Assembly: GCF_947500795.1 (NCBI RefSeq)
Contig: NZ_CANMTE010000003.1
Coordinates: 124,001 to 188,000 of the forward strand
Direction: 5' to 3'
DNA length: 64,000 nt
DNA from: an uncultured Gelidibacter sp.
GTDB lineage: Bacteria > Bacteroidota > Bacteroidia > Flavobacteriales > Flavobacteriaceae
Position numbers and translations under genes: made by a program
Notes under the pieces: generated by a model
What the model saw: only the letters and a program-made list of their open reading frames with translations
Told to the model about the DNA's origin: nothing
The model's database searches: none
Shown here: piece by piece, positions 1-64,000 of the stretch
Position numbering within the stretch: position 1 is the first letter of the stretch
Layout: each line of letters begins with the position of its first letter

Positions 1-37
1 CTGACGATTTAAATGTATCCATTATAGCGAAATTAGG

Positions 38-45
38 TATTTTTG
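38..45 (+). promoter_or_regulatory. -7 box TATTTTTG before glycosyltransferase
   Basis: The sequence matches the Bacteroidota -7 consensus TAnnTTTG exactly and lies 19 nt before the ATG at 65. No clear -33 TTG can be judged this close to the window edge. The inference is a short 5' leader. Confidence 0.5.
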
Positions 46-64
46 TTAAAATCTAAGGAATTAA

Positions 65-841
65 ATGATTAAACTATCTGGGGTTATAATTACTTTTAAT
101 GAAGAACTGAAAATTGAAAAATGTTTAAAGTCTTTGGTTGGTGTCGTTGATGAAATTGTAGTGGTAGACTCATTTTCAACTGACAATACGAAGTCGATTT
201 GCGCAAAATATAATGTGAAGTTTATTCAACAGACGTTTCTAGGTTATATCGAACAGAAAAACTTCGCACTCACGCAAGCGAGTTATGACCATGTTGTGTC
301 GCTGGATGGCGATGAAGCCCTGTCGGAAACACTTCAAAAATCCATTGTAGCGTTAAAAAGTAATTGGACCTTAAATGGCTATTACTGCAATCGGTTTAAT
401 AATTTTTGCGGACAATGGATAAAACATTCCGACTGGTACCCTAATAAGAAATTACGTGTTTTCGATAGACGTTACGCGGAATGGAAAGGCATTAATCCGC
501 ATGATATGGTGGTTATGAATAGTCCTGACATGAAAGTTGGTCATTTAAAAGGTGACATTTTACATTGGACGTATCAATCGTATTCTGAGTTCAATTTAAA
601 AACCGAACATTTTTCAACTATTGCTGCAAATGCATATTTCCAATTAGGAAAAAGATCCCGCTATTGGAACATACTATTAAATCCGTTTTGGGCTTTTTTC
701 AAAGCCTATGTTCTAAGGCAAGGATTTTTGGATGGTTTAAATGGATTTGTTATTTGTGTACAAACAGCAAACATTACTTTTTTAAAATACACAAAGCTTT
801 ATGAGCTTTCAAATAAGGAAAACAGTCATCTTAAACGATGA
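65..841 (+). CDS. Family 2 glycosyltransferase (LPS core WaaE/KdtX type)
   Basis: 258 residues with a GT-A nucleotide-sugar fold. The N-terminus has the family 2 start (SGVIITFNEE, residues 5-14), then the VVVDSFSTDNT segment (32-42) and the acidic metal/sugar-nucleotide motif DGDE at 81-84. The C-terminal third is hydrophobic (around residues 190-235: a Trp/Phe-rich stretch ending near VICVQTANITFL), suggesting membrane association. The length fits the short WaaE-like enzymes that add sugars to the LPS inner core in Gram-negative bacteria. ATG start, preceded by a TAnnTTTG box. Donor and acceptor sugars cannot be read from the sequence. Confidence 0.85.
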   Translation: MIKLSGVIITFNEELKIEKCLKSLVGVVDEIVVVDSFSTDNTKSICAKYNVKFIQQTFLGYIEQKNFALTQASYDHVVSLDGDEALSETLQKSIVALKSNWTLNGYYCNRFNNFCGQWIKHSDWYPNKKLRVFDRRYAEWKGINPHDMVVMNSPDMKVGHLKGDILHWTYQSYSEFNLKTEHFSTIAANAYFQLGKRSRYWNILLNPFWAFFKAYVLRQGFLDGLNGFVICVQTANITFLKYTKLYELSNKENSHLKR

Positions 842-896
842 TTACGGGCTCCTGTAAATACACTCATTATCGTTTATAAACTAAATACATCAAGTT

Positions 897-1454
897 GTGC
901 ATAAAGAAATTTCAAACGCGTTACAGGTTTTAAGAGATGGCGGACTCATCCTGTATCCAACAGATACCGTATGGGGAATTGGCTGTGATGCCACGAATCC
1001 CGAAGCCGTAAAAAAAGTATTTCAACTCAAAGAGCGTGAAGACAATAAAGCGCTCATTTGTTTGGTAGCCGATGATAGAATGTTGAGCAAATATGTAAAG
1101 GAAATTCCGAAGGTGGCTTATGATTTATTTGATGTGTCAGACGACCCGATGACCATCGTATATGACGATGCTCGAAATTTAGCTCCCAATTTAATTGCGG
1201 AAGACAATTCGATTGCCATTAGAATCCCGAATGATGATTTCTGCTTTCAGCTTATAAGACGTTTTGGCAAACCCATTGTTTCCACCTCAGCAAATGTGAG
1301 TGGCGAACCCACTCCAAAATCATTCAAAGAAATAGGGCCCCATATTTTAAAAGGTGTGGACTATGTCGTAAATTTGCATCGCGAAAAAATCTGTACCAAA
1401 CCCTCGTCAATTATTAAGTTGAGTGTCAATGGGAAAATAAAAATTATTCGCTAA
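897..1454 (+). CDS. L-threonylcarbamoyladenylate synthase (TsaC/Sua5/YrdC family)
   Basis: 185 residues covering a YrdC domain only. It makes threonylcarbamoyl-AMP from threonine, bicarbonate and ATP for the t6A37 modification of ANN-decoding tRNAs. Visible family signatures are the YPTDTVWGIGCDA segment at residues 20-32, the KxR-type ATP/threonine site around KEREDNKALICLV (45-57) and the VSTSANVSGEP loop near residue 129. No C-terminal Sua5 domain follows. The start codon is GTG; no in-frame ATG lies near it and the frame opens just upstream. It precedes another tRNA gene (CCA-adding enzyme), with the GxxExxY gene between them. The family also includes YciO paralogues of unclear role. Confidence 0.88.
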   Translation: MHKEISNALQVLRDGGLILYPTDTVWGIGCDATNPEAVKKVFQLKEREDNKALICLVADDRMLSKYVKEIPKVAYDLFDVSDDPMTIVYDDARNLAPNLIAEDNSIAIRIPNDDFCFQLIRRFGKPIVSTSANVSGEPTPKSFKEIGPHILKGVDYVVNLHREKICTKPSSIIKLSVNGKIKIIR

Positions 1455-1464
1455 TTAGATTTTA

Positions 1465-1481
1465 GCCACGAATACACCAAT
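1465..1481 (+). repeat. Left arm of inverted repeat flanking GxxExxY gene
   Basis: GCCACGAATACACCAAT ends four bases before the ATG of the GxxExxY gene. Its reverse complement recurs, with two mismatches, directly after that gene (1937-1953). Both arms are also bordered outside by ATTTT-type sequence in mirror orientation. Confidence 0.8.
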
Positions 1482-1485
1482 TATT

Positions 1486-1860
1486 ATGGCAAATATTCTT
1501 TATAAGGACGAAAGTTACGCTATTGTTGGTGTTCTATTTGATGTTTATAATAATCTAGGAAGCGGATTTTCTGAAATTGTGTATAAAGATGCTTTGGAAT
1601 ATGAATTTACACAACTTCACATTCCATTTGAGAGAGAAAAAGAATACCAAGTAGCCTATAAAAACGTGTATTTGAAACATAAATTTTATGCTGATTTTGT
1701 TCTTTTTGATAAGATCATTTTAGAAATCAAATCTATTTCAAATTTGAACGATGCTCATACGTCGCAATGCATTAATTATTTAAAGGTTTCAGATTGTAAA
1801 TTAGCTATTTTGGCTAATTTTCATAAAAACTTATTAGATCATAAAAGAATCGTCTTGTAA
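1486..1860 (+). CDS. GxxExxY protein (PD-(D/E)XK nuclease-like)
   Basis: 124 residues. The signature that names the family is visible at residues 26-34 (LGSGFSEIVY contains G-F-S-E-I-V-Y). The core has YADFVLFDKIILEIKSI at about 68-84, where D and the ExK pair look like a PD-(D/E)XK nuclease active site. The family (PF13366 / TIGR04256) is widespread but of unknown function. It sits between the TsaC-like and CCA-adding genes and is bounded by a 17-bp inverted repeat, so it reads as an inserted unit. No promoter box was seen; it may be co-transcribed from upstream. Confidence 0.88.
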   Translation: MANILYKDESYAIVGVLFDVYNNLGSGFSEIVYKDALEYEFTQLHIPFEREKEYQVAYKNVYLKHKFYADFVLFDKIILEIKSISNLNDAHTSQCINYLKVSDCKLAILANFHKNLLDHKRIVL

Positions 1861-1936
1861 ATTGTATAAGACACTTATGAATACATAAAACATTCACGGT
1901 ATTACGATGTTTAATCTACAGATTAGAAATAAAAAC

Positions 1937-1953
1937 ATTAGTGAATTCGTGGC
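1937..1953 (-). repeat. Right arm of inverted repeat flanking GxxExxY gene
   Basis: Read on the minus strand this is GCCACGAATTCACTAAT, matching the left arm at 1465-1481 at 15 of 17 positions. It ends nine bases before the ATG of the next gene. A smaller hairpin TAATCT-AC-AGATTA lies just inside it at 1911-1924. Confidence 0.8.
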
Positions 1954-1962
1954 AAAATAAAA

Positions 1963-3384
1963 ATGAACTTACAAGTAGCATTAACTCATCCAATTTTCAA
2001 AATAATTTCTCAATCTGCAGAAGAATTAGGAATCGATGCCTACGTCATTGGGGGCTTTGTTCGCGATCATATATTGAAACGCGGTCAGCATAAAGATATT
2101 GATGTTGTCGCTATTGGAAGCGGCATTGCATTGGCCAAACAAGTAGCCAAAAACATTCCTAACCATCCTAAAGTTCAAGTCTTCAAAACATATGGTACCG
2201 CCATGTTGATGTATGAGGATATTGAAATAGAGTTTGTAGGCGCACGTAAGGAATCCTATACTGAAGAAAGCAGAAATCCCATCGTGGAGAATGGCACTTT
2301 GGAGGATGACCAAAACAGACGTGATTTTACGATAAATGCTTTAGCGTTAGATTTAAGCGCTGCTAATTTTGGAAAACTATTGGATCCGTTCGATGGCATC
2401 AAGGATTTGGATTCTAAAATTATCAGAACTCCGTTAGATCCGGATATTACTTATAGCGATGATCCGTTGCGAATGATGCGCGCCATCCGGTTTGCAACGC
2501 AACTCAATTTTACTATAGAAAAGGCTTCTCTTGATTCAATTACTAAGAATAAAGAACGCATCAAGATTATCACCAAAGAACGTATTGTTGTTGAACTCAA
2601 CAAAATTCTTGAAAGCGACGTTCCATCTATCGGTTTTTTACTGTTAGAAGAAACAGGTTTATTGGAATACATTCTTCCAGAACTGATTGCACTAAAAGGG
2701 ATTGATGAAAAGGAAGGACAACGTCATAAGGATAATTTTTACCACACCTTAGAAGTTGTAGATAACATTGCGAAAAACACTGACGATCTTTGGTTGCGTT
2801 GGGCTGCACTATTACATGATATTGGTAAAGCTCCAACTAAAAAATTCAGTAAAAAAGTAGGTTGGACATTTCATGGACATGAATTGGAAGGCTCAAAAAT
2901 GGTCTATAGATTGTTCAAACGCCTTAAAATGCCTTTGAATGATAAGATGAAATTTGTCCAAAAAATGGTCTACATGAGTTCTCGACCAATTGTGCTCGCT
3001 CAAGATGTTACAGATTCTGCCGTAAGACGCTTGGTTTTTGATGCTGGTGATTTTGTAGATGATTTAATGGTGCTTTGTGAAGCGGATATCACCACTAAAA
3101 ATCCAAAGAAATTCAAGAAATACCATAACAATTTTAAAATCGTTAGAGAAAAAATTGTAGAAGTTGAAGAACGAGATCACGTCCGTAATTTTCAGCCTCC
3201 AGTGTCTGGTGAGGAAATTATGGAAGCTTTTGGTCTGAAACCGTCAAGGGAAATTGGAACTATAAAAGAGACCATAAAGGAAGCAATTCTGGAAGGTAAA
3301 ATTCCAAATGAGTATAAAGCAGCGTATGACTTGATGTTGGAAGAAGGCAAGCGCTTAGGGTTGACCCCAGTAAATATTAGTTAA
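1963..3384 (+). CDS. CCA-adding tRNA nucleotidyltransferase with HD domain
   Basis: 473 residues, class II nucleotidyltransferase. The head domain shows the GG motif in YVIGGFVRD (27-35) and catalytic acidic residues D45 and D47 (KDIDVV). The RRD segment at 119-121 ([12 protein letters not shown]) and the [14 protein letters not shown] helix (165-178) are the usual nucleotide-selection and neck regions. An HD domain follows, with HDIG at 285-288. The enzyme adds or repairs the 3' CCA of tRNA in the cytoplasm. Poly(A) polymerase PcnB shares the fold, but this length and HD domain are typical of CCA enzymes in Bacteroidota. The start is nine bases after the upstream inverted-repeat arm. Confidence 0.9.
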
Positions 3385-3433
3385 GTAGTAAAAATTTCAT
3401 TTCAATTTTATATAGTTTGTAATTCATGTGTTA

Positions 3434-4453
3434 ATGGCAAAGCAAAAAGATAATAAGAAAGTCATCTATTGGCTTCTTACAGGTTGTGCACTACTCTTTA
3501 TCATGGTTGTAGTTGGCGGTATTACAAGGTTAACGGATTCTGGGTTGTCCATGTCTGAATACAAACTCATCACAGGCACCATCCCGCCATTAAACGAAGC
3601 AGAATGGGAAGCCGCTTTCGCTGTTTACCAACAATATCCAGAATTTCAAAAACTGCACTCGCACTTCACCTTATCAGATTTTAAAGCGATTTACTTTTGG
3701 GAATGGCTACATCGTGTGATTGGCAGATTGATTGGACTGGTCTTTATTCTTCCGTTTATTTATTTTATTGCCACAAAACAACTTACCGCTAAAACGATTA
3801 AAAAATCTTTAGTCCTACTATTTCTTGGCGGATTCCAAGGATTTTTAGGTTGGTACATGGTAAAAAGTGGATTGGTGGACATGCCGGACGTGAGCCACTA
3901 TCGATTAGCAGCCCATCTAACCACTGCCTTTTTAACTTTTGCAGCAACACTTTGGGTAGCTTTAGATTTAATTTATCCGAATAAAAAAGCCGTCGATAAA
4001 AGTTTTAGAAATCTTATTGGCATCGGATATATCATCCTGATTATTCAAATTGTTTACGGCGGATTTGTAGCTGGACTAAAAGCTGGATTATTGCACAACC
4101 ATTGGCCGTTTATGAATGAAGGTAAATTCATCCATGAATCTGCATATGCCATTGAACCATTCTACTTAAACCTCATCGAAAACCCAAGTGGTATTCAGTT
4201 TGTGCATCGTACTTTTGCGTATGTAGTAGTGATTTTTATTGGGATTATTTGGTACCGCGCCAAACAAATGTCGTTAACAAAATTGCAAACACAGGGTGTC
4301 AACAGTTTATTAATTCTTGTAGGAGTTCAATTCCTATTGGGTGTGTTGACCATCATTTACGGCGTACCGCTATGGTTGGGTGTCGCTCATCAAATAGGCG
4401 CGTTTTTCTTGCTTTCAGCAATGACATTTACCTTGCATCGTTTTAGTAGATAA
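3434..4453 (+). CDS. ctaA: Heme A synthase (CtaA/COX15)
   Basis: About 339 residues and roughly eight membrane helices. It converts heme O to heme A for aa3-type cytochrome oxidase. Conserved heme-ligand histidines sit in the expected helices: WLHRVIGR, HYRLAAH, FVHRTFAYV and VAHQIGAFF. The early GGITRLTDSGLSM motif is the family hallmark. I start at ATG 3434 (MAKQKD) rather than the in-frame GTG at 3428, because the ATG begins the usual charged N-terminus. It follows the CCA enzyme by about 50 nt. Confidence 0.92.
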   Translation: MAKQKDNKKVIYWLLTGCALLFIMVVVGGITRLTDSGLSMSEYKLITGTIPPLNEAEWEAAFAVYQQYPEFQKLHSHFTLSDFKAIYFWEWLHRVIGRLIGLVFILPFIYFIATKQLTAKTIKKSLVLLFLGGFQGFLGWYMVKSGLVDMPDVSHYRLAAHLTTAFLTFAATLWVALDLIYPNKKAVDKSFRNLIGIGYIILIIQIVYGGFVAGLKAGLLHNHWPFMNEGKFIHESAYAIEPFYLNLIENPSGIQFVHRTFAYVVVIFIGIIWYRAKQMSLTKLQTQGVNSLLILVGVQFLLGVLTIIYGVPLWLGVAHQIGAFFLLSAMTFTLHRFSR

Positions 4454-4465
4454 TAGAAAAAGCTT

Positions 4466-4473
4466 TACATTTG
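4466..4473 (+). promoter_or_regulatory. -7 box TACATTTG
   Basis: Exact TAnnTTTG match placed 17 nt before the ATG at 4491, so the pRiA4b-like gene probably has its own promoter separate from ctaA. Confidence 0.5.
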
Positions 4474-4490
4474 CCAATTAAATTTTACAC

Positions 4491-5009
4491 ATGGTTTACA
4501 GATTCAGAATTATTCTTGACAACGACACCGAAGATGATGTTTTTAGAGATATAGAAATCCGAGAAACAGACACTCTTGAAGACTTGCACAACAGTATTAC
4601 TCAAGCTTTTGGGTTTGATGGTATTGAAATGGCATCGTTTTACATCAGTGATGACGCTTGGAACCAAGGCGAGGAAATCTCCATGTTTGACATTAGTGAA
4701 GGCTATGATGAAGTGAGACTCATGGGCGAAACTACAATCAATGATGTGGTTCATGAAATGCAAACCAAATTGATTTATGTGTACGATTTTCTCAGTATGT
4801 GGACTTTTTTCGTGGAATTAGCTGAAATAGTTGAGGAAGCTGAAGGTACTGATTATCCAAATTTAATGTATGTGCATGGGCAAATTCCGTCAGAGGCACC
4901 GCTGAAAACATTTGAGGCCGATAAAGAATTTGACGACTATAATGAGTTTGACGATGATTTAGATATTGATGATTATGAGGATTTAGATTTTGATGAAAAC
5001 TGGAATTAA
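4491..5009 (+). CDS. pRiA4b ORF-3 / IS1096 TnpR-like family protein
   Basis: 172 residues. The N-terminal about 130 residues match the pRiA4b ORF-3-like family (PF07929) in pattern: YRFRIILD start, then IRETDTLEDLHNSITQAFGFDG (22-43) and the strand/helix SFYISDDAWNQG. The tail (about 138-172) is very acidic, dominated by Asp and Glu with Tyr/Phe. The family was named after plasmid and transposon passengers, but in Flavobacteriaceae it occurs as a stand-alone chromosomal gene and no transposase is nearby. Function unknown. Confidence 0.75.
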   Translation: MVYRFRIILDNDTEDDVFRDIEIRETDTLEDLHNSITQAFGFDGIEMASFYISDDAWNQGEEISMFDISEGYDEVRLMGETTINDVVHEMQTKLIYVYDFLSMWTFFVELAEIVEEAEGTDYPNLMYVHGQIPSEAPLKTFEADKEFDDYNEFDDDLDIDDYEDLDFDENWN

Positions 5010-5017
5010 GAAACCTT

Positions 5018-5052
5018 CTATTTTCTATTTTCTATTTTCTATTTTCTATTTT
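5018..5052. repeat. Five tandem copies of 7-mer CTATTTT
   Basis: Perfect heptanucleotide array, five full units plus CTA, filling the 50-nt gap between two convergent genes (stops at 5009 and 5060). It is noncoding. Confidence 0.95.
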
Positions 5053-5059
5053 CTAAAAG

Positions 5060-6118
5060 TTACATTATCCTCGTATTGACATTCTCATAATTGCGCTGCA
5101 CAAAATCGAGCGCATTTTTGACAATTTCACCCATATTTTTACTGCGTTTAAACTTCAAATCTTGGGTATAATCGAAGATTTTCATTTTTAAAAGTTTGAT
5201 GTGTTCTGGTGTGGAAAGCGTATCGTTTATCATGCAATCCAGAAGTTCTTTTATGCGTTCATGATAACTTATCAAACGCTTGGCAACAATGGAACGCTCT
5301 TCTAATTTATATTGATCAATGGATTCCTGTTGGAATTTTTCCTGTACCAATTCCACCATCTTTAAATTCTCTTTAAAGAATTGTGGTCGGTAGACATTGA
5401 ACTTGCCTTCATAACTTTGTTGATCAAAATCTATCGCCCTGATTTTATAGACCACATGGTCAAAATCATGGGTGGGAACGATCACGTAATTGTAAGAACG
5501 CATATCCCCCAACAATCTGATCATACACCGTTCATTAAACTTAACGAACTCTTTGGCTATTTGTGATTTTTCGGAAGGTGAACATTTTGGCAACATGTTT
5601 TTGATGAATTCATCACCAGGAACACCGGCAATATGCTCTTCGATTAACGTGTCCTGAAACACCAAAAAATTCAAGTTATACGGCGAAAGCATGTGTTCCA
5701 ATTCTAAGCCATAAATTCGCGAAGCATCTGCCTTCTTAACGTAGAAATACGTATAATTATCATTTAGAATATTTCTGACCTTGATGCGGAAAGGCTTAGA
5801 GTTTCCAAAAGTGCAATAATCAATTGCATCCACATTTAAAAATGGAATGGTCTTCTCATTACCATCAGAATGCAAAATCGTATAAACCTTCTTTAAACTT
5901 AAATCTATTTCCTGCCGCTCAAATTCGTTGAAATACACCCGGACCCAAAGCGTGTCATTATCATCTTTATCATATAAAGCAACAGCCCCTTGAAAACGCA
6001 GCAAATCATCATAAAAAATTGGCAATCTTATATTCCTGTTGTATTCAGAAAGGTAATTGTGCAACTTTTCAGTGATAGGATATGAAGGTTTCCGTAATGA
6101 TATTTTAAGATCTTGCAT
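5060..6118 (-). CDS. Unknown flavobacterial protein, possibly kinase-like
   Basis: 352 residues with no signal peptide or membrane helix. I do not recognise a named family. The middle reads like an atypical kinase: a lysine strand (YFYVKKAD, about 125-132), a following acidic helix (LELEHML), a linker, then GDMRSYNYVI (about 205-214) and IRAIDFDQQ (about 228-236). These resemble a catalytic loop with D and N followed by a metal-binding DFD. The C-terminal 90 residues are helical and charged. The kinase idea is inference from motif order only. It faces the pRiA4b-like gene (convergent) and is divergent from the ABC exporter operon. A TAnnTTTG box sits 17 nt upstream. Confidence 0.75.
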   Translation of the reverse strand: MQDLKISLRKPSYPITEKLHNYLSEYNRNIRLPIFYDDLLRFQGAVALYDKDDNDTLWVRVYFNEFERQEIDLSLKKVYTILHSDGNEKTIPFLNVDAIDYCTFGNSKPFRIKVRNILNDNYTYFYVKKADASRIYGLELEHMLSPYNLNFLVFQDTLIEEHIAGVPGDEFIKNMLPKCSPSEKSQIAKEFVKFNERCMIRLLGDMRSYNYVIVPTHDFDHVVYKIRAIDFDQQSYEGKFNVYRPQFFKENLKMVELVQEKFQQESIDQYKLEERSIVAKRLISYHERIKELLDCMINDTLSTPEHIKLLKMKIFDYTQDLKFKRSKNMGEIVKNALDFVQRNYENVNTRIM

Positions 6119-6134
6119 AGCTATTAAGTTATCT

Positions 6135-6142
6135 CAAATGTA
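6135..6142 (-). promoter_or_regulatory. -7 box TACATTTG (minus strand)
   Basis: Exact TAnnTTTG on the minus strand, 16 nt before the ATG at 6118. A TTTG at 6166-6169 lies 23 nt further upstream as a possible -33 element. A second CAAATGTA copy starts at 6166. Confidence 0.6.
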
Positions 6143-6217
6143 AGTTTTTATATTTACACTTGTAACAAATGTAACCATCACTCGTCATACGTTTAACTAA
6201 TCAATCAGAAAATTATT

Positions 6218-7114
6218 TTGGAAACTATCCTCACCATCAACAATCTCACCAAAAAATTTGGTTACCTCACTGCCGTCAAAGATTTATCTTTTACTATCCA
6301 TAAAGGGAATGTGTATGGTATTTTAGGCCCAAACGGAAGCGGAAAATCGACCACATTAGGCATTGTTCTTAATGTTGTCAACAAAACTTCAGGTGACTTT
6401 AGTTGGTTTGAAGGACAAACAACCACGCATGACGCTCTCAAGAAAGTAGGCGCGATTATAGAAAATCCGAATTTCTACCCTTATATGACTGCCTATCAAA
6501 ATTTAAAATTGGTATGCAAAATTAAAGGCGTTGATTATAGTAAAATTGATGAGAAATTGGGGATTGTCGGACTTCTAGACCGAAAAAACAGCAAATTCAG
6601 CAACTATTCTTTAGGGATGAAACAACGTTTGGCTATTGCCTCTGCCCTTTTGAATGATCCTGAAATACTTATACTGGATGAACCTACAAACGGTTTAGAT
6701 CCGCAAGGAATTCATCAGATTAGAACCTTAATCAAACAAATTGCAAGTGAAGGCACCACTATTTTGTTGGCGTCCCATCTTTTGGATGAAGTTGAAAAGG
6801 TATGCTCTCATGTTGTTGTACTTCGGAAAGGAGAAAAATTATATTCAGGACGCGTAGATGAAATGATTTCAAGTCACGGATTTTTTGAGTTGAAATCTGT
6901 GCAACACGAAACCTTAGTCTCCTACCTTCAAAACAATCCTGATTTTTTAAGTGTTAAAGAGGAAGGCGAACTCATCACCGCATTTCTTAAAGAGCCCATG
7001 GATGCTTCGACATTCAATGCTTTGATGTTTGAAAAAGGCATTACGCTCTCCCATCTGGTTAAGCGCAAGGAAAGTTTAGAAGAACAATTCCTGAAATTAA
7101 CTGACAACAACTAA
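6218..7114 (+). CDS. ABC transporter ATP-binding protein
   Basis: 298 residues. Walker A is GPNGSGKST at 37-45, the signature motif is YSLGMKQRL (about 130), and Walker B plus D-loop is LILDEPTNGLDP (about 151-162), followed by the switch histidine in LLASHLLDE. The C-terminal about 80 residues form the extension usual in CcmA/NatA-like exporters. The start codon is TTG (6218-6220), giving METILTINNL; the first in-frame ATG would remove the first strand. It lies 18 nt upstream of its ABC-2 permease. Substrate unknown. Confidence 0.9.
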   Translation: METILTINNLTKKFGYLTAVKDLSFTIHKGNVYGILGPNGSGKSTTLGIVLNVVNKTSGDFSWFEGQTTTHDALKKVGAIIENPNFYPYMTAYQNLKLVCKIKGVDYSKIDEKLGIVGLLDRKNSKFSNYSLGMKQRLAIASALLNDPEILILDEPTNGLDPQGIHQIRTLIKQIASEGTTILLASHLLDEVEKVCSHVVVLRKGEKLYSGRVDEMISSHGFFELKSVQHETLVSYLQNNPDFLSVKEEGELITAFLKEPMDASTFNALMFEKGITLSHLVKRKESLEEQFLKLTDNN

Positions 7115-7132
7115 TCAATCAAAACCAACATT

Positions 7133-7957
7133 ATGTTACGACTCATTAATTTAGAGCTTCAAAAATTACTATTAAACAGAGCGAGTAAAGTTTTAATTTT
7201 CATTTCTTTTATTCTGCCTTTTACGGTTTTGATTCTGTCTTCAATAAAGATTAATTTCTTCGGATTTTTCACGCTGGAATTAGGCGAACTTGGTATTTTC
7301 AATTTCCCGATTATTTGGCATATCACCACGTTTTTCGCAGCCTATTTTAAACTCTTTTTCGCCATTGTTGTGGTGAGCATGATTGGCAACGAATACAGTA
7401 ATAAAACCATTAAACAGAATTTGATAGATGGATTAAGCAAGAAAGAATTTATTCTCTCTAAATTTTATACCATCGTTTTATTCTCACTCTTAGCAACGGT
7501 TTTAATTGGTGTGGCATCGTTTTTTATTGGACTCTACTATTCAAGTTATACTGAAGCATCAATTATTTTTAGAGAAACAGAATTCTTATTGGCCTATTTT
7601 GTAAAACTTGTTGGCTTCTTCAGTTTATGTCTATTCTTTGGGATGTTGGTAAAGCGCTCTGCATTTGCGCTGGCATTCCTTTTTATCCTTTATATTTTTG
7701 AATGGATTGTTTTTGGAGCGGCTACAAAAGCATTCACTTTAGAAACTGCATGGAAAATTAAAAGCTTCCTACCCTTAGAATCCATGTACAATTTGATCAA
7801 CCAGCCATTCCAGCGAGTCGTGATGACCAAATATCCAGAAAACATTGATATGGCTTATGATTATGCAGTACACTGGTATGAATTTGCTATTGTTTTAGGC
7901 TGGACCGCCTTATTTATCTTTTTATCATATAGACTGTTAAAACAACGGGATTTATAA
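7133..7957 (+). CDS. ABC-2 type transporter permease
   Basis: 274 residues with about six hydrophobic segments (for example ISFILPFTVLILSSI, a long central pair around 95-150, and the C-terminal IVLGWTALFIFLSYRLL). The NEYSNKTIKQNLIDGLSKKEF stretch (about 84-104), between helices 2 and 3, matches the cytoplasmic coupling region of ABC-2 exporters. It forms a two-gene operon with the upstream ATPase and likely a homodimeric membrane unit. Substrate cannot be inferred. Confidence 0.88.
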   Translation: MLRLINLELQKLLLNRASKVLIFISFILPFTVLILSSIKINFFGFFTLELGELGIFNFPIIWHITTFFAAYFKLFFAIVVVSMIGNEYSNKTIKQNLIDGLSKKEFILSKFYTIVLFSLLATVLIGVASFFIGLYYSSYTEASIIFRETEFLLAYFVKLVGFFSLCLFFGMLVKRSAFALAFLFILYIFEWIVFGAATKAFTLETAWKIKSFLPLESMYNLINQPFQRVVMTKYPENIDMAYDYAVHWYEFAIVLGWTALFIFLSYRLLKQRDL

Positions 7958-7965
7958 TATATTTG
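7958..7965 (+). promoter_or_regulatory. -7 box TATATTTG
   Basis: Exact TAnnTTTG, overlapping the gap after the permease stop and 29 nt before the TTG start at 7995. It suggests the secreted protein gene has its own promoter. Confidence 0.45.
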
Positions 7966-7994
7966 AGGCTATTTGCTTTTCTAAAACATCCCTG

Positions 7995-10445
7995 TTGAAA
8001 CAATTTCTTAAGATTTTTTTTGTTTTCAGTTTTCTGATTACCGCTTATACTGCTCAGGCACAATACCCAACCGATTGCGTTGATGCGGTTATAATTTGTG
8101 GAAATTCAAATGTTAATTTAAATGTTAGCGGCATTGGAGTTCAAGAATTAAACAACTCCAATACTTGTAGCAGTTATGAAACCAATAGTATTTGGCTCCA
8201 AGTGAGCCTTGTTACAGATGGCACCTTGGGATTTACTCTAAAACCAAATAACAGTTCCATTAGTGAGGATTATGATTTTTTTGTCTTTGGTCCAAATGTA
8301 GCTTGTAACGAGCTGGGCCAAGCCATTAGATGCTCTACTACTAATCCTTCATCTGCTGGACTTCCTAACAATTATACAGGAATGCGTGAAAATTCGGTTG
8401 ATACTTCAGAAGGTCCAGGACCTGATGGCGACAGTTTTGTAAAATGGCTGACTGTATCTGCTGGAGACACTTATTTTATTGTTATTGATAGGCCAATTGG
8501 TAATAGTGGATTTACATTGGAATGGACTGGAACAGCAGAATTTTCTTCCCCACCCAGTAATCAATCACATGGCTTAGCGCCGCTTGATTTAGAAAAATGC
8601 GATACTGATTCCCCTTATGGCGATGGGTTTACAGCTTTTAATTTGGAAATGAATACACCTAAAATTAAAGGATCACAAAAAGATGTTACCGTTACCTATC
8701 ATCTTAATGACACTGATGCGAATAGTAACGCAAATCCATTGACAAGCCCTTATACCAATATTTCCAATCCGCAGAAAATTGTTGCACGCATCACAAATAC
8801 CATCACTGGATGTTTTGAATTAGCTGACTTTACAATAACTGCCAGTTTAGGACCTGATTTTAAAGCTCCTTCACCTTTTCACGAATGTGATACAGATGCC
8901 GATGGCAATAGTAATAATGGCCGTACCTATTTTGACCTAACCAAGAAAAATCCAGAAATCTTAAATGGACAGGATCCATCGACAATTAAAATAACCTATC
9001 ACAAATCCATGGCTTCAGCACAAAACAGTTCTGATCCTGGTGTTGATGCCCATTCCTATTATAACGCCAATCCTTATAACGAGCAGCTTTATGTAAGGTT
9101 GGAAGATCCTTTCAATAAAAATTGTAGAAACATCACAACCCTCGACCTTGTAGTCAACCCATTACCACAAGCGTTTAACGCTACAATTATGCAATGTGAT
9201 GATGATGGTAAAAGTGATGGCATAACCCTCTTCAATTTGAACGAAGCGAAGGATGCACTTACTGGTGGCGCTTCTGACAGAAGTTTAACGTACTACACTT
9301 CTAAAACAGAAGCTCAAGCAGGTGGCCCAAGTACCATAAATGGTAAGGCTTATAAAAATTCTAAAAATCCGGAGCTGCTGTATGTTAGAATCACCGATGA
9401 TTTTACCGGTTGTTTCAGCGTGTCAACATTAAATTTGGAAGTAAGTGTTACTGCGGCTAATGATACACAATTAAATCATTGTGATGACGATGGCTTGGAA
9501 GACGGCTTTTACACTTTTACGCTTTCTGATGCAGATTCAGATGTTTTAAAGGGTTTACCGTCAGGTTTAGATTTGGTGTATTATGAAACCTATAAGGATG
9601 CACTTTTGGAAACGCATCCGCTGCCTAACCAATTTACCAATAGAAATGCTTATGCTCAAACTATTTTTGCAAGGGTAGAAAACAGCAATGCTTGTTATGG
9701 TATTAGCGAAGTAGCACTCAACGTTTATAAGATGCCGACCGTAGAAACAGAAGCTGAAGAAATTTACTGTTTAAATACGTTTCCGGAGACACTTACTTTG
9801 TACAGTAATATAATTGATCACATTTCAGCAACGTATACCTACAGTTGGTCTACAGGGGAAACATCATCAGAAATTGAGGTAAACTCACCTGGCACCTACA
9901 CGGTAAGAATAACCAATAGTAACGGATGTTATAAAGACCGGACCATTAAAGTGTTGCCTTCAAATATTGCAACAATTAGTGACATCAAAATTAATGATGC
10001 TTCACAAAACAATACGGTCGCAGTCATGGTTACCGGTGAAGGCTCTTATGAATATGCACTGAACAATATTAAAGGGCCCTACCAGGAAAGTCACATTTTC
10101 GAGAATGTAGCACCTGGATTTTATACCGTTTTTGTTAGGGATATGAACGGTTGCGGCACTTCTAAAGAGAAAATCTCAGTTATTGGATTTCCTAAATATT
10201 TTACGCCAAATAACGATGGTATCAACGATACTTGGCAAGTAAATGGCATCAACGGACAGTTTCAATCCAAGACCACCATTTACATTTTCAATAGAATGGG
10301 AAAACTCCTTAAGCAATTAAATCCGTTAGGTATTGGTTGGGATGGTACCTACATTGGCCATCCATTGCCTCCTGACGATTATTGGTTTTCTGTAACTCTA
10401 CAAGATGGTAGAACCTTAAAAGGTCACTTCACACTAAAGCGCTAA
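7995..10445 (+). CDS. T9SS type B secreted protein with four CDxD repeats
   Basis: 816 residues. TTG start gives a signal peptide (MKQFLKIFFVFSFLITAYTAQAQ). An N-terminal beta domain (about 24-195) with paired cysteines follows, then four repeats of about 90 residues, each opening with a Cys-Asp acidic motif (CDTD, CDTD, CDDD, CDDD followed by a DG) and closing with a TGC-like end. A PKD/SprB-like segment (SWSTGETSSEIEV) precedes the gliding-motility C-terminal domain: FPKYFTPNNDGINDTW, IFNRMGKLL, GWDGTY and GHFTLKR at the very end. This C-terminal domain is the type B sorting signal for type IX secretion, so the product is exported to the cell surface or medium. Probably an adhesin; ligand unknown. 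Confidence 0.88.
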   Translation: MKQFLKIFFVFSFLITAYTAQAQYPTDCVDAVIICGNSNVNLNVSGIGVQELNNSNTCSSYETNSIWLQVSLVTDGTLGFTLKPNNSSISEDYDFFVFGPNVACNELGQAIRCSTTNPSSAGLPNNYTGMRENSVDTSEGPGPDGDSFVKWLTVSAGDTYFIVIDRPIGNSGFTLEWTGTAEFSSPPSNQSHGLAPLDLEKCDTDSPYGDGFTAFNLEMNTPKIKGSQKDVTVTYHLNDTDANSNANPLTSPYTNISNPQKIVARITNTITGCFELADFTITASLGPDFKAPSPFHECDTDADGNSNNGRTYFDLTKKNPEILNGQDPSTIKITYHKSMASAQNSSDPGVDAHSYYNANPYNEQLYVRLEDPFNKNCRNITTLDLVVNPLPQAFNATIMQCDDDGKSDGITLFNLNEAKDALTGGASDRSLTYYTSKTEAQAGGPSTINGKAYKNSKNPELLYVRITDDFTGCFSVSTLNLEVSVTAANDTQLNHCDDDGLEDGFYTFTLSDADSDVLKGLPSGLDLVYYETYKDALLETHPLPNQFTNRNAYAQTIFARVENSNACYGISEVALNVYKMPTVETEAEEIYCLNTFPETLTLYSNIIDHISATYTYSWSTGETSSEIEVNSPGTYTVRITNSNGCYKDRTIKVLPSNIATISDIKINDASQNNTVAVMVTGEGSYEYALNNIKGPYQESHIFENVAPGFYTVFVRDMNGCGTSKEKISVIGFPKYFTPNNDGINDTWQVNGINGQFQSKTTIYIFNRMGKLLKQLNPLGIGWDGTYIGHPLPPDDYWFSVTLQDGRTLKGHFTLKR

Positions 10446-10734
10446 CTTATTCCTTAAATAGACAGATTACTTCCTATCACTGCGAGATGAGTTGTTACGA
10501 TTTTTCATAATTACAATACAAAATGTGATCACTCGATTAAAATTTACCCCCGTTGGGAAGTTCTACATCTAGTTTTATATCATAAAAAGTAATATAAAGT
10601 TAATATTTTATGCATTTTATCGTATTATTTTGCATTTCACCTAATAATTGGCTACTTTTCGACCATATTTGAATGTAGTAGAACTCTCATTTCCCTCATA
10701 TGCGACCCTTCTAACTCAACTTAACCGAAAAAGA
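10446..10734. other. 289-nt intergenic region
   Basis: AT-rich gap between the two T9SS substrate genes. I see no hairpin with a T-run, no exact TAnnTTTG box and no plausible small gene. The in-frame extension of the downstream gene into it (from 10648) lacks signal-peptide character. Confidence 0.5.
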
Positions 10735-13700
10735 ATGAAATCGTTCCAAATTTCCCTCCTTGCTCTTGCATGTGTTTTGTGTACCAACGCATTCAGTCAA
10801 CAAATAAAAGTAGACGACAAAGTCACTCCTAAAAACCTGATTGAAAACCATTTAATTCAAGGTTGTGTCGAGACTTCTAATATTGCATCACCCATAAATG
10901 GGTCTAAAAATGGGTTTTCAAGTTTTGGATATTTTGAACGTGGCAGTTCAAACTTTCCTTTTGAAAACGGAATAGTTTTGACGACAGGTAAAGCTGCTTC
11001 CAGTGGAAATACGGTAATTTCAAATGATTTAAATGATGGAGATGCGAGTTGGGGTACAGATCCTGATCTTGAAACTGCTTTGGGCATTACCAAAACCTTA
11101 AATGCAACTGCTATAGAATTTGAATTTGCCTCAATTTCTAATCAGATTCAATTCAACTACATTTTAGCTTCTGAAGAATACCAAAAATATTATCCTTGTA
11201 ATTATTCGGACGGGTTTGCATTTCTAATCAAACGTGCTGGCACTAGTGAACCTTATCAAAACATTGCCATAATCCCAGGAACAGACACACCGGTAAACAC
11301 GAATACTATCCGTAATGGAATTGTAGGATTTTGTGGTCCATCCAATTCTCAATATTTCGACGGATATAATCTTGGAGACACCAACTATAACGGTAGAACT
11401 ACGGTAATGACCGCCTCGGCAATTATTGAACCGAATGTAAAATATCACATAAAAATGGTCATCGCCGACCAAAGTGATGGGACGAATGACTCGGCCGTTT
11501 TTATTGAAGGAAATAGTTTTAATGCCACTGTTGATTTAGGTGAAGACATTACAACATGCGCCACCAGTGTCACTTTAAATGGTAACATCAAAAATCCGGA
11601 TGCGACATACTCATGGTATTTTAACAGCACAGCAATTTCAGGTCAGACACAACCAACTTTAGTTGTTGACCAATCAGGAATCTACACAGTAAAAGTAGAT
11701 ATTCCGCTATCCGATTCATTTTGTACAATAGAAGACAGTATTAAAATCGAATTAAGCGCTACTCAAACTGCCCAACCTATAACTGATTTCGAACTTTGTG
11801 ATGATGCATCCGCGGATGCCGTTGAAGTATTTGATCTCAGTTTAAAGAATTCTGAAATCTTAAAAGCAGTCCCTAAATCAGCTTACAAGATTTCTTATCA
11901 CTACACAAATGAGGATGCTACCGCAAATGACAATGCCATCACGGCTCCAATCAGTAACACCACTAACAATCAACCAATATATGTAAGAATTGAGGATACG
12001 GTTAATGGCTGTTTAGCATATTCGTCTTTTAACTTAGTGGTGAATGCATTACCAAATGTGGCACCGGCATCAGAATTTTTTGTTTGTGACGACGACACTA
12101 AAGATGGACTAACAGAAGTTAACTTAAAGGATCACGACCATACCATTACAGGCGGAAATCCAGATTTAATTGTGTCCTACCATCAACTCCAATCGGAGGC
12201 GGATTCGGACGACAATGCTATGGTTTCACCATACAATAACACGTCACAAACAGAACACTTTTTCGCTCGTGTTACCAATGTTGTCTCGGGATGTGTCGTC
12301 ACCACTAAAGTCACATTAAAAGTTTTAGAGAATCCTGTTATTAATACAGATCGTCATTATATTGATGCCTGTGATAAAGACCATGATGGTATGGCAATAT
12401 TCGACTTAAACAGTAGCATTGATGCTGTTTTGGAAGGCGCTACCGGAATGACCACAAGCTTCTACCCTACCTTCAACGATGCCGTTTCAGGAACAAACCA
12501 AATCCTAAATCCTAGTGCGTATAGCAATACGACACCAAATATGCAAAACGTTTATATTAAGGTCACCAATGCTGCGGGATGTTCTTCAATTACACCTATA
12601 GAACTACATAGCAATGTATTGTTAACAGGTACATATCTTAAAGCGTTTTCGATTTGTGACGTTCAAGGTGGCGATAAACCTCAATTTGACCTTTACAATA
12701 TGGAAGACGTGATTGCTAATGAACTTCCAAACGTTTCCGTGATATTTTATGAAACGAAACAGGACCAGATCAACAACAACCCAATTCCTAAACACCTTCC
12801 ATATACTCCACCAAAATTTCCTTATACGTTATATTTAACCTTAGATAATACGGTATGTACGGAAGTTGCAGAAATTGAATTAGTTCTTAATCCTATTGTA
12901 GAATTTCCATCTATCGGTCCAGTAACGTATTGTGATACTGATCAGGACGGATTTACGCTTATCGATTTAACGACATTTGATTATCAGGTTTACAATGGGC
13001 AAGATGGTTATTCGGTTCGCTATTTCTTAACTGAAGAGGACGCTAAGAAAAACAGGAACGTAATTACGAAGCCACATCTCAACACCTCCAATCCACAAAG
13101 ATTCTATACCAGAACGACCTCTAATGTTACGGGCTGTGCCGATCTTAATAGTTTTGAAGTGACTGTATTGCCTGCTCCTGAAACTAATAAAGCTTCAGAC
13201 ATAATTATTTGTGATGCTGATCAAGATGGGTTTTCAATTGTTAATCTTGATAGTAAAATAAGTGAAATTGTTTCAGACCTATCCAATAGAGCAGTAAGCT
13301 TTCACACAACCTTAGATAATGCACATAGCAAAACGGCCGCTATTTCAGGGACTAAAAATTATAACGCCAAGACCCAAACAGTTTATACGCGCGTTGAAAA
13401 CACAATTACTGGATGTCATTCTGTTGAACCAATTAAGATTATCGTCAACACCTTACCGATAATTCCGAAAATTAGTGTTTACAAATATTGTGAAGATGAT
13501 AGTGATGGATTTGGAAGTTTCATCTTTAAGAACAAAGACGCTGAAATCTTAAATGGTCAAACTGGCAAACGCACGTCTTATTACCTAACCCCTACAGATG
13601 CGGAGAAAGGCTTGAACGCTATCGATAAAAACAAGGCATTTACAAATACTGTAAATCCTCAAACCATACACGTTAGAGTAGAGAACATTACCGATAAAAA

Positions 13701-14985
13701 CTGTTATGCAACTGGATCTTTTTCTATTGAAGTGGGCTCGAATCCTAAATTTAATGTGCCTTCAGACTGGTTTGTCTGTGACGATATTTCAAATGATGGC
13801 AGTGAGTTTTTTGACTTAAGTGAAAGGACTGCTGAAATAAAAAAAGGACATTCTGATGATTTTAAAGTAACGTATTACCTGAGTTATGCCAACGCAGAAA
13901 ATGACGTAAACCCAATTGCTACGAATTTTGCGAATACAAAAAATCCACAAAAAATCTTTGCCCGAATTGATAATGGTGGTATCTGTAAACCAATTACAAG
14001 TTTCAGTATTGGCGTTATCAAAGCACCTGAAGCTAATCCGTCAAAACCTTTGATTAAATGTGATACCGATGATGATGGTCTTGTGGTGTTCAATTTAAAA
14101 GATTCGGAAGTGGACATTTTAAATGCGAGACAAGATAACCTGGTCATTAACTATTATGAGGACGCTGCTACTTTAAAACTTATTGCGAATCCGAAGTCCT
14201 ATACTTCAGGAACAAAAACCGTTTATATTAAAATCACGAATACCGTTTCAAAATGTTATTTAACTATTCCTATCGAATTAGTAGTCAATTTACCTGAAAC
14301 CAAGAGCTATAAAACGGCATTGTGTGTCAATACAGGACCGATAGTAATTGGGCCTGACTTAGTAAATGCTGGAGATACTTATCTGTGGAATACCAATCAA
14401 AAAACAAGAGAAATCAAGATTAATACTATTGGAACCTATTCCGTTAAAGTGACTACAAAGTCAGGGTGTATTACGAATCATATTTTTGAAGTTATTGAAT
14501 CGTCTCCTGCCAAAATTGAAGTTACTGAACATATCGATTTTTCTGATCCAAACAATATTACAGTAACAATTAGTGGAATCGGTAATTACATGTATCAGTT
14601 AAATGATAAAGAGCCGCAAGAATCCAATGTTTTTGAAAATGTTCCAATTGGCGCGAATTTGGTAAAGGTTATAGATTTAAATGGATGTTCAGAAGTGAGC
14701 AAACAGGTTCTTGTACTTGACACCCCTAAATTCATGACACCAAATGATGATGGGTATTTTGATACTTGGCATATTACAGGCGTAGAAACATTACCCGGGA
14801 CAATAATCCAAATCTACGACCGCTATGGTAAACTATTAGCGCGACTGACCTCATCTTCCCGAGGTTGGGATGGAACATATAACGGTCAAAAAATGCCTTC
14901 TTCAGATTATTGGTTTGTGGCCGATGTTAAGAAAAAAGATGGGACCGCTTTTCAACTTACAGGTCACTTCGCCTTGAAAAGGTAA
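10735..14985 (+). CDS. Giant T9SS type B surface protein, choice-of-anchor L plus nine repeats
   Basis: 1416 residues. I start at ATG 10735 because it gives a clean signal peptide (MKSFQISLLALACVLCTNAFSQQ); the frame extends 29 codons upstream but that stretch is not signal-like. After it comes a choice-of-anchor L domain (IQGCVETSNIAS...NGIVLTTGKA, then the YILASEEYQKYY hallmark). An Ig-like segment (TYSWYFNSTAISGQ) follows, then nine repeats of about 85-95 residues that begin with Cys-Asp acidic motifs (FFVCDDD, VTYCDTDQDG, IIICDADQDG and similar) and include an NTxNPQ motif and a YVRxE motif. The end is a gliding-motility type B sorting domain (PKFMTPNDDGYFDTW, GWDGTYNG, GHFALKR). Same repeat family as the upstream gene, so the pair arose by duplication. 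Likely a surface adhesin. Confidence 0.9.
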   Translation: MKSFQISLLALACVLCTNAFSQQIKVDDKVTPKNLIENHLIQGCVETSNIASPINGSKNGFSSFGYFERGSSNFPFENGIVLTTGKAASSGNTVISNDLNDGDASWGTDPDLETALGITKTLNATAIEFEFASISNQIQFNYILASEEYQKYYPCNYSDGFAFLIKRAGTSEPYQNIAIIPGTDTPVNTNTIRNGIVGFCGPSNSQYFDGYNLGDTNYNGRTTVMTASAIIEPNVKYHIKMVIADQSDGTNDSAVFIEGNSFNATVDLGEDITTCATSVTLNGNIKNPDATYSWYFNSTAISGQTQPTLVVDQSGIYTVKVDIPLSDSFCTIEDSIKIELSATQTAQPITDFELCDDASADAVEVFDLSLKNSEILKAVPKSAYKISYHYTNEDATANDNAITAPISNTTNNQPIYVRIEDTVNGCLAYSSFNLVVNALPNVAPASEFFVCDDDTKDGLTEVNLKDHDHTITGGNPDLIVSYHQLQSEADSDDNAMVSPYNNTSQTEHFFARVTNVVSGCVVTTKVTLKVLENPVINTDRHYIDACDKDHDGMAIFDLNSSIDAVLEGATGMTTSFYPTFNDAVSGTNQILNPSAYSNTTPNMQNVYIKVTNAAGCSSITPIELHSNVLLTGTYLKAFSICDVQGGDKPQFDLYNMEDVIANELPNVSVIFYETKQDQINNNPIPKHLPYTPPKFPYTLYLTLDNTVCTEVAEIELVLNPIVEFPSIGPVTYCDTDQDGFTLIDLTTFDYQVYNGQDGYSVRYFLTEEDAKKNRNVITKPHLNTSNPQRFYTRTTSNVTGCADLNSFEVTVLPAPETNKASDIIICDADQDGFSIVNLDSKISEIVSDLSNRAVSFHTTLDNAHSKTAAISGTKNYNAKTQTVYTRVENTITGCHSVEPIKIIVNTLPIIPKISVYKYCEDDSDGFGSFIFKNKDAEILNGQTGKRTSYYLTPTDAEKGLNAIDKNKAFTNTVNPQTIHVRVENITDKNCYATGSFSIEVGSNPKFNVPSDWFVCDDISNDGSEFFDLSERTAEIKKGHSDDFKVTYYLSYANAENDVNPIATNFANTKNPQKIFARIDNGGICKPITSFSIGVIKAPEANPSKPLIKCDTDDDGLVVFNLKDSEVDILNARQDNLVINYYEDAATLKLIANPKSYTSGTKTVYIKITNTVSKCYLTIPIELVVNLPETKSYKTALCVNTGPIVIGPDLVNAGDTYLWNTNQKTREIKINTIGTYSVKVTTKSGCITNHIFEVIESSPAKIEVTEHIDFSDPNNITVTISGIGNYMYQLNDKEPQESNVFENVPIGANLVKVIDLNGCSEVSKQVLVLDTPKFMTPNDDGYFDTWHITGVETLPGTIIQIYDRYGKLLARLTSSSRGWDGTYNGQKMPSSDYWFVADVKKKDGTAFQLTGHFALKR

Positions 14986-15019
14986 CAATAGCATTACTTA
15001 TTGAAATTTAACAAAACTA

Positions 15020-15052
15020 AAACGTCCATGATATAATCTACCATGGACGTTT
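15020..15052. terminator. Hairpin between convergent genes
   Basis: Perfect 11-bp stem AAACGTCCATG / CATGGACGTTT with an 11-nt loop, lying between the T9SS gene (stop 14985) and the SYLF gene (end 15093). T-rich sequence follows on the minus strand, less so on the plus strand; probably serves both. Confidence 0.7.
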
Positions 15053-15092
15053 CCCTTATATAAATGACCCCTTAGGATCGTCAAAGTGGGTA

Positions 15093-15623
15093 TTAGAATG
15101 ATTTAAAGCTAAATTTTTGGCCACCTACAGAAGCATCAGCCATAAGTCCTGCTTTTGGCAAGGCGAAGGCAACAACACCATCATTGTAACCGGCAGTTAC
15201 AGCAACGCCTGATTCTACAGCGACAGCTGAAGCTTCCGCTGAGAATTCAAAGTTTCCATTTTTAAAATCGTCTAAATCAGCTTCGGTTTCAAAAAAGATG
15301 ACTTCAATAATGGCTTGTCCACCAGCTTGAAATCCAATATCTACCTTTTTAAGATTTGCCATTCCTATTGGCATGCCATTTTCATAAACAACACCATTAC
15401 CTGAAGCGCCACCCACAATTAGACCGCCTTCACCAACGTTAGGGAACAACACGTATCCCGCTGCGTTATCAAAATAATCGCTGAGTGTAGAATCAGCTTC
15501 TATAAGTTTCATTCTCGCATTATCGGCATCTGACATGATTTTATGATCTTTGTCACTCTGCGCAAAGGCCCCAAAAGTAAGTATCATACAGAAGGCCAAA
15601 GTAAATTGTTTTAATGTTTTCAT
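15093..15623 (-). CDS. SYLF (Ysc84/DUF500) lipid-binding domain protein
   Basis: 176 residues with a signal peptide (MKTLKQFTLAFCMILTFGAFAQ), so exported to the periplasm. The mature part matches the SYLF/Ysc84 fold: GYVLFPNVGEGGLIVGGASGNGVVY (about 57-81), KVDIGFQAGGQAIIEVIFF (about 93-111) and a Gly/Ala-rich C-terminus ending GGQKFSFKSF. Family members bind phosphoinositides or membranes in eukaryotes; the bacterial secreted forms have no settled function. Single gene, convergent with the T9SS gene. Confidence 0.82.
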   Translation of the reverse strand: MKTLKQFTLAFCMILTFGAFAQSDKDHKIMSDADNARMKLIEADSTLSDYFDNAAGYVLFPNVGEGGLIVGGASGNGVVYENGMPIGMANLKKVDIGFQAGGQAIIEVIFFETEADLDDFKNGNFEFSAEASAVAVESGVAVTAGYNDGVVAFALPKAGLMADASVGGQKFSFKSF

Positions 15624-15837
15624 GGTTCTATTAATTTAAGAATTGTTAATATGTATTCATCTTGCTATCAATAGTCCAGTTAGTGAAATAAGTAAGGTGT
15701 TGCTAAATTAATTGATTAATAAAATCAAGATTAACCTTAATACGCAATTTATTAATCCTAAAGAATCGAAAACCTAGAACTTAAAGCACTGATATCATGT
15801 AATTTAAAATAGCCATTATTCTTCAAAAAACTTTGGT

Positions 15838-15845
15838 TAAATTTG
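15838..15845 (+). promoter_or_regulatory. -7 box TAAATTTG abutting uvrB start
   Basis: Exact TAnnTTTG only four bases before the uvrB ATG at 15850. Transcription from this box would begin at or very near the start codon, implying a leaderless or near-leaderless mRNA. Confidence 0.55.
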
Positions 15846-15849
15846 CAAA

Positions 15850-17853
15850 ATGAAGTTCAAAATCAAATCAGAATTTAAGCCTACTGGTGATCAGCCTCAA
15901 GCCATAAAACAACTTTCTAAAGGCATTGAGAACAATGAGAAATACCAAACTTTATTAGGAGTAACAGGGTCTGGGAAAACATTTACCGTTGCCAATGTTA
16001 TTGAAGAAGTACAACGGCCTACCCTAGTTTTAGCTCATAATAAAACTTTGGCTGCGCAGTTATACTCTGAATTTAAACAGTTTTTCCCGGATAATGCGGT
16101 AGAATATTTTGTGTCTTATTATGATTACTACCAACCTGAGGCCTACATTCCCGTTTCTGGAGTTTATATAGAAAAGGATCTTTCCATAAACGAAGAAATT
16201 GAGAAGATGCGATTGAGCACAACGTCTTCCCTACTTTCCGGTCGACGCGACGTTATTGTTGTGGCTTCGGTGTCGTGTTTGTATGGTATTGGGAATCCTG
16301 TAGAATTTCAAAAAAATGTCATTACGCTTAAACGGGATGAAGTGATTTCGCGCACAAAGCTCCTTCATAAATTAGTGCAAAGTCTCTATTCTAGAACGGA
16401 AGCCGATTTCAATCATGGTAATTTCAGAATTAAAGGCGATACCGTGGATATCTTTCCTGGATATGCCGATTACGGCGTTCGTGTTCACTTTTTTGGTGAT
16501 GAAATTGAAGAGATTGAAGCGTTTAACATCCAAACAAATAAGGTCATTGAATCTTATGACCAAATCAATATTTTTCCTGCAAATATGTTTGTGACATCGC
16601 CTGAAGTACTTCAAGGTGCCATTAAACAAATTCAGGATGATTTGGTAAAACAACATGATTATTTTAAGGATATCGGCAAGCATTTAGAGGCAAAACGATT
16701 AAAGGAACGTACAGAATTTGACCTTGAAATGATTCGGGAATTGGGGTACTGTTCGGGTATTGAGAACTATTCGCGCTATTTAGACGGGCGTTTGCCTGGT
16801 ACGCGACCTTTCTGTTTATTGGATTATTTCCCTGATGATTATTTGATGGTGGTTGATGAAAGTCACGTGACCATCTCTCAGGTGCATGCTATGTATGGTG
16901 GCGATAGAAGTCGTAAGGAAAACTTGGTAGATTATGGTTTCAGACTTCCCGCAGCTATGGATAATAGACCTTTGAAGTTTGAGGAATTTGAAGCCTTGCA
17001 AAATCAAGTGATTTATGTGAGTGCGACACCTGCCGATTATGAACTTGCAAAAAGCGATGGTGTTTTTGTGGAGCAACTGATTCGCCCAACAGGACTATTG
17101 GATCCTATTATTGAGGTTCGCCCAAGTTTGAATCAAATTGATGATTTGATTGAGGAAATTCACCAACGTGTTGAAAAAGACGAACGTATTCTAGTGACAA
17201 CTTTAACCAAGCGAATGGCCGAAGAGTTGACCAAATATTTGGACAGAATTCAGATCCGCGTGCGTTATATCCATAGTGATGTCGATACTCTGGAGCGTGT
17301 AGAGATTATGCAGGATTTGCGTAAAGGCTTGTTTGATGTATTGGTTGGCGTGAATTTATTGCGTGAAGGTTTAGATTTACCGGAGGTTTCATTAGTGGCT
17401 ATTTTAGATGCTGATAAAGAAGGATTCTTAAGATCTAATAGATCATTGACGCAGACTGTTGGAAGGGCTGCACGGCATCTAAATGGTAAAGCGATTATGT
17501 ATGCGGACAAAATTACCAATAGTATGAAGCAAACTATTGACGACACCAATTACCGCCGTGCAAAACAAATTGCCTACAATACCAAACACGGACTTAAACC
17601 AACTGCGCTGAATAAAAGTTTAGATAATATTTTAGCGAAAAATTCCGTCAGTACGTATAGTTATGAAATTGAAGCTTTAAAAGCTGCAGAACCTGAAAGC
17701 GAGTATTTGACTAAAGACCAATTGGAAAAGAAAATTCGTGAAAAACGAAAATTAATGGAACAAGCTGCAAAAGCATTGGATTTCATTATCGCGGCCCAAT
17801 TAAGAGATGACATTAAAGCCTACCAAGGGAAATTGGAACAATTGAAAGCATAA
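15850..17853 (+). CDS. uvrB: Excinuclease ABC subunit B (UvrB)
   Basis: 667 residues, full length. It is the helicase-like damage-verification subunit of nucleotide excision repair, loaded by UvrA and partnering UvrC. Walker A is GVTGSGKT at 37-44. The beta-hairpin that clamps DNA carries the YYDYYQPEAYIP motif (about 92-103). Helicase motifs DESHVT (about 337) and VGRAARH (about 540) are present, and a C-terminal UVR domain for UvrC contact closes the protein (about 627-667). Single gene, convergent with a TerB-like gene. No SOS (LexA-type) box was recognised upstream. Confidence 0.97.
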   Translation: MKFKIKSEFKPTGDQPQAIKQLSKGIENNEKYQTLLGVTGSGKTFTVANVIEEVQRPTLVLAHNKTLAAQLYSEFKQFFPDNAVEYFVSYYDYYQPEAYIPVSGVYIEKDLSINEEIEKMRLSTTSSLLSGRRDVIVVASVSCLYGIGNPVEFQKNVITLKRDEVISRTKLLHKLVQSLYSRTEADFNHGNFRIKGDTVDIFPGYADYGVRVHFFGDEIEEIEAFNIQTNKVIESYDQINIFPANMFVTSPEVLQGAIKQIQDDLVKQHDYFKDIGKHLEAKRLKERTEFDLEMIRELGYCSGIENYSRYLDGRLPGTRPFCLLDYFPDDYLMVVDESHVTISQVHAMYGGDRSRKENLVDYGFRLPAAMDNRPLKFEEFEALQNQVIYVSATPADYELAKSDGVFVEQLIRPTGLLDPIIEVRPSLNQIDDLIEEIHQRVEKDERILVTTLTKRMAEELTKYLDRIQIRVRYIHSDVDTLERVEIMQDLRKGLFDVLVGVNLLREGLDLPEVSLVAILDADKEGFLRSNRSLTQTVGRAARHLNGKAIMYADKITNSMKQTIDDTNYRRAKQIAYNTKHGLKPTALNKSLDNILAKNSVSTYSYEIEALKAAEPESEYLTKDQLEKKIREKRKLMEQAAKALDFIIAAQLRDDIKAYQGKLEQLKA

Positions 17854-17854
17854 A

Positions 17855-17935
17855 GAGGATTGAGGTTATTGAGGCGTGAGGTTTGAGGAATGTGATTGAT
17901 GATTGGTGATTGGTGATTGTTGAGGGGTGATTAAT
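17855..17935. repeat. Degenerate 7-bp-period array GAGGNNN / GATTNNN
   Basis: Eleven heptads: five starting GAGG, with a 2-nt slip after the second, another 2-nt slip, then GATTGAT, GATTGGT twice, GATTGTT, GAGGGGT and GATTAAT. It begins immediately after the uvrB stop codon and is noncoding. Confidence 0.8.
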
Positions 17936-17975
17936 TCATAAGTTAGTTTTCCAAAAATCTAACTTATAATGATTA

Positions 17976-18038
17976 ACTGAAGACTGAAAACTGCGTACCG
18001 CCAACTGAAGACTGAATACTGCCAACTGAAAACTGAAA
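17976..18038. repeat. Nine in-phase heptads ACTGNNN
   Basis: Nine consecutive 7-mers, eight beginning ACTG and one ACCG, with no slip, ending two bases before the stop codon of the convergent TerB-like gene. The same ACTGNNN type recurs at 42263-42307. Confidence 0.85.
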
Positions 18039-18040
18039 CC

Positions 18041-18442
18041 TCAATTATACTGGACCTTAAAGATATCAATCAAAAAATCTGGTGGGACAATTTTGTTGGG
18101 GAAGCTTTCCATTAAATCTAGTACCCGATTTATCGACTCATGGCTTAATCCCATCCGTAAACCGAAATTATGAAGTTTTACAAGTTCTTTAGTGGTAATT
18201 TCCTGATCCAGATTCATCAGTAACACCAATCTATGAAATTGAACAATCCGTTCACTGTGCGATTTTAAATGCACATAATTAACGGGGTATTCAAATAAAT
18301 AATCAAAATCGTGTTGCGATACTTCCAACTGTTTTGCAACACCTAAAAGAAATTTATATTCTATGGATTTGATGGAAGCGTCAGTTTGAGCAAAAGCAAT
18401 CATTTCTGAAAGAAGACTCAATTTTTCTATACGATTTATCAT
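18041..18442 (-). CDS. TerB-like helical protein next to uvrB
   Basis: 133 residues, soluble and mostly helical. The pattern KLSLLSEMIAFAQTDASIKSIEYKFLLGVAKQLEVS (about 6-42) and a second helical half (ETTKELVKLHNFGLRMGLS) resemble the TerB/tellurite-resistance fold. Related short flavobacterial proteins are, to my memory, sometimes labelled excinuclease subunit B, apparently by neighbourhood; there is no UvrB sequence in it. Function unknown. It is convergent with uvrB across a repeat-filled gap. Confidence 0.7.
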   Translation of the reverse strand: MINRIEKLSLLSEMIAFAQTDASIKSIEYKFLLGVAKQLEVSQHDFDYLFEYPVNYVHLKSHSERIVQFHRLVLLMNLDQEITTKELVKLHNFGLRMGLSHESINRVLDLMESFPNKIVPPDFLIDIFKVQYN

Positions 18443-18708
18443 AAGAGAGGGAATCTGTTTTTATAATTATAAAGTTAGACAGAATAAAATTTTGATAATC
18501 GTTGATTATTAGCAACTTATCGAAAAATATAGTGTAATTCATCGTGATTTTCTTGACTTCATGTAATTAATTATTCTAACAAGCTAATAACCAGCTATTT
18601 ACAAGGTTTTTATGTTTCATCGTTTTTCGTCTTTTTAAATCCTTATTTACGAGGCCAGTAATCGGTGGTAATTCATAAATTTGTTTTCTAAAAACCCAGA
18701 GAGTAGTA
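18443..18708. other. 266-nt intergenic region with one promoter box
   Basis: Divergent gap between the TerB-like gene and the esterase gene. The only recognisable element is the -7 box TAAATTTG at 18676-18683, on the plus strand, 25 nt before the esterase ATG. Confidence 0.5.
18676..18683 (+). promoter_or_regulatory. -7 box TAAATTTG
   Basis: Exact TAnnTTTG, 25 nt before the esterase ATG at 18709. No -33 TTG is obvious at the usual distance. Confidence 0.5.
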
Positions 18709-19515
18709 ATGAAATTTATCAAACTTTTCGTTGTAATTAGTTTTGCATTCTGCACTCTTGGCTATGGTCAACATACCGTTTCAAAGCAAGTTTCTACCTT
18801 CACTATAGAAGCAACTCAGTTACAAACTCAAAAGAAGATCTGGGTTTATCTCCCAAAAAACTATTCAGAAACCACACTTGATTATCCTGTATTTTATATG
18901 CAGGACGCCCAAAATCTATTTGATGCCAAAACTTCTTATGCAGGTGAATGGCAAATAGATGAGTATCTTGATTCGCTTACAAATCAAAACGTCATAATAA
19001 TAGGTATAGAACACGGAAACGAAAAACGTATGGAAGAACTTACGCCATTTCCTCACGACACCTACGGTGGCGGTAAAGCTGATATGTATCTTGATTTTAT
19101 CATCAATACATTAAAACCGCAGATTGACGCCACATACAGAACATTAAAAGATCCTAAAGACACAACTATATTTGGTTCTTCATTAGGAGGGCTTTTATCC
19201 TTTTATGCTGTAATTAAACATCCTGAAATTTTCGGAAATGCAGGTGTCTTTTCGCCGTCATTTTGGTTCAGCAATGCTATATTTGATCTTGTTTCTAAAT
19301 CAGAAATTTCCCAAAGTTCAAGATTTTACTTTTTGTCAGGTTCTAATGAAAGCGAAACAATGGTTCCCGATCAACAAAAAATGGTAGCTTTATTATTGGA
19401 AAAAGGAGTTCCTGGACATCATATTAAAAGCACCATTATTGAAGGTGGGCAACATAATGAAGCGCTCTGGCGTGACCATTTCCCTGAAGCTTACCAATGG
19501 ATTATCAAAAATTAA
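18709..19515 (+). CDS. Exported esterase, esterase D / Fes-like alpha/beta hydrolase
   Basis: 268 residues with a signal peptide (MKFIKLFVVISFAFCTLGYGQ). The catalytic elbow is GSSLGG at 156-161 with Ser158 as nucleophile; the C-terminal GGQHNEALWRDHFP near residue 248 supplies the histidine. The IWVYLPKNYSE and YPVFYMQDAQNLFD segments are typical of the putative esterase family PF00756 (IroE, Fes, feruloyl esterases). Acts in the periplasm or outside. The substrate, possibly a carbohydrate ester or siderophore-like ester, is not readable. Confidence 0.85.
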   Translation: MKFIKLFVVISFAFCTLGYGQHTVSKQVSTFTIEATQLQTQKKIWVYLPKNYSETTLDYPVFYMQDAQNLFDAKTSYAGEWQIDEYLDSLTNQNVIIIGIEHGNEKRMEELTPFPHDTYGGGKADMYLDFIINTLKPQIDATYRTLKDPKDTTIFGSSLGGLLSFYAVIKHPEIFGNAGVFSPSFWFSNAIFDLVSKSEISQSSRFYFLSGSNESETMVPDQQKMVALLLEKGVPGHHIKSTIIEGGQHNEALWRDHFPEAYQWIIKN

Positions 19516-19578
19516 AGAAATTCAACACAACCAACTTTACATAAAAATTATATATTACAACAACTTAACACCATTACA

Positions 19579-19836
19579 ATGACTAATAACGATATTTTTA
19601 AAAAGCTACGCGTCGCTCTTCAATTAAGAGATGATGAAATTATAAAAATTCTTGAACTCGTAGATTTTAGAATCACTAAAAGCGAATTAGGTGCTTTTTT
19701 CAGGAAAGAAGACCATCCAAATTATGTAGAATGTGGTGACCAAATTTTGCGTAACTTTCTAAATGGCTTGGTTATTCATTTACGCGGGCCAAAACCAGTA
19801 AAAGATACCAAACCAAAACCTAAGAAAAAAGATTAA
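19579..19836 (+). CDS. DUF1456 family protein, single-repeat form
   Basis: 85 residues. Residues 1-68 match one DUF1456 unit (NNDIFKKLRVALQLRDDEIIKILELVDFRITKSELGAFFRKEDH). E. coli YehS and many relatives carry two such units in about 155 residues, so this copy is a half-length form. The tail is Lys/Pro-rich. Function unknown. It lies 46 nt before another small basic protein gene. Confidence 0.8.
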   Translation: MTNNDIFKKLRVALQLRDDEIIKILELVDFRITKSELGAFFRKEDHPNYVECGDQILRNFLNGLVIHLRGPKPVKDTKPKPKKKD

Positions 19837-19882
19837 ATAGATTCCATGTAATAGTGCCATTCATTGAGGCAACACGTAAAAA

Positions 19883-20167
19883 ATGAGACTTATGAGTAAT
19901 TTATCAAACATCACCTCTGAAATTGAAAAATATGCCAGCGACTCAAATTTGACTGAATTGCAAATCGTTGAGAAACTGGAAAAACACTACTTTAATAAAA
20001 AGGTAAACGAGAATTTAAAGCTGTATAAAAAAGGAAAGAAAAAAGTGCGGGAAATAACTAAAGACCTAAAAATCTCGCCACGAAGATTTTATGCAATTTT
20101 AGAAAAAAAGAAAATAGAACATAAGAAATATAAAAAGAGCGATTCAAACCAAGAGGCTCAACTTTAG
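19883..20167 (+). CDS. Small lysine-rich protein of unknown function
   Basis: 94 residues (or 91 from the ATG at 19892). No family recognised. The C-terminal half (KGKKKVREITKDLKISPRRFYAILEKKKI) is strongly basic and reads like a helix-turn-helix, suggesting nucleic-acid binding. It follows the DUF1456 gene on the same strand, and a strong hairpin terminator stands 74 nt after its stop, so the two may form a transcript. Confidence 0.6.
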   Translation: MRLMSNLSNITSEIEKYASDSNLTELQIVEKLEKHYFNKKVNENLKLYKKGKKKVREITKDLKISPRRFYAILEKKKIEHKKYKKSDSNQEAQL

Positions 20168-20240
20168 AACGTTTTGCGTAATCAGAAACTTAAAAGTAAA
20201 AACGCTTCGAAGATTATTCTAAACCATATTTCAATAAAAA

Positions 20241-20271
20241 AGACCTCACAAGTTCATTACTCGTGAGGTCT
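20241..20271. terminator. Bidirectional terminator
   Basis: Stem AGACCTCACAAG / CTCGTGAGGTCT (one mismatch) with A-run on the left and T-rich sequence on the right, between the convergent small basic protein gene and sucC. Confidence 0.85.
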
Positions 20272-20299
20272 CTTCCTATTATATAAGGTTTGTTTTAGA

Positions 20300-21490
20300 T
20301 TAAGCTAAAACCGACTGTACTTTATCAGCAGCTTCCTGGAATTCAGTAGCACTCATAACATCCAATCCTGAATCGTCAATTAATTTCTTAGCGATATCAG
20401 CGTTTGTTCCTTGTAAACGTACAATAATTGGCACATCAATATTACCCATGTTTTTATAAGCATCGATAACACCTTGCGCAACTCTGTCGCAACGAACAAT
20501 TCCACCAAAAATATTGATCAAGATTGCTTTTACAGCTGGATCTTTCAAAATAATTCTGAATGCTGCCTCAACACGAGCTGCATCTGCAGTACCTCCTACG
20601 TCTAAGAAGTTCGCTGGCTCACCACCTGCTTGCTTAATTAAATCCATAGTAGCCATTGCAAGTCCAGCACCGTTAACCATACAGCCAACGTTTCCTTCTA
20701 AGTCAACATAATTTAAACCTAAAGCGCCAGCTTCAACTTCAATAGCACTTTCTTCACGTAAATCACGTAAATCTAAATAATCTTTATGTCTGAATAATGA
20801 ATTGTCATCAATTGTAACCTTTGCATCAACAGCCATAATCTTGTTATCACTTGTTTTCAACACAGGGTTGATCTCAAATAAAGATGCATCAGATTTTACA
20901 TAGGCAGTATAAAGATTTGTCACAAATTTGGTCATTTCTTTAAAGGCAGTACCTTCAAGACCTAAATTAAATGCAACACGTCTTGCTTGGAAAGGTAAAA
21001 TACCTGTAGCAGGATCAATTTCTTCAGTAAAAATTAAGTGTGGCGTTTCTTCAGCAACTGTTTCAATATCCATTCCACCTTCAGTAGAATACATGATCAT
21101 GTTACGACCAGTTCCTCTATTTAAAAGTACAGATACATAAAACTCGCTAGTTTCACTTTCACCTGGATAGTATACATCCTCAGCCACCAATACTTGATGA
21201 ACTTTTTTACCTTCAGCTGAAGTTTGAGGTGTTACCAACTGCATCCCGATAATTTGTCCTGCAATTTCTTCTACTTCCTTAAGGTTTTTGGCCAATTTAA
21301 CACCGCCACCTTTTCCACGTCCACCTGCATGAACTTGTGCTTTGATCACATGCCATCCGGTTCCGGTTTCAGCGGTCAATTGTTTTGCTGCAGCAACAGC
21401 TTCATTAGCATTTTTTGCGACATAACCTCTTTGGATACGTACTCCAAAACTGCTTAAAATATCTTTTCCTTGATACTCGTGTAAATTCAT
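20300..21490 (-). CDS. sucC: Succinyl-CoA synthetase beta subunit (ADP-forming)
   Basis: 396 residues. MNLHEYQGKDILSSFGV opens the ATP-grasp domain; KAQVHAGGRGKGGGVK (about 51-66) is the nucleotide-binding loop; the C-terminal ligase-CoA domain shows FLDVGGTAD, INIFGGIVRCD and VRLQGTNA. With the alpha subunit (SucD, not in this window) it interconverts succinyl-CoA and succinate in the TCA cycle. Monocistronic between a terminator and a promoter, as is common in flavobacteria where sucC and sucD are separate. Confidence 0.96.
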   Translation of the reverse strand: MNLHEYQGKDILSSFGVRIQRGYVAKNANEAVAAAKQLTAETGTGWHVIKAQVHAGGRGKGGGVKLAKNLKEVEEIAGQIIGMQLVTPQTSAEGKKVHQVLVAEDVYYPGESETSEFYVSVLLNRGTGRNMIMYSTEGGMDIETVAEETPHLIFTEEIDPATGILPFQARRVAFNLGLEGTAFKEMTKFVTNLYTAYVKSDASLFEINPVLKTSDNKIMAVDAKVTIDDNSLFRHKDYLDLRDLREESAIEVEAGALGLNYVDLEGNVGCMVNGAGLAMATMDLIKQAGGEPANFLDVGGTADAARVEAAFRIILKDPAVKAILINIFGGIVRCDRVAQGVIDAYKNMGNIDVPIIVRLQGTNADIAKKLIDDSGLDVMSATEFQEAADKVQSVLA

Positions 21491-21570
21491 ATTGATCAGT
21501 ATATAATTGTTCCGTTATTAAGTTCTGAAAATGTTTCAGCTAAAGCGGAAATCTCTATTTTTATGCAGCA

Positions 21571-21601
21571 CAAAAGTAATCAACATAAATGTTTTAACCA
21601 A
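21571..21601 (-). promoter_or_regulatory. sucC promoter: TTG - 20 nt - TACTTTTG
   Basis: On the minus strand the -7 box TACTTTTG (21571-21578) matches TAnnTTTG and a -33 TTG (21599-21601) lies 20 nt upstream. This is one of the best Bacteroidota promoters in the window, with an 80-nt leader to the sucC ATG at 21490. Confidence 0.7.
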
Positions 21602-21728
21602 TAAATTTAAGTATTGTTTGTTAGGAGCTAATCCATTATATAAAAAGATGCACCATTTTTACGTATTTCGTTATGCTTGAATAAAAAAAAGGATTTAGAT
21701 TTACCGCTATTAAAAATTTATTATAAAA

Positions 21729-22940
21729 ATGGAACAACAAACCTTACTTCAAATTGCAAAAGACTTCGAAAGTCCAGTTTATGTCTATGATACTGAGAAA
21801 ATTGGAGCTCAATATAAACGCTTAACATCTGCATTCAGTAAGGTTAAAAATTTAAGGATCAACTATGCTGTAAAGGCATTATCCAATATTTCCGTATTAA
21901 AATTTTTCAAAACACTTGGTTCTGGTTTAGATACAGTATCCATTCAGGAAGTTCAATTAGGATTGAAAGCAGGTTTTTCTCCAGATCAAATTATCTATAC
22001 TCCTAATGGTGTTTCTCTTGAAGAAATTGAAATGGCTGCAAAACTTGGCGTTCAAATCAATATTGACAACCTTTCCATCTTAGAGCAATTTGGAACGCGT
22101 CATCCAAAAACACCAGTGTGTATTCGTATAAATCCGCACGTTATGGCGGGTGGTAATACCAATATTTCTGTTGGCCATATTGATAGTAAATTCGGGATTT
22201 CAATTCATCAAATCCCTCATTTATTGAGAATTATTGAAAACACCAAGATGAACATTAACGGTATCCATATGCATACTGGGAGTGATATTCTTGATATTGA
22301 AGTGTTTTTATATGCCAGCGAAATCTTATTTGATACGGCATTACACTTTAAGGATTTAGAATTTATCGATTTTGGATCAGGCTTCAAAGTTCCTTATAAA
22401 GAAGGCGATATTGAAACCAATATTGAAGAATTAGGAGAAAAACTCACCAAACGATTCAATAACTTTTGTAAAAAATATGGTCGTGAATTAACCTTAACGT
22501 TCGAACCTGGAAAATTCTTGGTAAGTGAAGCTGGTGTATTCTTGACGAAAGTAAACGTTGTTAAACAAACCACATCTACTGTGTTTGCTCAGATAGATTC
22601 TGGTTTTAACCATTTGATCAGACCAATGCTTTATGGTTCTGAACATGAAATCATCAACATCTCTAACCCGAAGGGTCGTGAGCGTTTCTACTCGGTTGTA
22701 GGATATATTTGTGAAACGGATACGTTCGCTAATAACCGTCGCATTACTGAAATTAGTGAAGGCGACATCCTATGTTTTAAAAACGCAGGTGCTTACTGTT
22801 TTACAATGGCAAGTAATTACAACTCTCGTTACAGACCTGCTGAAGTATTATGGCATAATAAAAAAGCACATTTGATTAGAAAGCGTGAGACATTTGATGA
22901 CATTATTAACAATCAAATTGAAATTGATTTAGGTGCATAA
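21729..22940 (+). CDS. lysA: Diaminopimelate decarboxylase
   Basis: 403 residues, fold III PLP enzyme. The PLP lysine is in INYAVKALSN (K49). Later motifs include VGHIDSKFGI, HMHTGSDI, FIDFGSGFKV, EPGKFLVSEAG and the second-subunit cysteine region VGYICETDTFANN, then AYCFTMASNYNSR. It removes CO2 from meso-diaminopimelate to give lysine, the last lysine-biosynthesis step. Monocistronic here; no lysine riboswitch recognised upstream. Confidence 0.94.
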   Translation: MEQQTLLQIAKDFESPVYVYDTEKIGAQYKRLTSAFSKVKNLRINYAVKALSNISVLKFFKTLGSGLDTVSIQEVQLGLKAGFSPDQIIYTPNGVSLEEIEMAAKLGVQINIDNLSILEQFGTRHPKTPVCIRINPHVMAGGNTNISVGHIDSKFGISIHQIPHLLRIIENTKMNINGIHMHTGSDILDIEVFLYASEILFDTALHFKDLEFIDFGSGFKVPYKEGDIETNIEELGEKLTKRFNNFCKKYGRELTLTFEPGKFLVSEAGVFLTKVNVVKQTTSTVFAQIDSGFNHLIRPMLYGSEHEIINISNPKGRERFYSVVGYICETDTFANNRRITEISEGDILCFKNAGAYCFTMASNYNSRYRPAEVLWHNKKAHLIRKRETFDDIINNQIEIDLGA

Positions 22941-23040
22941 TAATTGGAAGTGGGATATTATTATTTTAAAAATTCAATAAACTTATAGTATCTTTAATTT
23001 CAAAATACTGCTTTAAATCAAGTCTTTATATAATTTTTCA

Positions 23041-24081
23041 ATGAACTATATTCAACCAAAGCTCATCCGGCAAATCTTCGCGATAATGCTCATGTTATTT
23101 ATGGGAAGCCTCATATTTATTGAGTTGCTACCTTATCTTACAGGTGTGCTTGGGGCAATAACCATCTACATTTTATTCAGAAAGTGGATGGCGACTTTAG
23201 TGAAAAAGAAAAATTGGTCACCAACTTGGGCTGCTTTATTAATCATGCTTATTTCTTTTGTCGGAATCCTTATTCCCCTTGCTGGGATCGTTTGGATGTT
23301 GAGTAATAAAATAGGTAGGGCAGTTAATAATAGTGAACAAGTAGTGACTGCATTTAAGGAACAATTGTCCAGTATTCAACATTATATAGGTTTTGATATT
23401 GGATCGAATATTGATACGAGCGCTATTACGGGATGGGTTTCTTCAAATTTACAAAACCTCGTCGGTGGTACTTTTAATGCCTTTATTGCGATTGGTTTGA
23501 TGTACTTTATGCTGTACTATATGCTGACTAACCGTAGAGAATTGCGCGAATCTTTAACTGATTATATTCCGTTAGACAATTACAACTTAAAAGAAATTGG
23601 CCAAGAGATACAAACTATGGTACGCTCTAACGCCATTGGGATTCCTTTAGTAGCCATAGCACAAGGTATTATAGCGCTTGTTGGGTTTTTGATTTTTGGA
23701 ATTGATGAACCTTTCTTTTGGTTTGTTATTGTCACCATAGGATCAATGATTCCATTTGTGGGAACGCTTATTGGTATCCTGCCTGTCTTTTTAATTAGCC
23801 TTTCAAGTGGTGATACCTTTCAAGCCTGGGGCATCTTAATCTACGGATTGGTAGTTGTAGGATCCACAGATAATATCATCCGTCTTTATGTTCTTAAAAA
23901 ATTAGATGACGTCCACCCTCTAATCACCTTGGTTGGTGTTATTGTTGGCGTTCCAATATTTGGTTTTATCGGATTGATATTTGGACCTTTATTGATCAGT
24001 CTATTTTTAGCGGTGGTTAGTATTTATAAAAAGGAATACGGAAAGCCGAAACCTAACACGCATAATAGAAGAATGTTGTAA
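23041..24081 (+). CDS. AI-2E family transporter (UPF0118)
   Basis: 346 residues with about seven to eight membrane helices. The family pattern is clear: paired N-terminal helices, a soluble loop (around 85-145), and the C-terminal half containing IPLVAIAQGIIALVGFLIFG, PFVGTLIGILPVFLI and HPLITLVGVIVGVPIFGFIGLIFGPLL. Named after E. coli TqsA (autoinducer-2 export), but members also act as Na+/H+ antiporters, so the substrate is not assignable. Follows lysA by about 100 nt. Confidence 0.88.
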   Translation: MNYIQPKLIRQIFAIMLMLFMGSLIFIELLPYLTGVLGAITIYILFRKWMATLVKKKNWSPTWAALLIMLISFVGILIPLAGIVWMLSNKIGRAVNNSEQVVTAFKEQLSSIQHYIGFDIGSNIDTSAITGWVSSNLQNLVGGTFNAFIAIGLMYFMLYYMLTNRRELRESLTDYIPLDNYNLKEIGQEIQTMVRSNAIGIPLVAIAQGIIALVGFLIFGIDEPFFWFVIVTIGSMIPFVGTLIGILPVFLISLSSGDTFQAWGILIYGLVVVGSTDNIIRLYVLKKLDDVHPLITLVGVIVGVPIFGFIGLIFGPLLISLFLAVVSIYKKEYGKPKPNTHNRRML

Positions 24082-24185
24082 CGCAACAGGCAAAATTCTG
24101 ATGGTTTAAAATATTTTCTGGTTATTGGTCCTCTTATAATTCCTCAGTATATATCCAGAACTGCGTATCGATTGAATCGCCGTGA

Positions 24186-24650
24186 TTAGTCAATCATAAT
24201 ATCATCCTCTGTATCTGCCACACCATCTTTTCCTAAAGAATACAGGTTATAGCTTTCGCCTGTAGCGTGCCGAGTATATACAAAATCACGATTCCAATAG
24301 TCTACTCCTACACGCTTTAATAATGGATTATTTCTGATAATAGTGCTCAGTTTTTTGGGATATTCGCCTGTAGATTTCTTTTCATGTTCCAAAAGCAATA
24401 TCACTTCTGATAACTTTTTAGTCGTTTGCTTTTCTTCTTTTGAATGAAGAAACAAGTTGGCTCTTAATAAAAATCCTAAGGAGACAACCAATATTAAGAT
24501 GACCATAATCTTTAATAGTGGAGACCACATTCTTTTAGGAGGAAGATTATGTTTTTGTTCATACCGTCGCTGTTTGCGTCGTTTAAGCCAAAATTTAAAT
24601 TCTTCAAAAATCAACAACACTTCCGCAAATAACCCAGCTAACGCCTCCAT
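24186..24650 (-). CDS. Membrane protein with GspG-like (pseudopilin) C-terminus
   Basis: 154 residues. A basic N-terminal segment (about 18-45) precedes one membrane helix (about 47-64: LLKIMVILILVVSLGFLL). The periplasmic part has EYPKKLSTIIRN and then DYWNRDFVYTRH, ESYNLYSLGKDGVADTEDDI, which mirrors the C-terminal Trp/Ca-binding end of type II secretion major pseudopilin GspG. The normal prepilin peptidase site and hydrophobic N-terminus are missing. It starts eight bases after the stop of the M28 peptidase gene, so the two are probably one operon. Confidence 0.72.
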   Translation of the reverse strand: MEALAGLFAEVLLIFEEFKFWLKRRKQRRYEQKHNLPPKRMWSPLLKIMVILILVVSLGFLLRANLFLHSKEEKQTTKKLSEVILLLEHEKKSTGEYPKKLSTIIRNNPLLKRVGVDYWNRDFVYTRHATGESYNLYSLGKDGVADTEDDIMID

Positions 24651-24658
24651 GGAAATTA

Positions 24659-26062
24659 CTAATTTTTAAAGGTTTTATTAATCATCTCAACCGATGTACC
24701 ATAGGTATCAAAAAGATATACCAAAGACGCCATAGCTGCCGCCCCAAGTTCCAACTCTCTTTTATTAACCGCATCAAAGGTGTCTGTTGCAGCGTGATGA
24801 TGATCAAAATAACGTTGTGAATCTGGTTTAAGGCCTGCCAAGACAATTCCGTCAGACTTCAACGGACCAATATCAGCGCCACTTCCACCCTTTTCAAAAT
24901 AGTGTATCAAATAGGGCTTAAATAATTCTTTCCAGCCTAATACCTTTTCAAACATAGCATCACTACTGTCAAATGAAAATCCTCTTGGCGTAAAGCCACC
25001 CGAATCACTTTCCAATGCAAAAATGTGATTTTCACCTTTCGATTTTGCAACCTCAGCATATTTTTTGCCTCCTCTAAGGCCGTTTTCCTCATTCATAAAT
25101 AATACCACCCTGATGCTTCGTTTTGGTTTGATTCCACTCTCTTTTAGTAATCGCAAGACGTCCATAGATTGTACAACACCTGCGCCGTCATCATGAGAAC
25201 CATCGCCTAAATCCCATGAATCCAAATGACCACCTACAACTATATACTCATCAGGAAATTCTGTTCCTGTAATTTCGCCAATCACATTAAAAGATTCGAC
25301 ATCTGCCAATTGCTGACAATTCTGCTTAAAAAAGAAATTTATGGAAGGATTTAACGCCAACATGGTACTCAATAACTCCGCGTGATTAGTGCTAATTGCA
25401 GCAGAAGGAATCCGTTGGGAAACAGGCAAATCGCCATAAGTCATACTTCCCGTATGTGGAAAATCGTCCAACCTTAAATTTAACGAACGAACAATAACAC
25501 CCACCGCGCCGAGCTTCCCCGCTTCATAGGCGCCTGCGTAACGTTGGTCTGCACATCCGCCATAAGCTTCAAAGGTATCTATTAAATCAGCTTGCATTGG
25601 GCGATTAAAAAACACAATCTTTCCCTTTACTTTTTCCTTTCCTAACGCTTTCAGCTCGTCTATCCCTTTCACTTCAACAACTTGTGCCCGCACACCTCCG
25701 TTAGGAGTTTCAACAGAACCTCCCAAAGCGCAAATGTTGACGTGTGTTGTTTGTCCTGGTTCGGTTTCAATGTATGCAAATTCAGGTAAGCCCCTAACCC
25801 ATTTTGGAACCATCACAGATTGTAACCAAACCTTATCCAATCCGAGTTTTTCAAGTTCTTCTTTTGTATACTTCACCGCTTGCTCTGCACCAAATGATCC
25901 CGAAAGTCGTGGACCAATAGTATTTGAAAGGTGGTTTAACCACTCATAACTTTTACCATTAGTCAAGGAAATACTATAAATAGTTTTAATGGTCTCAGCA
26001 TCTGATTGTGCGGATACTTGTAATGAAAAAATGAATAGAATTAAGATGCAGAACTGTTTCAT
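24659..26062 (-). CDS. Exported M28 aminopeptidase/carboxypeptidase Q-like
   Basis: 467 residues with signal peptide (MKQFCILILFIFSLQVSAQ). A PA-type insert (about 120-240) sits inside the M28 catalytic domain. Zinc ligands and catalytic residues are visible in GGHLDSWDLGDGSHDDGAG, MNEENGLRGG and ALESDSGGF, with a late HHAATDTFD. This order and the length match the M28 subgroup of plasma glutamate carboxypeptidase (carboxypeptidase Q). It likely trims short peptides in the periplasm. Confidence 0.9.
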   Translation of the reverse strand: MKQFCILILFIFSLQVSAQSDAETIKTIYSISLTNGKSYEWLNHLSNTIGPRLSGSFGAEQAVKYTKEELEKLGLDKVWLQSVMVPKWVRGLPEFAYIETEPGQTTHVNICALGGSVETPNGGVRAQVVEVKGIDELKALGKEKVKGKIVFFNRPMQADLIDTFEAYGGCADQRYAGAYEAGKLGAVGVIVRSLNLRLDDFPHTGSMTYGDLPVSQRIPSAAISTNHAELLSTMLALNPSINFFFKQNCQQLADVESFNVIGEITGTEFPDEYIVVGGHLDSWDLGDGSHDDGAGVVQSMDVLRLLKESGIKPKRSIRVVLFMNEENGLRGGKKYAEVAKSKGENHIFALESDSGGFTPRGFSFDSSDAMFEKVLGWKELFKPYLIHYFEKGGSGADIGPLKSDGIVLAGLKPDSQRYFDHHHAATDTFDAVNKRELELGAAAMASLVYLFDTYGTSVEMINKTFKN

Positions 26063-26130
26063 ATATTAGAAGTTAAAATAACTTTTGATTACCTGATTAA
26101 TTGATTTTTATTGGACTTGAAGCATAAAAA

Positions 26131-26160
26131 AACCTTTCAGATTTAAGAGTCTGAAAGGTT
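26131..26160 (-). terminator. Terminator of the PPK2 operon
   Basis: Perfect 11-bp stem AACCTTTCAGA / TCTGAAAGGTT with an 8-nt loop, followed on the minus strand by a run of T. It stands eight bases after the PPK2 stop codon and closes the six-gene operon. Confidence 0.92.
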
Positions 26161-26167
26161 GAGATTA

Positions 26168-27046
26168 TTATTCGTTTTGCAATTGCTGTCTGTACAATTC
26201 TAAATTCGCCTTAATATCATCGTCCAATTCAGGCTCCTTAATATCTTTATAGGTTTTTAAGGTATCGTATAACACTTTGGCTACTAAGTATCGTGATGTC
26301 TTTTTGTCATCACAAGGAATCACATACCAAGGCGCATTAGGTTTTGAAGTCTTATTAAGAATGTCTTCATAACAGTCCATATAATCATTCCAAAGTTTAC
26401 GCTCTTCTAAATCGCCCGGATTAAACTTCCAGTTTTTATCTGCACGATCCATTCGTCTCAATAATCTGTTTTTCTGCTCCTCTTTAGATAGGTTTAAGAA
26501 AAACTTGAATACCAGCGTGCCGTTCTCTGCGATATGTTTTTCAAAATTATTGATATCCTCAAAACGTTTTTCCCAGAAGGTATCGTCAATATCCTCAACG
26601 CTATCAATTCCTGGAATATTTTCATTTAAAACATAAGAAGGATGCACTTTTGTGACCAACACATTTTCATAATGTGTACGATTAAAAATACCGAATTTAC
26701 CGCGTGCAGGAAGTGCAATATAATGACGCCATAAATAATCATGTTTAAGCTCTAAACTGGTTGGTACTTTAAAACTGTGCACCACCACTCCTCGAGAGTT
26801 AAAATCTTTGAAAACCTCACGGATCAGACTGTCCTTTCCTGCAGTATCCATCCCTTGTAAACACACTAATACGGCATATTTGCCATGAGCATACATTTTG
26901 TCCTGAATTTCTCCTAAACCTTTACGGATATCTTTAAACTCCTTTTTAAGTTCACTTTTTGAAGCCTCTAAATTAAAAGAGGTTTCCAAATCTTGAATTT
27001 TAATTGGTTCCGTAACTTTGAAATCATCAGTATTGATAGTTCTCAT
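26168..27046 (-). CDS. Polyphosphate kinase 2 family protein
   Basis: 292 residues. The Walker A-like loop is QGMDTAGKDSLIREVF (about 64-79); the lid region has PARGKFGIFNRTHYENVLVTKVHP and later LLRRMDRADKNWKFN. PPK2 enzymes phosphorylate nucleotides with polyphosphate as donor; this length and sequence fit the PPK2 subgroup that acts on AMP and/or ADP, but the class is not certain by eye. Last gene of the operon, 26 nt after the NtrC-like gene. Confidence 0.9.
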   Translation of the reverse strand: MRTINTDDFKVTEPIKIQDLETSFNLEASKSELKKEFKDIRKGLGEIQDKMYAHGKYAVLVCLQGMDTAGKDSLIREVFKDFNSRGVVVHSFKVPTSLELKHDYLWRHYIALPARGKFGIFNRTHYENVLVTKVHPSYVLNENIPGIDSVEDIDDTFWEKRFEDINNFEKHIAENGTLVFKFFLNLSKEEQKNRLLRRMDRADKNWKFNPGDLEERKLWNDYMDCYEDILNKTSKPNAPWYVIPCDDKKTSRYLVAKVLYDTLKTYKDIKEPELDDDIKANLELYRQQLQNE

Positions 27047-27072
27047 GCTTTACTATTTTAATTGGTAATTAA

Positions 27073-28236
27073 TTATTTAGATGCGAACAAGTTCACATCA
27101 TTTTCACTCACTTCCTTTTCGCCAAGAATAATAAGACGTTCCACTACATTTCGTAATTCCCTAATGTTTCCCGTCCAATCATATTCCTGCAACTGTTTTA
27201 TGGCATTATCAGTGAATTTTTTAGCTGCAGTTCCGTTTTCAGACGCTATTTTATTTGCAAAATAGTCTATCAATAACGGAATATCCTCACGTCTATCATT
27301 TAATGATGGCACTTGAATAAGAATCACCGCTAACCTGTGGTATAAATCCTCACGGAATCTACCTTCTTCAATTTCTTTTGTCAGATTTTTATTAGTAGCT
27401 GCAACAACACGCACATCAACTTTAATATCCTTATCGCTACCTACACGTTGCACACGGCTTTCCTGCAGCGCTCGTAATACTTTTGCCTGCGCGGAAAGAC
27501 TCATGTCTCCAATTTCATCTAAAAAAAGAGTACCGCCATTGGCAGCTTCAAACTTTCCAGCTCTATCTTTTACAGCACTTGTAAACGCACCTTTCACATG
27601 ACCGAACAATTCACTTTCAATCAATTCTGAAGGAATCGCCGCACAATTCACCTCAACCAAAGGCCCTTTTGAACGTTCACTTTTTTGATGCAGCCAATGT
27701 GCTACAAGTTCCTTTCCGGTTCCGTTTGGTCCAGTAATCAATACCCTCGCTTCAGTAGCAGCCACTTTCTCAATCATATCCTTAATATGTGAAATAGCCT
27801 TACTTTCGCCAATCATCTCGTAATTTTTGCCCACTTTCTTCTTGAGCATTTTATTCTCGACCACCAATTCCTTTCTATCTAAAGCAATTCGCACCGTATT
27901 GAGCAATCTGTTTAAATCAGGTGGTTTTGAAATATAATCAAAGGCACCAAGTCTCATCGTATTAACAGCTGTATCCAAATCGCCATGACCAGAAATCATA
28001 ACAATAGTGGTTTCAGGTTTTATTTTTTTGACCGCTTCTAAAACTTCAACGCCGTCCATTTTTGGCATTTTGATGTCACAAAGCACCAAGTCATAATCTT
28101 CATTCTTTATCTTCTCAATTCCTGCCAAACCATCCTCGGCTTCTTCTACTTGATAGCTATCATTTTCTTCAGAAAGTATTTTAACCAATACCCTTCTGAT
28201 GCTTGCTTCGTCTTCTATTACTAATATTTTTGGCAT
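27073..28236 (-). CDS. NtrC-like response regulator without DNA-binding domain
   Basis: 387 residues from the ATG at 28236 (MPKILVIEDE); an in-frame ATG three codons earlier is possible. Receiver domain: acidic pocket VIEDEAS and phospho-acceptor Asp in LVLCDIKMPKMDG (about 54). AAA+ domain: Walker A GPNGTGKE, the sigma-54 contact loop reads GAFTSA instead of GAFTGA, Walker B GGTLFLDEIGDM, and the R-finger region FREDLYHRL. The protein ends about 25 residues after WTGNIRELRNVVERL, so there is no Fis-type helix-turn-helix. It probably activates sigma-54 promoters from solution or pairs with another DNA-binding factor. Start lies two bases after the DUF6268 stop. Confidence 0.92.
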   Translation of the reverse strand: MPKILVIEDEASIRRVLVKILSEENDSYQVEEAEDGLAGIEKIKNEDYDLVLCDIKMPKMDGVEVLEAVKKIKPETTIVMISGHGDLDTAVNTMRLGAFDYISKPPDLNRLLNTVRIALDRKELVVENKMLKKKVGKNYEMIGESKAISHIKDMIEKVAATEARVLITGPNGTGKELVAHWLHQKSERSKGPLVEVNCAAIPSELIESELFGHVKGAFTSAVKDRAGKFEAANGGTLFLDEIGDMSLSAQAKVLRALQESRVQRVGSDKDIKVDVRVVAATNKNLTKEIEEGRFREDLYHRLAVILIQVPSLNDRREDIPLLIDYFANKIASENGTAAKKFTDNAIKQLQEYDWTGNIRELRNVVERLIILGEKEVSENDVNLFASK

Positions 28237-28238
28237 TT

Positions 28239-29123
28239 CTAACATTTAAATTTTATTCCTGTTCTAAAATAGAGCGTATTTTTATCATCAATGGTATAAA
28301 TATCATCTCTTTTGTTATTTCTCAATCTATAATCGTTGGAAATACTGTATGCGGCATAGCCATAGTACAAAAGGTGTTCCGTAAAATAATGCTCATATCC
28401 CAATCCACCTAAAATAATAGTTTGCGAGATATTTTCAGCGAGTTTCCCATTGATCGTTTTATTCCCTTGAATGTTAGCGAAAAAATTATCTAAGGTCACA
28501 AACGCCTGAACATGATTTTTATCGTCAAACTTATAACGCACATTTGTTTTTGGCACTCCCAAGGTGTACGTCCAATTTGGATGGAACTCTCTGTAATAAT
28601 TTAGAATTGGCAGCGGATAATTGCGACCAGGTGTGGTTGAATAATCCAATCCCAAAACTAACCGATTTGGCTTATCAGCGACTCCTTCTTTGGTACGATC
28701 ACGAATGGCATACGCACCAACAATATACAAATAATCGTCAGATATTAATTTGGAATCAAAATTAGATGCCAAACGCACCCCCATTTTAAAGCCGTAATAC
28801 CAGTCATTGTCTTTTAACTTTCGCAAATATCCAATAGAACCTTCAATGGTTTGAACCGATTGAAGATCTTCTGTACTAAAAGGAACGTTTTCCAATTTTA
28901 AATCGAGATAGCGGTAATCTCCACCTACCACAAGATAACTACTTTCATCTAATTTTAGAGGTAATTGAAAAAGGCCTCGAAACCTGTTTACCGAATTTTT
29001 GGAATTACTATTAGGCAGATTGAGGTATTCGATTCTTAATAAATCTGAAGTTTGTGATGACACTCCCATGGTTAGGAACACCATGAAAACCAACATGGCC
29101 TTGAACTGTAACTTATGGGACAT
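28239..29123 (-). CDS. DUF6268 outer-membrane beta-barrel protein
   Basis: 294 residues with signal peptide (MSHKLQFKAMLVFMVFLTMGVSSQ). The body is made of alternating amphipathic strands with Tyr/Phe ends (VVGGDYRYLDLKLEN, YYGFKMGVRLAS, YLYIVGAYAIRD) and ends in an aromatic-rich strand. This is a small outer-membrane barrel of the DUF6268 type. It is translationally coupled to the NtrC-like regulator and follows MscS by five bases, so it belongs to the same transcript. Confidence 0.8.
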   Translation of the reverse strand: MSHKLQFKAMLVFMVFLTMGVSSQTSDLLRIEYLNLPNSNSKNSVNRFRGLFQLPLKLDESSYLVVGGDYRYLDLKLENVPFSTEDLQSVQTIEGSIGYLRKLKDNDWYYGFKMGVRLASNFDSKLISDDYLYIVGAYAIRDRTKEGVADKPNRLVLGLDYSTTPGRNYPLPILNYYREFHPNWTYTLGVPKTNVRYKFDDKNHVQAFVTLDNFFANIQGNKTINGKLAENISQTIILGGLGYEHYFTEHLLYYGYAAYSISNDYRLRNNKRDDIYTIDDKNTLYFRTGIKFKC

Positions 29124-29128
29124 AAAAT

Positions 29129-29971
29129 CTAGGATTTATTTGACGAAGGACTACCGATAATATGGATATCCCTCTGTGGGAAAGGAATGCTAATATTGTG
29201 CTCTCTAAATAATCGGTCAATTTCAAAGCGCATATCACTTTGTGGAAAACGCGCATTGAAACTATCGCTAATTGTAAATGCCACCTTAAAATTTAAGGAA
29301 CTTTCTGCAAAGTCAGTAAACAGCACAACAGGTTCCGGTGTTTCCAATACAGCAGGATGATTTTTAGCAACGTCCAAAAGAATCTTTTTAACAAGTTGTA
29401 CATCACTTCCATAAGCCACACCAACCGTTACACTTTCTCTTGTCATCGCCCCATTTTGGGTCCAATTATAAAGACTGTTGGTGAGATAAAAATGGTTAGG
29501 AATAACGAGCACTTTATTGTCTGCAGTTGTAGCTCTGGTAGTTCGTAATTTAATTTCATCTACACGGCCAATTTTACCGTCCAATTCAATGATATCGCCT
29601 ACATGAACAGTTTGATCAACCAAGATGAAAACACCCGAAATAATATCCTGAAATAAGGTTTGAAGCGCCAAACCAATACCCAACAACAAGGCTGCTGATG
29701 CGGCAAAAACACCTGTTACAGGAACTCCAAATGAATGGAGCATAATGATTAAAATAATCAGATAGATAAAATAACGGCCATATGCAAAAACCGTATTGAA
29801 CTTCTTTTTATTTGGTAAGGGAAGGTTGCGGGTTATGATTCTATTGATGACGCGAAGGACTATTGTGGCTATAAACAGGACAATAATCAACATTAAAATA
29901 TCTCTAATACTTATGGAGATATCTTTGCTAAACTGTATCGATAAATCTAGAAAATCTATAAGCTCTTTCAT
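29129..29971 (-). CDS. Mechanosensitive channel, MscS family
   Basis: 280 residues. Three N-terminal helices (about 20-110), with the pore helix in AASAALLLGIGLALQTLFQDIISG (about 90-113), followed by the beta domain (VHVGDIIELDGKIGRVDEIKLRTTRATTADNKVLVIPNHFY) and the alpha/beta cage. Small-conductance channel that releases solutes on hypo-osmotic shock. Its stop is five bases before the DUF6268 start and its start is seven bases after the ABC permease stop. Confidence 0.93.
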   Translation of the reverse strand: MKELIDFLDLSIQFSKDISISIRDILMLIIVLFIATIVLRVINRIITRNLPLPNKKKFNTVFAYGRYFIYLIILIIMLHSFGVPVTGVFAASAALLLGIGLALQTLFQDIISGVFILVDQTVHVGDIIELDGKIGRVDEIKLRTTRATTADNKVLVIPNHFYLTNSLYNWTQNGAMTRESVTVGVAYGSDVQLVKKILLDVAKNHPAVLETPEPVVLFTDFAESSLNFKVAFTISDSFNARFPQSDMRFEIDRLFREHNISIPFPQRDIHIIGSPSSNKS

Positions 29972-29978
29972 GAGTTTT

Positions 29979-31292
29979 TTAGTACTTCAACCATTTAAAT
30001 AGTTCCTTGTAAGTTGGCTTTTTTCCGTACATTAAAATACCAACTCTATAAATTTTCGCTGCAAACCACACCGTAAACACAAACGTACAGACGAGTAATG
30101 CAAACGATAAAAGTTGCTGCCATATTGGAACACCAAACGGAATTCTCATCAACATTACCACCGGAGATGTAAAAGGTATAAATGAAAACACGGTAGAAAC
30201 TGTGCCATGCGGATCTTCAATAACGGTGAATACACCTACATAAACTGCCAAAACAAGAGGCATAATAATTGGCATCATAAACTGCTGCGTATCGGTTTCA
30301 TTATCTACAGCTGCACCGATAGCCGCGTAAAGGGAACTGTACAGCAAATAACCTCCGATGAAGAAAAACAAAAAGGCCACACAAAGATTTAAAATAGGCA
30401 AATTGAGAAATCCTGTAATTAATTCTTGTGCCATATTTTGAGCATCTGAATTTGCCATGGCTTGATTGATCAACACTTTTTGCGGCGTTTGCATTTGCAT
30501 CACATCAATACCGAAAATTGCAGATACTACATATAATAGGACACCTCCCAAAATTATCCAAATGATGAATTGAGTAACGCCCGCTAATGAGGTTCCGATA
30601 ATCTTACCCATCATTAATTGGATTGGCTTTACAGAAGAGATGATGATTTCAATGATTCTACTCGTCTTTTCTTCAATAACACTACGCATAATCATGTTGC
30701 CATAAATAATGATAAACATGAACAGCAAATATCCGGCAGCGCCACCAAATGCAAGTTTTAAATAACTGTCAACTTTTGAGGTTTTCTCCCCTTCAAAGGT
30801 TTCTTGCGCAATATTAACTCTTGTTTTGGCTGCTAAAATCTGTGCAATATCAACGCCTTCATTTTGAAGTTTAACATCCGATAAGCGTTTTTCTATTTTG
30901 CGCTCCATCCCCGAAATTATAGACAATGACGGCGATTCATCAGAATAAAAATTAATCGTTTCGACCAATTTGAGCGTATCTGAACTTTTCTTGATATACA
31001 ATAATCCAAAATCATTCTTAGCTTTTACTAATTCTTTGGCGCCTTCAATAGGCATATTGTTAATAATCGTATACGTAGTATATTCTGAGCTTTCAAAACT
31101 ATCGCCCACCAATCCGGTTTCATCTAAAATTGAAATGGTGCGCTTCGTGTCATTATTCATTTGCGATAAATAAGCAACAACAGCAATTAAGGCAATCATG
31201 ATCATCGGACTTAAGAAAGTCATCACAATAAATGATTTGTTGCGGACTTTATTAAGGTACTCTCTTTTGATGATCAGCGGTAGATGATTCAT
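29979..31292 (-). CDS. ABC transporter permease, NatB-like
   Basis: 437 residues. One N-terminal helix (FIVMTFLSPMIMIALIAVVAYL), a large extracytoplasmic domain of about 140 residues, then five helices in the C-terminal half. The motif RSVIEEKTSRIIEIIISSVKPIQLMMGKIIG is the hallmark of the ABC-2 NatB/YhaP group. Partner ATPase starts upstream with a two-base gap. Exports an unknown substrate (Na+ in Bacillus NatAB). Confidence 0.9.
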   Translation of the reverse strand: MNHLPLIIKREYLNKVRNKSFIVMTFLSPMIMIALIAVVAYLSQMNNDTKRTISILDETGLVGDSFESSEYTTYTIINNMPIEGAKELVKAKNDFGLLYIKKSSDTLKLVETINFYSDESPSLSIISGMERKIEKRLSDVKLQNEGVDIAQILAAKTRVNIAQETFEGEKTSKVDSYLKLAFGGAAGYLLFMFIIIYGNMIMRSVIEEKTSRIIEIIISSVKPIQLMMGKIIGTSLAGVTQFIIWIILGGVLLYVVSAIFGIDVMQMQTPQKVLINQAMANSDAQNMAQELITGFLNLPILNLCVAFLFFFIGGYLLYSSLYAAIGAAVDNETDTQQFMMPIIMPLVLAVYVGVFTVIEDPHGTVSTVFSFIPFTSPVVMLMRIPFGVPIWQQLLSFALLVCTFVFTVWFAAKIYRVGILMYGKKPTYKELFKWLKY

Positions 31293-31294
31293 TG

Positions 31295-32221
31295 TTAATT
31301 GTTTTTTACTGTTTGGATAAAGATGTCGTTAGCACTCGGGATTACCTCCACAAAATGATGAATTTCAGCTTTGGAAGTCAAAAAACTCAACAAATCATTA
31401 GGCGACGTATTTGCAGGAAGTTTGATATTCATTTTAATATCATCACTTAAATTTTTGAAGGTTGCCGGGAACACTTCAAACTGCTCTTTAATTAATTGTG
31501 TCACCACTTCCGGAGTTTCAGACTGTAGTCCAACCTCAAATGTATTGGTCTTAAACTGACGCTTTACATCGGTTAACTTTCCATCCAACACCTTATTGGA
31601 TTTATGAATAAGCGCAATATGATCACACAGCTCTTCTACAGATTCCATACGGTGTGTAGAGAATATAACGGTTGCTCCTTCATCTCTCAACTGTAAAATT
31701 TCATCTTTGATGAGTGTGGCGTTGATAGGATCAAAACCTGAAAAAGGTTCGTCAAAAATCAGAAGTTTTGGTCTGTGAAGCACAGTAACAATAAACTGAA
31801 TTTTTTGAGCCTGACCTTTACTGAGTTCCTGGATTTTCTTATTCCACCAATCGCCAATCTCTAATTTATCAAACCAGTATTTAAGCCGATCTTTTGCTTC
31901 TTGCTTTGAAAGCCCTTTTAATTGCGCCAAATAAATGGCCTGCTCTCCAACTTTCATCGTCTTATATAAGCCGCGCTCTTCTGGGAGGTAGCCAATATCT
32001 CTAATATTATGAGGTTTTAAAGGTGAACCATCTAACAGAATTTCGCCAGAATCTGGCATGGTAATCTGATTGACAATTCTAATAAGCGTGGTCTTACCTG
32101 CTCCATTTGGACCAAGAAGTCCGAAGATGCTTCCTTTTTCCACTTCAATGGAGACATTATTTAGTGCTTTAAAGTCGCCAAAACTTTTGGAAACAGAATT
32201 CGCAACCAATAAGTTGTTCAT
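31295..32221 (-). CDS. ABC transporter ATP-binding protein, NatA-like
   Basis: 308 residues. Walker A GPNGAGKTT (about 36-44), signature LSKGQAQKIQF, Walker B LLIFDEPFSGFDP, switch FSTHRMESVEELCDH. The C-terminal extension of about 90 residues is typical of NatA. First gene of the six-gene minus-strand operon running to the terminator at 26131-26160. No clear TAnnTTTG box was found in the 256 nt upstream. Confidence 0.92.
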   Translation of the reverse strand: MNNLLVANSVSKSFGDFKALNNVSIEVEKGSIFGLLGPNGAGKTTLIRIVNQITMPDSGEILLDGSPLKPHNIRDIGYLPEERGLYKTMKVGEQAIYLAQLKGLSKQEAKDRLKYWFDKLEIGDWWNKKIQELSKGQAQKIQFIVTVLHRPKLLIFDEPFSGFDPINATLIKDEILQLRDEGATVIFSTHRMESVEELCDHIALIHKSNKVLDGKLTDVKRQFKTNTFEVGLQSETPEVVTQLIKEQFEVFPATFKNLSDDIKMNIKLPANTSPNDLLSFLTSKAEIHHFVEVIPSANDIFIQTVKNN

Positions 32222-32366
32222 AAATTAAGGTTTGAATAATTCGGTTAAAAGATGTGTAAAGATATTAAATGTTAGAGTTCAGGACTTGCCAATGTCCTTT
32301 ATTTTTAATTCAAATACCTCATTGAATAACTGATTTAGAAAAACCCAAAAGGTATAAAAAACAAAA

Positions 32367-32392
32367 CCCACCCTTAAAAAATTAAGGATGGG
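32367..32392 (-). terminator. Terminator after dnaJ
   Basis: Stem CCCACCCTTAA / TTAAGGATGGG (one mismatch) flanked by A-runs on both sides, giving a T-run on the minus strand. It lies about 85 nt past the dnaJ stop. Confidence 0.82.
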
Positions 32393-32477
32393 AAAAAATT
32401 GCTATGAAAAAGAAAAATTATCACTAAATATATTAGCGATACTCAAATATAGTCATTTTAATCAAAAAACGACTTGG

Positions 32478-33596
32478 TTATGAGAACATATCTTTTACTT
32501 TCTCAAAAAACGATTTATCAGAACTTTCTGGTTTCGGCATGAAATGTTCGTCATTTCTCATGCGCTCAAAAAAGTCTTTTTGTTCTTTATTTAAGGTTTT
32601 TGGTGTCCATACATTGATATGAACTAACAAGTCTCCTTTACCGTATCCGTTGATACTTGGGATACCTTTACCTCTTAAACGTAAAATCTTACCAGACTGA
32701 ACACCTGGCTCAATCTTGATTCTTACTTTACCTGTAACGGTATCTATTTCTTGGCTGTTGCCTAAAACTGCATCCGGTAGGCTTACATATAAATCATAAT
32801 GTAAGTTATCGCCTTCACGTTTCAGTGTAGCATGCTCTTCTTCTTGAATGGCCACTAATAAATCTCCTGATATTCCATTTCCTGGAGCTTCATTCCCTTT
32901 ACCAGCAACTTTCAACTGCATTCCGTCTACAACACCTGCTGGAATTTTTACAGACACAGTTTCATCTTGTAAAACTAATCCTTGTGCATCTGCATCAGCT
33001 GGTTTCTTGTCAATCATCTCACCTGCGCCACCACATGTAGGACAAGGAGAAGAGGTTTGCATACGGCCCAAAATAGTATTGGTAACACGCATAACCTGAC
33101 CAGAACCATTACAGCTTGAACATGTTTTATAAGTTGTACCTGAAGCTTGAACTTTACGTTTTACTTTTAATTTCTTTTCAACGCCATTAGCGATTTCCTC
33201 TAAGGTTAAGGTAATTCTGATTCTTAAATTACTACCCTTAACACGTCTTTGTTGACCGCCAAAGCCGCCACCAAAGCCAGAAAATCCGCCGCCAAAGCCA
33301 CCACCAAAAATGTCACCAAATTGGCTAAAGATGTCGTCCATGTTCATGCCGCCACCATTAAAACCACCGCCACCTTGGAATGCCTGATGACCAAATTGAT
33401 CATAACGCGCCTTCTTTTCAGGATTACTCAGAACTTCATAAGCCTCAGCAGCTTTTTTGAATTTCTCTTCAGCTACCTTATCGTCTGGGTTTTTATCTGG
33501 ATGGTACTTAATAGCCTTTTTTCTGTACGCTTTTTTAATTTCGCTGGCTGTAGCACTCTTATCTATTTTCAGTATGTCGTAATAATCTTCCTTCAT
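32478..33596 (-). CDS. dnaJ: Chaperone DnaJ with reduced zinc domain
   Basis: 372 residues. J domain with HPD (KYHPDKNP, 31-38), then a Gly/Phe-rich linker (about 74-115), a zinc domain, and two C-terminal beta domains. Only two CxxCxGxG motifs remain (CSSCNGSG and CPTCGGAG). These correspond to motifs 2 and 3 (zinc centre II); the outer motifs 1 and 4 (centre I) are replaced by Cys-free sequence. DnaJ delivers substrates to DnaK. It follows grpE by 43-44 nt in the same operon. Confidence 0.95.
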   Translation of the reverse strand: MKEDYYDILKIDKSATASEIKKAYRKKAIKYHPDKNPDDKVAEEKFKKAAEAYEVLSNPEKKARYDQFGHQAFQGGGGFNGGGMNMDDIFSQFGDIFGGGFGGGFSGFGGGFGGQQRRVKGSNLRIRITLTLEEIANGVEKKLKVKRKVQASGTTYKTCSSCNGSGQVMRVTNTILGRMQTSSPCPTCGGAGEMIDKKPADADAQGLVLQDETVSVKIPAGVVDGMQLKVAGKGNEAPGNGISGDLLVAIQEEEHATLKREGDNLHYDLYVSLPDAVLGNSQEIDTVTGKVRIKIEPGVQSGKILRLRGKGIPSINGYGKGDLLVHINVWTPKTLNKEQKDFFERMRNDEHFMPKPESSDKSFFEKVKDMFS

Positions 33597-33639
33597 TGTA
33601 TAGTATATCTAATCAATTCCTTTATAATCACTCGCTTGT

Positions 33640-34185
33640 TTAAGATCCTGTAACTACTTTAGGAAAACGAATTACTTTATCACCCAACTTGTAGCCTTTT
33701 TCAATAACGTCTACAATCTTACCTTTCAAATCGTCAGAAGGGGCTGGAATTTGGGTAATAGCTTCATGTAAATCAGCATCAAAAACATCACCTACAGCAG
33801 CGGCTACTTCTTCTAAGCCTTTGCTTTCAAGCGTGTTTTTAAATTTATTGCGGATTAATTCTACACCTTTAAGATGTTCTTTTTCTTCTGATTTCGAAAT
33901 CTCATTTAGAGCTCTGTCAAAATCGTCCAACACAGGTAAAAGTGACGCAATTACATCTTGACCTGCTGTTTTGAACAAATCAATACGCTCTTTGGTAGTA
34001 CGTTTTTTATAGTTTTCGAATTCTGCAAAAAGTCTTAAGAACTTATCTTTTTCTTTATCTAAGTCTTGTTGCAACTGCTCTTCAACACTCAGCTCCTCAG
34101 TTTGTGGAGTCTCATTTTCAGGGTCTTCAACGTTTGTTTCAACGTCTTCTATTTTATCTTTCTTGCTCATTTTTTTGAACTTCAT
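33640..34185 (-). CDS. grpE: Nucleotide exchange factor GrpE
   Basis: 181 residues from ATG 34185. The frame extends 13 codons further upstream, but those bases overlap the -7 box at 34210-34217, so the internal start is preferred; MSKKDKIEDV at 34170 is another option. An acidic disordered N-terminus leads into a long coiled coil (EEQLQQDLDKEKDKFLRLFAEFENYKKRTTKERIDLF), then the beta domain with HEAIT and GYKLGDKVIRFPKVVV-type end (here RFPKVVTGS). Exchanges ADP on DnaK. Operon with dnaJ. Confidence 0.94.
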   Translation of the reverse strand: MKFKKMSKKDKIEDVETNVEDPENETPQTEELSVEEQLQQDLDKEKDKFLRLFAEFENYKKRTTKERIDLFKTAGQDVIASLLPVLDDFDRALNEISKSEEKEHLKGVELIRNKFKNTLESKGLEEVAAAVGDVFDADLHEAITQIPAPSDDLKGKIVDVIEKGYKLGDKVIRFPKVVTGS

Positions 34186-34209
34186 TTTAAATCTTCTTTT
34201 TTCAATTGG

Positions 34210-34242
34210 CAAAAGTACTGCCATTATTATTAAATTGTCAAA
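34210..34242 (-). promoter_or_regulatory. grpE-dnaJ promoter: TTTG - 21 nt - TACTTTTG
   Basis: On the minus strand the -7 box TACTTTTG (34210-34217) and a -33 TTTG (34239-34242) are separated by 21 nt, a near-ideal Bacteroidota promoter. Its position decides the grpE start. Confidence 0.72.
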
Positions 34243-34407
34243 ATGTCACAAATTATTTTAATCTGCGCTTTTTATTTGGGTTGGAATGTTTTGGATTGGA
34301 ACTGTTGGGGTGATGGGGTTGGGAAGTTTAGGGGTTTATTAGTTTAGGAAGTTTAAAAAGTTGGGGTGTTAAAAACTTCAGACTTTGATTAGGGCTGCTG
34401 ACGAAAA

Positions 34408-35325
34408 CTAAGCGTTCTTTTGAAGTAAATTTTCTAGTGCAGGCTGAATATTAGAATACGTGAAATCAAATCCAGTTTCTTCAATCTTTTTAGAACTCAC
34501 ACGTTGACTCTCATACAGCAGAATATGCATATCTCCCAAAACCAACTTCATGGCAAATTTTGGAATATTTGGTAAGAACAAAGGCTTATGAAGCGCTTTG
34601 GCCACGCCCTTGGTAAGCTCAGTATTGGTAATCGGATTTGGTGCAACGCCATTGTAAACGCCCTCCAGTTCTTCTTGAATGACATGAACAAATATTTTGG
34701 ACAAATCGTTCACATGGATCCATGATTGCCATTGATCTCCCGATCCGAAAGGAGCTCCAAAACCTAATGCCGTAGGTTTTACAATTTGAGGCAACGCGCC
34801 TTCCTTATCATCTAACACCAAACCTATTCTTACTTTGGAAACCATTAATCCCAATTCAGAAAACTCATCTACTGCATTTTCCCATGTTGAAACAACCTTT
34901 CCTAAAAAAGAAGGTGACACTTTGCCACACGACTCTTCATAATATTTTGTAAATGAATGTGGATAAAAACCGATGGCACTTGCTGAAAGAATGTGCCTTA
35001 CATAATGGTTATCTAATTCTGAAAGTGCCTTTTTTAGACATTGAAGGGTTTCAATTCGGCTTTGTAAAATGACTTTCTTATAACTATTGGTCCATCGTTT
35101 TGCAATACTCGCACCAGCTAAATTAATTATAGCATCAACATCCTCGAAACATTTTGAATCGATTACACCTTCCTTAGGATTCCAATAAAAACCTTTATAG
35201 TTATCCTGAGATTCGATTTTCTCTTTGGATGTTGTCAAATAATGGACGGAAATACCTTGCTCATGGCATCGTTTTACAATTTCCTTTCCTATTAAACCTG
35301 TAGCTCCCGTAATTAATATTGTCAT
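34408..35325 (-). CDS. TIGR01777 family epimerase (SDR)
   Basis: 305 residues. Rossmann glycine motif ITGATGLIGKEI (4-15), then the family segments INLAGASIAKRWTNSYK, LSASAIGFYPH (the catalytic Ser/Tyr region is modified to an extended-SDR YfcH type) and RIGLVLDDKEGALPQI. A C-terminal DUF1731-like end (LVLGDMHILLYESQRVSSKKIEETGFDFTY) is present. E. coli YfcH is the relative; substrate unknown. Confidence 0.9.
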   Translation of the reverse strand: MTILITGATGLIGKEIVKRCHEQGISVHYLTTSKEKIESQDNYKGFYWNPKEGVIDSKCFEDVDAIINLAGASIAKRWTNSYKKVILQSRIETLQCLKKALSELDNHYVRHILSASAIGFYPHSFTKYYEESCGKVSPSFLGKVVSTWENAVDEFSELGLMVSKVRIGLVLDDKEGALPQIVKPTALGFGAPFGSGDQWQSWIHVNDLSKIFVHVIQEELEGVYNGVAPNPITNTELTKGVAKALHKPLFLPNIPKFAMKLVLGDMHILLYESQRVSSKKIEETGFDFTYSNIQPALENLLQKNA

Positions 35326-35461
35326 CTATAATGTATGCTTTTTCATAAAGTTAATACATGAACATCCTAATATATCTGACTTTACATTAGGTTTAACACA
35401 ATTAACAAATAATTAGATTTTGTAGGCGCTTTTACACGAACATAGTGATGAAGTTGAAATG

Positions 35462-36169
35462 CTAAACTTCTTTAGTAGCTCTTAGCATTTCTCTTTTTCC
35501 TGGTGGGCCAGGCAATTTTTCGACACTAAAACCAACTTCTTGCATGGCACGGCGCACGCTGCCTTTGGCTGCATAAGTAACCAAAACTCCGTTCGATTTT
35601 AAAGCAGTAAACATGATACGGAAGATTTCTTCTGTCCATAATTCCGGCTGTACCCGTGCACCGAAAGCATCAAAATAAATTAAATTAAATTGATTGTTGG
35701 CAGTAATATCTTTGAACAATTTTTGTTGTTTATGCAACTTAAACTGTGCCGTTAACTGGATATCTTTCTCCCAAGGACTACTATGTAACTCTACAAATAC
35801 TGCTTTTTTGTCATCAGCCTGAAGCTCTTCAACATAGTTTAAGGCTTCCATTTCTTCGACTGTAATTGGGAACGCCTCTACGCCACAATAATGAATATCT
35901 ACGGCATATTTTTCTGCTTCTATGAGCGTCAAAAAAGAATTCAATCCTGTACCGAAACCAATTTCTAAAATAGAAAGTTCGCGAGAGTTATCATCCTCCA
36001 AATCAGATTTTGAAAAGCCTTTGTGATCTAAAGAAAAAAGCAAACCATGCTTTATATACACGTGGTTTGCTTCTTGTATGGCACCATGAATGGAATGGTA
36101 CTGTTCATTCCATTCTTCTATTTGGATGGTTTTAGAACCATCAGCGGTTGTAATAATGTGTCTTTGCAA
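35462..36169 (-). CDS. mnmD: tRNA wobble-uridine methyltransferase MnmD
   Basis: 235 residues. SAM-binding Rossmann core: ILEIGFGTGLNSFLTL (about 66-81), then NLIYFDAFGARVQPELWTEEIF and VTYAAKGSVRRAMQEVGF with PGPPGKREMLRA at the end, all DUF752/MnmC N-terminal hallmarks. It methylates nm5s2U34 or nm5U34 to the mnm form. There is no FAD-dependent MnmC2 oxidase domain, as usual in organisms using stand-alone MnmD. Start lies three bases after the DUF4920 stop, so the two are one operon. Confidence 0.92.
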   Translation of the reverse strand: MQRHIITTADGSKTIQIEEWNEQYHSIHGAIQEANHVYIKHGLLFSLDHKGFSKSDLEDDNSRELSILEIGFGTGLNSFLTLIEAEKYAVDIHYCGVEAFPITVEEMEALNYVEELQADDKKAVFVELHSSPWEKDIQLTAQFKLHKQQKLFKDITANNQFNLIYFDAFGARVQPELWTEEIFRIMFTALKSNGVLVTYAAKGSVRRAMQEVGFSVEKLPGPPGKREMLRATKEV

Positions 36170-36172
36170 GTG

Positions 36173-36679
36173 TTATTCTCCTTTTAATAATACACCATCA
36201 GCTTCAAAAGAAAATGTTTTCTTCGGCTCAGTAATGACTGCTATTTCGTCAGCAGATTTCCCTGCATCTTCGGCATAATGACGTTGTTCATCTACAGGAA
36301 CTTCATTAATAAATGCTTTTCCGTTAAGCACTACTTCCTGACCTGCAATATCTTTTGGCACGAAAAAACCGTAGTCTTTAAATTTCACCATTATTTGATT
36401 TCCGTCTTCAAGATTCACCTTCATCCAACATCCTTTAGACTGACAAACCTCATCCACTTTACCAATCATTTTTGTGGTGATGGTATCGCCAATAGTCATC
36501 GCTTTATAAGCTTCTGCCATATCGGCTGTAGATTTTGCAGCATCAGCAGTAATCTCGGCTCCAATTGAGGTATAATTTACAACTTCCTTTTCTACCTCTT
36601 TTAGTTCTGTTTTTTTGTCCTCAGTTTTACATGCGACAACAGAACATAAAAGTCCGAAAACTATAAGCAATTTTTTCAT
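36173..36679 (-). CDS. DUF4920 lipoprotein
   Basis: 168 residues. Lipobox SVVAC (14-18) after a hydrophobic signal, so a lipoprotein. The mature region carries KVDEVCQSKGCWMKV (about 82-96) with two Cys, MVKFKDYGFFVPKD and an EVPVDEQRHYAEDAG segment, typical of DUF4920. Function unknown; the CxxxGCW motif could bind a metal or form a disulfide. A TATATTTG -7 box lies 31 nt upstream. Confidence 0.85.
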   Translation of the reverse strand: MKKLLIVFGLLCSVVACKTEDKKTELKEVEKEVVNYTSIGAEITADAAKSTADMAEAYKAMTIGDTITTKMIGKVDEVCQSKGCWMKVNLEDGNQIMVKFKDYGFFVPKDIAGQEVVLNGKAFINEVPVDEQRHYAEDAGKSADEIAVITEPKKTFSFEADGVLLKGE

Positions 36680-36710
36680 AATTCCTTGATTTATATAAAA
36701 TTTATCGTCA

Positions 36711-36718
36711 CAAATATA
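36711..36718 (-). promoter_or_regulatory. -7 box TATATTTG for DUF4920-mnmD
   Basis: Exact TAnnTTTG on the minus strand, 31 nt before the ATG at 36679. Confidence 0.5.
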
Positions 36719-36767
36719 ACTTTATTTTTAAAACATTTTTTTGGTTTTTTATACTGTAATAATTGTC

Positions 36768-36775
36768 TAAATTTG
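36768..36775 (+). promoter_or_regulatory. -7 box TAAATTTG for ilvE
   Basis: Exact TAnnTTTG, 19 nt before the ilvE ATG. A TTG within a T-run at 36741-36743 lies about 24 nt upstream as a possible -33 element. Confidence 0.55.
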
Positions 36776-36794
36776 CACCATCAAACAAAAAAAG

Positions 36795-37862
36795 ATGACA
36801 AAACTTACTTCACACGAAATCGATATCGTAAAATCAGAAACTTCTAAAATTGACGCTGTTGATTTTGAGAACTTGACATTTGGAAGAATATTTACCGACC
36901 ATATGTTTATATGTGACTATGAAAACAATGAGTGGCAAACGCCAAGGATCATCCCTTACCAACCGATGACCATGGATCCATCTGCTCGCGTGTTCCATTA
37001 CGGCCAAGCTGTTTTTGAAGGCATGAAAGCTTACAAAGACGATAACGGCAAAGTTTGGATGTTCAGACCTGAAGATAACTTTAACAGAATCAACAAATCT
37101 GCAGCACGTTTGGCAATGCCAGAATTCCCTAAAGAGTATTTCTTTAACGGAATCACCAAATTGTTACAAATGGATAGCGCATGGGTAAAACCAGGAAAAG
37201 GAAACTCATTATACGTTAGACCTTTTATCATTGCTACTGATCCTGCAATTTCTGCTTCTCCATCTGCGAATTACAGATTTATGATTATTTGTTCTCCAGC
37301 AAAAGCATATTATACGAGTAAGATTAAGGTTTTGGTTGCTGAGAAATTCAGTAGATCTGCCAATGGTGGTGTTGGTTTTGCTAAAGCAGCAGGAAATTAT
37401 GCGGCTCAGTTTTACCCAACCAGCCTTGCTCAACAAAGAGGTTTCCAACAAGTTATTTGGACCGATGCTGACACGCATGAAAAATTAGAGGAAGCAGGTA
37501 CAATGAACGTGTTCTTTAGAATTAATGATTCTTTAATTACGGCTCCTATCAGTGATCGTATTTTAGATGGTGTGACTCGTAGAAGTATCATTCAATTAGC
37601 AGAAGATAATGGCATTGAAGTTCAGGTGAGACCTATTACGGTTACCGAACTTAAGGAAGCTGCCAAAAATGGTTCTTTAAAAGAAATTTTTGGAACAGGA
37701 ACTGCAGCAGTAATTAGTCCTATTTCAGCGTTTGAACATTTAGAAGAACTTTATGAACTTCCAAATACTGAAAATTCATACGCAGATATGCTAAAAGATA
37801 AAATGCTTAACATTCAGCACAATATATCTGAAGATAAGCATGGTTGGAGATACGGCGTTTAA
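36795..37862 (+). CDS. ilvE: Branched-chain amino acid aminotransferase
   Basis: 355 residues, fold IV PLP aminotransferase of the larger (BCAT type II) form. FHYGQAVFEGMKAYKD (about 64-79), YVRPFIIAT, then the PLP lysine in GGVGFAKAAGNYAAQFY, EAGTMNVFF and FGTGTAAVISPI. Final step of Leu, Ile and Val synthesis. Monocistronic between a promoter box and a strong terminator. No attenuation leader is evident. Confidence 0.95.
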   Translation: MTKLTSHEIDIVKSETSKIDAVDFENLTFGRIFTDHMFICDYENNEWQTPRIIPYQPMTMDPSARVFHYGQAVFEGMKAYKDDNGKVWMFRPEDNFNRINKSAARLAMPEFPKEYFFNGITKLLQMDSAWVKPGKGNSLYVRPFIIATDPAISASPSANYRFMIICSPAKAYYTSKIKVLVAEKFSRSANGGVGFAKAAGNYAAQFYPTSLAQQRGFQQVIWTDADTHEKLEEAGTMNVFFRINDSLITAPISDRILDGVTRRSIIQLAEDNGIEVQVRPITVTELKEAAKNGSLKEIFGTGTAAVISPISAFEHLEELYELPNTENSYADMLKDKMLNIQHNISEDKHGWRYGV

Positions 37863-37885
37863 GCCTTAAAATCCACTATAATAAT

Positions 37886-37926
37886 AAACCCCAATTTTAA
37901 TAATTTGATTATTTAAATTGGGGTTT
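37886..37926. terminator. Bidirectional terminator ilvE / mazG-like
   Basis: Stem AAACCCCAATTT / AAATTGGGGTTT (12 bp) with further pairing AATAAT/ATTATT in the loop, T-run after it on the plus strand and A-run before it. It sits between convergent genes. Confidence 0.9.
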
Positions 37927-37934
37927 TTCTATGT

Positions 37935-38321
37935 TCAAGAATTGAGAATATTCTCAATATTAGGCACAAAATAGTTAGGTCCTTTCATCACTTTACCATC
38001 TTCGCGATAAATTGGTTCGCCATCCGCCCCAAGTTTGCTCATATTGCTCCTTTGAATTTCGTCAAACACCTCTTCAATCTTATGTTGTAATCCGTGTTCT
38101 ATTATGGTACCACATAAAATATAGAGCATATCTCCTAAGGCGTCAGCTACCTCAACCAAATCATTAGCATTGGCAGCCTCCAAATATTCTTCATTTTCCT
38201 CTCTCATCAATTTATAACGAAGCATGTTTTTCTCTAATCCCAAATCGGCTTTTGGAGTTTCTCTATGACCAATTTTAAATGCTGTGTGAAACTCTGTAAC
38301 GGCTTCTATTTTCTTTTTCAT
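37935..38321 (-). CDS. MazG-like nucleotide pyrophosphohydrolase
   Basis: 128 residues in the all-alpha NTP pyrophosphatase fold. The metal site is LMREENEEYLEA (about 39-50) with the downstream ExxD of EVADALGDMLYI (about 57-68). The DGEPIYREDGKVMKGPNYFVPNI tail is shared by the phosphoribosyl-ATP diphosphatase-like subfamily. Probable house-cleaning NTPase. Substrate unproven. Confidence 0.85.
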   Translation of the reverse strand: MKKKIEAVTEFHTAFKIGHRETPKADLGLEKNMLRYKLMREENEEYLEAANANDLVEVADALGDMLYILCGTIIEHGLQHKIEEVFDEIQRSNMSKLGADGEPIYREDGKVMKGPNYFVPNIENILNS

Positions 38322-38448
38322 AATGATATTTTAAGTTTTTATTTAACTGAGAATCGGTGAATATGCGATGAAAGCGATTAATCTAAAAGATATCGTAGTT
38401 AACGCGCCATTTTTAAGACATCCTAGTCCAGTATTACAATAGTTTGAG

Positions 38449-38456
38449 TAATTTTG
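38449..38456 (+). promoter_or_regulatory. -7 box TAATTTTG
   Basis: Exact TAnnTTTG, 15 nt before the ATG at 38472. It overlaps an upstream in-frame TTG, which argues against that TTG being the start codon. Confidence 0.55.
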
Positions 38457-38471
38457 CATAAAAATAGCTAT

Positions 38472-38657
38472 ATGTTTACAAATGGTCAATTGATTTTTGG
38501 AGGTTTATTCGCATTTGTTTTTGCCATTGTACTGGTTTACACCTATCGTAAAGACTTAAAACTTCATAGAAAACACTACAAAGGAAGCCTTTGGATCCTG
38601 TTGGCTTTTATTGCGTTTATTGTGATGATAAGCGTGGTAAAGTACATTATCGTTTAA
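38472..38657 (+). CDS. Small two-helix membrane protein
   Basis: 61 residues from ATG 38472. Two membrane helices (about 8-23 and 41-58) separated by a strongly basic loop, YRKDLKLHRKHYKGS. No family recognised, but such small proteins are common in flavobacteria. It is flanked by a promoter box and a terminator, so it is a genuine single-gene unit. Function unknown. Confidence 0.75.
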   Translation: MFTNGQLIFGGLFAFVFAIVLVYTYRKDLKLHRKHYKGSLWILLAFIAFIVMISVVKYIIV

Positions 38658-38724
38658 TAAATTCATTTTAATGATAGATTTCTAAATCTATTATTTCGCG
38701 ATATCCGTCACTATAACCCATAAA

Positions 38725-38755
38725 AAAAGCAGGATATTTTAATTATCCTGCTTTT
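38725..38755. terminator. Bidirectional terminator
   Basis: Stem AAAAGCAGGATA / TATCCTGCTTTT (12 bp) with a 7-nt loop, between the small membrane protein gene and the convergent M49 peptidase. Confidence 0.92.
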
Positions 38756-38778
38756 GCATTTATATCACTTTTAGCGAA

Positions 38779-40824
38779 TTAATTATCGCCTTTCAAAAAG
38801 CTGTACTTTTTGCTGTACTCTAACATTTGTGTTGGAAAAGATTCTGGTTGTGTTACTTTAATGGCAGTAATTTCACCGTTGTCATCCATTTCAGGAACCA
38901 ATACAGGATTCACAAATCCGCTGTAAGGTGCGCCTGTAAATTGCTCATTTCTTTTTAAGATTTCTGCATGTAATTTCTGATCAACTTTAACTCCATAATT
39001 TTCCACTAAAGTTTCAACAGCCTTATAATCGCCTTCAGACTTGATACGTTGTGTTTCACGTAATAATTGTCCAAAAAGTTCGTGCAACTTATCATAATCG
39101 TTGATGTTGTAATAGGTTTTACCATCACGGGTCACTTTTTCGATGACGTTATCTTTTTGTCCTTTTTCAAAAACCCAAGCACTCACCCATTGTCTGTTTC
39201 TCATGTGCGATTCTTCAACATCATCACCTAAATTCAGACGAATTAATTGCGTCATCAAACCGTTACGGATATATCCATCATAAGCAGCCATTCCCATTTT
39301 TTTCCAATCGTCAACCAATCCCAATTCTTGTAACTTCGGATTGTATAAATAGTAAAGTCCAACTAAATCAGCACGTCCTTCTTCCAAAGTAGATGCATAC
39401 GTTTTAAGCGTTTCTTTGGTTTCACCAACTCCCGGATTCAATTGTCCTGATGCATGACCAATCACCTCGTGTAAAGCAGTGTGCAACTTATCAGCAATTT
39501 GACCGTATTGTTCTTCCAACTTAAATTCTTCATCATCATGAACAAACTCTTTTAAACGACCTGTGCTTCCTGCATTGTTATAGGCATGGATAATGTTCCC
39601 AAGTGAAACTGATTTACTACCTACAGCAGCACGAATCCAGTTCGCGTTAGGCAAGTTGACACCAATTGGTGTGCTTGGAGACGCATCACCAGCTTCACCA
39701 GCCACGTTGACCACCTTATAAGTAACACCAACTACATTTTTCTTTTTGTGTTCATCCATTAAAGGTGAATTATCCTCAAACCATTGTGCATTATCAGATA
39801 ACACCTTCATTTTTTGAGACATGTCAAAATCGTTGATTTGAACAATGCTCTCATAAGAACCTCTATAACCTAATGGATCATTATAGACTTCAATAAAACT
39901 GTTGATATAATCTACATTCCCTTCTGTTGCTGCTGTCCACGCTACGTTATAATCATCCCAAGTTTGTAAATCGCCGGTTTTGTAATACTCGATTAACAAC
40001 CCTAATGCATCACCTTGTGCTTTATTTTCTGCAACACCTTTGGCCAATTCCAACCATTTTACAACTTCATCAATTGCAGACCCGTAAAGTCCACCAGATT
40101 TGTAAACTAATTCTTTGACAACGCCATTTTCTTTCACCAATTTAGAATTCAATCCGTAAGACAATGGTTTTTCTGGATTAGGCGATTTTTTATTCTTGTA
40201 GAATTTCTCCACATCAGCAGTAGTCACATTTGGACCATAGAAATTAACGGCAGATTGTGCCACATTATCCACACCTTTTGCTTGGTTAACTTTCTTAGCA
40301 TCTTTATCATTAAAAATAACGTCAAAAGCTTCACCTTCTAAAGTTGCATTTGATTCAGCCAACAAGGTTTTTAAATACTCAGATGAGAATTCTGGTTTTA
40401 TCTTATCATTAGAGTAATGGTGGTGAATACCATTACTGAACCATATACGCTTCAAATAAGTTTCAAAAGCTTTCCACTCGTCAGTCGATTTATCACCTGC
40501 ATAATTGTTGTAAACTGTTTCTAAAGCTGTTCTGATTTTAAGGTTATGACGGTAGTTCTGATCCCACATAATGTCACGCCCAGCCAATCCTGCTTGTGTT
40601 AAATAATACACTAGTTTTTGCTCCTTCAAGGTCAAATTCTCCCATCCTGGAATTTGGTAACGCAAAATCTTAATATCGGCAAACTGCTCAACATTATAAT
40701 CGAATGGCGCTTCATTCACTTTGTACGTATCCGCTTGTGCGTCAGTATTTGTTTTTGATTCGTTCTTACAGGAATAAGTCATGCTCATTGCCAATGCAAT
40801 TCCGAATATCATTTTTAAGTTCAT
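38779..40824 (-). CDS. Dipeptidyl-peptidase III-like lipoprotein (M49)
   Basis: 681 residues. The N-terminus ends in a lipobox-like TYSC (16-19), so an exported lipoprotein. Zinc motif HEVIGH matches the M49 HExxGH pattern (the six-residue form), and the second motif EEGRAD supplies the third zinc ligand. N-terminal and C-terminal domain lengths fit bacterial DPP III. Removes dipeptides from peptide N-termini, here probably in the periplasm. A TACATTTG box sits 26 nt upstream. Confidence 0.93.
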   Translation of the reverse strand: MNLKMIFGIALAMSMTYSCKNESKTNTDAQADTYKVNEAPFDYNVEQFADIKILRYQIPGWENLTLKEQKLVYYLTQAGLAGRDIMWDQNYRHNLKIRTALETVYNNYAGDKSTDEWKAFETYLKRIWFSNGIHHHYSNDKIKPEFSSEYLKTLLAESNATLEGEAFDVIFNDKDAKKVNQAKGVDNVAQSAVNFYGPNVTTADVEKFYKNKKSPNPEKPLSYGLNSKLVKENGVVKELVYKSGGLYGSAIDEVVKWLELAKGVAENKAQGDALGLLIEYYKTGDLQTWDDYNVAWTAATEGNVDYINSFIEVYNDPLGYRGSYESIVQINDFDMSQKMKVLSDNAQWFEDNSPLMDEHKKKNVVGVTYKVVNVAGEAGDASPSTPIGVNLPNANWIRAAVGSKSVSLGNIIHAYNNAGSTGRLKEFVHDDEEFKLEEQYGQIADKLHTALHEVIGHASGQLNPGVGETKETLKTYASTLEEGRADLVGLYYLYNPKLQELGLVDDWKKMGMAAYDGYIRNGLMTQLIRLNLGDDVEESHMRNRQWVSAWVFEKGQKDNVIEKVTRDGKTYYNINDYDKLHELFGQLLRETQRIKSEGDYKAVETLVENYGVKVDQKLHAEILKRNEQFTGAPYSGFVNPVLVPEMDDNGEITAIKVTQPESFPTQMLEYSKKYSFLKGDN

Positions 40825-40850
40825 TTGTTAATTTTTAAATTATTGTCCTA

Positions 40851-40858
40851 CAAATGTA
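40851..40858 (-). promoter_or_regulatory. -7 box TACATTTG for M49 peptidase
   Basis: Exact TAnnTTTG on the minus strand, 26 nt before the ATG at 40824. Confidence 0.5.
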
Positions 40859-40886
40859 ATATTTATTAAGATAGTATAAAATTGTC

Positions 40887-40894
40887 TATCTTTG
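40887..40894 (+). promoter_or_regulatory. -7 box TATCTTTG for SRPBCC-crcB
   Basis: Exact TAnnTTTG, 22 nt before the ATG at 40917. Together with the box at 40851-40858 it forms a compact divergent promoter region. Confidence 0.5.
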
Positions 40895-40916
40895 ATTAAC
40901 ATTACAAAAACAACGG

Positions 40917-41891
40917 ATGAAATTTTTAAAACACCTCTTATTTTTACTGTTAATTGCATTTATCGGGATGGCCTTTTACGTTGCTGTCCAACCTAATTCC
41001 TTTACAATTTCTGAAAGTATAACCATTAAAGCTCCAAAAACTGTTGTTTTTAAAGCTGTTGATTCCCCTACAGAAAATGATAGGTCTTCATTTTGGAAAT
41101 CCTCCGAAACATTACAAACGGAAGAGACACATCCTACAGATTCCATCATTCAAACTTATAAAAGTGGACGCATTAAAGCCTCCAATTTAAAGTGGGCTTT
41201 CGACTCCAATCCTGATGGTTCTACCAATGTAACGCGAACACTTTTCGCTGACCGACTGTCTTTTATGACCAAAGCTAAATTTGTTTTATTTGGAGATAAC
41301 GTTGAGGAACTAACAAATCAGTTTAAAACCGATTTAGAAAATTTAGATAAAGAAGTTGTTGAAAGCATGTCTGTTTACTCAATAACTGTAGACGGCGTAA
41401 CAGATTATGGCGGCGGATTTTATATGTACAAAACTATTTCTTCTACAGGCAATAATAAGAATGCCACAATGGCAAAACAGTGGAAAGAAATTTCATCTTT
41501 TATGGATGGGCATAATGTAACCGCAAGCGGAAGACCGATGAGTATTTACATTGAAATGGACACAGAAAATGGCAACGTCATTATGAGTAACGCCATTCCG
41601 GTTAGTGAAAATGTTCTGGTTGCCGAAAACAGTAATGTGCTCTGCGGTTTCATGGAACGCACCAGAGCAGTTAAGGTAACTCTTAAAGGTAATTCTTCCC
41701 ATATAATGGAAGCGTGGGCAGCTGCGAGAAAACATCTACAAGACCAAAATTTGGAAGCGTCAGAAATGAGTCCTTTTGAGGTTTATAAAAATGATCATGC
41801 AAGTCTTCCAAATCCTGCAGATTGGATTACGGAAATCTATATTCCGATTAAGGAAAAGGAATTGGAAATGGAAAACACCCCAACTCTGTGA
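40917..41891 (+). CDS. SRPBCC plus GyrI-like effector-binding protein
   Basis: 324 residues. One N-terminal membrane helix (about 6-24) is followed by an SRPBCC/START-like domain (ITIKAPKTVVFKAVDSP, about 36-52) and a second half resembling the GyrI/AraC effector-binding fold (SITVDGVTDYGGGFYMYKTIS; CGFMERTRAVKVTLKGNSSHIMEAWAAARKHLQDQNL). It is a known flavobacterial two-domain arrangement with no assigned function. Its stop overlaps the crcB start by four bases. Confidence 0.78.
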   Translation: MKFLKHLLFLLLIAFIGMAFYVAVQPNSFTISESITIKAPKTVVFKAVDSPTENDRSSFWKSSETLQTEETHPTDSIIQTYKSGRIKASNLKWAFDSNPDGSTNVTRTLFADRLSFMTKAKFVLFGDNVEELTNQFKTDLENLDKEVVESMSVYSITVDGVTDYGGGFYMYKTISSTGNNKNATMAKQWKEISSFMDGHNVTASGRPMSIYIEMDTENGNVIMSNAIPVSENVLVAENSNVLCGFMERTRAVKVTLKGNSSHIMEAWAAARKHLQDQNLEASEMSPFEVYKNDHASLPNPADWITEIYIPIKEKELEMENTPTL

Positions 41892-42256
41892 AACAATTCC
41901 TATTAGTTTTTGTGGGCGGCGGAATTGGTAGTGTGCTCCGATTTGTAATCGGGAAATACCTCAATAGCGCCAGCACAGGAATTCCTTATGGCACTTTTGC
42001 TGCCAATATTTTAGGAAGTTTACTAATTGGGATTATTCTCGGTTTGGCCATGAAAAACAATACGCTATCCGAAAATCAAATCCTATTTCTCGCTACGGGA
42101 TTCTGTGGCGGATTTACAACCTTTTCAACCTTTGCTTATGAAAACCACGTGTTCCTAAAATCGGGTGATTTTATGAGCTTTGCTATTTATACCATTGCAA
42201 CTTTTGTGCTTGGTTTTATGGCTGTTTTTGGAGGCATGTATTTGGTAAAAAGCTGA
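41888..42256 (+). CDS. crcB: Fluoride exporter CrcB/Fluc
   Basis: 122 residues and four membrane helices. Family hallmarks are GGGIGSVLRFVIG (9-21), GTFAANILGSLLIG (about 35-48), and GFCGGFTTFSTFAYE (about 71-85), which carries the Phe-box and the central Na+ site. The channel lets F- leave the cytoplasm. GTG start in a GTGA overlap with the preceding stop shows translational coupling. No fluoride riboswitch was recognised. Confidence 0.95.
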   Translation: MKQFLLVFVGGGIGSVLRFVIGKYLNSASTGIPYGTFAANILGSLLIGIILGLAMKNNTLSENQILFLATGFCGGFTTFSTFAYENHVFLKSGDFMSFAIYTIATFVLGFMAVFGGMYLVKS

Positions 42257-42262
42257 AGAATC

Positions 42263-42307
42263 ACTGCTGTGAACTGAATACTGAAAACTGCCCACTGCAG
42301 ACTTACT
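42263..42307. repeat. ACTGNNN heptad array
   Basis: ACTGCTG, a 3-nt slip, then ACTGAAT, ACTGAAA, ACTGCCC, ACTGCAG and ACTTACT. It fills the gap between the crcB stop and the stop of the convergent DUF1684 gene. Same sequence type as 17976-18038. Confidence 0.8.
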
Positions 42308-42914
42308 ACTCCTCTTTCTTATAGTCCTTCACTCCTGCTCTGACCTCCGTTTCTATATAATTCTCTCTCGGCACAATCGGACAAGAAAACTTCTCGTTGT
42401 ATGCACAATACGGATTATACGCGGTATTAAAATCGATCGTCATTTGGTTGCCTTCTGGCATTCTCAAATCAATATAACGTCCCGCACCATAGGTTTCTTC
42501 CCCGTTGGTATCATCTAAAAATGGTAGAAACAGATAATCCTCAAAGCCTTCTTCGTTCAATATATCAAGATCTTGATATATATTCAACTCAAAAGTTGCA
42601 TCATTTAAAGTAAAAGTGACTTCACCATATTTTAAGAATGTAGCCAATCTATCTGTTGTCGTTTTCATTTTGAATGGCTGCTCATCTTCAGTTCTATTTA
42701 AGGTAGCTTGCACCACATAGGTCGAATCAAATTTAAAGAAATCCAATCCTTTAAAACTTCTACGCTCTTTATCTTTTAACGGCGATTTTGAAGCATCCTT
42801 AAACTCTGCATTAAGCTTTCTTTGAAACTCTGTTTCGCCCAGAATAGGCTGTTTGTCTTGGCCACAACTCCATAGAAATAAGAATCCAAACAGTACTGAA
42901 TATAACGTCTTCAT
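42306..42914 (-). CDS. DUF1684 lipoprotein
   Basis: 202 residues. Lipobox region FLWSC (13-17) after the signal. The mature protein has the DUF1684 pattern: LKDKERRSFKGLDFFKFDSTY (about 46-66), the GAGRYIDLRMP strand (about 143) and IDFNTAYNPYCAYNEKFSCPIVPRENYIETEVRAG at the end. Function unknown, conserved in Bacteroidota and Actinobacteria. Confidence 0.87.
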   Translation of the reverse strand: MKTLYSVLFGFLFLWSCGQDKQPILGETEFQRKLNAEFKDASKSPLKDKERRSFKGLDFFKFDSTYVVQATLNRTEDEQPFKMKTTTDRLATFLKYGEVTFTLNDATFELNIYQDLDILNEEGFEDYLFLPFLDDTNGEETYGAGRYIDLRMPEGNQMTIDFNTAYNPYCAYNEKFSCPIVPRENYIETEVRAGVKDYKKEE

Positions 42915-42960
42915 ATTAAAATAATTGATTTGTAAAAATACAACTTTAACTTATTTTCCC

Positions 42961-42968
42961 TAGCTTTG
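42961..42968 (+). promoter_or_regulatory. -7 box TAGCTTTG
   Basis: Exact TAnnTTTG, 22 nt before a short ATG ORF (42991) and far upstream of the MFS gene. It would make a transcript that meets the terminator hairpin at 43091-43120. Confidence 0.45.
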
Positions 42969-42990
42969 GACGGCAATAAAAACAAGACTA

Positions 42991-43041
42991 ATGGCTAATA
43001 ATACGACATCCTATCAACATTTCAGGACCTCTTCAAATTGA
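42991..43041 (+). CDS. Possible 16-residue leader peptide
   Basis: ATG to TGA encodes MANNTTSYQHFRTSSN, rich in Asn, Thr and Ser. It lies between a -7 box and a terminator upstream of the MFS gene, the arrangement of a transcription-attenuation leader. A short hairpin CTTCA-AAT-TGAAG overlaps its end. Whether it is translated is unknown. Confidence 0.35.
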   Translation: MANNTTSYQHFRTSSN

Positions 43042-43090
43042 AGTTTGACGTATTATATGTTATGATGTGAATATCCATTTAATTTCTATA

Positions 43091-43120
43091 AAAAAGTCTG
43101 ACCCCAACGTCGGACTTTTT
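43091..43120 (+). terminator. Leader terminator upstream of MFS-YpdA
   Basis: Stem AAAAAGTCTGAC / GTCGGACTTTTT (12 bp with one G-T pair), 6-nt loop, then AGTTTTTT. It stands 54 nt before the MFS start, with no full gene ending just upstream, so it is more likely an attenuator than an ordinary terminator. Confidence 0.7.
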
Positions 43121-43174
43121 AGTTTTTTAATGGCTACTGATTGTTTTTATTGCCTGTATTAAACCAAACCAACA

Positions 43175-44407
43175 ATGAAAATTTTTAATTTCTTTTATTA
43201 CTCGGTGGGGCAAGCTTACCTCAACACTTTTAGAGGCCTGTCCAAAGAAGTTTGGTGGTTAGCATTGATAACGTTAGTCAATAGAGCCGGCACCATGGTC
43301 ATTCCGTTTTTGTCATTGTATTTAACCACTGACTTAAATTTCTCATTAGATGACGTCGCTTGGATTATGACTGCCTTTGGTTTTGGATCTTTAGTTGGCT
43401 CGTGGATTGGTGGAAAACTCACAGATGTTATTGGGTATTACAAAGTGATGGTGATCAGTTTAATACTGAGTGGCATTTTGTTTTTCGGCCTGCAATATCT
43501 TGAAACTTTCAACACGGTATGCGTTGGAATATTCGTACTTATGGCGGTTGCCGACATGTTTAGACCTGCCATGTTTGTAGCATTAAATGCCTATAGTAAA
43601 CCCGAAAATAAGACTCGAAGCATCACATTGATAAGGTTAGCAATAAACCTTGGATTCTCTGCAGGCCCTGCGGTTGGGGGGCTCATCATCACAACAATGA
43701 GTTATGGCGCCTTGTTTTGGATTGACGGATTTTCCTGTATGCTTGCTGGTTTTCTCTTGCTAAAGGTCTTACATCCTAAAAAATCGAAAACTTTAGATAC
43801 CGAGGAAAGTCCTAACCCTCTGTCCGCTTACACAGACAAATCTTTTCTTATTTTTCTATTAGCTATGGTAATCTTTGGAATTATTTTTCTTCAATTACTT
43901 TCAACCATTCCTTATTTTTACAAAGAAGGTGTTGGTCTTAATGAATTTGAGATTGGACTTATTATGGCGATGAACGGGCTCTTAATTTTTACATTTGAAA
44001 TGCCGCTTATTAAATGGTTTGAAAACAAATCCTATACCAAAATTGGATTAATGATTTTCGGGTTGTTCTTAATATGTGTTAGTTTCCTATTTTTAGTAAT
44101 AAATCCGTGGCTTGGTTTTATCATTATAAGTATGATACTCCTCACTTTTGGAGAAATGATCGTATTTCCTTTCTCCAATTCCTTTGCTTTAGATAGAGCA
44201 AAACGAGGACTAAAAGGACAATACATGGCGTTATATAGCATTGCTTTTTCAATATCTCATATTTTTGCACATAACGTCGGTTTTCATTTAATTGATAGAT
44301 TTGGTTTTAATAAAACGTGGATCATCATGAGTGTTTTTGGCATTTTAGGTTTAGGACTTTTAGTCTATCTTAAAAAACAAATGATTTCCACAAAACAGAT
44401 GATATAA
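43175..44407 (+). CDS. MFS transporter
   Basis: 410 residues with 12 predicted membrane helices. The loop 2-3 motif reads FGSLVGSWIGGKLTDVIGYYKVMVISL (about 70-96), matching MFS motif A, and RLAINLGFSAGPAVGG is the motif C-like antiporter helix. The second half (LIDRFGFNKTWIIMSV) repeats the fold. Substrate unknown; the group resembles multidrug exporters of the MdtH/YfmO kind. One base separates its stop from the YpdA gene. Confidence 0.9.
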   Translation: MKIFNFFYYSVGQAYLNTFRGLSKEVWWLALITLVNRAGTMVIPFLSLYLTTDLNFSLDDVAWIMTAFGFGSLVGSWIGGKLTDVIGYYKVMVISLILSGILFFGLQYLETFNTVCVGIFVLMAVADMFRPAMFVALNAYSKPENKTRSITLIRLAINLGFSAGPAVGGLIITTMSYGALFWIDGFSCMLAGFLLLKVLHPKKSKTLDTEESPNPLSAYTDKSFLIFLLAMVIFGIIFLQLLSTIPYFYKEGVGLNEFEIGLIMAMNGLLIFTFEMPLIKWFENKSYTKIGLMIFGLFLICVSFLFLVINPWLGFIIISMILLTFGEMIVFPFSNSFALDRAKRGLKGQYMALYSIAFSISHIFAHNVGFHLIDRFGFNKTWIIMSVFGILGLGLLVYLKKQMISTKQMI

Positions 44408-44408
44408 T

Positions 44409-45380
44409 ATGGCAAGTACCTATAAAGTTTTAATAATTGGCGCAGGACCCATCGGAATTGCATGTGCGTTAGAATGTAAAAAACGAAATTGGGACTACAT
44501 TGTTCTTGAAAAAGGGGCTTTGACAAATTCTCTTTTCAATTACCCAAAGAACATGACTTTTTTTTCAACTTCAGAAAAATTAGAAATTGATGACATTCCA
44601 TTTATTAGCAACAACCCTAAACCGAATAGAGACGAAGCGCTAGAGTATTACAGACGTGTTGCCACTTCAAATACCTTAAACATTAATTTGTACGAGGAAG
44701 TTACAGCCATCAAAAAATTGGAAAACAAATTTGAGGTAACTTCCTCAAAGGCGTCCTACGTAGCTGACAAAGTGATTATCGCTTCGGGCTTTTATGATAT
44801 TCCTAAACTTTTGGAGGTTCCAGGAGAATCACTATCGAAAGTAACACATTACTATAATGAAGCACATCCCTACGCCATGCAAAATGTGGTTGTGGTTGGT
44901 GCGAGCAATTCCGCGGTAGATGCTGCACTTGAAATTTGGAGAAAAGGCGGAAAAGTGACGATGGTTATAAGAGGCTCGGAAATTGGAGACCGTGTGAAAT
45001 ATTGGGTTAAACCTGATATTATCAATCGGATTGAGGAAGGAAGTATTACGGCTTATTACAACTCAGAAATTGTAAAAATCACAGAAAAGGACATCACTAT
45101 TAGCACACCAAAGGGAAATGTGTCATTTAAAAACGACTTTGTAGTGGCGTTAACAGGCTATCAGCCTAATTTTAAGTTTTTGACGGATGCAGGCATACAC
45201 TTATCGGATGACACTGCCCAATTGCCTGTGTACAATCCGGAAACAATGGAAACCAACGTACGGGGATTATATTTAGCTGGAGTTATTTGTGGAGGTATGG
45301 AAACCCATAAGTGGTTTATTGAGAACTCAAGGATTCATGCGAAGCTGATTGCTGATCACATCAAAACTTTGGATTCATAA
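44409..45380 (+). CDS. YpdA-like FAD/NAD(P) disulfide reductase
   Basis: 323 residues. FAD motif IIGAGPIGIACALECKKR (9-26), the NYPKNMTFFSTSEKLEI segment and the NADPH motif VVVGASNSAVDAALEIWRKG (about 157-176), then GLYLAGVICGGMETHKWFIENSRIHA near the end. This pattern belongs to YpdA (Bdr), which reduces bacillithiol disulfide in Firmicutes. Flavobacterial homologues occur together with bacillithiol synthesis genes elsewhere in the genome, which this window cannot show. Operon with the MFS gene. Confidence 0.88.
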   Translation: MASTYKVLIIGAGPIGIACALECKKRNWDYIVLEKGALTNSLFNYPKNMTFFSTSEKLEIDDIPFISNNPKPNRDEALEYYRRVATSNTLNINLYEEVTAIKKLENKFEVTSSKASYVADKVIIASGFYDIPKLLEVPGESLSKVTHYYNEAHPYAMQNVVVVGASNSAVDAALEIWRKGGKVTMVIRGSEIGDRVKYWVKPDIINRIEEGSITAYYNSEIVKITEKDITISTPKGNVSFKNDFVVALTGYQPNFKFLTDAGIHLSDDTAQLPVYNPETMETNVRGLYLAGVICGGMETHKWFIENSRIHAKLIADHIKTLDS

Positions 45381-45395
45381 AAATTCGAGACCAAC

Positions 45396-45839
45396 TTATT
45401 TTATTGGACGAACTTCGTTGTACTTAATCACATGCGACAATACAATCTGTGTTTTTGTTTCGCCATAAACAATAAGTTGGTCAATGAAACTTTCGAGATG
45501 TTTTTGATTTTTGAGCACCACCTCCATCACAATGTTTTCGTTACCGGTGATTCTGTAACAATTTAATACTTCGTCGTAGGTTTTTACTTTTTCCAAAAAC
45601 GGTTTGAGCATGCCCATAAACGCTCTCAAAGTAATAATTGCCTTCAATTGGTAACCTGCTTCAAATGGCGATACAAAAGCATGATACCCTTGAATAATTC
45701 CCGCATCTTCCATCTTTTTAATGCGTTCAGATACTGCCGGTGAACTTACGCCAACTTGCCTTCCGATTTCAGCATTAGATTGCCTTGCATTATTCTGCAA
45801 ACATTTCAAAATCTTCCAATTAAGTGTATCTATGCTCAT
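45396..45839 (-). CDS. Lrp/AsnC family transcriptional regulator
   Basis: 147 residues. N-terminal winged HTH (LNWKILKCLQNNARQSNAEIGRQVGVSSPAVSERIKKMEDAGII, about 6-49), then a RAM domain with GYHAFVSPFEAGYQLKAIITLRAF and the effector-site motif YRITGNENIVMEVV. Octameric amino-acid responsive regulator in related species. Convergent with the MFS-YpdA operon and divergent from the helical-bundle gene. Confidence 0.93.
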   Translation of the reverse strand: MSIDTLNWKILKCLQNNARQSNAEIGRQVGVSSPAVSERIKKMEDAGIIQGYHAFVSPFEAGYQLKAIITLRAFMGMLKPFLEKVKTYDEVLNCYRITGNENIVMEVVLKNQKHLESFIDQLIVYGETKTQIVLSHVIKYNEVRPIK

Positions 45840-45929
45840 TTTAAATAAAATTAACTATTCTGCTTTAAAAATTAAAGTAAATATACACCTTTACTTTAAA
45901 ACCAATTATTATAAGTGTGAATTTGTCTG

Positions 45930-45937
45930 TAAATTTG
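45930..45937 (+). promoter_or_regulatory. -7 box TAAATTTG
   Basis: Exact TAnnTTTG, 20 nt before the ATG at 45958. It supports the short start of the following gene. Confidence 0.55.
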
Positions 45938-45957
45938 ATAAACTGCTTTTAAGAAAA

Positions 45958-46353
45958 ATGTTATATCCAATTCCATCGCATCTATCAGATTTGCCTATTT
46001 ATAAAAAGGCCCTGGATATTATTACCCTTTCTAGAAGTATTTCCACGTATCTGAATCAAGATTTATCATACTTAAAACCAGACGGTTCTGAGGATGAACA
46101 CATTTATTTCTCTGGAGATATCGTACAACAATCCACGTCTTTAGCGCCAGAAATTCTTAATGCAGAATTAGAGCGTCATTCAGACAAAAAGTACAAGCAT
46201 ATCGCTTCCTTAGAGAGATTGACCACGTTACTTTATATAAATTGCAGACGTTTGGAAAAAAGCCACAGTAATGGCAGAGATTATCTTCCTATTTTAAGAA
46301 GTGAATTGAAAAAATTCAGAAGACTACAACATACCTGGATGATGACACTGTAG
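45958..46353 (+). CDS. Conserved helical-bundle protein of unknown function
   Basis: 131 residues from ATG 45958. A much longer frame (from 45721) runs back across the antisense of the Lrp gene and the promoter box, so the shorter start is chosen. The protein is all-helical, with SLAPEILNAELERHSDKKYKHIASLERLTTLLYINCRRLEKSHSNGRDYLPILRSELKKFRRLQHTW, the layout of a four-helix bundle like the S23/Avd family. Function unknown. Its stop codon lies inside the terminator hairpin. Confidence 0.7.
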   Translation: MLYPIPSHLSDLPIYKKALDIITLSRSISTYLNQDLSYLKPDGSEDEHIYFSGDIVQQSTSLAPEILNAELERHSDKKYKHIASLERLTTLLYINCRRLEKSHSNGRDYLPILRSELKKFRRLQHTWMMTL

Positions 46354-46362
46354 TGTCCAGGT
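46333..46362 (+). terminator. Hairpin over the 3' end of the helical-bundle gene
   Basis: ACCTGGA / TCCAGGT enclosing ACACT-GT-AGTGT, further bracketed by GACTAC / GTAGTC, followed by TTTAAAAA. The stop codon TAG lies in the inner loop. Weak T-run. Confidence 0.5.
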
Positions 46363-46411
46363 AGTCTTTAAAAACGTAATGGACAATTGAATTTATGATC
46401 GAAGTAGGCTG

Positions 46412-46951
46412 CTAATGGCAAACTTTGCAGTGCTCGCGCTCTTTGAGCTCGCCTACCAAATAGCCGTCGTCATTAATTTTAAAATCACAACACTCAACAA
46501 AGCCTTTAGCTATGAGCTTTCTGCCACGCTGTATTTGAGATTTTACGGTAGGTAATGGCAGATTTAAACGCTCTGAGATTTGAGCTTGTTTAAGTCCCTG
46601 TATGTCTGCCAAAACCAAGGGATCTCTATATTTTTTAGGCAGACTTTTGATGATGCCACGCAAACAATCTTCTTTGGTATGATCAGTAGCAAGATGTTCT
46701 GAAGGAAGGTCAACATCTGTTTGAACAGTATTAGGATTTTGATTTCTAAAATAATCCATCATCGTGTGCCTTGCCACAGCAAACACCCAGGATTTCAATT
46801 TAGTCTCATCCTGTAACGTATCCAATTTCATATGGATTTTAATAAAAGTTTCTTGAAGTAAATCGTCAGTAACCTCATCGTCTTTCACCTTACTTAAAAT
46901 AAAGTGCGAAACGTCATCCGCATATAAATCCCAAACCAGTTTCGTTTTCAT
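46412..46951 (-). CDS. sigZ: ECF sigma factor, SigZ type, with Cys-rich C-terminus
   Basis: 179 residues. Region 2 (DLLQETFIKIHMKLDTLQDETKLKSWVFAVARHTMMDYFR, about 29-68) and region 4 (LPKKYRDPLVLADIQGLKQAQISERLNLPLPTVKSQIQRGRKLIAKGF) are complete. A 28-residue tail carries ECCDF and then EHCKVCH, four Cys and His that could bind a metal. SigZ is the TIGR02959-type name. A terminator hairpin and a cysteine-rich peptide gene lie immediately upstream on the same strand. No anti-sigma factor gene is adjacent. Confidence 0.9.
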   Translation of the reverse strand: MKTKLVWDLYADDVSHFILSKVKDDEVTDDLLQETFIKIHMKLDTLQDETKLKSWVFAVARHTMMDYFRNQNPNTVQTDVDLPSEHLATDHTKEDCLRGIIKSLPKKYRDPLVLADIQGLKQAQISERLNLPLPTVKSQIQRGRKLIAKGFVECCDFKINDDGYLVGELKEREHCKVCH

Positions 46952-46967
46952 CTGTGTGCATTAAAAA

Positions 46968-47005
46968 AGAGTCTACTCTAGTATAAATTTACTAAAACAG
47001 ACTCT
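46968..47005 (-). terminator. Terminator between Cys-rich peptide gene and sigZ
   Basis: On the minus strand, stem AGAGTCT / AGACTCT with inner TAGTA / TACTA pairing, followed by TTTTTTAA. It lies 25 nt after the peptide stop and 16 nt before the sigZ start, so readthrough would decide sigZ expression from the peptide promoter. Confidence 0.82.
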
Positions 47006-47029
47006 CATTATTAACATTTTAAACTAAGC

Positions 47030-47131
47030 TTAACAGTTGCAATTGTTGCACGTACAGTTTTCACAAGTACAAGCTGCACAATTTCCTTTTTGACAACTGT
47101 CACAATTACAAGCACATTCTGTATTTTTCAT
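47030..47131 (-). CDS. Metallothionein-like 33-residue Cys-rich peptide
   Basis: ATG to TAA on the minus strand encodes 33 residues, 11 of them Cys, at positions 6, 8, 10, 13, 18, 21, 23, 26, 28, 31 and 33, as CxC and CxxC pairs separated by Asn, Thr, Ala and Lys. There is no signal peptide. The spacing is that of a small metal-thiolate protein. The third codon positions are normal for the region. It precedes sigZ on the same strand, behind a strong terminator. Metal binding is inferred, not shown; a low-complexity artefact is unlikely given the terminator and the clean start. Confidence 0.7.
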   Translation of the reverse strand: MKNTECACNCDSCQKGNCAACTCENCTCNNCNC

Positions 47132-47273
47132 GATCTTTATTTTTTAGGTTCATCTAATAGACGTGAAAAACTTAAAAAAGATGCGTTTGCTGGGTTTTAT
47201 TTTTAAATATTTAATTTATTCTAATGATGTTTGAACTTTGAAATTTGGATTTTTGGTTGATTTATGACTTCCC

Positions 47274-47439
47274 AAAAATTAAATTCGTTTTGTCAATTTG
47301 TTGAGTTTCTTAGGATCCCGCAAAAAGGCGGGATAAGCGACTCACACACATTTTGCGAAAAATTAAATTCGTTTCGACATTCTGCTTAAATTTCTTAGGA
47401 TCCCGCAAAAAGGCGGGATAAGCGACTCACACACATTTT
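47274..47439. repeat. Two tandem copies of an 84-nt unit with GC hairpin
   Basis: Units begin at 47274 and 47358 with AAAAATTAAATTCGTTT. The last 49 bases (47306-47354 and 47391-47439) are identical and contain the 7-bp hairpin ATCCCGC / GCGGGAT (47315-47334; 47400-47419). This GC-rich core stands out in an AT-rich gap. No long open frame is present. Confidence 0.88.
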
Positions 47440-47456
47440 CCGAAAAGGAAAATGTG
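47432..47456. repeat. Perfect 10-bp hairpin near icmF stop
   Basis: CACATTTTCC / GGAAAATGTG with a 5-nt loop, nine bases beyond the icmF stop codon. It overlaps the end of the second 84-nt unit and lacks a T-run, so it is not a classic terminator; it could stabilise the icmF 3' end. Confidence 0.7.
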
Positions 47457-47465
47457 GTTCGCTGC

Positions 47466-50400
47466 TTACATGTTTCTTCTATACTGTCCTCCTACTTCAA
47501 AAAGCGCATCTGTAATCTGACCTAATGAACATACTTTACACACATCCATCAACGCCTCAAAAATATTCTCGTTGTTAATTGCTTTGTGTTGAAGCTCTTT
47601 TAACAATTCATCAGTATTATATCTTTTATGCAGATTTTCAAGAGTTTTAATCTGGAATTGCTTCTCTTCTTCCGTCGCTCTAATGACCTCTTTCGGAATT
47701 ACTGTTGGAGAACCTTTACTGCTCAAGAATGTATTAACACCAATAATTGGGAAATCGCCGTTATGTTTCAAGGTCTCGTAGTACAGACTTTCTTCTTGTA
47801 TTTTACTGCGTTGATACATGGTTTCCATAGCTCCAAGTACGCCTCCTCTTTCCGTAATACGATCGAATTCCAACAACACCGCTTCTTCAACCAAATCGGT
47901 TAATTCTTCAATAATAAAAGAACCTTGAATTGGGTTTTCATTTTTCGCTAAGCCTAATTCTTTATTGATGATCAACTGAATAGCCATGGCACGACGTACA
48001 GACTCTTCTGTAGGCGTAGTAATGGCTTCGTCATATGCATTTGTATGTAGCGAGTTACAGTTATCATAAATCGCATACAAGGCTTGAAGCGTCGTGCGGA
48101 TATCATTAAAATCAATCTCCTGCGCATGTAAACTACGTCCTGAAGTTTGGATATGATATTTCAACATTTGCGCTCTCGGATCAGCTCCATATTTATTTTT
48201 CATTGCTTTTGCCCATATCTTACGCGCTACACGGCCAATAACCGCATATTCCGGATCGATACCATTGGAGAAAAAGAACGACAGGTTTGGACCAAATTTA
48301 TTGATATCCATGCCTCTACTTAAATAATATTCAACGTAAGTAAATCCGTTGGATAATGTCAATGCCAATTGCGTAATCGGATTCGCGCCCGCCTCAGCAA
48401 TATGGTAGCCTGAGATAGACACAGAATAAAAATTACGAACGTTATTTTCAATGAAATATTCTTGAACATCTCCCATCAATCGTAAGGCGAATTCCGTAGA
48501 GAAAATACAGGTATTTTGTGCTTGATCTTCTTTTAAGATATCAGCTTGAACGGTTCCACGTACCTGAGCAATTGTTTTAGTTTTGATGTCTTCGTACACC
48601 TCTTTTGGTAATACTTCGTCTCCTGTTACACCTAACAACATCAACCCTAACCCATCATTTGTTTCTGGCAAGTCGCCATTATAAGTTGGTCGCTCTACCC
48701 CTTTATCTTTATAGATTTTGGCAATCTTAGCTTCCACTTCTTTTTCGAGTCCGTTTTCTTTGATATACAACTCACATTGTTGATCAATTGCCGCATTCAT
48801 AAAGAAGCCTAACAACATTGGCGCAGGACCGTTAATGGTCATACTCACGGAAGTCATGGCATGAGACAGATTGAATCCTGAGTATAGTTTCTTCGCATCA
48901 TCCAAACAGCAAATACTAACCCCTGCATTACCGATTTTTCCATAAATATCAGGACGCAAATCCGGATCGTTTCCATAAAGCGTTACACTATCAAAAGCAG
49001 TCGACAGACGTTTTGCTGGTAAGCCCATGCTCACATAATGGAAACGTCTGTTAGTTCTTTCTGGTCCGCCTTCCCCAGCAAACATACGTGCTGGATCTTC
49101 GCCGGTACGTTTAAAAGGATATAATCCTGAAGTAAACGGAAATTCTCCCGGTACATTTTCTTGTAAGATCCATCTTAAAATATCACCCCAAGCTTGGTAT
49201 TTTGGAAGTGCCACCTTCGGGATTTGTAAATGCGAAAGCGACTCTGTATGTGTTTCTATTTCGATGACTTTATCTCTTACCTTGAAAGAATAAATCGGGT
49301 TTTTATAAGAATTGACTTTTTCGTCCCATCCCGTTAACACTTCCCAATTATAAGGGTCGAGGTTTAGTTTAACGCGATCGAATTCACCAACCAATAGTTT
49401 GATAAAATCCTTTTGATCGTCAGCAACGCCCTCCACGGACGCACTATCAATCCCAGCTTTATCCAATCCTGGTGTTTTCCCAATAACAGATTCTATGGTT
49501 TTATAAATTCCGTAAAGCTTTTGAGCAACTTCTACTTGTTCATTTGTCGTCTTGTCATAAGCACGATTACTTTCTGCAATCTCAGAAAGATAACGTGTTC
49601 TTGATGGCGGAATCACAAAGATCTTTTCACTCATTTCCTGTGAAATAGTGAAAGTGGATTTTAAATCGACGTTAGTCTTTTTCACAATCGCATCCATGAT
49701 CGCTTTGTAAAGCGTGTTCATTCCCGGATCATTAAATTGTGAGGCAATGGTACCAAAAACAGGTAAATCGTCCTGATCGACATCCCACAGCTGATGGTTG
49801 CGCATGTACTGTTTTTTCACATCACGCAAGGCGTCCAAAGAGCCGCGTTTGTCAAATTTGTTTATTGCTACCAAATCAGCAAAATCTAGCATATCAATTT
49901 TTTCCAATTGCGTTGCTGCACCAAATTCAGGCGTCATCACATAAAGTGAAACATCAGAATGTTCAATGATTTCCGTATCAGATTGACCAATTCCGGAAGT
50001 TTCAAGAATAATTAAATCATATTCCGCAGCTTTTAAAACCTCAATGGCTTCATTCACATATTTAGAAAGTGCCAAATTTGACTGACGCGTGGCCAAACTA
50101 CGCATGTAAACTCGCGGATTGTTAATGGCATTCATACGAATACGATCCCCAAGTAACGCACCACCTGTTTTACGTTTTGATGGATCAACAGAAATTAATC
50201 CAACCGTCTTTTCAGGAAAATCGATTAAAAATCGACGTACCAATTCGTCCACTAAAGACGATTTTCCAGCACCACCAGTTCCTGTAATTCCAAGCACAGG
50301 TGTTTTTGAATCTTTATTTTTTGTGTGAATTTTATCCAGTGTCGCTTTTGCAACCTCAGGGAAATTTTCAGCAGAAGAAATAATCCTCGCAATCGCCTTT

Positions 50401-50888
50401 GGATTCTTCTTTTTTAAATCGTTCAATTCGTTATCAAGGACATCGCCAATTGCATAATCGGACTGTTGCACCAAATCATTGATCATGCCTTGCAGACCTA
50501 ATTCTCTTCCATCATCTGGCGAATAGATTTTAGTAATCCCATAATCCATGAGCTCCTTAATTTCTACCGGCAGAATAACACCGCCACCACCACCAAAAAT
50601 CTTGATATGGCTAGCACCTTTCTCCTTCAATAAATCATGCATGTATTTGAAATACTCATTATGACCGCCTTGGTAGGATGTTAAAGCAATAGCATTTGCA
50701 TCTTCCTGAATGGCTGTATTTACAACCTCTTCAACGCTTCTGTCGTGTCCCAAATGGATCACTTCAACGCCTGTAGATTGGATGATGCGTCGCATAATAT
50801 TAATGGCGGCGTCATGTCCGTCAAAAAGTGAAGCGGCAGTTACTATTCTAACTTTATGTTTAGGTTTATAGGGTGTTACTTGTATCAT
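47466..50888 (-). CDS. icmF: Fused isobutyryl-CoA mutase IcmF (B12, G-protein and mutase)
   Basis: 1140 residues in the IcmF order. Residues about 1-140 form the B12 domain (SLFDGHDAA in place of strict DxHxxG, then LTSYQGGH and IFGGGGGVI). Residues about 190-420 form a MeaB-like G domain ([13 protein letters not shown] Walker [11 protein letters not shown]). Residues about 560-1140 form the mutase TIM barrel ([49 protein letters not shown]). It rearranges isobutyryl-CoA to n-butyryl-CoA, possibly also pivalyl/isovaleryl-CoA; methylmalonyl-CoA mutase annotation is common but the fusion indicates IcmF. A TAAATTTG box (50916-50923) lies 27 nt upstream. No cobalamin riboswitch seen. Confidence 0.94.
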
Positions 50889-50915
50889 ATGTAAAAATTG
50901 AATTTATACCTCTCG

Positions 50916-50923
50916 CAAATTTA
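50916..50923 (-). promoter_or_regulatory. -7 box TAAATTTG for icmF
   Basis: Exact TAnnTTTG on the minus strand, 27 nt before the icmF ATG. Confidence 0.5.
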
Positions 50924-51141
50924 CAGATTTTATAAAAGAAGTACACATATATTATGAATAGTTTAGATTTACAAATGGAGCTTTAGAAGCTTTCTTTTCA
51001 GGACTTTTGAGGGTGACTTTCAAATTTATGAGATTTAAAGTGGTCCCATAATTGCTATGTAATTGCCATTGAAAGTTTATAAAAATCTTTTATTACATTT
51101 CGAATAACATTCCAATCAATCAAAATCAGAACTATTTGATT

Positions 51142-51149
51142 TATTTTTG
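51142..51149 (+). promoter_or_regulatory. -7 box TATTTTTG for DUF4197 gene
   Basis: Exact TAnnTTTG, 20 nt before the ATG at 51170. Confidence 0.5.
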
Positions 51150-51169
51150 AACTCACTAAAAAAACTATT

Positions 51170-51871
51170 ATGAAAAAATCTCTATTTATTTTATTTGCCA
51201 TCTTTACTATGAACTCCTGTGCGGAATTGCAAAGTGTGGTTGACTCATTGCCTCAAGGTGGTGTTTTAAACACAGATATTGCCATGGGTTTAAGACAGGC
51301 TCTCGATTTGGGTATTGAAAAACAAGTAACGAAACTTACCAAAACAGATGGTTTTTATAAAAATGATTTGGTAAAAATTTTATTGCCTGCCGAATTGCAA
51401 AAAGTAGATAAAGGCTTGCGCGATATTGGTTTGAGCAGTTTAGCAGATGAAGGTTTAAAGGTATTGAATAGAGCTGCTGAGGATGCCGTTAAGGAAGCGA
51501 CTCCAATTTTTGTGAATGCGGTTAAAGAAATCACTTTTGCAGACGCTAGAAATATTCTTATGGGAACTGACGATGCTGCAACGCAATATCTTACCTCAAA
51601 AACTCAGACGTCTTTATATGATAAATTTCACCCAGTCATCAATAATTCATTTACAAAAGTAGGTGCAGATAAAGTCTGGGAAAACCTTATCAATAGATAC
51701 AATGCGATTCCATTTACGAATGATGTCAATCCTAATTTGACGGATTATGTTACTCAGGAAGCGTTAAAAGGTGTCTACACAATGATTTCTGTTGAAGAGA
51801 AAGAAATCAGAAATAAAGTTGGCGCGAGAACTACAGATTTATTGCGAAGAGTATTTGCGCTACAAGATTAA
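51170..51871 (+). CDS. DUF4197 lipoprotein
   Basis: 233 residues. Lipobox TMNSC (13-17). The remainder is a helical DUF4197 domain (AMGLRQALDLGIEKQVTKLTKTDGFYKND; LPAELQKVDKGLRDIGLSSLADEGL; ARNILMGTDDAATQYLTSKTQTSLYDKFHPVI). Probably a periplasmic or outer-membrane lipoprotein; function unknown. Monocistronic, 140 nt before a strong terminator. Confidence 0.88.
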   Translation: MKKSLFILFAIFTMNSCAELQSVVDSLPQGGVLNTDIAMGLRQALDLGIEKQVTKLTKTDGFYKNDLVKILLPAELQKVDKGLRDIGLSSLADEGLKVLNRAAEDAVKEATPIFVNAVKEITFADARNILMGTDDAATQYLTSKTQTSLYDKFHPVINNSFTKVGADKVWENLINRYNAIPFTNDVNPNLTDYVTQEALKGVYTMISVEEKEIRNKVGARTTDLLRRVFALQD

Positions 51872-51930
51872 AAATCTTGAACTTAATGATATACTAATGA
51901 TGTCTTAACATTAAAACTTTTTAAACAAAC

Positions 51931-52039
51931 TAATTTTGCAATGCCATTAAAAGTATGCTTTGTTAACATCAAAATGGCTATTTAAGAGTTAGTTAGAAAT
52001 TAGTCCAAGGCCGGTTTATTTAATAAATCGGCTTTTTTT
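51931..52039 (+). ncRNA. Candidate small RNA of about 90 nt
   Basis: A -7 box TAATTTTG (51931-51938) is followed by a stem GCCATT (51943-51948) / AATGGC (51973-51978) and then a strong terminator GCCGGTTTATT / AATAAATCGGC (52010-52032) with T7. Alternatively this is only the long 3' UTR of the DUF4197 gene; no reading frame is present. No known RNA family was recognised. Confidence 0.4.
52010..52039 (+). terminator. Strong terminator
   Basis: 11-bp stem (one G-T pair) with minimal loop and a run of seven T. Ends the DUF4197 transcript and/or the candidate small RNA. Confidence 0.9.
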
Positions 52040-52112
52040 ATAAACTTTTTGAAAATTTAACATGCTGCGAATCACATTTTTAGATATATTTAGGTTATAA
52101 ACATTTGTAGTC

Positions 52113-52316
52113 ATGAAAAATTTAATGGAGATTAAAACACACCAAATTAAACTACAAACGCGTTATAAGCAACTTGTTGAACAGGCCTATAACCTCCGTC
52201 AGACTGATCACGCTTTAAGTGATATTTCAGAATATAAAGCGATTAAGCTTTTAAATAAACTGAACCGCCTAAAATATTTAAATAGAGAAGCTTCACGTCC
52301 TAGGACACTTGGATAA
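52113..52316 (+). CDS. Small helical protein, Lacal_2735-like
   Basis: 67 residues (an internal ATG at 52125 would give 63). The core QLVEQAYNLRQTDHALSDISEYKAIKLLNKLNRLK has the spacing of the Lacal_2735 family of small flavobacterial helical proteins (EAY-L--T---SD----A--L---L). It is a paralogue of the next gene. Cytosolic, no signal. Function unknown. Confidence 0.6.
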   Translation: MKNLMEIKTHQIKLQTRYKQLVEQAYNLRQTDHALSDISEYKAIKLLNKLNRLKYLNREASRPRTLG

Positions 52317-52392
52317 TTTACCAAATATTTAACTTTACAAACACATCCTTAAGCGGTTGCACAAACGTATCTATAGTTTAAATCAAATAATT

Positions 52393-52620
52393 ATGAATAC
52401 ACATTTTTGTAAAGTCGGAAAAATTAAATTTAGCCTGAATGAGGTGGTGAATTTAAAAGAAGTAGAAAACAACTATTTAAGATTCACAGAAGAAGCTTAT
52501 AACTTGATACAAACTGATGCAAGTTTAAGTGACTTTTTATACCATGAGGCTTCGAAATTGAGAAAGATTATTTTGAATTTGAAAAACTCTAATTCAAATG
52601 ATGTTGATGTAGCGTTTTAA
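52393..52620 (+). CDS. Small helical protein, paralogue of upstream gene
   Basis: 75 residues from ATG 52393; a frame from 52357 exists but begins with TTG and adds no conserved sequence. The core YLRFTEEAYNLIQTDASLSDFLYHEASKLRKIILNLK aligns with the preceding gene at AYNL-QTD--LSD and A-KL. Its 3' end overlaps the convergent BtuF-like gene by 32 bp. Function unknown. Confidence 0.6.
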   Translation: MNTHFCKVGKIKFSLNEVVNLKEVENNYLRFTEEAYNLIQTDASLSDFLYHEASKLRKIILNLKNSNSNDVDVAF

Positions 52621-53377
52621 AATAATCAAACGACTTTAACAATCGAGATCCATACCATGAAAACATTTCTCCGTCCACAATAACTACAGTGGCATTGGGA
52701 AAGTACGCTTGTACCTTAGGTATATGTTCTTCTTTAAACGGAAATGGCTCGCTAGACAATAGAACAAGATCAGCATCTTCTGGATGTGCTTCGTTGAGTA
52801 CAACTTCCGGATAGCGTTCCTTGTCTCCAAAGTAATTTACTAATCCGTTCTCTCGCAACAGCTCATTGATAAAGGTGTTTTTTGCAGCAACCATCCATGG
52901 TTTCTTCCAGATAAAATAAGCTGTAGTCCGCTTAGTTTTTTCTTTGATAAATCCACTAAAATCACGTCTTTTTTCAGTTATTTCCTTGATCATTGAAGTA
53001 GCGCGATCCTCTTTTGAAAAAAGCAGACCATATTGCGCTATCAATTCTAAAGCATCCTCAATAGTATTAACATCACTAATATGTACAGGTGCTATTTTTG
53101 CCAACTCCTGAACCATTTCCTGTGTGTTTTCTTCCTTATTACAGAGTATAATATCTGGTTGCAGGGCTTTTATCTTATCAAAATGAACTTGTTTTGTACC
53201 ACCAACAATTGTCTTCTCTTTAATAAGATGAACGGGATGAACACAGAATTTCGTAATACCAACGATGGCTTCCTCGAGACCTAAATCGACCAATAACTCC
53301 GTTTCGGAAGGCACTAAAGAAACAATCCGTTTTGGAGTGCTATCTAAATGGATAGGTCTTTCGAGTTGATCTTTCAT
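52589..53377 (-). CDS. BtuF-like helical-backbone metal receptor, no signal peptide
   Basis: 262 residues from ATG 53377 (MKDQLERPIHLDSTPKRIVSLVPSETELL); a start 12 codons earlier is possible, but neither gives a signal peptide. The fold is that of periplasmic B12/iron-siderophore binding proteins (PKRIVSLVPSETELLVDLGLE; ALQPDIILCNKEEN; ENGLVNYFGDKERYPEVVLNE; ADLVLLSSEPFPFKEEH). A cytosolic relative is common in Bacteroidota. Ligand unknown; cobalamin or heme-like ligands are candidates. No ABC permease is near. Confidence 0.82.
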   Translation of the reverse strand: MKDQLERPIHLDSTPKRIVSLVPSETELLVDLGLEEAIVGITKFCVHPVHLIKEKTIVGGTKQVHFDKIKALQPDIILCNKEENTQEMVQELAKIAPVHISDVNTIEDALELIAQYGLLFSKEDRATSMIKEITEKRRDFSGFIKEKTKRTTAYFIWKKPWMVAAKNTFINELLRENGLVNYFGDKERYPEVVLNEAHPEDADLVLLSSEPFPFKEEHIPKVQAYFPNATVVIVDGEMFSWYGSRLLKSFDYFKTLHQHHLN

Positions 53378-53465
53378 ATTTTGAATCCTAAAAAGCATTT
53401 GAATCTCTGACAAACAATGTAATCAACTGAAAACTCAAAGAAAGCTCAAAAGTTAAGCAGATTAG

Positions 53466-54278
53466 TTAACCCAAAATCTCAGACATTTCCAATTGAAGTT
53501 CTTTTGCTTTTTCTGCAGCGGCTTCAGCATAATTCTCGCTATTTGAAGCATAGATAATACCTCGTGAAGAGTTGATCAACAGACCTACACTATCATTCAT
53601 TCCATATTTGCATACGTCTTGAAGATTTCCACCTTGTGCTCCAACGCCAGGAACTAATAAAAAGCTGTTAGGAATAATTGTTCTGATCTCTGCCAAATAC
53701 TCTGCTTTGGTAGCACCTACAACATACATAAGATTCTCAGAATTCTTCCAAGATTTTGAAGTTTCTAAAACGTGTTTATACACTTCTTTACCTCCAATAT
53801 TTTTTGTTTGAAAATCGAATGCACCTTCATTGGAAGTCAAGGCTAAAAGAATGGTGTGTTTATCTTCAAACTCCAAAAATGGCTCTACAGAATCTTTACC
53901 CATATACGGCGCCACGGTAACGCTATCAAATCCTAAATCTTCTAAAAATGCTTTTGCGTACATGCGACTTGTATTTCCAATATCACCACGTTTAGCATCG
54001 GCAATTGTAAAAATTTCCGGATGGTTTTGATTTAGATATTGTATCGTTTTCTCCAAAGATTTCCATCCTTTTAATCCATACGCTTCATAAAATGCGGTAT
54101 TTGGTTTATAGGCTACGCATAAATGATGTGTTGCATCGATAATTGCTTTATTGAACTCAAAAATAGGATCTTCTTCAGCCAATAGATGCTGCGGAATTTT
54201 TTCTAAATCGACATCTAATCCAATACATAGGAACGATTTCTTTTTTTGAATTTCCGCAATGAGTTGTTGTGTTGTCAT
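53466..54278 (-). CDS. pyrF: Orotidine 5'-phosphate decarboxylase
   Basis: 270 residues of the longer (type 2) class. [13 protein letters not shown] (17-29), [14 protein letters not shown] (about 56-69), the catalytic [21 protein letters not shown] (about 92-112) with the D-K-D set, and [11 protein letters not shown] plus [10 protein letters not shown] at the end. It gives UMP, the last de novo pyrimidine step. A terminator separates it from prfA upstream. Confidence 0.95.
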
Positions 54279-54288
54279 ACAATAAAAA

Positions 54289-54306
54289 AGCCTCCAAATA
54301 GAGGCT
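54289..54306 (-). terminator. Terminator after prfA
   Basis: Stem AGCCTC / GAGGCT, 6-nt loop, with a run of six T on the minus strand. It lies between prfA (stop 54313) and the pyrF start (54278). Confidence 0.8.
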
Positions 54307-54312
54307 GTTATT

Positions 54313-55389
54313 TTAAATTATATCAGTGTTTGCTTTTAACTTCTGAGTGTTTTCAGCCAATTGAAGCTCGTCAATAATACGCTGTATATCTCCGTTAACG
54401 ATATTTCCTAAATCGTAGAGTGTTAAACCAATTCTATGATCAGTAACACGTCCTTGCGAATAGTTATACGTTCTAATTTTAGCACTTCTATCTCCAGAAG
54501 TCACCATAGAACCACGTTTCTCAGCATCTTCAGCATTTTTCTTTGCAAGTTCCATGTCGTATAAACGTGAACGCAATACTTTAAATGCCTTCTCTTTATT
54601 TTTATGCTGCGATTTTTGATCTTGACATTGCGCTACCAAACCTGTTGGAATATGCGTTAAACGTACTGCAGAATAGGTTGTATTTACAGACTGACCACCT
54701 GGACCTGAAGAACAGAAGAAGTCAATACGCACATCTTTCGGGTTGATTTCTACATCAAACTCTTCAGCTTCCGGGAACACCATCACCGTTGCAGCACTCG
54801 TATGCACACGTCCTTGAGTTTCCGTTTGCGGTACACGTTGTACACGATGCACACCTGCTTCAAACTTTAAAGTTCCGTACACATCATCACCAGAAACCTC
54901 AAATTGAATCTCCTTATAACCACCGTTGGTACCTTCACTATAATCCACTACATCAACTTTCCAACCTTTACTTTCGCAATATTTAGAATACATTCTAAAC
55001 AAATCTCCAGCAAAAATACTCGCCTCATCACCACCTGTACCTGCACGAAGTTCCATAACGGCATTTTTAGTATCCTCAGGATCTCTAGGAATCAACAAGA
55101 AACGGATTTCCTCTTCCAATTTTGGAATACCTTCTTTCGCTTCATCATATTGCATTTTGGCCATTTCCACCATTTCTGGATCGCTGCCATCATCCAAAAT
55201 CTCCTGCGCTTCAGACAAATTGTTAGTCAACTCTAAATATTCCTCGCGCTTATCCATGAGTTTGCGCAATTCTTTATACTCTTTATTTAGTTCAACGTAA
55301 CGCTTTTGATCTGTCATGATATCTGGCTGGATAATTAAATCGCTGACCTCATCAAAACGCTGCTTTATTATTTGTAATTTGTCTAACAT
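54313..55389 (-). CDS. prfA: Peptide chain release factor 1
   Basis: 358 residues from ATG 55389. A longer frame exists from 55461, but the -7 box at 55409-55416 lies inside it, so [15 protein letters not shown] is the start. The GGQ motif is in [25 protein letters not shown]; the RF1 stop-recognition region is [24 protein letters not shown], consistent with an RF1 type (PxT-like PQTETQG) tripeptide anticodon. Recognises UAA and UAG. Confidence 0.96.
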
Positions 55390-55408
55390 GTATGGTTTAA
55401 TTGTGATG

Positions 55409-55416
55409 CAAAAGTA
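55409..55416 (-). promoter_or_regulatory. -7 box TACTTTTG for prfA
   Basis: Exact TAnnTTTG on the minus strand, 19 nt before the chosen prfA start. Confidence 0.6.
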
Positions 55417-55529
55417 CGATAATTTCTTAATTCTAAATAAGGAATTTTCATTACTGACCAAAGAAAAAGAGGATACTGTCGCTAATTGATAAAGATTAAA
55501 CGCAGCCTAAAAACGAGCGATTTATATTA

Positions 55530-55537
55530 TAAATTTG
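55530..55537 (+). promoter_or_regulatory. -7 box TAAATTTG upstream of mini ABC pair
   Basis: Exact TAnnTTTG, 144 nt before the first gene of the mini ABC pair (55682). It is the only box seen in this 220-nt gap. Confidence 0.35.
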
Positions 55538-55681
55538 AAAATGAATCGATAAAATCAAGTCTTATATTAGTTATATTTAACTGAGCAATCCAATTAAACC
55601 ACAGCTGCCACTTAATCTTTTTGATGATTTAGAGGACGATAGTTCACTGAAATAAATAATTAATAAATTCGTTTACGACTT

Positions 55682-55972
55682 ATGATGCAGCGCTTGGGAG
55701 CCATATTTTTATTTTATAAACCATTCTTTTTATGGTCAATGGCGGTCAATATCCTGATCATAATCTTCAATCCGTATATTTTACCAAGCATTATAACGAA
55801 ACTCCTTTTAACCTTATTTGTTTGGTATATGGTCCATGAAACCAGTGCCAAGCGAAAGCTGATCTTTTACAAAAATCTAGGAATTTCAACATGGCGCCTT
55901 TTTTCTACACTTTTTATTATTGATATAGCCATAACAATTACCTTTCTGCTTCTAATGAAAGCGTTTGTATGA
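55682..55972 (+). CDS. Small membrane protein partnered with ABC ATPase
   Basis: 96 residues (starting ATG ATG, so 95 is equally possible). Three hydrophobic helices (about 8-28, 33-50 and 75-94) with a basic loop TSAKRKLIFYKNLG. No recognised family. Its stop overlaps the next gene's start by four bases (ATGA), so the two are translationally coupled. It is much smaller than a normal ABC permease. Confidence 0.72.
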   Translation: MMQRLGAIFLFYKPFFLWSMAVNILIIIFNPYILPSIITKLLLTLFVWYMVHETSAKRKLIFYKNLGISTWRLFSTLFIIDIAITITFLLLMKAFV

Positions 55973-56649
55973 TTATCGAATTGGACAGTGTTGAATTGAA
56001 TTTCAACAGTCGGCGTATTTTAAATGGCGTCTACCTTAAAGCCGAAACCGGGACTATCGTTGGGATTTTAGGACGAAATGGTTCTGGAAAGAGTTGTTTG
56101 TTACAGATTCTGTTTGGCTCCTTACAACCTAAATATAAATTTATAAAGCTTGACGGGAAACCCTTATTAAAACCGTTTTATTCACAAGGCAACATCGTGT
56201 ATTTGCCACAACATGAACTAATCCCAAGTCAGCTGAAAATCAAAACGCTGTTTAGCCTTTTGCAATTGGACTGGAATGAATTTGTAGATTATTTCGAGAA
56301 CTTTTCACAATATTATAATTCGAAAATGAATTCAATTTCGGGAGGAGAACGCCGAGTGATTGAAACTTATGCCGTTTTAAAACAACAGAGTGACATGGTG
56401 TTACTGGACGAACCTTTTTCGAATATTGCGCCATTGTATGTAGAGAAGATAAAACAGCTCATAATAGCTGAAAAATCAACCAAAGCCATAGTAATTACTG
56501 ACCATTATTACAGAGACGTCATCGACATATGCGATACGCTTTATCTATTACAAAATAATTGCACCAAAAAAATCACTGTCCTGGAAGAGCTCGAAGATTA
56601 CAATTATTTGAATATGGATACCTTAAAAACAAAAAAAGGAGGCCATTAG
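55969..56649 (+). CDS. ABC ATPase paired with a 96-residue membrane protein
   Basis: 226 residues. Walker A GRNGSGKSC (about 35-43), Q-loop YLPQHEL, signature NSISGGERRVIETY and Walker B MVLLDEPFSNIAP (about 143-155), where the usual LD after the Walker Glu is altered. The switch region VITDHYYRDVIDICD has the catalytic His. The end of the gene overlaps a terminator. Belongs with the overlapping upstream membrane protein; substrate unknown. Confidence 0.85.
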   Translation: MIIELDSVELNFNSRRILNGVYLKAETGTIVGILGRNGSGKSCLLQILFGSLQPKYKFIKLDGKPLLKPFYSQGNIVYLPQHELIPSQLKIKTLFSLLQLDWNEFVDYFENFSQYYNSKMNSISGGERRVIETYAVLKQQSDMVLLDEPFSNIAPLYVEKIKQLIIAEKSTKAIVITDHYYRDVIDICDTLYLLQNNCTKKITVLEELEDYNYLNMDTLKTKKGGH

Positions 56650-56660
56650 CCTCCTTTTTC
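56638..56660 (+). terminator. Terminator overlapping stop codon of ABC gene
   Basis: Stem GGAGGC / GCCTCC, 5-nt loop, then T5. The TAG stop codon (56647-56649) lies in the loop and right arm. Confidence 0.85.
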
Positions 56661-56675
56661 ATATTCATTAGATGT

Positions 56676-59228
56676 TTATCCGCATTTAGAAGATCCACAA
56701 TCTTTACAGGTTAAACACCCTTCTTGATAAATAAGATTTTCTGAATTACAGTTACTACAAGTCTGTCCTTTTACTTGAGTTCCATCTTCAACATAACGTT
56801 TTAACGCTCTTACTACACCATTTTTCCAAGTGTTGATAGACTCTGTATCCAATTGCAAACTGTTAATTAAGTCTACAATTTTATCAATTGGCATTCCATG
56901 ACGCAATGTACTTGAGATCAATTTAGCATAGTTCCAGTATTCAGGGTCAAACTTATGGGAAAGCCCTTCAATTGTTGTTTTATAGCCTCTGATATTTTTG
57001 TATTGGAAATCATAACGAGAGCTACCATCTTCATTTCTATTTTTAATGATCACACCTTCATTAGCCCAACGCGGAATTAAAATACCATCTTCATCATCAG
57101 CAAGACCAGTGAAGATTTCATAAGGTTTCCCATCGATCAATCCGATAAAGGCAATCCATTTTTCCTTATTATTTTGGAATCTTACCACATCAGCATTTAA
57201 GACTTGAGGACGTTTTGTAGGGAACGTGGTCAACGTGTCGTGCTCTTCTTCTTTCTTTTCGTCATTTGAAATCAACACACCAGATCTTGAACCATCTCTA
57301 TAAACGGTAACACCTTTACAACCTGCTTCCCAAGCTTCCATATACAACTTTCCAACCAACTCTTCAGTCGCGTCGTTTGGCAAGTTGATGGTCACACTGA
57401 TAGAGTGATCTACCCATTTTTGAACCGCACCTTGCATAGACACCTTGCTCATCCAGTCCACATCATTAGATGTTGCTTTGTAATACGGTGATTTTTTAAT
57501 CAACATATCCAATTCTTTCTGACCGTAATTTTTTGTAAGGTCAAAACCATTGACTTCCATCCATTGTTTGAATCGGTGGTGGAATACAACATATTCTTCC
57601 CAAGAATCTCCAACTTCATCCACAAAATCCACACGTATTTCCTTATCGTTAGGATTCACTTTACGACGTCTTTTGTAAACTGGCATAAATACAGGCTCAA
57701 TACCTGAAGAGGTTTGCGTCATCAAACTTGTTGTTCCTGTAGGAGCAATAGTCAATAGTGCAATGTTACGACGACCATATTCGGACATGTCATAATATAA
57801 TTTCTCATCAGCATCTCTTAATCGCTGAATAAACGGATTGTTTTTCTCACGTTCGATATCAAAAAATGCAAAAGCACCACGTTCTTTCGCTAAATCAACT
57901 GACGAACGATATGCAGCAAGTGCTAATGTTTTATGGACTTCAACAGAAAACTCATTGCCTTCTATACTACCATATTGAATGCCCAAAGCAGCCAGCATAT
58001 CACCTTCTGCAGTAATACCAACTCCTGTTCTTCTACCCTCTTCAGCTTTTGTTCTGATATTTACCCAAAGATTTCTCTCAATTGCTTTAACCTCATCTCC
58101 TTCAGGATCTGCATCAATTTTTTGTAAAATACCATCGATTTTCTCTAATTCAAGATCAATAATATCATCCATGATACGCTGTGCATACCCCACGTGTTTT
58201 TTGAAAAGCTCAAAATTGAATTTAGCGTCTTTCGTAAACGGCTGCTCTACATAAGAGAATAAATTGATGGCCAATAATCTACAAGAATCATAAGGACACA
58301 ATGGAATTTCCCCACATGGATTGGTAGAAACCGTTTTATATCCTAAATCAGCGTAACAATCTGGTACCGATTCATTGATAATTGTATCCCAAAATAAGAT
58401 ACCAGGTTCAGCCGATTTCCATGCGTTATGAACGATTTTCTTCCAGATACCATTCGCATCAATCGTTTTTGAAAACTTAGGCTCATCACTGAAAATAGGA
58501 TACTTTTGAGTGTAATGACTGTTGGTTTTAACAGCTCTCATAAAATCGTCATCGATTCTAACAGAAACGTTAGCACCTGTCACTTTCCCCTGCTCTAATT
58601 TCGCATCAATAAAATCTTCAGCATCCGGATGATTAATAGAAACTGACAACATTAATGCACCTCTACGACCATCTTGAGCAACCTCTCTGGTAGAATTTGA
58701 ATAACGCTCCATAAACGGAACAATTCCCGTAGATGTCAATGCCGAATTTTTTACAGGCGAACTTTTTGGACGGATATGTGATAAATCATGGCCCACACCA
58801 CCACGACGTTTCATTAATTGAACTTGCTCCTGATCAATTTTCATTATGCCACCATAAGAATCAGAATTACCAGGATTTCCAATTACGAAACAGTTGGAAA
58901 GCGAAGCAATTTGAAATGGGTTTCCAATCCCTGCCATCGGACTACCTTGCGGGACGATATATTTAAAATCCTTGATCAGGTCAAAAACTTCCTGTTCTGT
59001 CATTGGATTTTCATATTTCGATTCTACACGGGCAATTTCTTTTGCAATTCGCGTATGCATAGCGTTTGGTGTAGATTCATAAATATTACCGTCAGAATCC
59101 TTCAGGGCATATTTATTTAACCAAACTCTTGCAGCCAAATCATCACCTTTGAAGTATTCTAATGCCGCTTCGAAAGCTTCGTCTTGAGTGTAGATAGTTG
59201 TTGGAGAGATAAGAGTGTCAACTTTCAT
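56676..59228 (-). CDS. nrdJ: Adenosylcobalamin-dependent ribonucleotide reductase (class II)
   Basis: 850 residues. The active-site region reads STNPCGEIPLCPYDSCRLLAINL (about 297-319), radical/substrate motif APTGTTSLMTQTSSGIEP, and a Cys-rich end CSNCNSENLIYQEGCLTCKDCGSSKCG typical of class II redox-shuttle tails. Converts ribonucleotides to deoxyribonucleotides with B12. It makes this window contain two B12-dependent enzymes (also icmF). No cobalamin riboswitch or NrdR box was recognised upstream. Confidence 0.93.
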   Translation of the reverse strand: MKVDTLISPTTIYTQDEAFEAALEYFKGDDLAARVWLNKYALKDSDGNIYESTPNAMHTRIAKEIARVESKYENPMTEQEVFDLIKDFKYIVPQGSPMAGIGNPFQIASLSNCFVIGNPGNSDSYGGIMKIDQEQVQLMKRRGGVGHDLSHIRPKSSPVKNSALTSTGIVPFMERYSNSTREVAQDGRRGALMLSVSINHPDAEDFIDAKLEQGKVTGANVSVRIDDDFMRAVKTNSHYTQKYPIFSDEPKFSKTIDANGIWKKIVHNAWKSAEPGILFWDTIINESVPDCYADLGYKTVSTNPCGEIPLCPYDSCRLLAINLFSYVEQPFTKDAKFNFELFKKHVGYAQRIMDDIIDLELEKIDGILQKIDADPEGDEVKAIERNLWVNIRTKAEEGRRTGVGITAEGDMLAALGIQYGSIEGNEFSVEVHKTLALAAYRSSVDLAKERGAFAFFDIEREKNNPFIQRLRDADEKLYYDMSEYGRRNIALLTIAPTGTTSLMTQTSSGIEPVFMPVYKRRRKVNPNDKEIRVDFVDEVGDSWEEYVVFHHRFKQWMEVNGFDLTKNYGQKELDMLIKKSPYYKATSNDVDWMSKVSMQGAVQKWVDHSISVTINLPNDATEELVGKLYMEAWEAGCKGVTVYRDGSRSGVLISNDEKKEEEHDTLTTFPTKRPQVLNADVVRFQNNKEKWIAFIGLIDGKPYEIFTGLADDEDGILIPRWANEGVIIKNRNEDGSSRYDFQYKNIRGYKTTIEGLSHKFDPEYWNYAKLISSTLRHGMPIDKIVDLINSLQLDTESINTWKNGVVRALKRYVEDGTQVKGQTCSNCNSENLIYQEGCLTCKDCGSSKCG

Positions 59229-59347
59229 TTAATTTGTGGTTTATAAGTTGTGAAACAATATTTATTTGAAAGTGTAAAGTAACAAAAAATAAACAACTTC
59301 AAACATGACCCAAATCACATAGTTGACAAAAAATAGAAGATAAAACA

Positions 59348-59377
59348 TTGATAATCAATAATTTATCGATTTATCAA
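59348..59377. other. Inverted TTGATAA / TTATCAA upstream of nrdJ
   Basis: A 7-bp inverted repeat separated by 16 AT-rich bases, 120-150 nt upstream of nrdJ. The right half reads TTATCAACA, one base from a DnaA box. It lies between the nrdJ start and the DUF3078 end (gap 59229-59424). Role uncertain. Confidence 0.3.
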
Positions 59378-59424
59378 CATTAAAAAGTTAACAAGATTTT
59401 ACAATTAAAATTGGTTTATTCGAT

Positions 59425-60516
59425 TTAGAAATTAAGAGCCACACCGATGCCTAAAATCTGCTTCCACTGCACCTTAGCACCGTTCTCAACATACTTATCT
59501 TTCTCATCTGTAGGGACCAATATTTTGATATCGTCATCATATTTTAGGTGCGATCCTAAGGAAGCTTTTACATATTGATTGACCTTAAAGTCGAAATTAA
59601 CCAACCAATCCACATCAATATTTCCAAAACTGTTCAAATAGTCTGTATACAAACTCGCCTTACTGGACATATTAATATTTTCAAAAATTCCTGTTTCAAA
59701 ATAATTAGTGACTAATATTCCAATTTCATTCCTTGAAGTCTGCCCTCTTCTGATCATATTTCCTTCCTCATCAAAAACAGCCGGTTCAACACCAAAGGCC
59801 CCTTTATCTGCCAAAGCTTGGTCTAACACAAAGGTGGTCTTAACTGTTAATGGTGAAAAGTAAAAGGAAAACTTCTCCATATCCTTACCATATTCAGCAC
59901 CACCTCCAACAAACATATACCCAGGAGCTAAAAACTTCGAAATAGCCCTGTCACGATCAGGATATTTATAACCATTGGTAAATTGGGTTTTAAAATTGAA
60001 TTGTGCGGAAAAGAACCAATTGGTCAAAGAATCTTTTCGATAACCCATATTAGAGTCAAACTCGATAATATCCTCAGTTTTTCTCAGTTTTTGATTCTCC
60101 TGTTTATGGACACCATACCGAATCTTCCCTTTATTACCCCAATAAAAATTCTTGTATTTATAATTTAACGAAGAGTTTAAACCTAACAATGCAGAAATAG
60201 AATTACTACCTCCCGAGTTCCAGTTAACAAAAGTAACCTCACTAATATCAACACTGGCTCTGTTCTTTTGAACCCACTTTGGCTTTTCTATAGCCGCTAA
60301 AGAGTCGGCTTTATATTGCGCAATAATCTTTGCTCTCGCTACAGCTAAATCGATAGCCAGGGCGTTCGCCTTTTCCGCCGCTTTCAACATTGCCTTTGCC
60401 CTAACTAATGAATCTGCTTTTGCAACAGCCAGAGAATCCCTCTCCTGAACAATTACTTGAGCGTTTAAAAATTGACATAGCAACACCGCTATGCTCATCA
60501 TTAATATTTTTCTCAT
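59425..60516 (-). CDS. DUF3078 outer-membrane protein
   Basis: 363 residues. Signal peptide (MRKILMMSIAVLLCQFLNAQ), then an Ala/Lys-rich coiled region of about 60 residues (DSLAVAKADSLVRAKAMLKAAEKANALAIDLAVARAK), then a predicted barrel-like DUF3078 domain beginning at VDISEVTFVNWNSGGSNSISALLGL and ending in a Phe-terminated strand, as outer-membrane proteins do. Function unknown. Confidence 0.85.
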   Translation of the reverse strand: MRKILMMSIAVLLCQFLNAQVIVQERDSLAVAKADSLVRAKAMLKAAEKANALAIDLAVARAKIIAQYKADSLAAIEKPKWVQKNRASVDISEVTFVNWNSGGSNSISALLGLNSSLNYKYKNFYWGNKGKIRYGVHKQENQKLRKTEDIIEFDSNMGYRKDSLTNWFFSAQFNFKTQFTNGYKYPDRDRAISKFLAPGYMFVGGGAEYGKDMEKFSFYFSPLTVKTTFVLDQALADKGAFGVEPAVFDEEGNMIRRGQTSRNEIGILVTNYFETGIFENINMSSKASLYTDYLNSFGNIDVDWLVNFDFKVNQYVKASLGSHLKYDDDIKILVPTDEKDKYVENGAKVQWKQILGIGVALNF

Positions 60517-60547
60517 TAAGTAGGCATTTAATAGGTTCGACTAGGGT

Positions 60548-61726
60548 TTAATATTGAAACTCTCCAAATTCACTTTTTATGGTCAACTGCTTTTTCTCAG
60601 AACTTTCCACCCTACCCACTATTTGAGCGTCTACATTAAAAGACTTTGATATGGCTATCACATCTTCCGCAATGCTTGGCGACACATACAGCTCCATACG
60701 GTGACCGCAGTTGAACACTTGATACATTTCCTTCCAATTGGTATTGGACTGCTCCTGTATCAGCTTAAATAACGGAGGAATTGGGAATAAATTATCTTTT
60801 ACGATGTGAAGATGATCTACAAAGTGAAGAATCTTGGTCTGAGCGCCACCACTACAATGTACCATTCCATGAATATCTTCAGAATTGTACTTGGATAAAA
60901 TCTTATTTATTATTGGCGCATACGTACGTGTTGGCGAAAGCACCAGCTTACCAGCATCAATTGGCGAGCCTTCAACAGCATCCGTCAATTTTACGTTACC
61001 CGAATATACCAAATCCTTAGGCACAGACGCGTCAAAACTCTCTGGAAACTTTTCAGCTAAATATTTATGAAAAACATCGTGACGTGCAGAGGTGAGTCCA
61101 TTACTACCCATACCGCCATTATACTCAGTTTCATAGCTCGCTTGCCCTGAAGAAGACAATCCTACTATGACATCACCAGCTTTGATATTGGCGTTATCAA
61201 TTACGTCAGAACGCTTCATACGCGCTGTAACGGTAGAATCCACAATGATGGTTCTTACCAAATCGCCTACATCTGCCGTTTCTCCTCCAGTTGAATGAAT
61301 GGTCACACCAAAAGTTTTCAATTCGGCAATCAATTCTTCTGTACCATTTATGATAGCAGAAATGACTTCACCTGGAATTAAATTCTTATTTCTACCAATT
61401 GTAGACGAAAGCATGATGTTGTCAGTAGCACCTACACAGAGCAAATCATCAATATTCATGATCAATGCATCCTGAGCGATTCCTTTCCATACAGAAACAT
61501 CACCCGTTTCTTTCCAGTACATATACGCCAAAGACGATTTTGTACCGGCACCATCTGCATGCATAATAAGGCAGTAATCGTCATCATTAGTGAGATAATC
61601 TGGAACTATTTTACAAAATGCCTGTGGAAACAGACCTTTATCAATGTTTTTAATCGCATTGTGCACATCTTCCTTAGAAGCTGAAACACCTCTTTGCGCA
61701 TACCTTTTACTTACGTCTTGACTCAT
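60548..61726 (-). CDS. purM: PurM-like phosphoribosylformylglycinamidine cyclo-ligase
   Basis: 392 residues. AIR-synthase fold with MSQDVSKRYAQRGVSASKEDVHNAI, MHADGAGTKSSLAYM (about 54-68), IAQDALIMNIDDLLCVGATDNI and HSTGGETADVGDLVRTIIVDSTV. Standard PurM is about 345 residues; this one is longer and diverged, the usual Bacteroidota form of the enzyme that makes AIR in purine synthesis. A divergent AIR-synthase relative with another substrate cannot be excluded. A TATTTTTG box (61744-61751) lies 17 nt upstream. Confidence 0.85.
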   Translation of the reverse strand: MSQDVSKRYAQRGVSASKEDVHNAIKNIDKGLFPQAFCKIVPDYLTNDDDYCLIMHADGAGTKSSLAYMYWKETGDVSVWKGIAQDALIMNIDDLLCVGATDNIMLSSTIGRNKNLIPGEVISAIINGTEELIAELKTFGVTIHSTGGETADVGDLVRTIIVDSTVTARMKRSDVIDNANIKAGDVIVGLSSSGQASYETEYNGGMGSNGLTSARHDVFHKYLAEKFPESFDASVPKDLVYSGNVKLTDAVEGSPIDAGKLVLSPTRTYAPIINKILSKYNSEDIHGMVHCSGGAQTKILHFVDHLHIVKDNLFPIPPLFKLIQEQSNTNWKEMYQVFNCGHRMELYVSPSIAEDVIAISKSFNVDAQIVGRVESSEKKQLTIKSEFGEFQY

Positions 61727-61743
61727 AACTTTAATTGGATTTA

Positions 61744-61751
61744 CAAAAATA
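61744..61751 (-). promoter_or_regulatory. -7 box TATTTTTG for purM
   Basis: Exact TAnnTTTG on the minus strand, 17 nt before the purM ATG. Confidence 0.5.
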
Positions 61752-61931
61752 AGGATTGTATTTTAGTTTTCCCCGATATTCAGATTTGAATTCCCTCTGA
61801 TTGTGGAAAAATGAAGAAATCAAAATAATTTACGCAACCATTAGCGGCAAAAAGACAATTTAAACCTTTCCTATTGGTTTTTAAAAACACCTGTCAATCC
61901 TATTTCAGAAATCAAAATCCTTTAAAATTAA

Positions 61932-61964
61932 AAAGGACAGCTAATTTTAAATTAGCTGTCCTTT
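61932..61964 (-). terminator. Strong terminator after the 49-residue peptide gene
   Basis: Perfect 16-bp stem AAAGGACAGCTAATTT / AAATTAGCTGTCCTTT around a single base, then TTTTTAATTTT on the minus strand, 53 nt beyond the peptide stop. One of the strongest hairpins in the window. Confidence 0.93.
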
Positions 61965-62017
61965 GCACAGTTTTCTCTGTAAGATTAAAAATGAAATTTC
62001 GTTAGAATTATCTTGTC

Positions 62018-62167
62018 CTATTTTAGGAGTTGGGCATCGTTATGAAATCCATCCTGAATAATAACTGCAGAATATTTATCATTTTCTGTAGCATTACTTG
62101 AATCATCCTGAGAAAACAAATAAGTAGCAAATGCCAATGCCGCAAAGCTTAGTATTAGTTTTTTCAT
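62018..62167 (-). CDS. Secreted 49-residue peptide
   Basis: ATG to TAG on the minus strand encodes 49 residues. Residues 1-20 form a signal peptide (MKKLILSFAALAFATYLFSQ); the mature end of about 29 residues is DDSSNATENDKYSAV followed by IIQDGFHNDAQLLK. No family recognised. It has its own strong terminator, which argues for a real transcript, and it lies between glnN and purM on the same strand. Function unknown. Confidence 0.65.
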   Translation of the reverse strand: MKKLILSFAALAFATYLFSQDDSSNATENDKYSAVIIQDGFHNDAQLLK

Positions 62168-62313
62168 CTTGATAATTATTGATTAATAGCTCTACGAAGA
62201 TATGAAAAATAACCTGCTGATTAACAATATCTAAGACCATATTTTCCTACTTTTTCAGTAATTTCGACTAGATGCATTATTATAAGATGAACTGCATTTT
62301 AATTTTTAATAGG

Positions 62314-62331
62314 ATACGTATTTGTACGTAT
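62314..62331. promoter_or_regulatory. Palindrome ATACGTA-TTTG-TACGTAT
   Basis: A perfect 7-bp inverted repeat with a 4-nt centre, 147 nt upstream of the 49-residue peptide gene and just beyond the glnN terminator. Looks like an operator or a symmetric protein-binding site. It is otherwise unique in the gap 62168-62414. Confidence 0.45.
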
Positions 62332-62363
62332 AATTGACTCAAAACAAACCATCTAAAATGCAA

Positions 62364-62385
62364 AAAACCTCTAAAAAGAGGTTTT
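62364..62385 (-). terminator. Terminator after glnN
   Basis: Stem AAAACCTCT / AGAGGTTTT with a 4-nt loop, with T-run on the minus strand, about 30 nt after the glnN stop. Confidence 0.85.
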
Positions 62386-62414
62386 CTACGATTTATATTT
62401 TGCTATCCTTTAAA

Positions 62415-64000
62415 TTAGTTGGTAAACAATAATTCACGGTATTTTGTCATTGGCCAAATTTCATCATCAACCATTAATTCCAATTTATCACAGTGGTAGC
62501 GAATACTATCAAAAAGAGGTTTTACCTTATTGCAGTAATCGTGAGCTTTCTGCTCGAAATCAGTTAAAAGATTAGCCGTTCTTCTTTCATCAGTCATTTT
62601 AGTAACATCAGAATTGATAGATGAAATATGTCCTGAAATAGCCTCAATTAAATTCAGCTGCTCTTGAGCGAACTTCTTATACTCTGATCCGTAGATTTCC
62701 TTTAACCCAACAACGTTCTTAATCAATCTGTTTTGGTATTGAACCGCAATTGGCACAATATGATTACGAGCAATATCACCAAGCACACGTCCTTCAATTT
62801 GAATACGCATCACATAATCTTCCATTTCAATTTCATAGCGTGCTTCAGATTCCACCTTATTCATTACACCCATTTCCTCAAAAAGCGCTATTGCCTTCTT
62901 AGAAACCTTAGCTTTCAATGCTTCTGGAGTTGTTCTATGGTTACTAAGTCCACGTTTTTTAGCTTCTTTTTCCCAAGCTTCACCGTATCCGTTGCCTTCA
63001 AATAATATTTTCTTAGAATGTTTGATGTATTCACGTAACACATTAAAGATGGCATCATCCTTTTTCATCTCCTTTTTAAGGATCAATTTATCAACCTCAA
63101 CTTTAAAATCTGTCAATTGTTTTGCAACGATGGTATTTAAAACCGTAATCGGATTTGCACAGTTAGCAGTTGAACCTACAGCTCTAAATTCGAATTTATT
63201 TCCAGTAAAGGCAAAAGGAGACGTTCTATTTCTATCCGTATTATCCAATAATACATCAGGAATTTTACCAACCACATTTAATTTTAGATCTGTTTTCTCT
63301 TCCGGAGATAATTTTCCGTCAGTTACATTTTCCAATTCGTTCAACACGTTGGTCAATTGCTCACCAATAAAAATCGACATAATTGCCGGTGGCGCCTCAT
63401 TTGCTCCTAAACGATGATCGTTACCTGCCGATGCTATAGCCGCACGCAACAACTCCTCATTATCATTAACAGCCTTAATCGTATTGATGAAGAAGGTTAA
63501 AAACTGCAAATTACTCATTGGCGTCTTTCCTGGACCCAATAAATTAACACCAGTATCCGTAGACAAACTCCAGTTGTTATGCTTTCCTGAACCATTTACA
63601 CCTGCAAACGGTTTTTCATGAAACAACACTTTGAAATTGTGACGCTCAGAAACCTTATCCATCACATCCATCAATAGCGAGTTGTGATCTACCGCTAAAT
63701 TAGCTTCATCATATATAGGTGCCAACTCAAATTGGTTTGGAGCAACTTCATTATGCCTTGTCTTAACAGGAATCCCCAACAGCATACATTCGGTCTCCAA
63801 ATCTCTCATAAAAGCCAACGCTCTTGCAGGAATTGATCCGAAGTAATGATCATCCAACTGTTGTCCTTTTGCAGCCGAATGGCCTAATAAGGTACGGCCA
63901 GTCTGCACTATGTCAGGTCTTGACGCCGCCAAGGCACTATCAATTAAAAAATATTCCTGTTCCCAACCCAAAGATGTGTTCACTTTTCTAACATTCTTGT
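62415..64000 (-). CDS. glnN: Type III glutamine synthetase (partial, 5' end beyond window)
   Basis: At least 528 codons; the frame stays open to the window end, so the N-terminus is missing. The GTG at 63983 in the same frame is not the start, because KVNTSLGWEQEYFLID continues an internal GSIII motif. Catalytic region visible: NQFELAPIYDEANLAVDHN, NVLVTKL-type loop replaced here by GSGKHNNWSLSTDTGVNLL, ASAGNDHRLGANEAPPAIMSIFIG and DRNRTSPFAFTGNKFEFRAVGSTAN. Large GSIII dodecamer, main nitrogen assimilation in Bacteroidota. A terminator follows it. Confidence 0.95.
   Translation of the reverse strand, partial: KNVRKVNTSLGWEQEYFLIDSALAASRPDIVQTGRTLLGHSAAKGQQLDDHYFGSIPARALAFMRDLETECMLLGIPVKTRHNEVAPNQFELAPIYDEANLAVDHNSLLMDVMDKVSERHNFKVLFHEKPFAGVNGSGKHNNWSLSTDTGVNLLGPGKTPMSNLQFLTFFINTIKAVNDNEELLRAAIASAGNDHRLGANEAPPAIMSIFIGEQLTNVLNELENVTDGKLSPEEKTDLKLNVVGKIPDVLLDNTDRNRTSPFAFTGNKFEFRAVGSTANCANPITVLNTIVAKQLTDFKVEVDKLILKKEMKKDDAIFNVLREYIKHSKKILFEGNGYGEAWEKEAKKRGLSNHRTTPEALKAKVSKKAIALFEEMGVMNKVESEARYEIEMEDYVMRIQIEGRVLGDIARNHIVPIAVQYQNRLIKNVVGLKEIYGSEYKKFAQEQLNLIEAISGHISSINSDVTKMTDERRTANLLTDFEQKAHDYCNKVKPLFDSIRYHCDKLELMVDDEIWPMTKYRELLFTN

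Follow-up and report, generated by a model that had tools for sequence, protein, structure and literature searches.

A Cys-rich peptide gene and a SigZ-like sigma factor

The window (the whole stretch of 64,000 nucleotides analyzed here, part of contig C3 of a 3.46-Mb genome in 19 contigs) carries on its minus strand an ECF-type promoter, a gene for a small Cys-rich peptide, a hairpin with a T tract and the gene of an ECF sigma factor, in that order (Table 1). An original prediction, made from the letters alone, had pointed to an ORF of 33 residues with 11 Cys, to a hairpin terminator ahead of the sigma gene and to a sigma tail containing ECCDF and EHCKVCH, and all three are there; the promoter is an element that it did not contain. 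No metal gene was recognized beside the pair in the genome of the window or at most of the other loci, where neighbors were mostly read by eye. At 47301-47461, 3′ of an icmF gene, we also found a pair of direct repeats of 76 nt, 88% identical to each other and both containing a GATCCCGCAAAAAGGCGGGAT hairpin, which looks like a duplicated terminator.

Table 1. Features of the peptide-sigma locus in the window
Feature	Position	Strand	Details
ECF-type promoter	47158-47185	minus	Leave-one-out matrix score 30.1
Promoter -35, CGCATC	47180-47185	minus	Followed by a 16-nt spacer
Promoter -10, CGTCTA	47158-47163	minus	26 nt 5′ of the peptide ATG
Metallothionein-like peptide gene, type A	47030-47131	minus	33 aa, 11 Cys; Cys conservation, codon comparison
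Hairpin terminator between peptide and sigma genes	46967-47006	minus	17 pairs, then TTTT
SigZ-like ECF sigma gene	46412-46951	minus	179 aa, C-terminal Cys tail; family models, alignment
Cys96 codon of sigma gene	46664-46666	minus	Border of sigma2-sigma4 linker and region 4
C-terminal Cys tail of sigma gene	46418-46492	minus	
Cys154-Cys155 of tail	46487-46492	minus	
Cys175 of tail	46427-46429	minus	
Cys178 of tail	46418-46420	minus	

The peptide of the window (MKNTECACNCDSCQKGNCAACTCENCTCNNCNC; 33 aa, 11 Cys, no aromatic residue) has the general look of a metallothionein, i.e., a small, Cys-dense protein with CxC and CxxC spacing and conserved Cys. Homology to a described metallothionein family was not found among Pfam, NCBIfam and PDB sequences, where it had no match at all at E ≤ 1, and a plasmid search with the peptide gave no match either. 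Two types are present at SigZ loci, type A with 33 to 34 aa and 11 Cys and type B with 37 to 38 aa and 14 Cys. In type A, all 11 Cys are invariant and their spacing is fixed up to the last residue (25 aligned sequences out of 27 peptides, leaving out G122 and the frameshifted G188), while the 14 Cys of type B are invariant in six sequences. The only variation at type-A Cys codons is TGT versus TGC (26 sequences), and dN was smaller than dS in all six type-A pairs tried, with dS saturated in at least two of them. Pooled over all type-A pairs, the codon differences amount to 2431 synonymous and 3169 nonsynonymous ones; the residues between the Cys drift. The original prediction had made the link to SigZ depend on conservation of the ORF, and the ORF is conserved; since dN is below dS and it adjoins SigZ in nearly all places (see below), a chance ORF can be discarded. 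The peptide would be expected to bind metal.

For the sigma factor, the best NCBIfam models were those of SigZ, NF007215 (PRK09637; 5.7e-50) and TIGR02959 (1.6e-45), matched over nearly the whole length, yet the equivalog cut-offs were not reached (169.8 versus 212 and 154.5-155 versus 168.65, respectively). It has the ECF architecture, with sigma-70 regions 2 and 4 only (PF04542, 3.8e-10; PF08281, 7.8e-15), and its profile A1 matches the structure of SigW (5wuq, 6.8e-21). This is the sole close copy of sigZ in its genome (next match, E 4e-14), and the closest relative among 80 named loci is that of Gelidibacter salicanalis, with 77% identity.

The C-terminal tail of the protein has conserved Cys, with a spacing of CC-x19-C-x2-C. 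Cys154, Cys155 and Cys175 are invariant in 34 aligned SigZ sequences and make up, as CC...C, three of the seven invariant columns of the alignment; Cys178 is found in 30 of the 34. The four sequences that lack this fourth Cys include the peptide-bearing G063, and for this reason we dropped the idea that tails with three and four Cys form an arsenic versus metal code. There is another Cys at the border of the linker, Cys96, which is Cys in at least 90% of the 34 sequences and lies next to the start of the region-4 match (residue 95). Counting fragments, this linker-border Cys is conserved in 34 of 36 rows, with a directly adjacent Cys (CC) in six of the 36. SigZ therefore has the C-terminal Cys-rich extension of CorE-like factors and does not have the CxC of their sigma2-sigma4 linker. 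An AlphaFold model of SigZ had a pTM of 0.43, with pLDDT values of 60 to 77 in the tail. Because the tail Cys are invariant, sensing by the tail itself seems plausible, by analogy with CorE-like factors.

It could also be that SigZ answers an unlinked anti-sigma factor or some other signal, in which case the tail Cys would hold structural zinc only and the peptide would be a general metallothionein. Structural zinc sites are common, which speaks for this explanation. No anti-sigma gene was recognized by reading among the recurrent neighbors of the pair, including 11 further clusters present at varied positions in at least four genomes, and CC...C, among the invariant columns, match the logic of CorE, CorE2 and OrbS. 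We consider an unlinked signal unlikely.

Distribution of the pair and its losses

SigZ was found (E ≤ 1e-30) in 35 of the 199 genomes of the family, at 36 places, and 33 of these have a Cys-rich ORF immediately 5′ of sigZ and in the same orientation. Among these 33 pair loci, G188 has a frameshifted peptide, and at G047 the sigma match stops early, close to the end of a contig. At the remaining three places (G125, G121b and G109), which lack an upstream peptide, the sigma factors are only 31 to 35% identical to that of the window; two of them, G125 and G121b, adjoin ArsM, and G109 adjoins a small gene that by reading is VOC-like. Among 107 further loci (L140-L246, many of them generic ECFs; eight more places without a locus were left out), 22 had a peptide of the type-A or type-B kind upstream and six had a peptide downstream. 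Other Cys-containing ORFs, at L195, L207, L227, L243 and L245, look like chance. The one at L195, in an Acidovorax MAG, is a 38-aa ORF with three CC pairs, 85 nt upstream of an ECF sigma gene, and could be due to chance or be one more variant.

A sigma tree of 94 rows follows the type of peptide. The partners of type A form one clade (35/35, support 99/98) and those of type B another (16/16, support 100/98), and rows labeled arsenic (18, labels given by reading, with only part of them scanned with family models), none (19) and peptide-downstream (six) are not single clades. The tree left out two short sequences (G188 and G047), three that are the same places as others (L145, L147 and L176, equivalent to G160, G125 and G031), a close copy (L164, of L163) and most of the generic ECFs among L195-L246. 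Named members with type A include Gelidibacter, Oceanihabitans, Winogradskyella, Tenacibaculum, Polaribacter and Lutibacter, and those with type B include Salegentibacter, Psychroflexus, Aequorivita and Pontibacter. The original prediction saw one functional unit in peptide and SigZ, to be checked by looking for Cys-rich ORFs near sigZ in flavobacterial genomes; the conserved neighborhood in the 199 genomes and the two clades support it.

The peptide is also found without SigZ, in eight of the 199 genomes. Five of these orphans (G136, G139, G052, G081 and G062) keep all 11 Cys and have no SigZ-type motif upstream, so they are under some other control, and the peptide does not always decay where SigZ has been lost. 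The orphan of G099 has diverged. The genomes G088 and G059 have the same neighboring genes as the pair of the window (by reading, a gene of Lrp type and a conserved one whose function is unknown), and no sigZ was found in either the stretch or the rest of the genome; the peptide of G088 has lost three Cys and is preceded at the expected place by a degenerate motif (score 5.4), and that of G059 has its last Cys changed. In G188, two stop codons in the sigma gene accompany the frameshift in the peptide, damage that may be a sequencing error. As to the surroundings of two type-A-like orphans, that of G136 (L280) has the genes of a CDF exporter and a metallo-hydrolase upstream, in the same orientation, and that of G052 (L281) is near a carbonic anhydrase gene.

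Of the 34 loci analyzed, 17 have an icmF-like gene no more than six genes upstream and the rest do not, and therefore many loci of type A occupy the same place on the chromosome. This would agree with an ordinary gene order that was simply inherited vertically, the two genes being functionally unrelated. However, the pair is kept in other contexts, without the icmF-like gene, a second clade pairs with a different peptide, the promoter motif is absent at orphan peptides, and in two genomes without sigZ the peptide is damaged. Mere inheritance thus appears extremely improbable.

Promoter motif, metal(loid) neighbors and the structured gap

Upstream of the peptide, the family shares the promoter consensus TGCATCTTTTT-N11-CGTCTA, or a close variant, with a core of TGCATC-N16-CGTCTA. 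Leave-one-out matrix scores were 18.2 to 34.8 in all 33 pair loci (counting G188, with its broken sigma) and at most 9.4 in 1069 background windows, values to be read with the provision that the matrix was built from sites chosen for their likeness to the consensus and that leave-one-out removes only part of this selection. At the eight orphan loci, in genomes with no SigZ (G062 offering only 127 nt upstream), scores went from -12.9 to 5.4 and the motif was found in none, so that it is present with SigZ and absent without it, as would be expected of a SigZ-driven promoter. That SigZ reads it is what this distribution suggests.

The exact pattern was found at 26 sites in the 199 genomes, 20 of them at pair loci, versus one site for a reversed-pattern control. 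In its own genome, the site of the window is the only one with one mismatch or less to the full consensus. Two sites with two mismatches were discarded as candidates, one being inside a 358-aa open frame and the other antisense to a 355-aa frame; there are 18 sites with three mismatches, a level at which counts equal the control (21 versus 19), and a looser pattern added a single site, antisense to a 355-aa open frame. Throughout the 33 SigZ genomes, off-locus sites showed no excess over the reversed control (25 versus 23), and therefore the regulon of SigZ seems to be its own operon only. Six exact sites are off-locus, in G083, G125, G017, G123, G141 and G163. No target was recognized for those in the last four, and that of G125 is behind its own sigma gene. 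The site in G083, a second one in this genome (L128, C14:19459-19486), is 23 nt before the gene of a CDF cation exporter (TIGR01297, 2.6e-78) and may be an exception to the single-operon regulon, or may be due to chance, since off-locus sites are at control level; a search of its genus returned only G083 itself.

At six loci that are more distant (L150, L153, L154, L156, L183 and L187) the peptide is located 3′ of the sigma gene, as exemplified by MKNLTECTCTECDCVVSPCGCDCCSS. There, TGCRTC-N16-CGTCT precedes the peptide in six of six cases and the sigma gene in five of six, within a scan of 34 loci in which the strict expression matched nothing at many, including the type-B loci L144, L146 and L184. 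We also listed the neighbors of 29 SigZ relatives without peptide, plus G109 and G121b. Several of them adjoin ArsM (NCBIfam NF008823, over the cut-off in the four tested), and the relatives next to an arsenite methyltransferase include L147, L151, L161, L175, L190 and L062. In the first five of these, the last two of which (L175 and L190) are Proteobacteria, a TGCRTC-N16-GTCT-like motif is found before ArsM, identified by family model in two of the five and by reading in L161 and L175. These would be apparent arsenic-responsive ECF regulons. Genes of ArsI/CadI family metalloenzymes are 3′ of the SigZ relatives L155 and L160 (over the cut-off in the two tested), and an ArsR/SmtB-type regulator is near one peptide-less relative (one tested). 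Next to others of the peptide-less relatives, no metal gene was recognized.

In the type-B genome G160, a single strand contains, in this order, an ArsR-like gene (by reading), the genes at L087 4146-7173 for DUF6428, for a protein resembling phosphatases (below the cut-off of Pfam LMWPc) and for ACR3 (TIGR00832, 2.4e-132), and immediately 3′ of these the genes of the peptide and SigZ. An ACR3-like gene (by reading) occupies the same place in G422 as ACR3 in G160. The metal response of the original prediction gains indirect support from partners in relatives, namely CDF, ACR3, ArsM and ArsI/CadI, and none from the neighbors in the window. These partners have to be set against a purely thiol-redox unit, in which the tail Cys of SigZ would be oxidized (diamide, HOCl) and the peptide would act as a thiol buffer. 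The Cys pairs of tail and peptide are also suited to disulfide chemistry, but the partners found with family models at related loci, where neighbors were mostly read by eye, are ArsM, ArsI/CadI, ArsR/SmtB type, ACR3 and CDF, and we find redox sensing a rather improbable function.

Between the peptide and sigma genes, the 81-nt stretch 46952-47032 folds with -20.4 kcal/mol (z -2.9 versus dinucleotide shuffles, only one of 200 being as good). The gap folds stably in 27 of 31 loci (z < -3 versus mononucleotide shuffles; G188 left out). Among 620 random windows taken from these loci, 25 folded equally well, and G122 accounted for 15 of them. In G122 itself, the first 110 nt of the gap fold no better than shuffles, and in G047 the gap is reduced to 3 nt, with no hairpin to fold. 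A structured gap is therefore general, not universal. The stable fold in the 27 gaps fits a hairpin that would hold SigZ low.

Eleven Cys codons in a short ORF immediately 5′ of a terminator and a regulatory gene are also what one would expect of a leader peptide, in which ribosomes stalled by cysteine starvation or shortage of tRNA-Cys would disrupt the terminator and increase the level of SigZ. The typical features of a Cys attenuator, an ORF always upstream and antiterminator pairing, were not found at these loci. The six loci with the peptide downstream of sigma and with its own copy of the motif argue against it, as do the eight genomes with the peptide and no sigZ found and the constant Cys spacing, down to the last residue, of the 25 aligned sequences. 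Besides, the 5′ arm of the terminator pairs better with its own ORF than with those of other genomes in only nine of 28 cases. We think that a leader peptide is very unlikely here.

Proposed operon and comparison with known systems

We regard it as probable that the locus is a self-contained, autoregulated, CorE-like metal(loid)-response operon, with a metallothionein-like peptide as its product. The computed basis is the conserved pair, the conservation of the peptide, the promoter motif linked to the pair, the stable hairpin and the invariant Cys, and our confidence is slightly lowered by the lack of a hairpin in G047 and by the orphan peptides that remain intact. SigZ would bind a thiophilic metal or metalloid, which might be As(III), Cd, Zn or Cu, through the invariant Cys of the tail (CC...C, usually with CxxC), with Cys96 possibly sharing in the binding, and would thereby become active. 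RNA polymerase with SigZ would then initiate transcription at the TGCATC-N16-CGTCTA promoter, 5′ of the peptide gene, and the first and most abundant product would be a short transcript for the 11-Cys peptide, the hairpin stopping most transcripts 3′ of it. Read-through would renew a little SigZ, a positive autoregulation in which the ratio of peptide to sigma would be fixed. The peptide would bind the metal, reducing its free amount, and, as it accumulates, strip it from the sigma factor, which would fall silent and reset the system.

A broader reading, to which we give somewhat less than an even chance, is that these loci belong to a large unrecognized class of ECF sigma factors that carry their own thiol metal sensors and whose regulon would be a single promoter, for a metallothionein-like peptide and for themselves. 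The peptide would be a de facto anti-sigma factor that strips the metal of the tail, peptides of three or more types and two gene orders would occur in the class, and the promoter motif would be held in common with sister SigZ factors running arsenic methylation.

With the operon as proposed, the SigZ-type sigma factors of Bacteroidota gain a testable job and a candidate promoter, and a previously unannotated family of metallothionein-like peptides, absent from the family libraries searched, is named. The layout is that of a compact metal switch, with sensor, transcription starter and sink in less than 800 bases. If the peptide does reset the sigma factor by taking its metal, the feedback loop would be a chemical one, with no anti-sigma protein involved. 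The layouts with ArsM, ArsI/CadI, ACR3 and CDF provide a natural family of metal and arsenic sensors for comparison.

ECF sigma factors that sense metals with C-terminal Cys clusters are already known, namely CorE, CorE2 and OrbS, for Cu(II), Cd/Zn and Fe(II), respectively (PMC8999054, PMC3107203 and PMC9023288), and in view of these precedents, sensing by the sigma factor itself is less unusual than originally predicted. CorE and CorE2 of Myxococcus xanthus (ECF44, now ECF238) are, like SigZ, ECF sigma factors with a Cys-rich C-terminal extension and have no linked anti-sigma factor (none was recognized by reading beside sigZ); CorE answers Cu(II), and CorE2 answers Cd(II) and Zn(II). The differences there are that CorE-like factors also need CxC in the sigma2-sigma4 linker, where SigZ has one conserved Cys at the border, that their tail spacing is C-x4-C-x2-C-x-C or CC-x3-C-x2-C-x-C, and that SigZ, unlike them, is paired with a metallothionein-like peptide. 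A 2011 survey around CorE gives sigma factors with this domain (CRD) in four phyla, Bacteroidetes not being among them. OrbS of Burkholderia cenocepacia has a C-terminal Cys cluster as an on-board metal sensor, as proposed for SigZ, but is switched off by Fe(II) and has the ornibactin genes as target. Among the open-access titles and abstract openings listed we found no description of SigZ with a metallothionein or arsenic gene, or of an ECF sigma factor, Cys tail and metallothionein-like peptide in combination; PMC4138018 contains both words, SigZ and arsenic. The parts themselves are of known kinds (ECF sigma factor, sensing by a Cys tail and metallothionein-like peptide). The bacterial metallothioneins SmtA and MymT are short, with Cys in CxC and CxxC, and bacterial metallothioneins are controlled by repressors of the ArsR/SmtB or CsoR type. 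The peptide of the window resembles SmtA and MymT in length and Cys spacing but, unlike them, has no family-model match and, in contrast to the repressors of known metallothioneins, appears to be controlled by a dedicated ECF sigma factor.

Follow-up and report, generated by a model that had tools for sequence, protein, structure and literature searches.

A three-helix membrane protein encoded directly before an LptB-related ABC ATPase: a recurring gene pair of the Bacteroidota that may form an unusually small ABC machine

A gene for a 96-residue membrane protein with three predicted transmembrane (TM) helices lies directly before, and overlaps, the gene of an LptB-like ABC ATPase in the Gelidibacter DNA analysed here (a stretch of 64,000 nucleotides, hereafter the window), and the same pair, judged from the counts given below, is a recurring module and not a product of chance. 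The best explanation would be an ABC machine of two components whose membrane part is unusually small, a reading towards which we incline by a small measure. We are considerably more confident that the two proteins form a conserved ABC-type complex, in which the ATPase would dock through a short helix of its small partner. Among the matches listed in open-access literature searches, no report of such a pair of small protein and ABC ATPase was found.

The small gene occupies positions 55682-55972 of the forward strand (ORF list and profile searches) and is followed on the same strand, at 55969-56649, by the gene of the 226-residue ATPase (ORF, Pfam and NCBIfam matches, and model m3142f211c28a). 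Stop and start codon share the ATGA at 55969-55972, which bears out the four-base overlap between a 96-residue three-helix protein and an ABC ATPase that an earlier note on this DNA had described; the same offset of -3 is also seen in 34 of the 46 paired small genes from Flavobacteriaceae loci. The genes prfA and pyrF lie upstream on the opposite strand, and a large ribonucleotide reductase gene converges on the pair from downstream (all three names being read from translations). The common terminator proposed for the pair was found as a forward-strand hairpin at 56633-56659, with 11 pairs followed by T's, which covers the last ATPase codons and the stop; being nearly symmetric, terminator-like on both strands and placed between two convergent genes, it may also serve the convergent downstream gene. 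The scan of 55380-56800 gave 3 terminator-like sites, against a mean of 0.6 in shuffled sequences, and no plus-strand sigma-70-like site upstream of the pair, a search that is a weak guide for Bacteroidota.

The ATPase belongs to the ABC superfamily by its match to ABC_tran (PF00005; 70.8 bits, cut-off 25) and by its motifs, all encoded on the forward strand: the Walker A sequence GRNGSGKS (56071-56094), Q81, the signature SGGE (56338-56349), the Walker B segment with its catalytic Glu, VLLDEP (56398-56415), and H179. Over the 57 aligned members of the family (alignment A4), K41, D147, E148 and H179 are present in every row and Q81 in 56, and within the signature S124 and G126 are invariant and G125 occurs in 29 rows. 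The Walker A and signature motifs named in the earlier note are thus confirmed, and so is its altered segment after the Walker B Glu, which corresponds to the D-loop: it reads SNIAP (56419-56433, forward strand), with Ala154 replacing the usual Asp and an invariant Pro155. At this position the 57 rows show Asp in 4, Ala in 20, Ser in 18, Glu in 14 and Thr in 1, so that Asp is replaced in 53; all 20 comparison rows, 10 LptB-type and 10 other ABC ATPases, have it, L328 among them being poorly aligned. The D-loop Asp (SALD) is not a Pfam membership criterion. In the accessible text of one source, the change D674A turns TAP into a nucleotide-gated facilitator without hydrolysis, a change of the D-loop Asp leaves sterol transport by ABCG5/8 unaffected, and a D-loop change to Gly is harmful in MsbA (PMC4242082); because these effects differ, the consequence for the present ATPase cannot be predicted.

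The closest known relative in fold and sequence is LptB, which powers the LPS exporter LptB2FG, a type VI system. The model of the ATPase has a pLDDT of 95, and the first 12 of the 50 rows listed by Foldseek are LptB or Lpt complexes (LptB2FG being PDB 5x5y, according to the accessible text of PMC8386196). The motifs SGGERR, LLDEPF and ITDH and the D-loop Pro are common to the ATPase and to the genome's own LptB (L311), which scores 368.3 bits against TIGR04406 (cut-off 240). The best NCBIfam match of the ATPase is this same LptB family, but at 105.9 bits it stays under the curated cut-off, and a quick tree places the 57 family rows in a group of their own (97), apart from that of the 10 LptB-type rows (98), of which L311 alone was identified through NCBIfam; 10 further ABC ATPases from the genome fall outside both. 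Moreover, position 86 is Pro in 54 of the 57 family rows, and the window protein has Pro86 and Ser87 where the LptB-type rows have Phe and Arg, which we take to be the groove residues Phe90 and Arg91 of Escherichia coli LptB. Those two residues are described, in the accessible part of PMC5082905, as contacting the coupling helices of LptFG. By profile score and tree position, the ATPase is a relative of LptB and not LptB itself.

The small protein was modelled with AlphaFold2 from 115 relatives (alignment A3), with a mean pLDDT of 85 and a pTM of 0.68, the five models ranging from 85.0 to 66.0. The predicted helices run, in the order TM1-TM2-short helix-TM3, over residues 2-29 (55685-55768, with conserved Y12 and S19), 33-53 (55778-55840), 57-65 and 70-95 (55889-55966), all on the forward strand; the three long ones are also backed by hydropathy. 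This helix prediction refers to the window protein, its relatives being judged by alignment and by eye. The short helix (KRKLIFYKN) together with the following NLGIS, residues 65-69, makes up a coupling-helix-like element at 55850-55888 of the forward strand, so placed by AlphaFold2 and by conservation. Within the motif F-Y-K-N-L-G-I-S, position 65 is Asn in 131 of 152 rows, position 67 is Gly in 140 and position 69 is Ser or Thr in 137; the motif between helices 2 and 3 is in general of the type N-L-G-[IVL]-[ST], and imperfect in some relatives, as in NFQLK (L205) and NLAIS (L202). The arrangement TM1-TM2-short helix-TM3 with N-L-G-I-S looks, in the model, like the layout of an ABC coupling helix.

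Lysine 40, in the middle of TM2 (codon 55799-55801, forward strand), co-occurs with Asp81 in TM3: a Lys or Arg in mid-TM2 and an Asp or Glu at position 81 are both present in 95 rows and both missing in 50, the basic residue stands alone in 7 and the acidic one in none, counts inflated by relatedness and by at least one repeated locus. This co-occurrence suggests that the two residues form a charge pair within the membrane. By the positive-inside rule, a cytoplasmic location of the N-terminus and the short helix is suggested by the basic stretch KRK...YK, which lies between helix 2 and helix 3. Hardly any of the protein projects from the membrane, with three residues linking helix 1 to helix 2 and about one beyond helix 3. 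Searches for known relatives gave no Pfam family for the window protein at E<=1 and nothing at E<=1 in a sequence profile search of the PDB; a PDB fold search with the model returned a single, meaningless match (E 9.4), and PADLOC left the small protein unmatched and gave P-loop-type matches for the ATPase. Among 115 small proteins, Pfam and NCBIfam produced scattered weak matches, each in one or two members, FtsX being matched by 2 (best E 0.0054).

The co-occurrence of the two genes, which the earlier note had proposed as a check, was followed from the genus to the phylum. The small gene is present in all 9 Gelidibacter genomes, with an unbroken ATPase gene downstream in 7; the other two carry broken copies, with an early stop in G. 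salicanalis IC162 (L002/L028) and a frame break in G. gilvus (L004/L032). A query with the small protein matched 26 of 59 genomes at E<=0.1 (its own included, as well as all 8 other Gelidibacter), the weakest few at chance level, and a 20-sequence profile (A1) located the gene at 90 places in 88 of 299 Flavobacteriaceae genomes, again with its own. Eighty fetched stretches, covering 81 of these 90 places, together with L001, L027 and L031 amount to 83 loci with 84 small genes: a family ATPase lies within 700 bases downstream of 46 (L107 being counted twice and the ATPase of L099 being split over two frames), a partial one follows 2, cut by the contig end in L063 and decayed in L126, and 36 have none. 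Most of these loci adjoin prfA, and 79 of the 83 gave a PrfA long enough for a tree; the small genes of L135 and L136 sit elsewhere.

Searching from the side of the ATPase, a 44-row profile (A2) found, in the 299 Flavobacteriaceae genomes, 47 places at 279-373 bits, 51 at 155-244 bits (a figure that leaves out a broken copy in G081), and a third level of many places at 146 bits or less, mostly in frames of 240-280 residues and including LptB. A short hydrophobic protein, mostly of 87-110 residues, is encoded just upstream in all 40 fetched ATPase loci (38 of the middle level and 2 of the top level), 32 of these proteins being found by a motif script and 8 read by eye; three of the latter (L178, L184 and L185) have no standard start codon giving 60 residues. 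With L135 and L136, 40 of the 51 middle-level places were covered, and pairs of this level are mostly sited away from prfA. An hhalign comparison shows the small proteins of both groups to be homologous (98.3%, 1.5e-14, 101 columns), the first set including L135 and L136, which are of the second kind. In 395 genomes of Bacteroidota, a 57-row profile (A4) gave 41 places above 165 bits, distributed over Flavobacteriaceae (the window included), one further family of the order, several of the class, and three genomes outside the class; five of the places (L267, L268, L269, L277 and L281) are loci already counted in Flavobacteriaceae. All 41 ATPases have a short hydrophobic protein upstream; the small-protein profile matches 38 of these proteins at E<=1 and leaves those of L305 and L306 unmatched, and the small gene of L269 (genome G187, also fetched as L080) lies about 100 bases upstream. 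Two lower-scoring ATPases, L308 (160 bits) and L309 (158 bits), had no small partner. Finally, two small genes stand in tandem before one ATPase gene in G198 (L107:4992-5648), and also in L153; the outer copy of L107 has the motif KMVGVSN, like some relatives that lack the ATPase. Such tandem genes would suit a heterodimer.

The possibility that the short protein is a truncation, which a full-length permease gene beside the ATPase of relatives would have indicated, was followed up in 93 loci with a family ATPase above 150 bits. A same-strand ORF of more than 150 residues starts within 300 bases downstream in 23 of them (25 such ORFs in total), and 8 of these ORFs have two or more hydrophobic stretches: two sodium:sulfate symporters, an MBOAT protein, a cation efflux protein and four without a Pfam match, none of the 8 falling in an ABC permease family of Pfam. 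Among 4073 ORFs of at least 60 residues from the fetched loci and the window, the small-protein profile matched none longer than 160 residues at E<=1. A truncated permease is ruled out by this result and by the short upstream proteins of 40 out of 40 and 41 out of 41 loci, with one reserve: in L167 and L168, of one genus, the ATPase gene is followed, after 13-15 bases, by that of a 340-residue protein (L167:3660-4679 and L168:3658-4677), which has 5-6 hydrophobic stretches, is unmatched in Pfam and is a possible third member of the module in that genus. The comparison of sequences indicates that a short membrane protein is the rule in this family and not a truncation. As a separate observation, the pair follows a gene of about 900 residues, with the visible part YYSEDMYPGGNFQYNKDPN or similar, in L167, L168, L171, L174, L188, L189, L190 and L204, a conserved neighbour in one branch.

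The 36 small genes without a downstream ATPase allow the contribution of the two partners to be considered apart. The best PrfA+PyrF tree (79 loci, 77 scored) requires 21 switches between presence and absence of the ATPase, and supported branches alone require at least 8; with a shuffled mean of 25.4 changes, presence is barely clustered. Gains and losses cannot be told apart on the tree itself, but loss is indicated by the fixed site and by the broken ATPase copies: decay of the ATPase beside an intact small gene is seen in L126, L002 and L004. No ATPase remnant was found within 1.5 kb downstream of the 36 genes (43 stretches were searched and 7 matched, all of them paired, cut or broken loci). 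Assuming that both searches covered the same 299 genomes, a top-level ATPase is absent from 35 of the 36 genomes in which a small gene lacks the ATPase; the remaining one, G022, has such an ATPase on a different contig, where a second small gene (L016) adjoins it, and five (G115, G123, G168, G184 and G225) each have a middle-level ATPase with a small partner of its own.

Paired and ATPase-less small proteins differ mainly in the coupling-helix-like region. Mean entropy over residues 54-69 is 1.92 in the 36 ATPase-less small proteins, versus 1.04 in 34 close paired ones and 1.37 in all 46 paired ones, the close set leaving out 12 divergent paired genes. The corresponding values are 1.63, 1.62 and 1.99 for TM1, 1.77, 1.70 and 2.16 for TM2, and 1.79, 1.53 and 1.95 for TM3, which is slightly less conserved without the ATPase than in the close paired set. 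At the level of single residues, N65 is kept in 43 of 43 paired versus 16 of 34 ATPase-less rows and F62 in 41 versus 20, and the membrane residues K40 (43 and 34), D81 (41 and 34) and W18 (27 and 34) are present in all 34 ATPase-less rows. In 8 independent pairs on supported branches, retention of at least 5 of 6 motif residues went with the ATPase in 5.7 and against it in 0.0 (averages), and the TM control (at least 10 of 12 residues) in 0.2 and 1.9, respectively; sign tests gave a median p of 0.03 to 0.06 for three motif measures, with motif positions picked after the entropy data had been seen. Mann-Whitney tests, which ignore relatedness, gave p 5e-9 for the six motif residues and 0.02, in the opposite direction, for the twelve TM residues.

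The small protein is nevertheless retained. Pooled pN/pS is 0.21 in 7 ATPase-less pairs versus 0.25 in 6 paired ones, synonymous sites being near saturation in some pairs and L002, with its broken ATPase, being counted as paired; departure from neutrality is significant in each of the 7 (Fisher p 3e-4 to 2.5e-31), a clear signature, as far as codon comparison goes, of purifying selection on ATPase-less small genes. The drift of the short helix could also reflect adaptation to another ATPase.

In its number of helices the small protein stands apart from the ABC systems compared here. In the accessible part of the 2020 classification, MacB has 4+4 helices, MlaE five per half, type I systems 5-6 (or 8), and types V and VI 6+6 (PMC8386196), so that the requirement of about six helices per half, from which the earlier note had argued, is too strict, as MacB and MlaE illustrate; three per half is still lower, below every count found in that part of the classification (4 to 6, or 8). 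In layout the small protein resembles LptF and LptG, whose first half has the same order TM1-TM2-coupling helix-TM3, with the coupling helix before TM3, according to the accessible part of PMC5082905. A motif of the G-[IV]-S type follows the coupling helix in most aligned rows of LptF/LptG, as in the small protein. By register, LptF Glu84 corresponds to position 59, which is acidic in 39 of 111 small-protein members and Lys in the window protein. Charge co-variation between this position and ATPase position 87, the analogue of LptF Glu84 and LptB Arg91, ranked 80th of 226 columns, not above clade structure. LptF and LptG differ in having six helices against three, and profile comparison gave no match (about 1% or less); they carry a beta-jellyroll, and the small protein has none. 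The stretch around the short helix also resembles that of FtsX (ERTREIGVRKALGAKKKTI), a type VII protein, without significance (hhalign 0.1-0.7%), and the 4+4 helices of MacB compare with three here. FtsX and MacB subunits have a large periplasmic domain, which the small protein lacks. The idea that the small protein is homologous to FtsX or to the first half of LptF/G was thus set aside, since profiles gave it no support and the likeness is one of layout. Type VII includes signal-transmitting ABC machines, according to the accessible part of PMC11627006, and by analogy the nearest functional counterparts may be FtsEX-like signal transmitters.

Taken together, these data are compatible with a machine that would work as follows. 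Two ATPases would pair as the usual sandwich, each holding one small protein by its short helix, so that the assembly would count 3+3 helices, a stoichiometry that we favour slightly. The short helix would most simply be the docking site because it lies in the right place, is most conserved with the ATPase and drifts without it. Binding and release of ATP would swing the short helices and so rearrange the helix bundle, and, since hardly any of the small protein projects from the membrane, the output would have to take effect within it, the likeliest targets being lipids or an adjacent membrane protein. In this view the small protein would be the effector, driven or regulated by an ATPase that is optional, as the maintenance of the small protein under selection without the ATPase suggests; for this division of roles the chances appear evenly balanced. 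Since the rest of the protein would act without the ATPase, and inside the bilayer, an effector with an optional motor is favoured over a classical pump, and the loss of the usual D-loop Asp is no less compatible with a gate or switch than with a pump. The broadest version, a new ABC fold with three helices per half, one fewer than in type VII, across Bacteroidota and with an ATP-independent membrane function and an optional, repeatedly lost ATPase as its driver or switch, is a tentative proposal to which we give somewhat less than an even chance.

Other readings share part of this evidence. A miniature transporter, in which a 3+3 dimer would extrude or flip a lipid or a small hydrophobic compound like a shrunken LptB2FG or MacB pump, agrees with the closeness of the ATPase to LptB (in the first 12 of 50 listed fold rows and in the NCBIfam ranking), with a catalytic Glu and His kept in 57 of 57 rows and with the coupling-helix layout; we regard it as unlikely, though the most serious of the rivals, given the missing extracytoplasmic domain, the Asp replaced in 53 of 57 D-loops, the 36 of 84 small genes without an ATPase and the varied genomic contexts, whose partly identified neighbours suggest no common substrate. 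Less probable still is that the small protein serves, as adaptor or anchor, to recruit the ATPase to a full-size permease whose gene lies elsewhere. It is true that the small protein shows no obvious pathway, that the Gelidibacter genome, with 47 ABC_tran matches, has other ABC-type membrane proteins (2 LptF/G and 9 FtsX-domain matches), and that the 340-residue protein adjoins the ATPase in L167 and L168; but the pairing holds at varied genomic sites, the 23 of 93 loci with a close same-strand ORF of more than 150 residues revealed no recognised ABC permease among the 8 hydrophobic ones scanned, and the small protein itself has a coupling-helix-like layout and survives without the ATPase. Of the three readings left by the earlier note, multimerisation of the membrane protein is thus favoured by the coupling-helix-like element and the distant permease disfavoured by the pairing at varied sites, and a role other than transport has become likelier, since some loci retain a small protein under selection where no ATPase accompanies it.

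The solitary small genes (36 of 84) would also be expected if the two proteins were functionally separate and merely co-transcribed, a reading made very improbable by the drift of the short helix where the ATPase is missing and by the lack of any family ATPase without a partner in the loci examined (40 of the 51 middle-level places). That the small protein is what is left of a normal permease, by truncation or decay, is hardly credible: the short length and the decay of the ATPase partner in some species are all that could be cited for it, against a length mostly of about 87-110 residues, purifying selection, homologues across families of the class and no long ORF with a profile match.

Regarded as a two-component machine, the family would represent an unusually small ABC membrane part that recurs across Bacteroidota directly before an LptB-related ATPase. 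Membrane folds are the basis on which ABC complexes are classified, and one made of three helices, with a single coupling helix, would show how small the membrane component of an ABC motor can be. With about 320 residues per half, it would make a handy model for coupling, and the loci that naturally lack the ATPase, where the coupling-helix region drifts and the rest is conserved, offer a ready test of the contribution of the motor.

Elsewhere in the window, two adjoining short ORFs of 67 and 87 residues (52113-52620) have the motif AYNLxQTDxxLSD in common and are apparently tandem paralogues.
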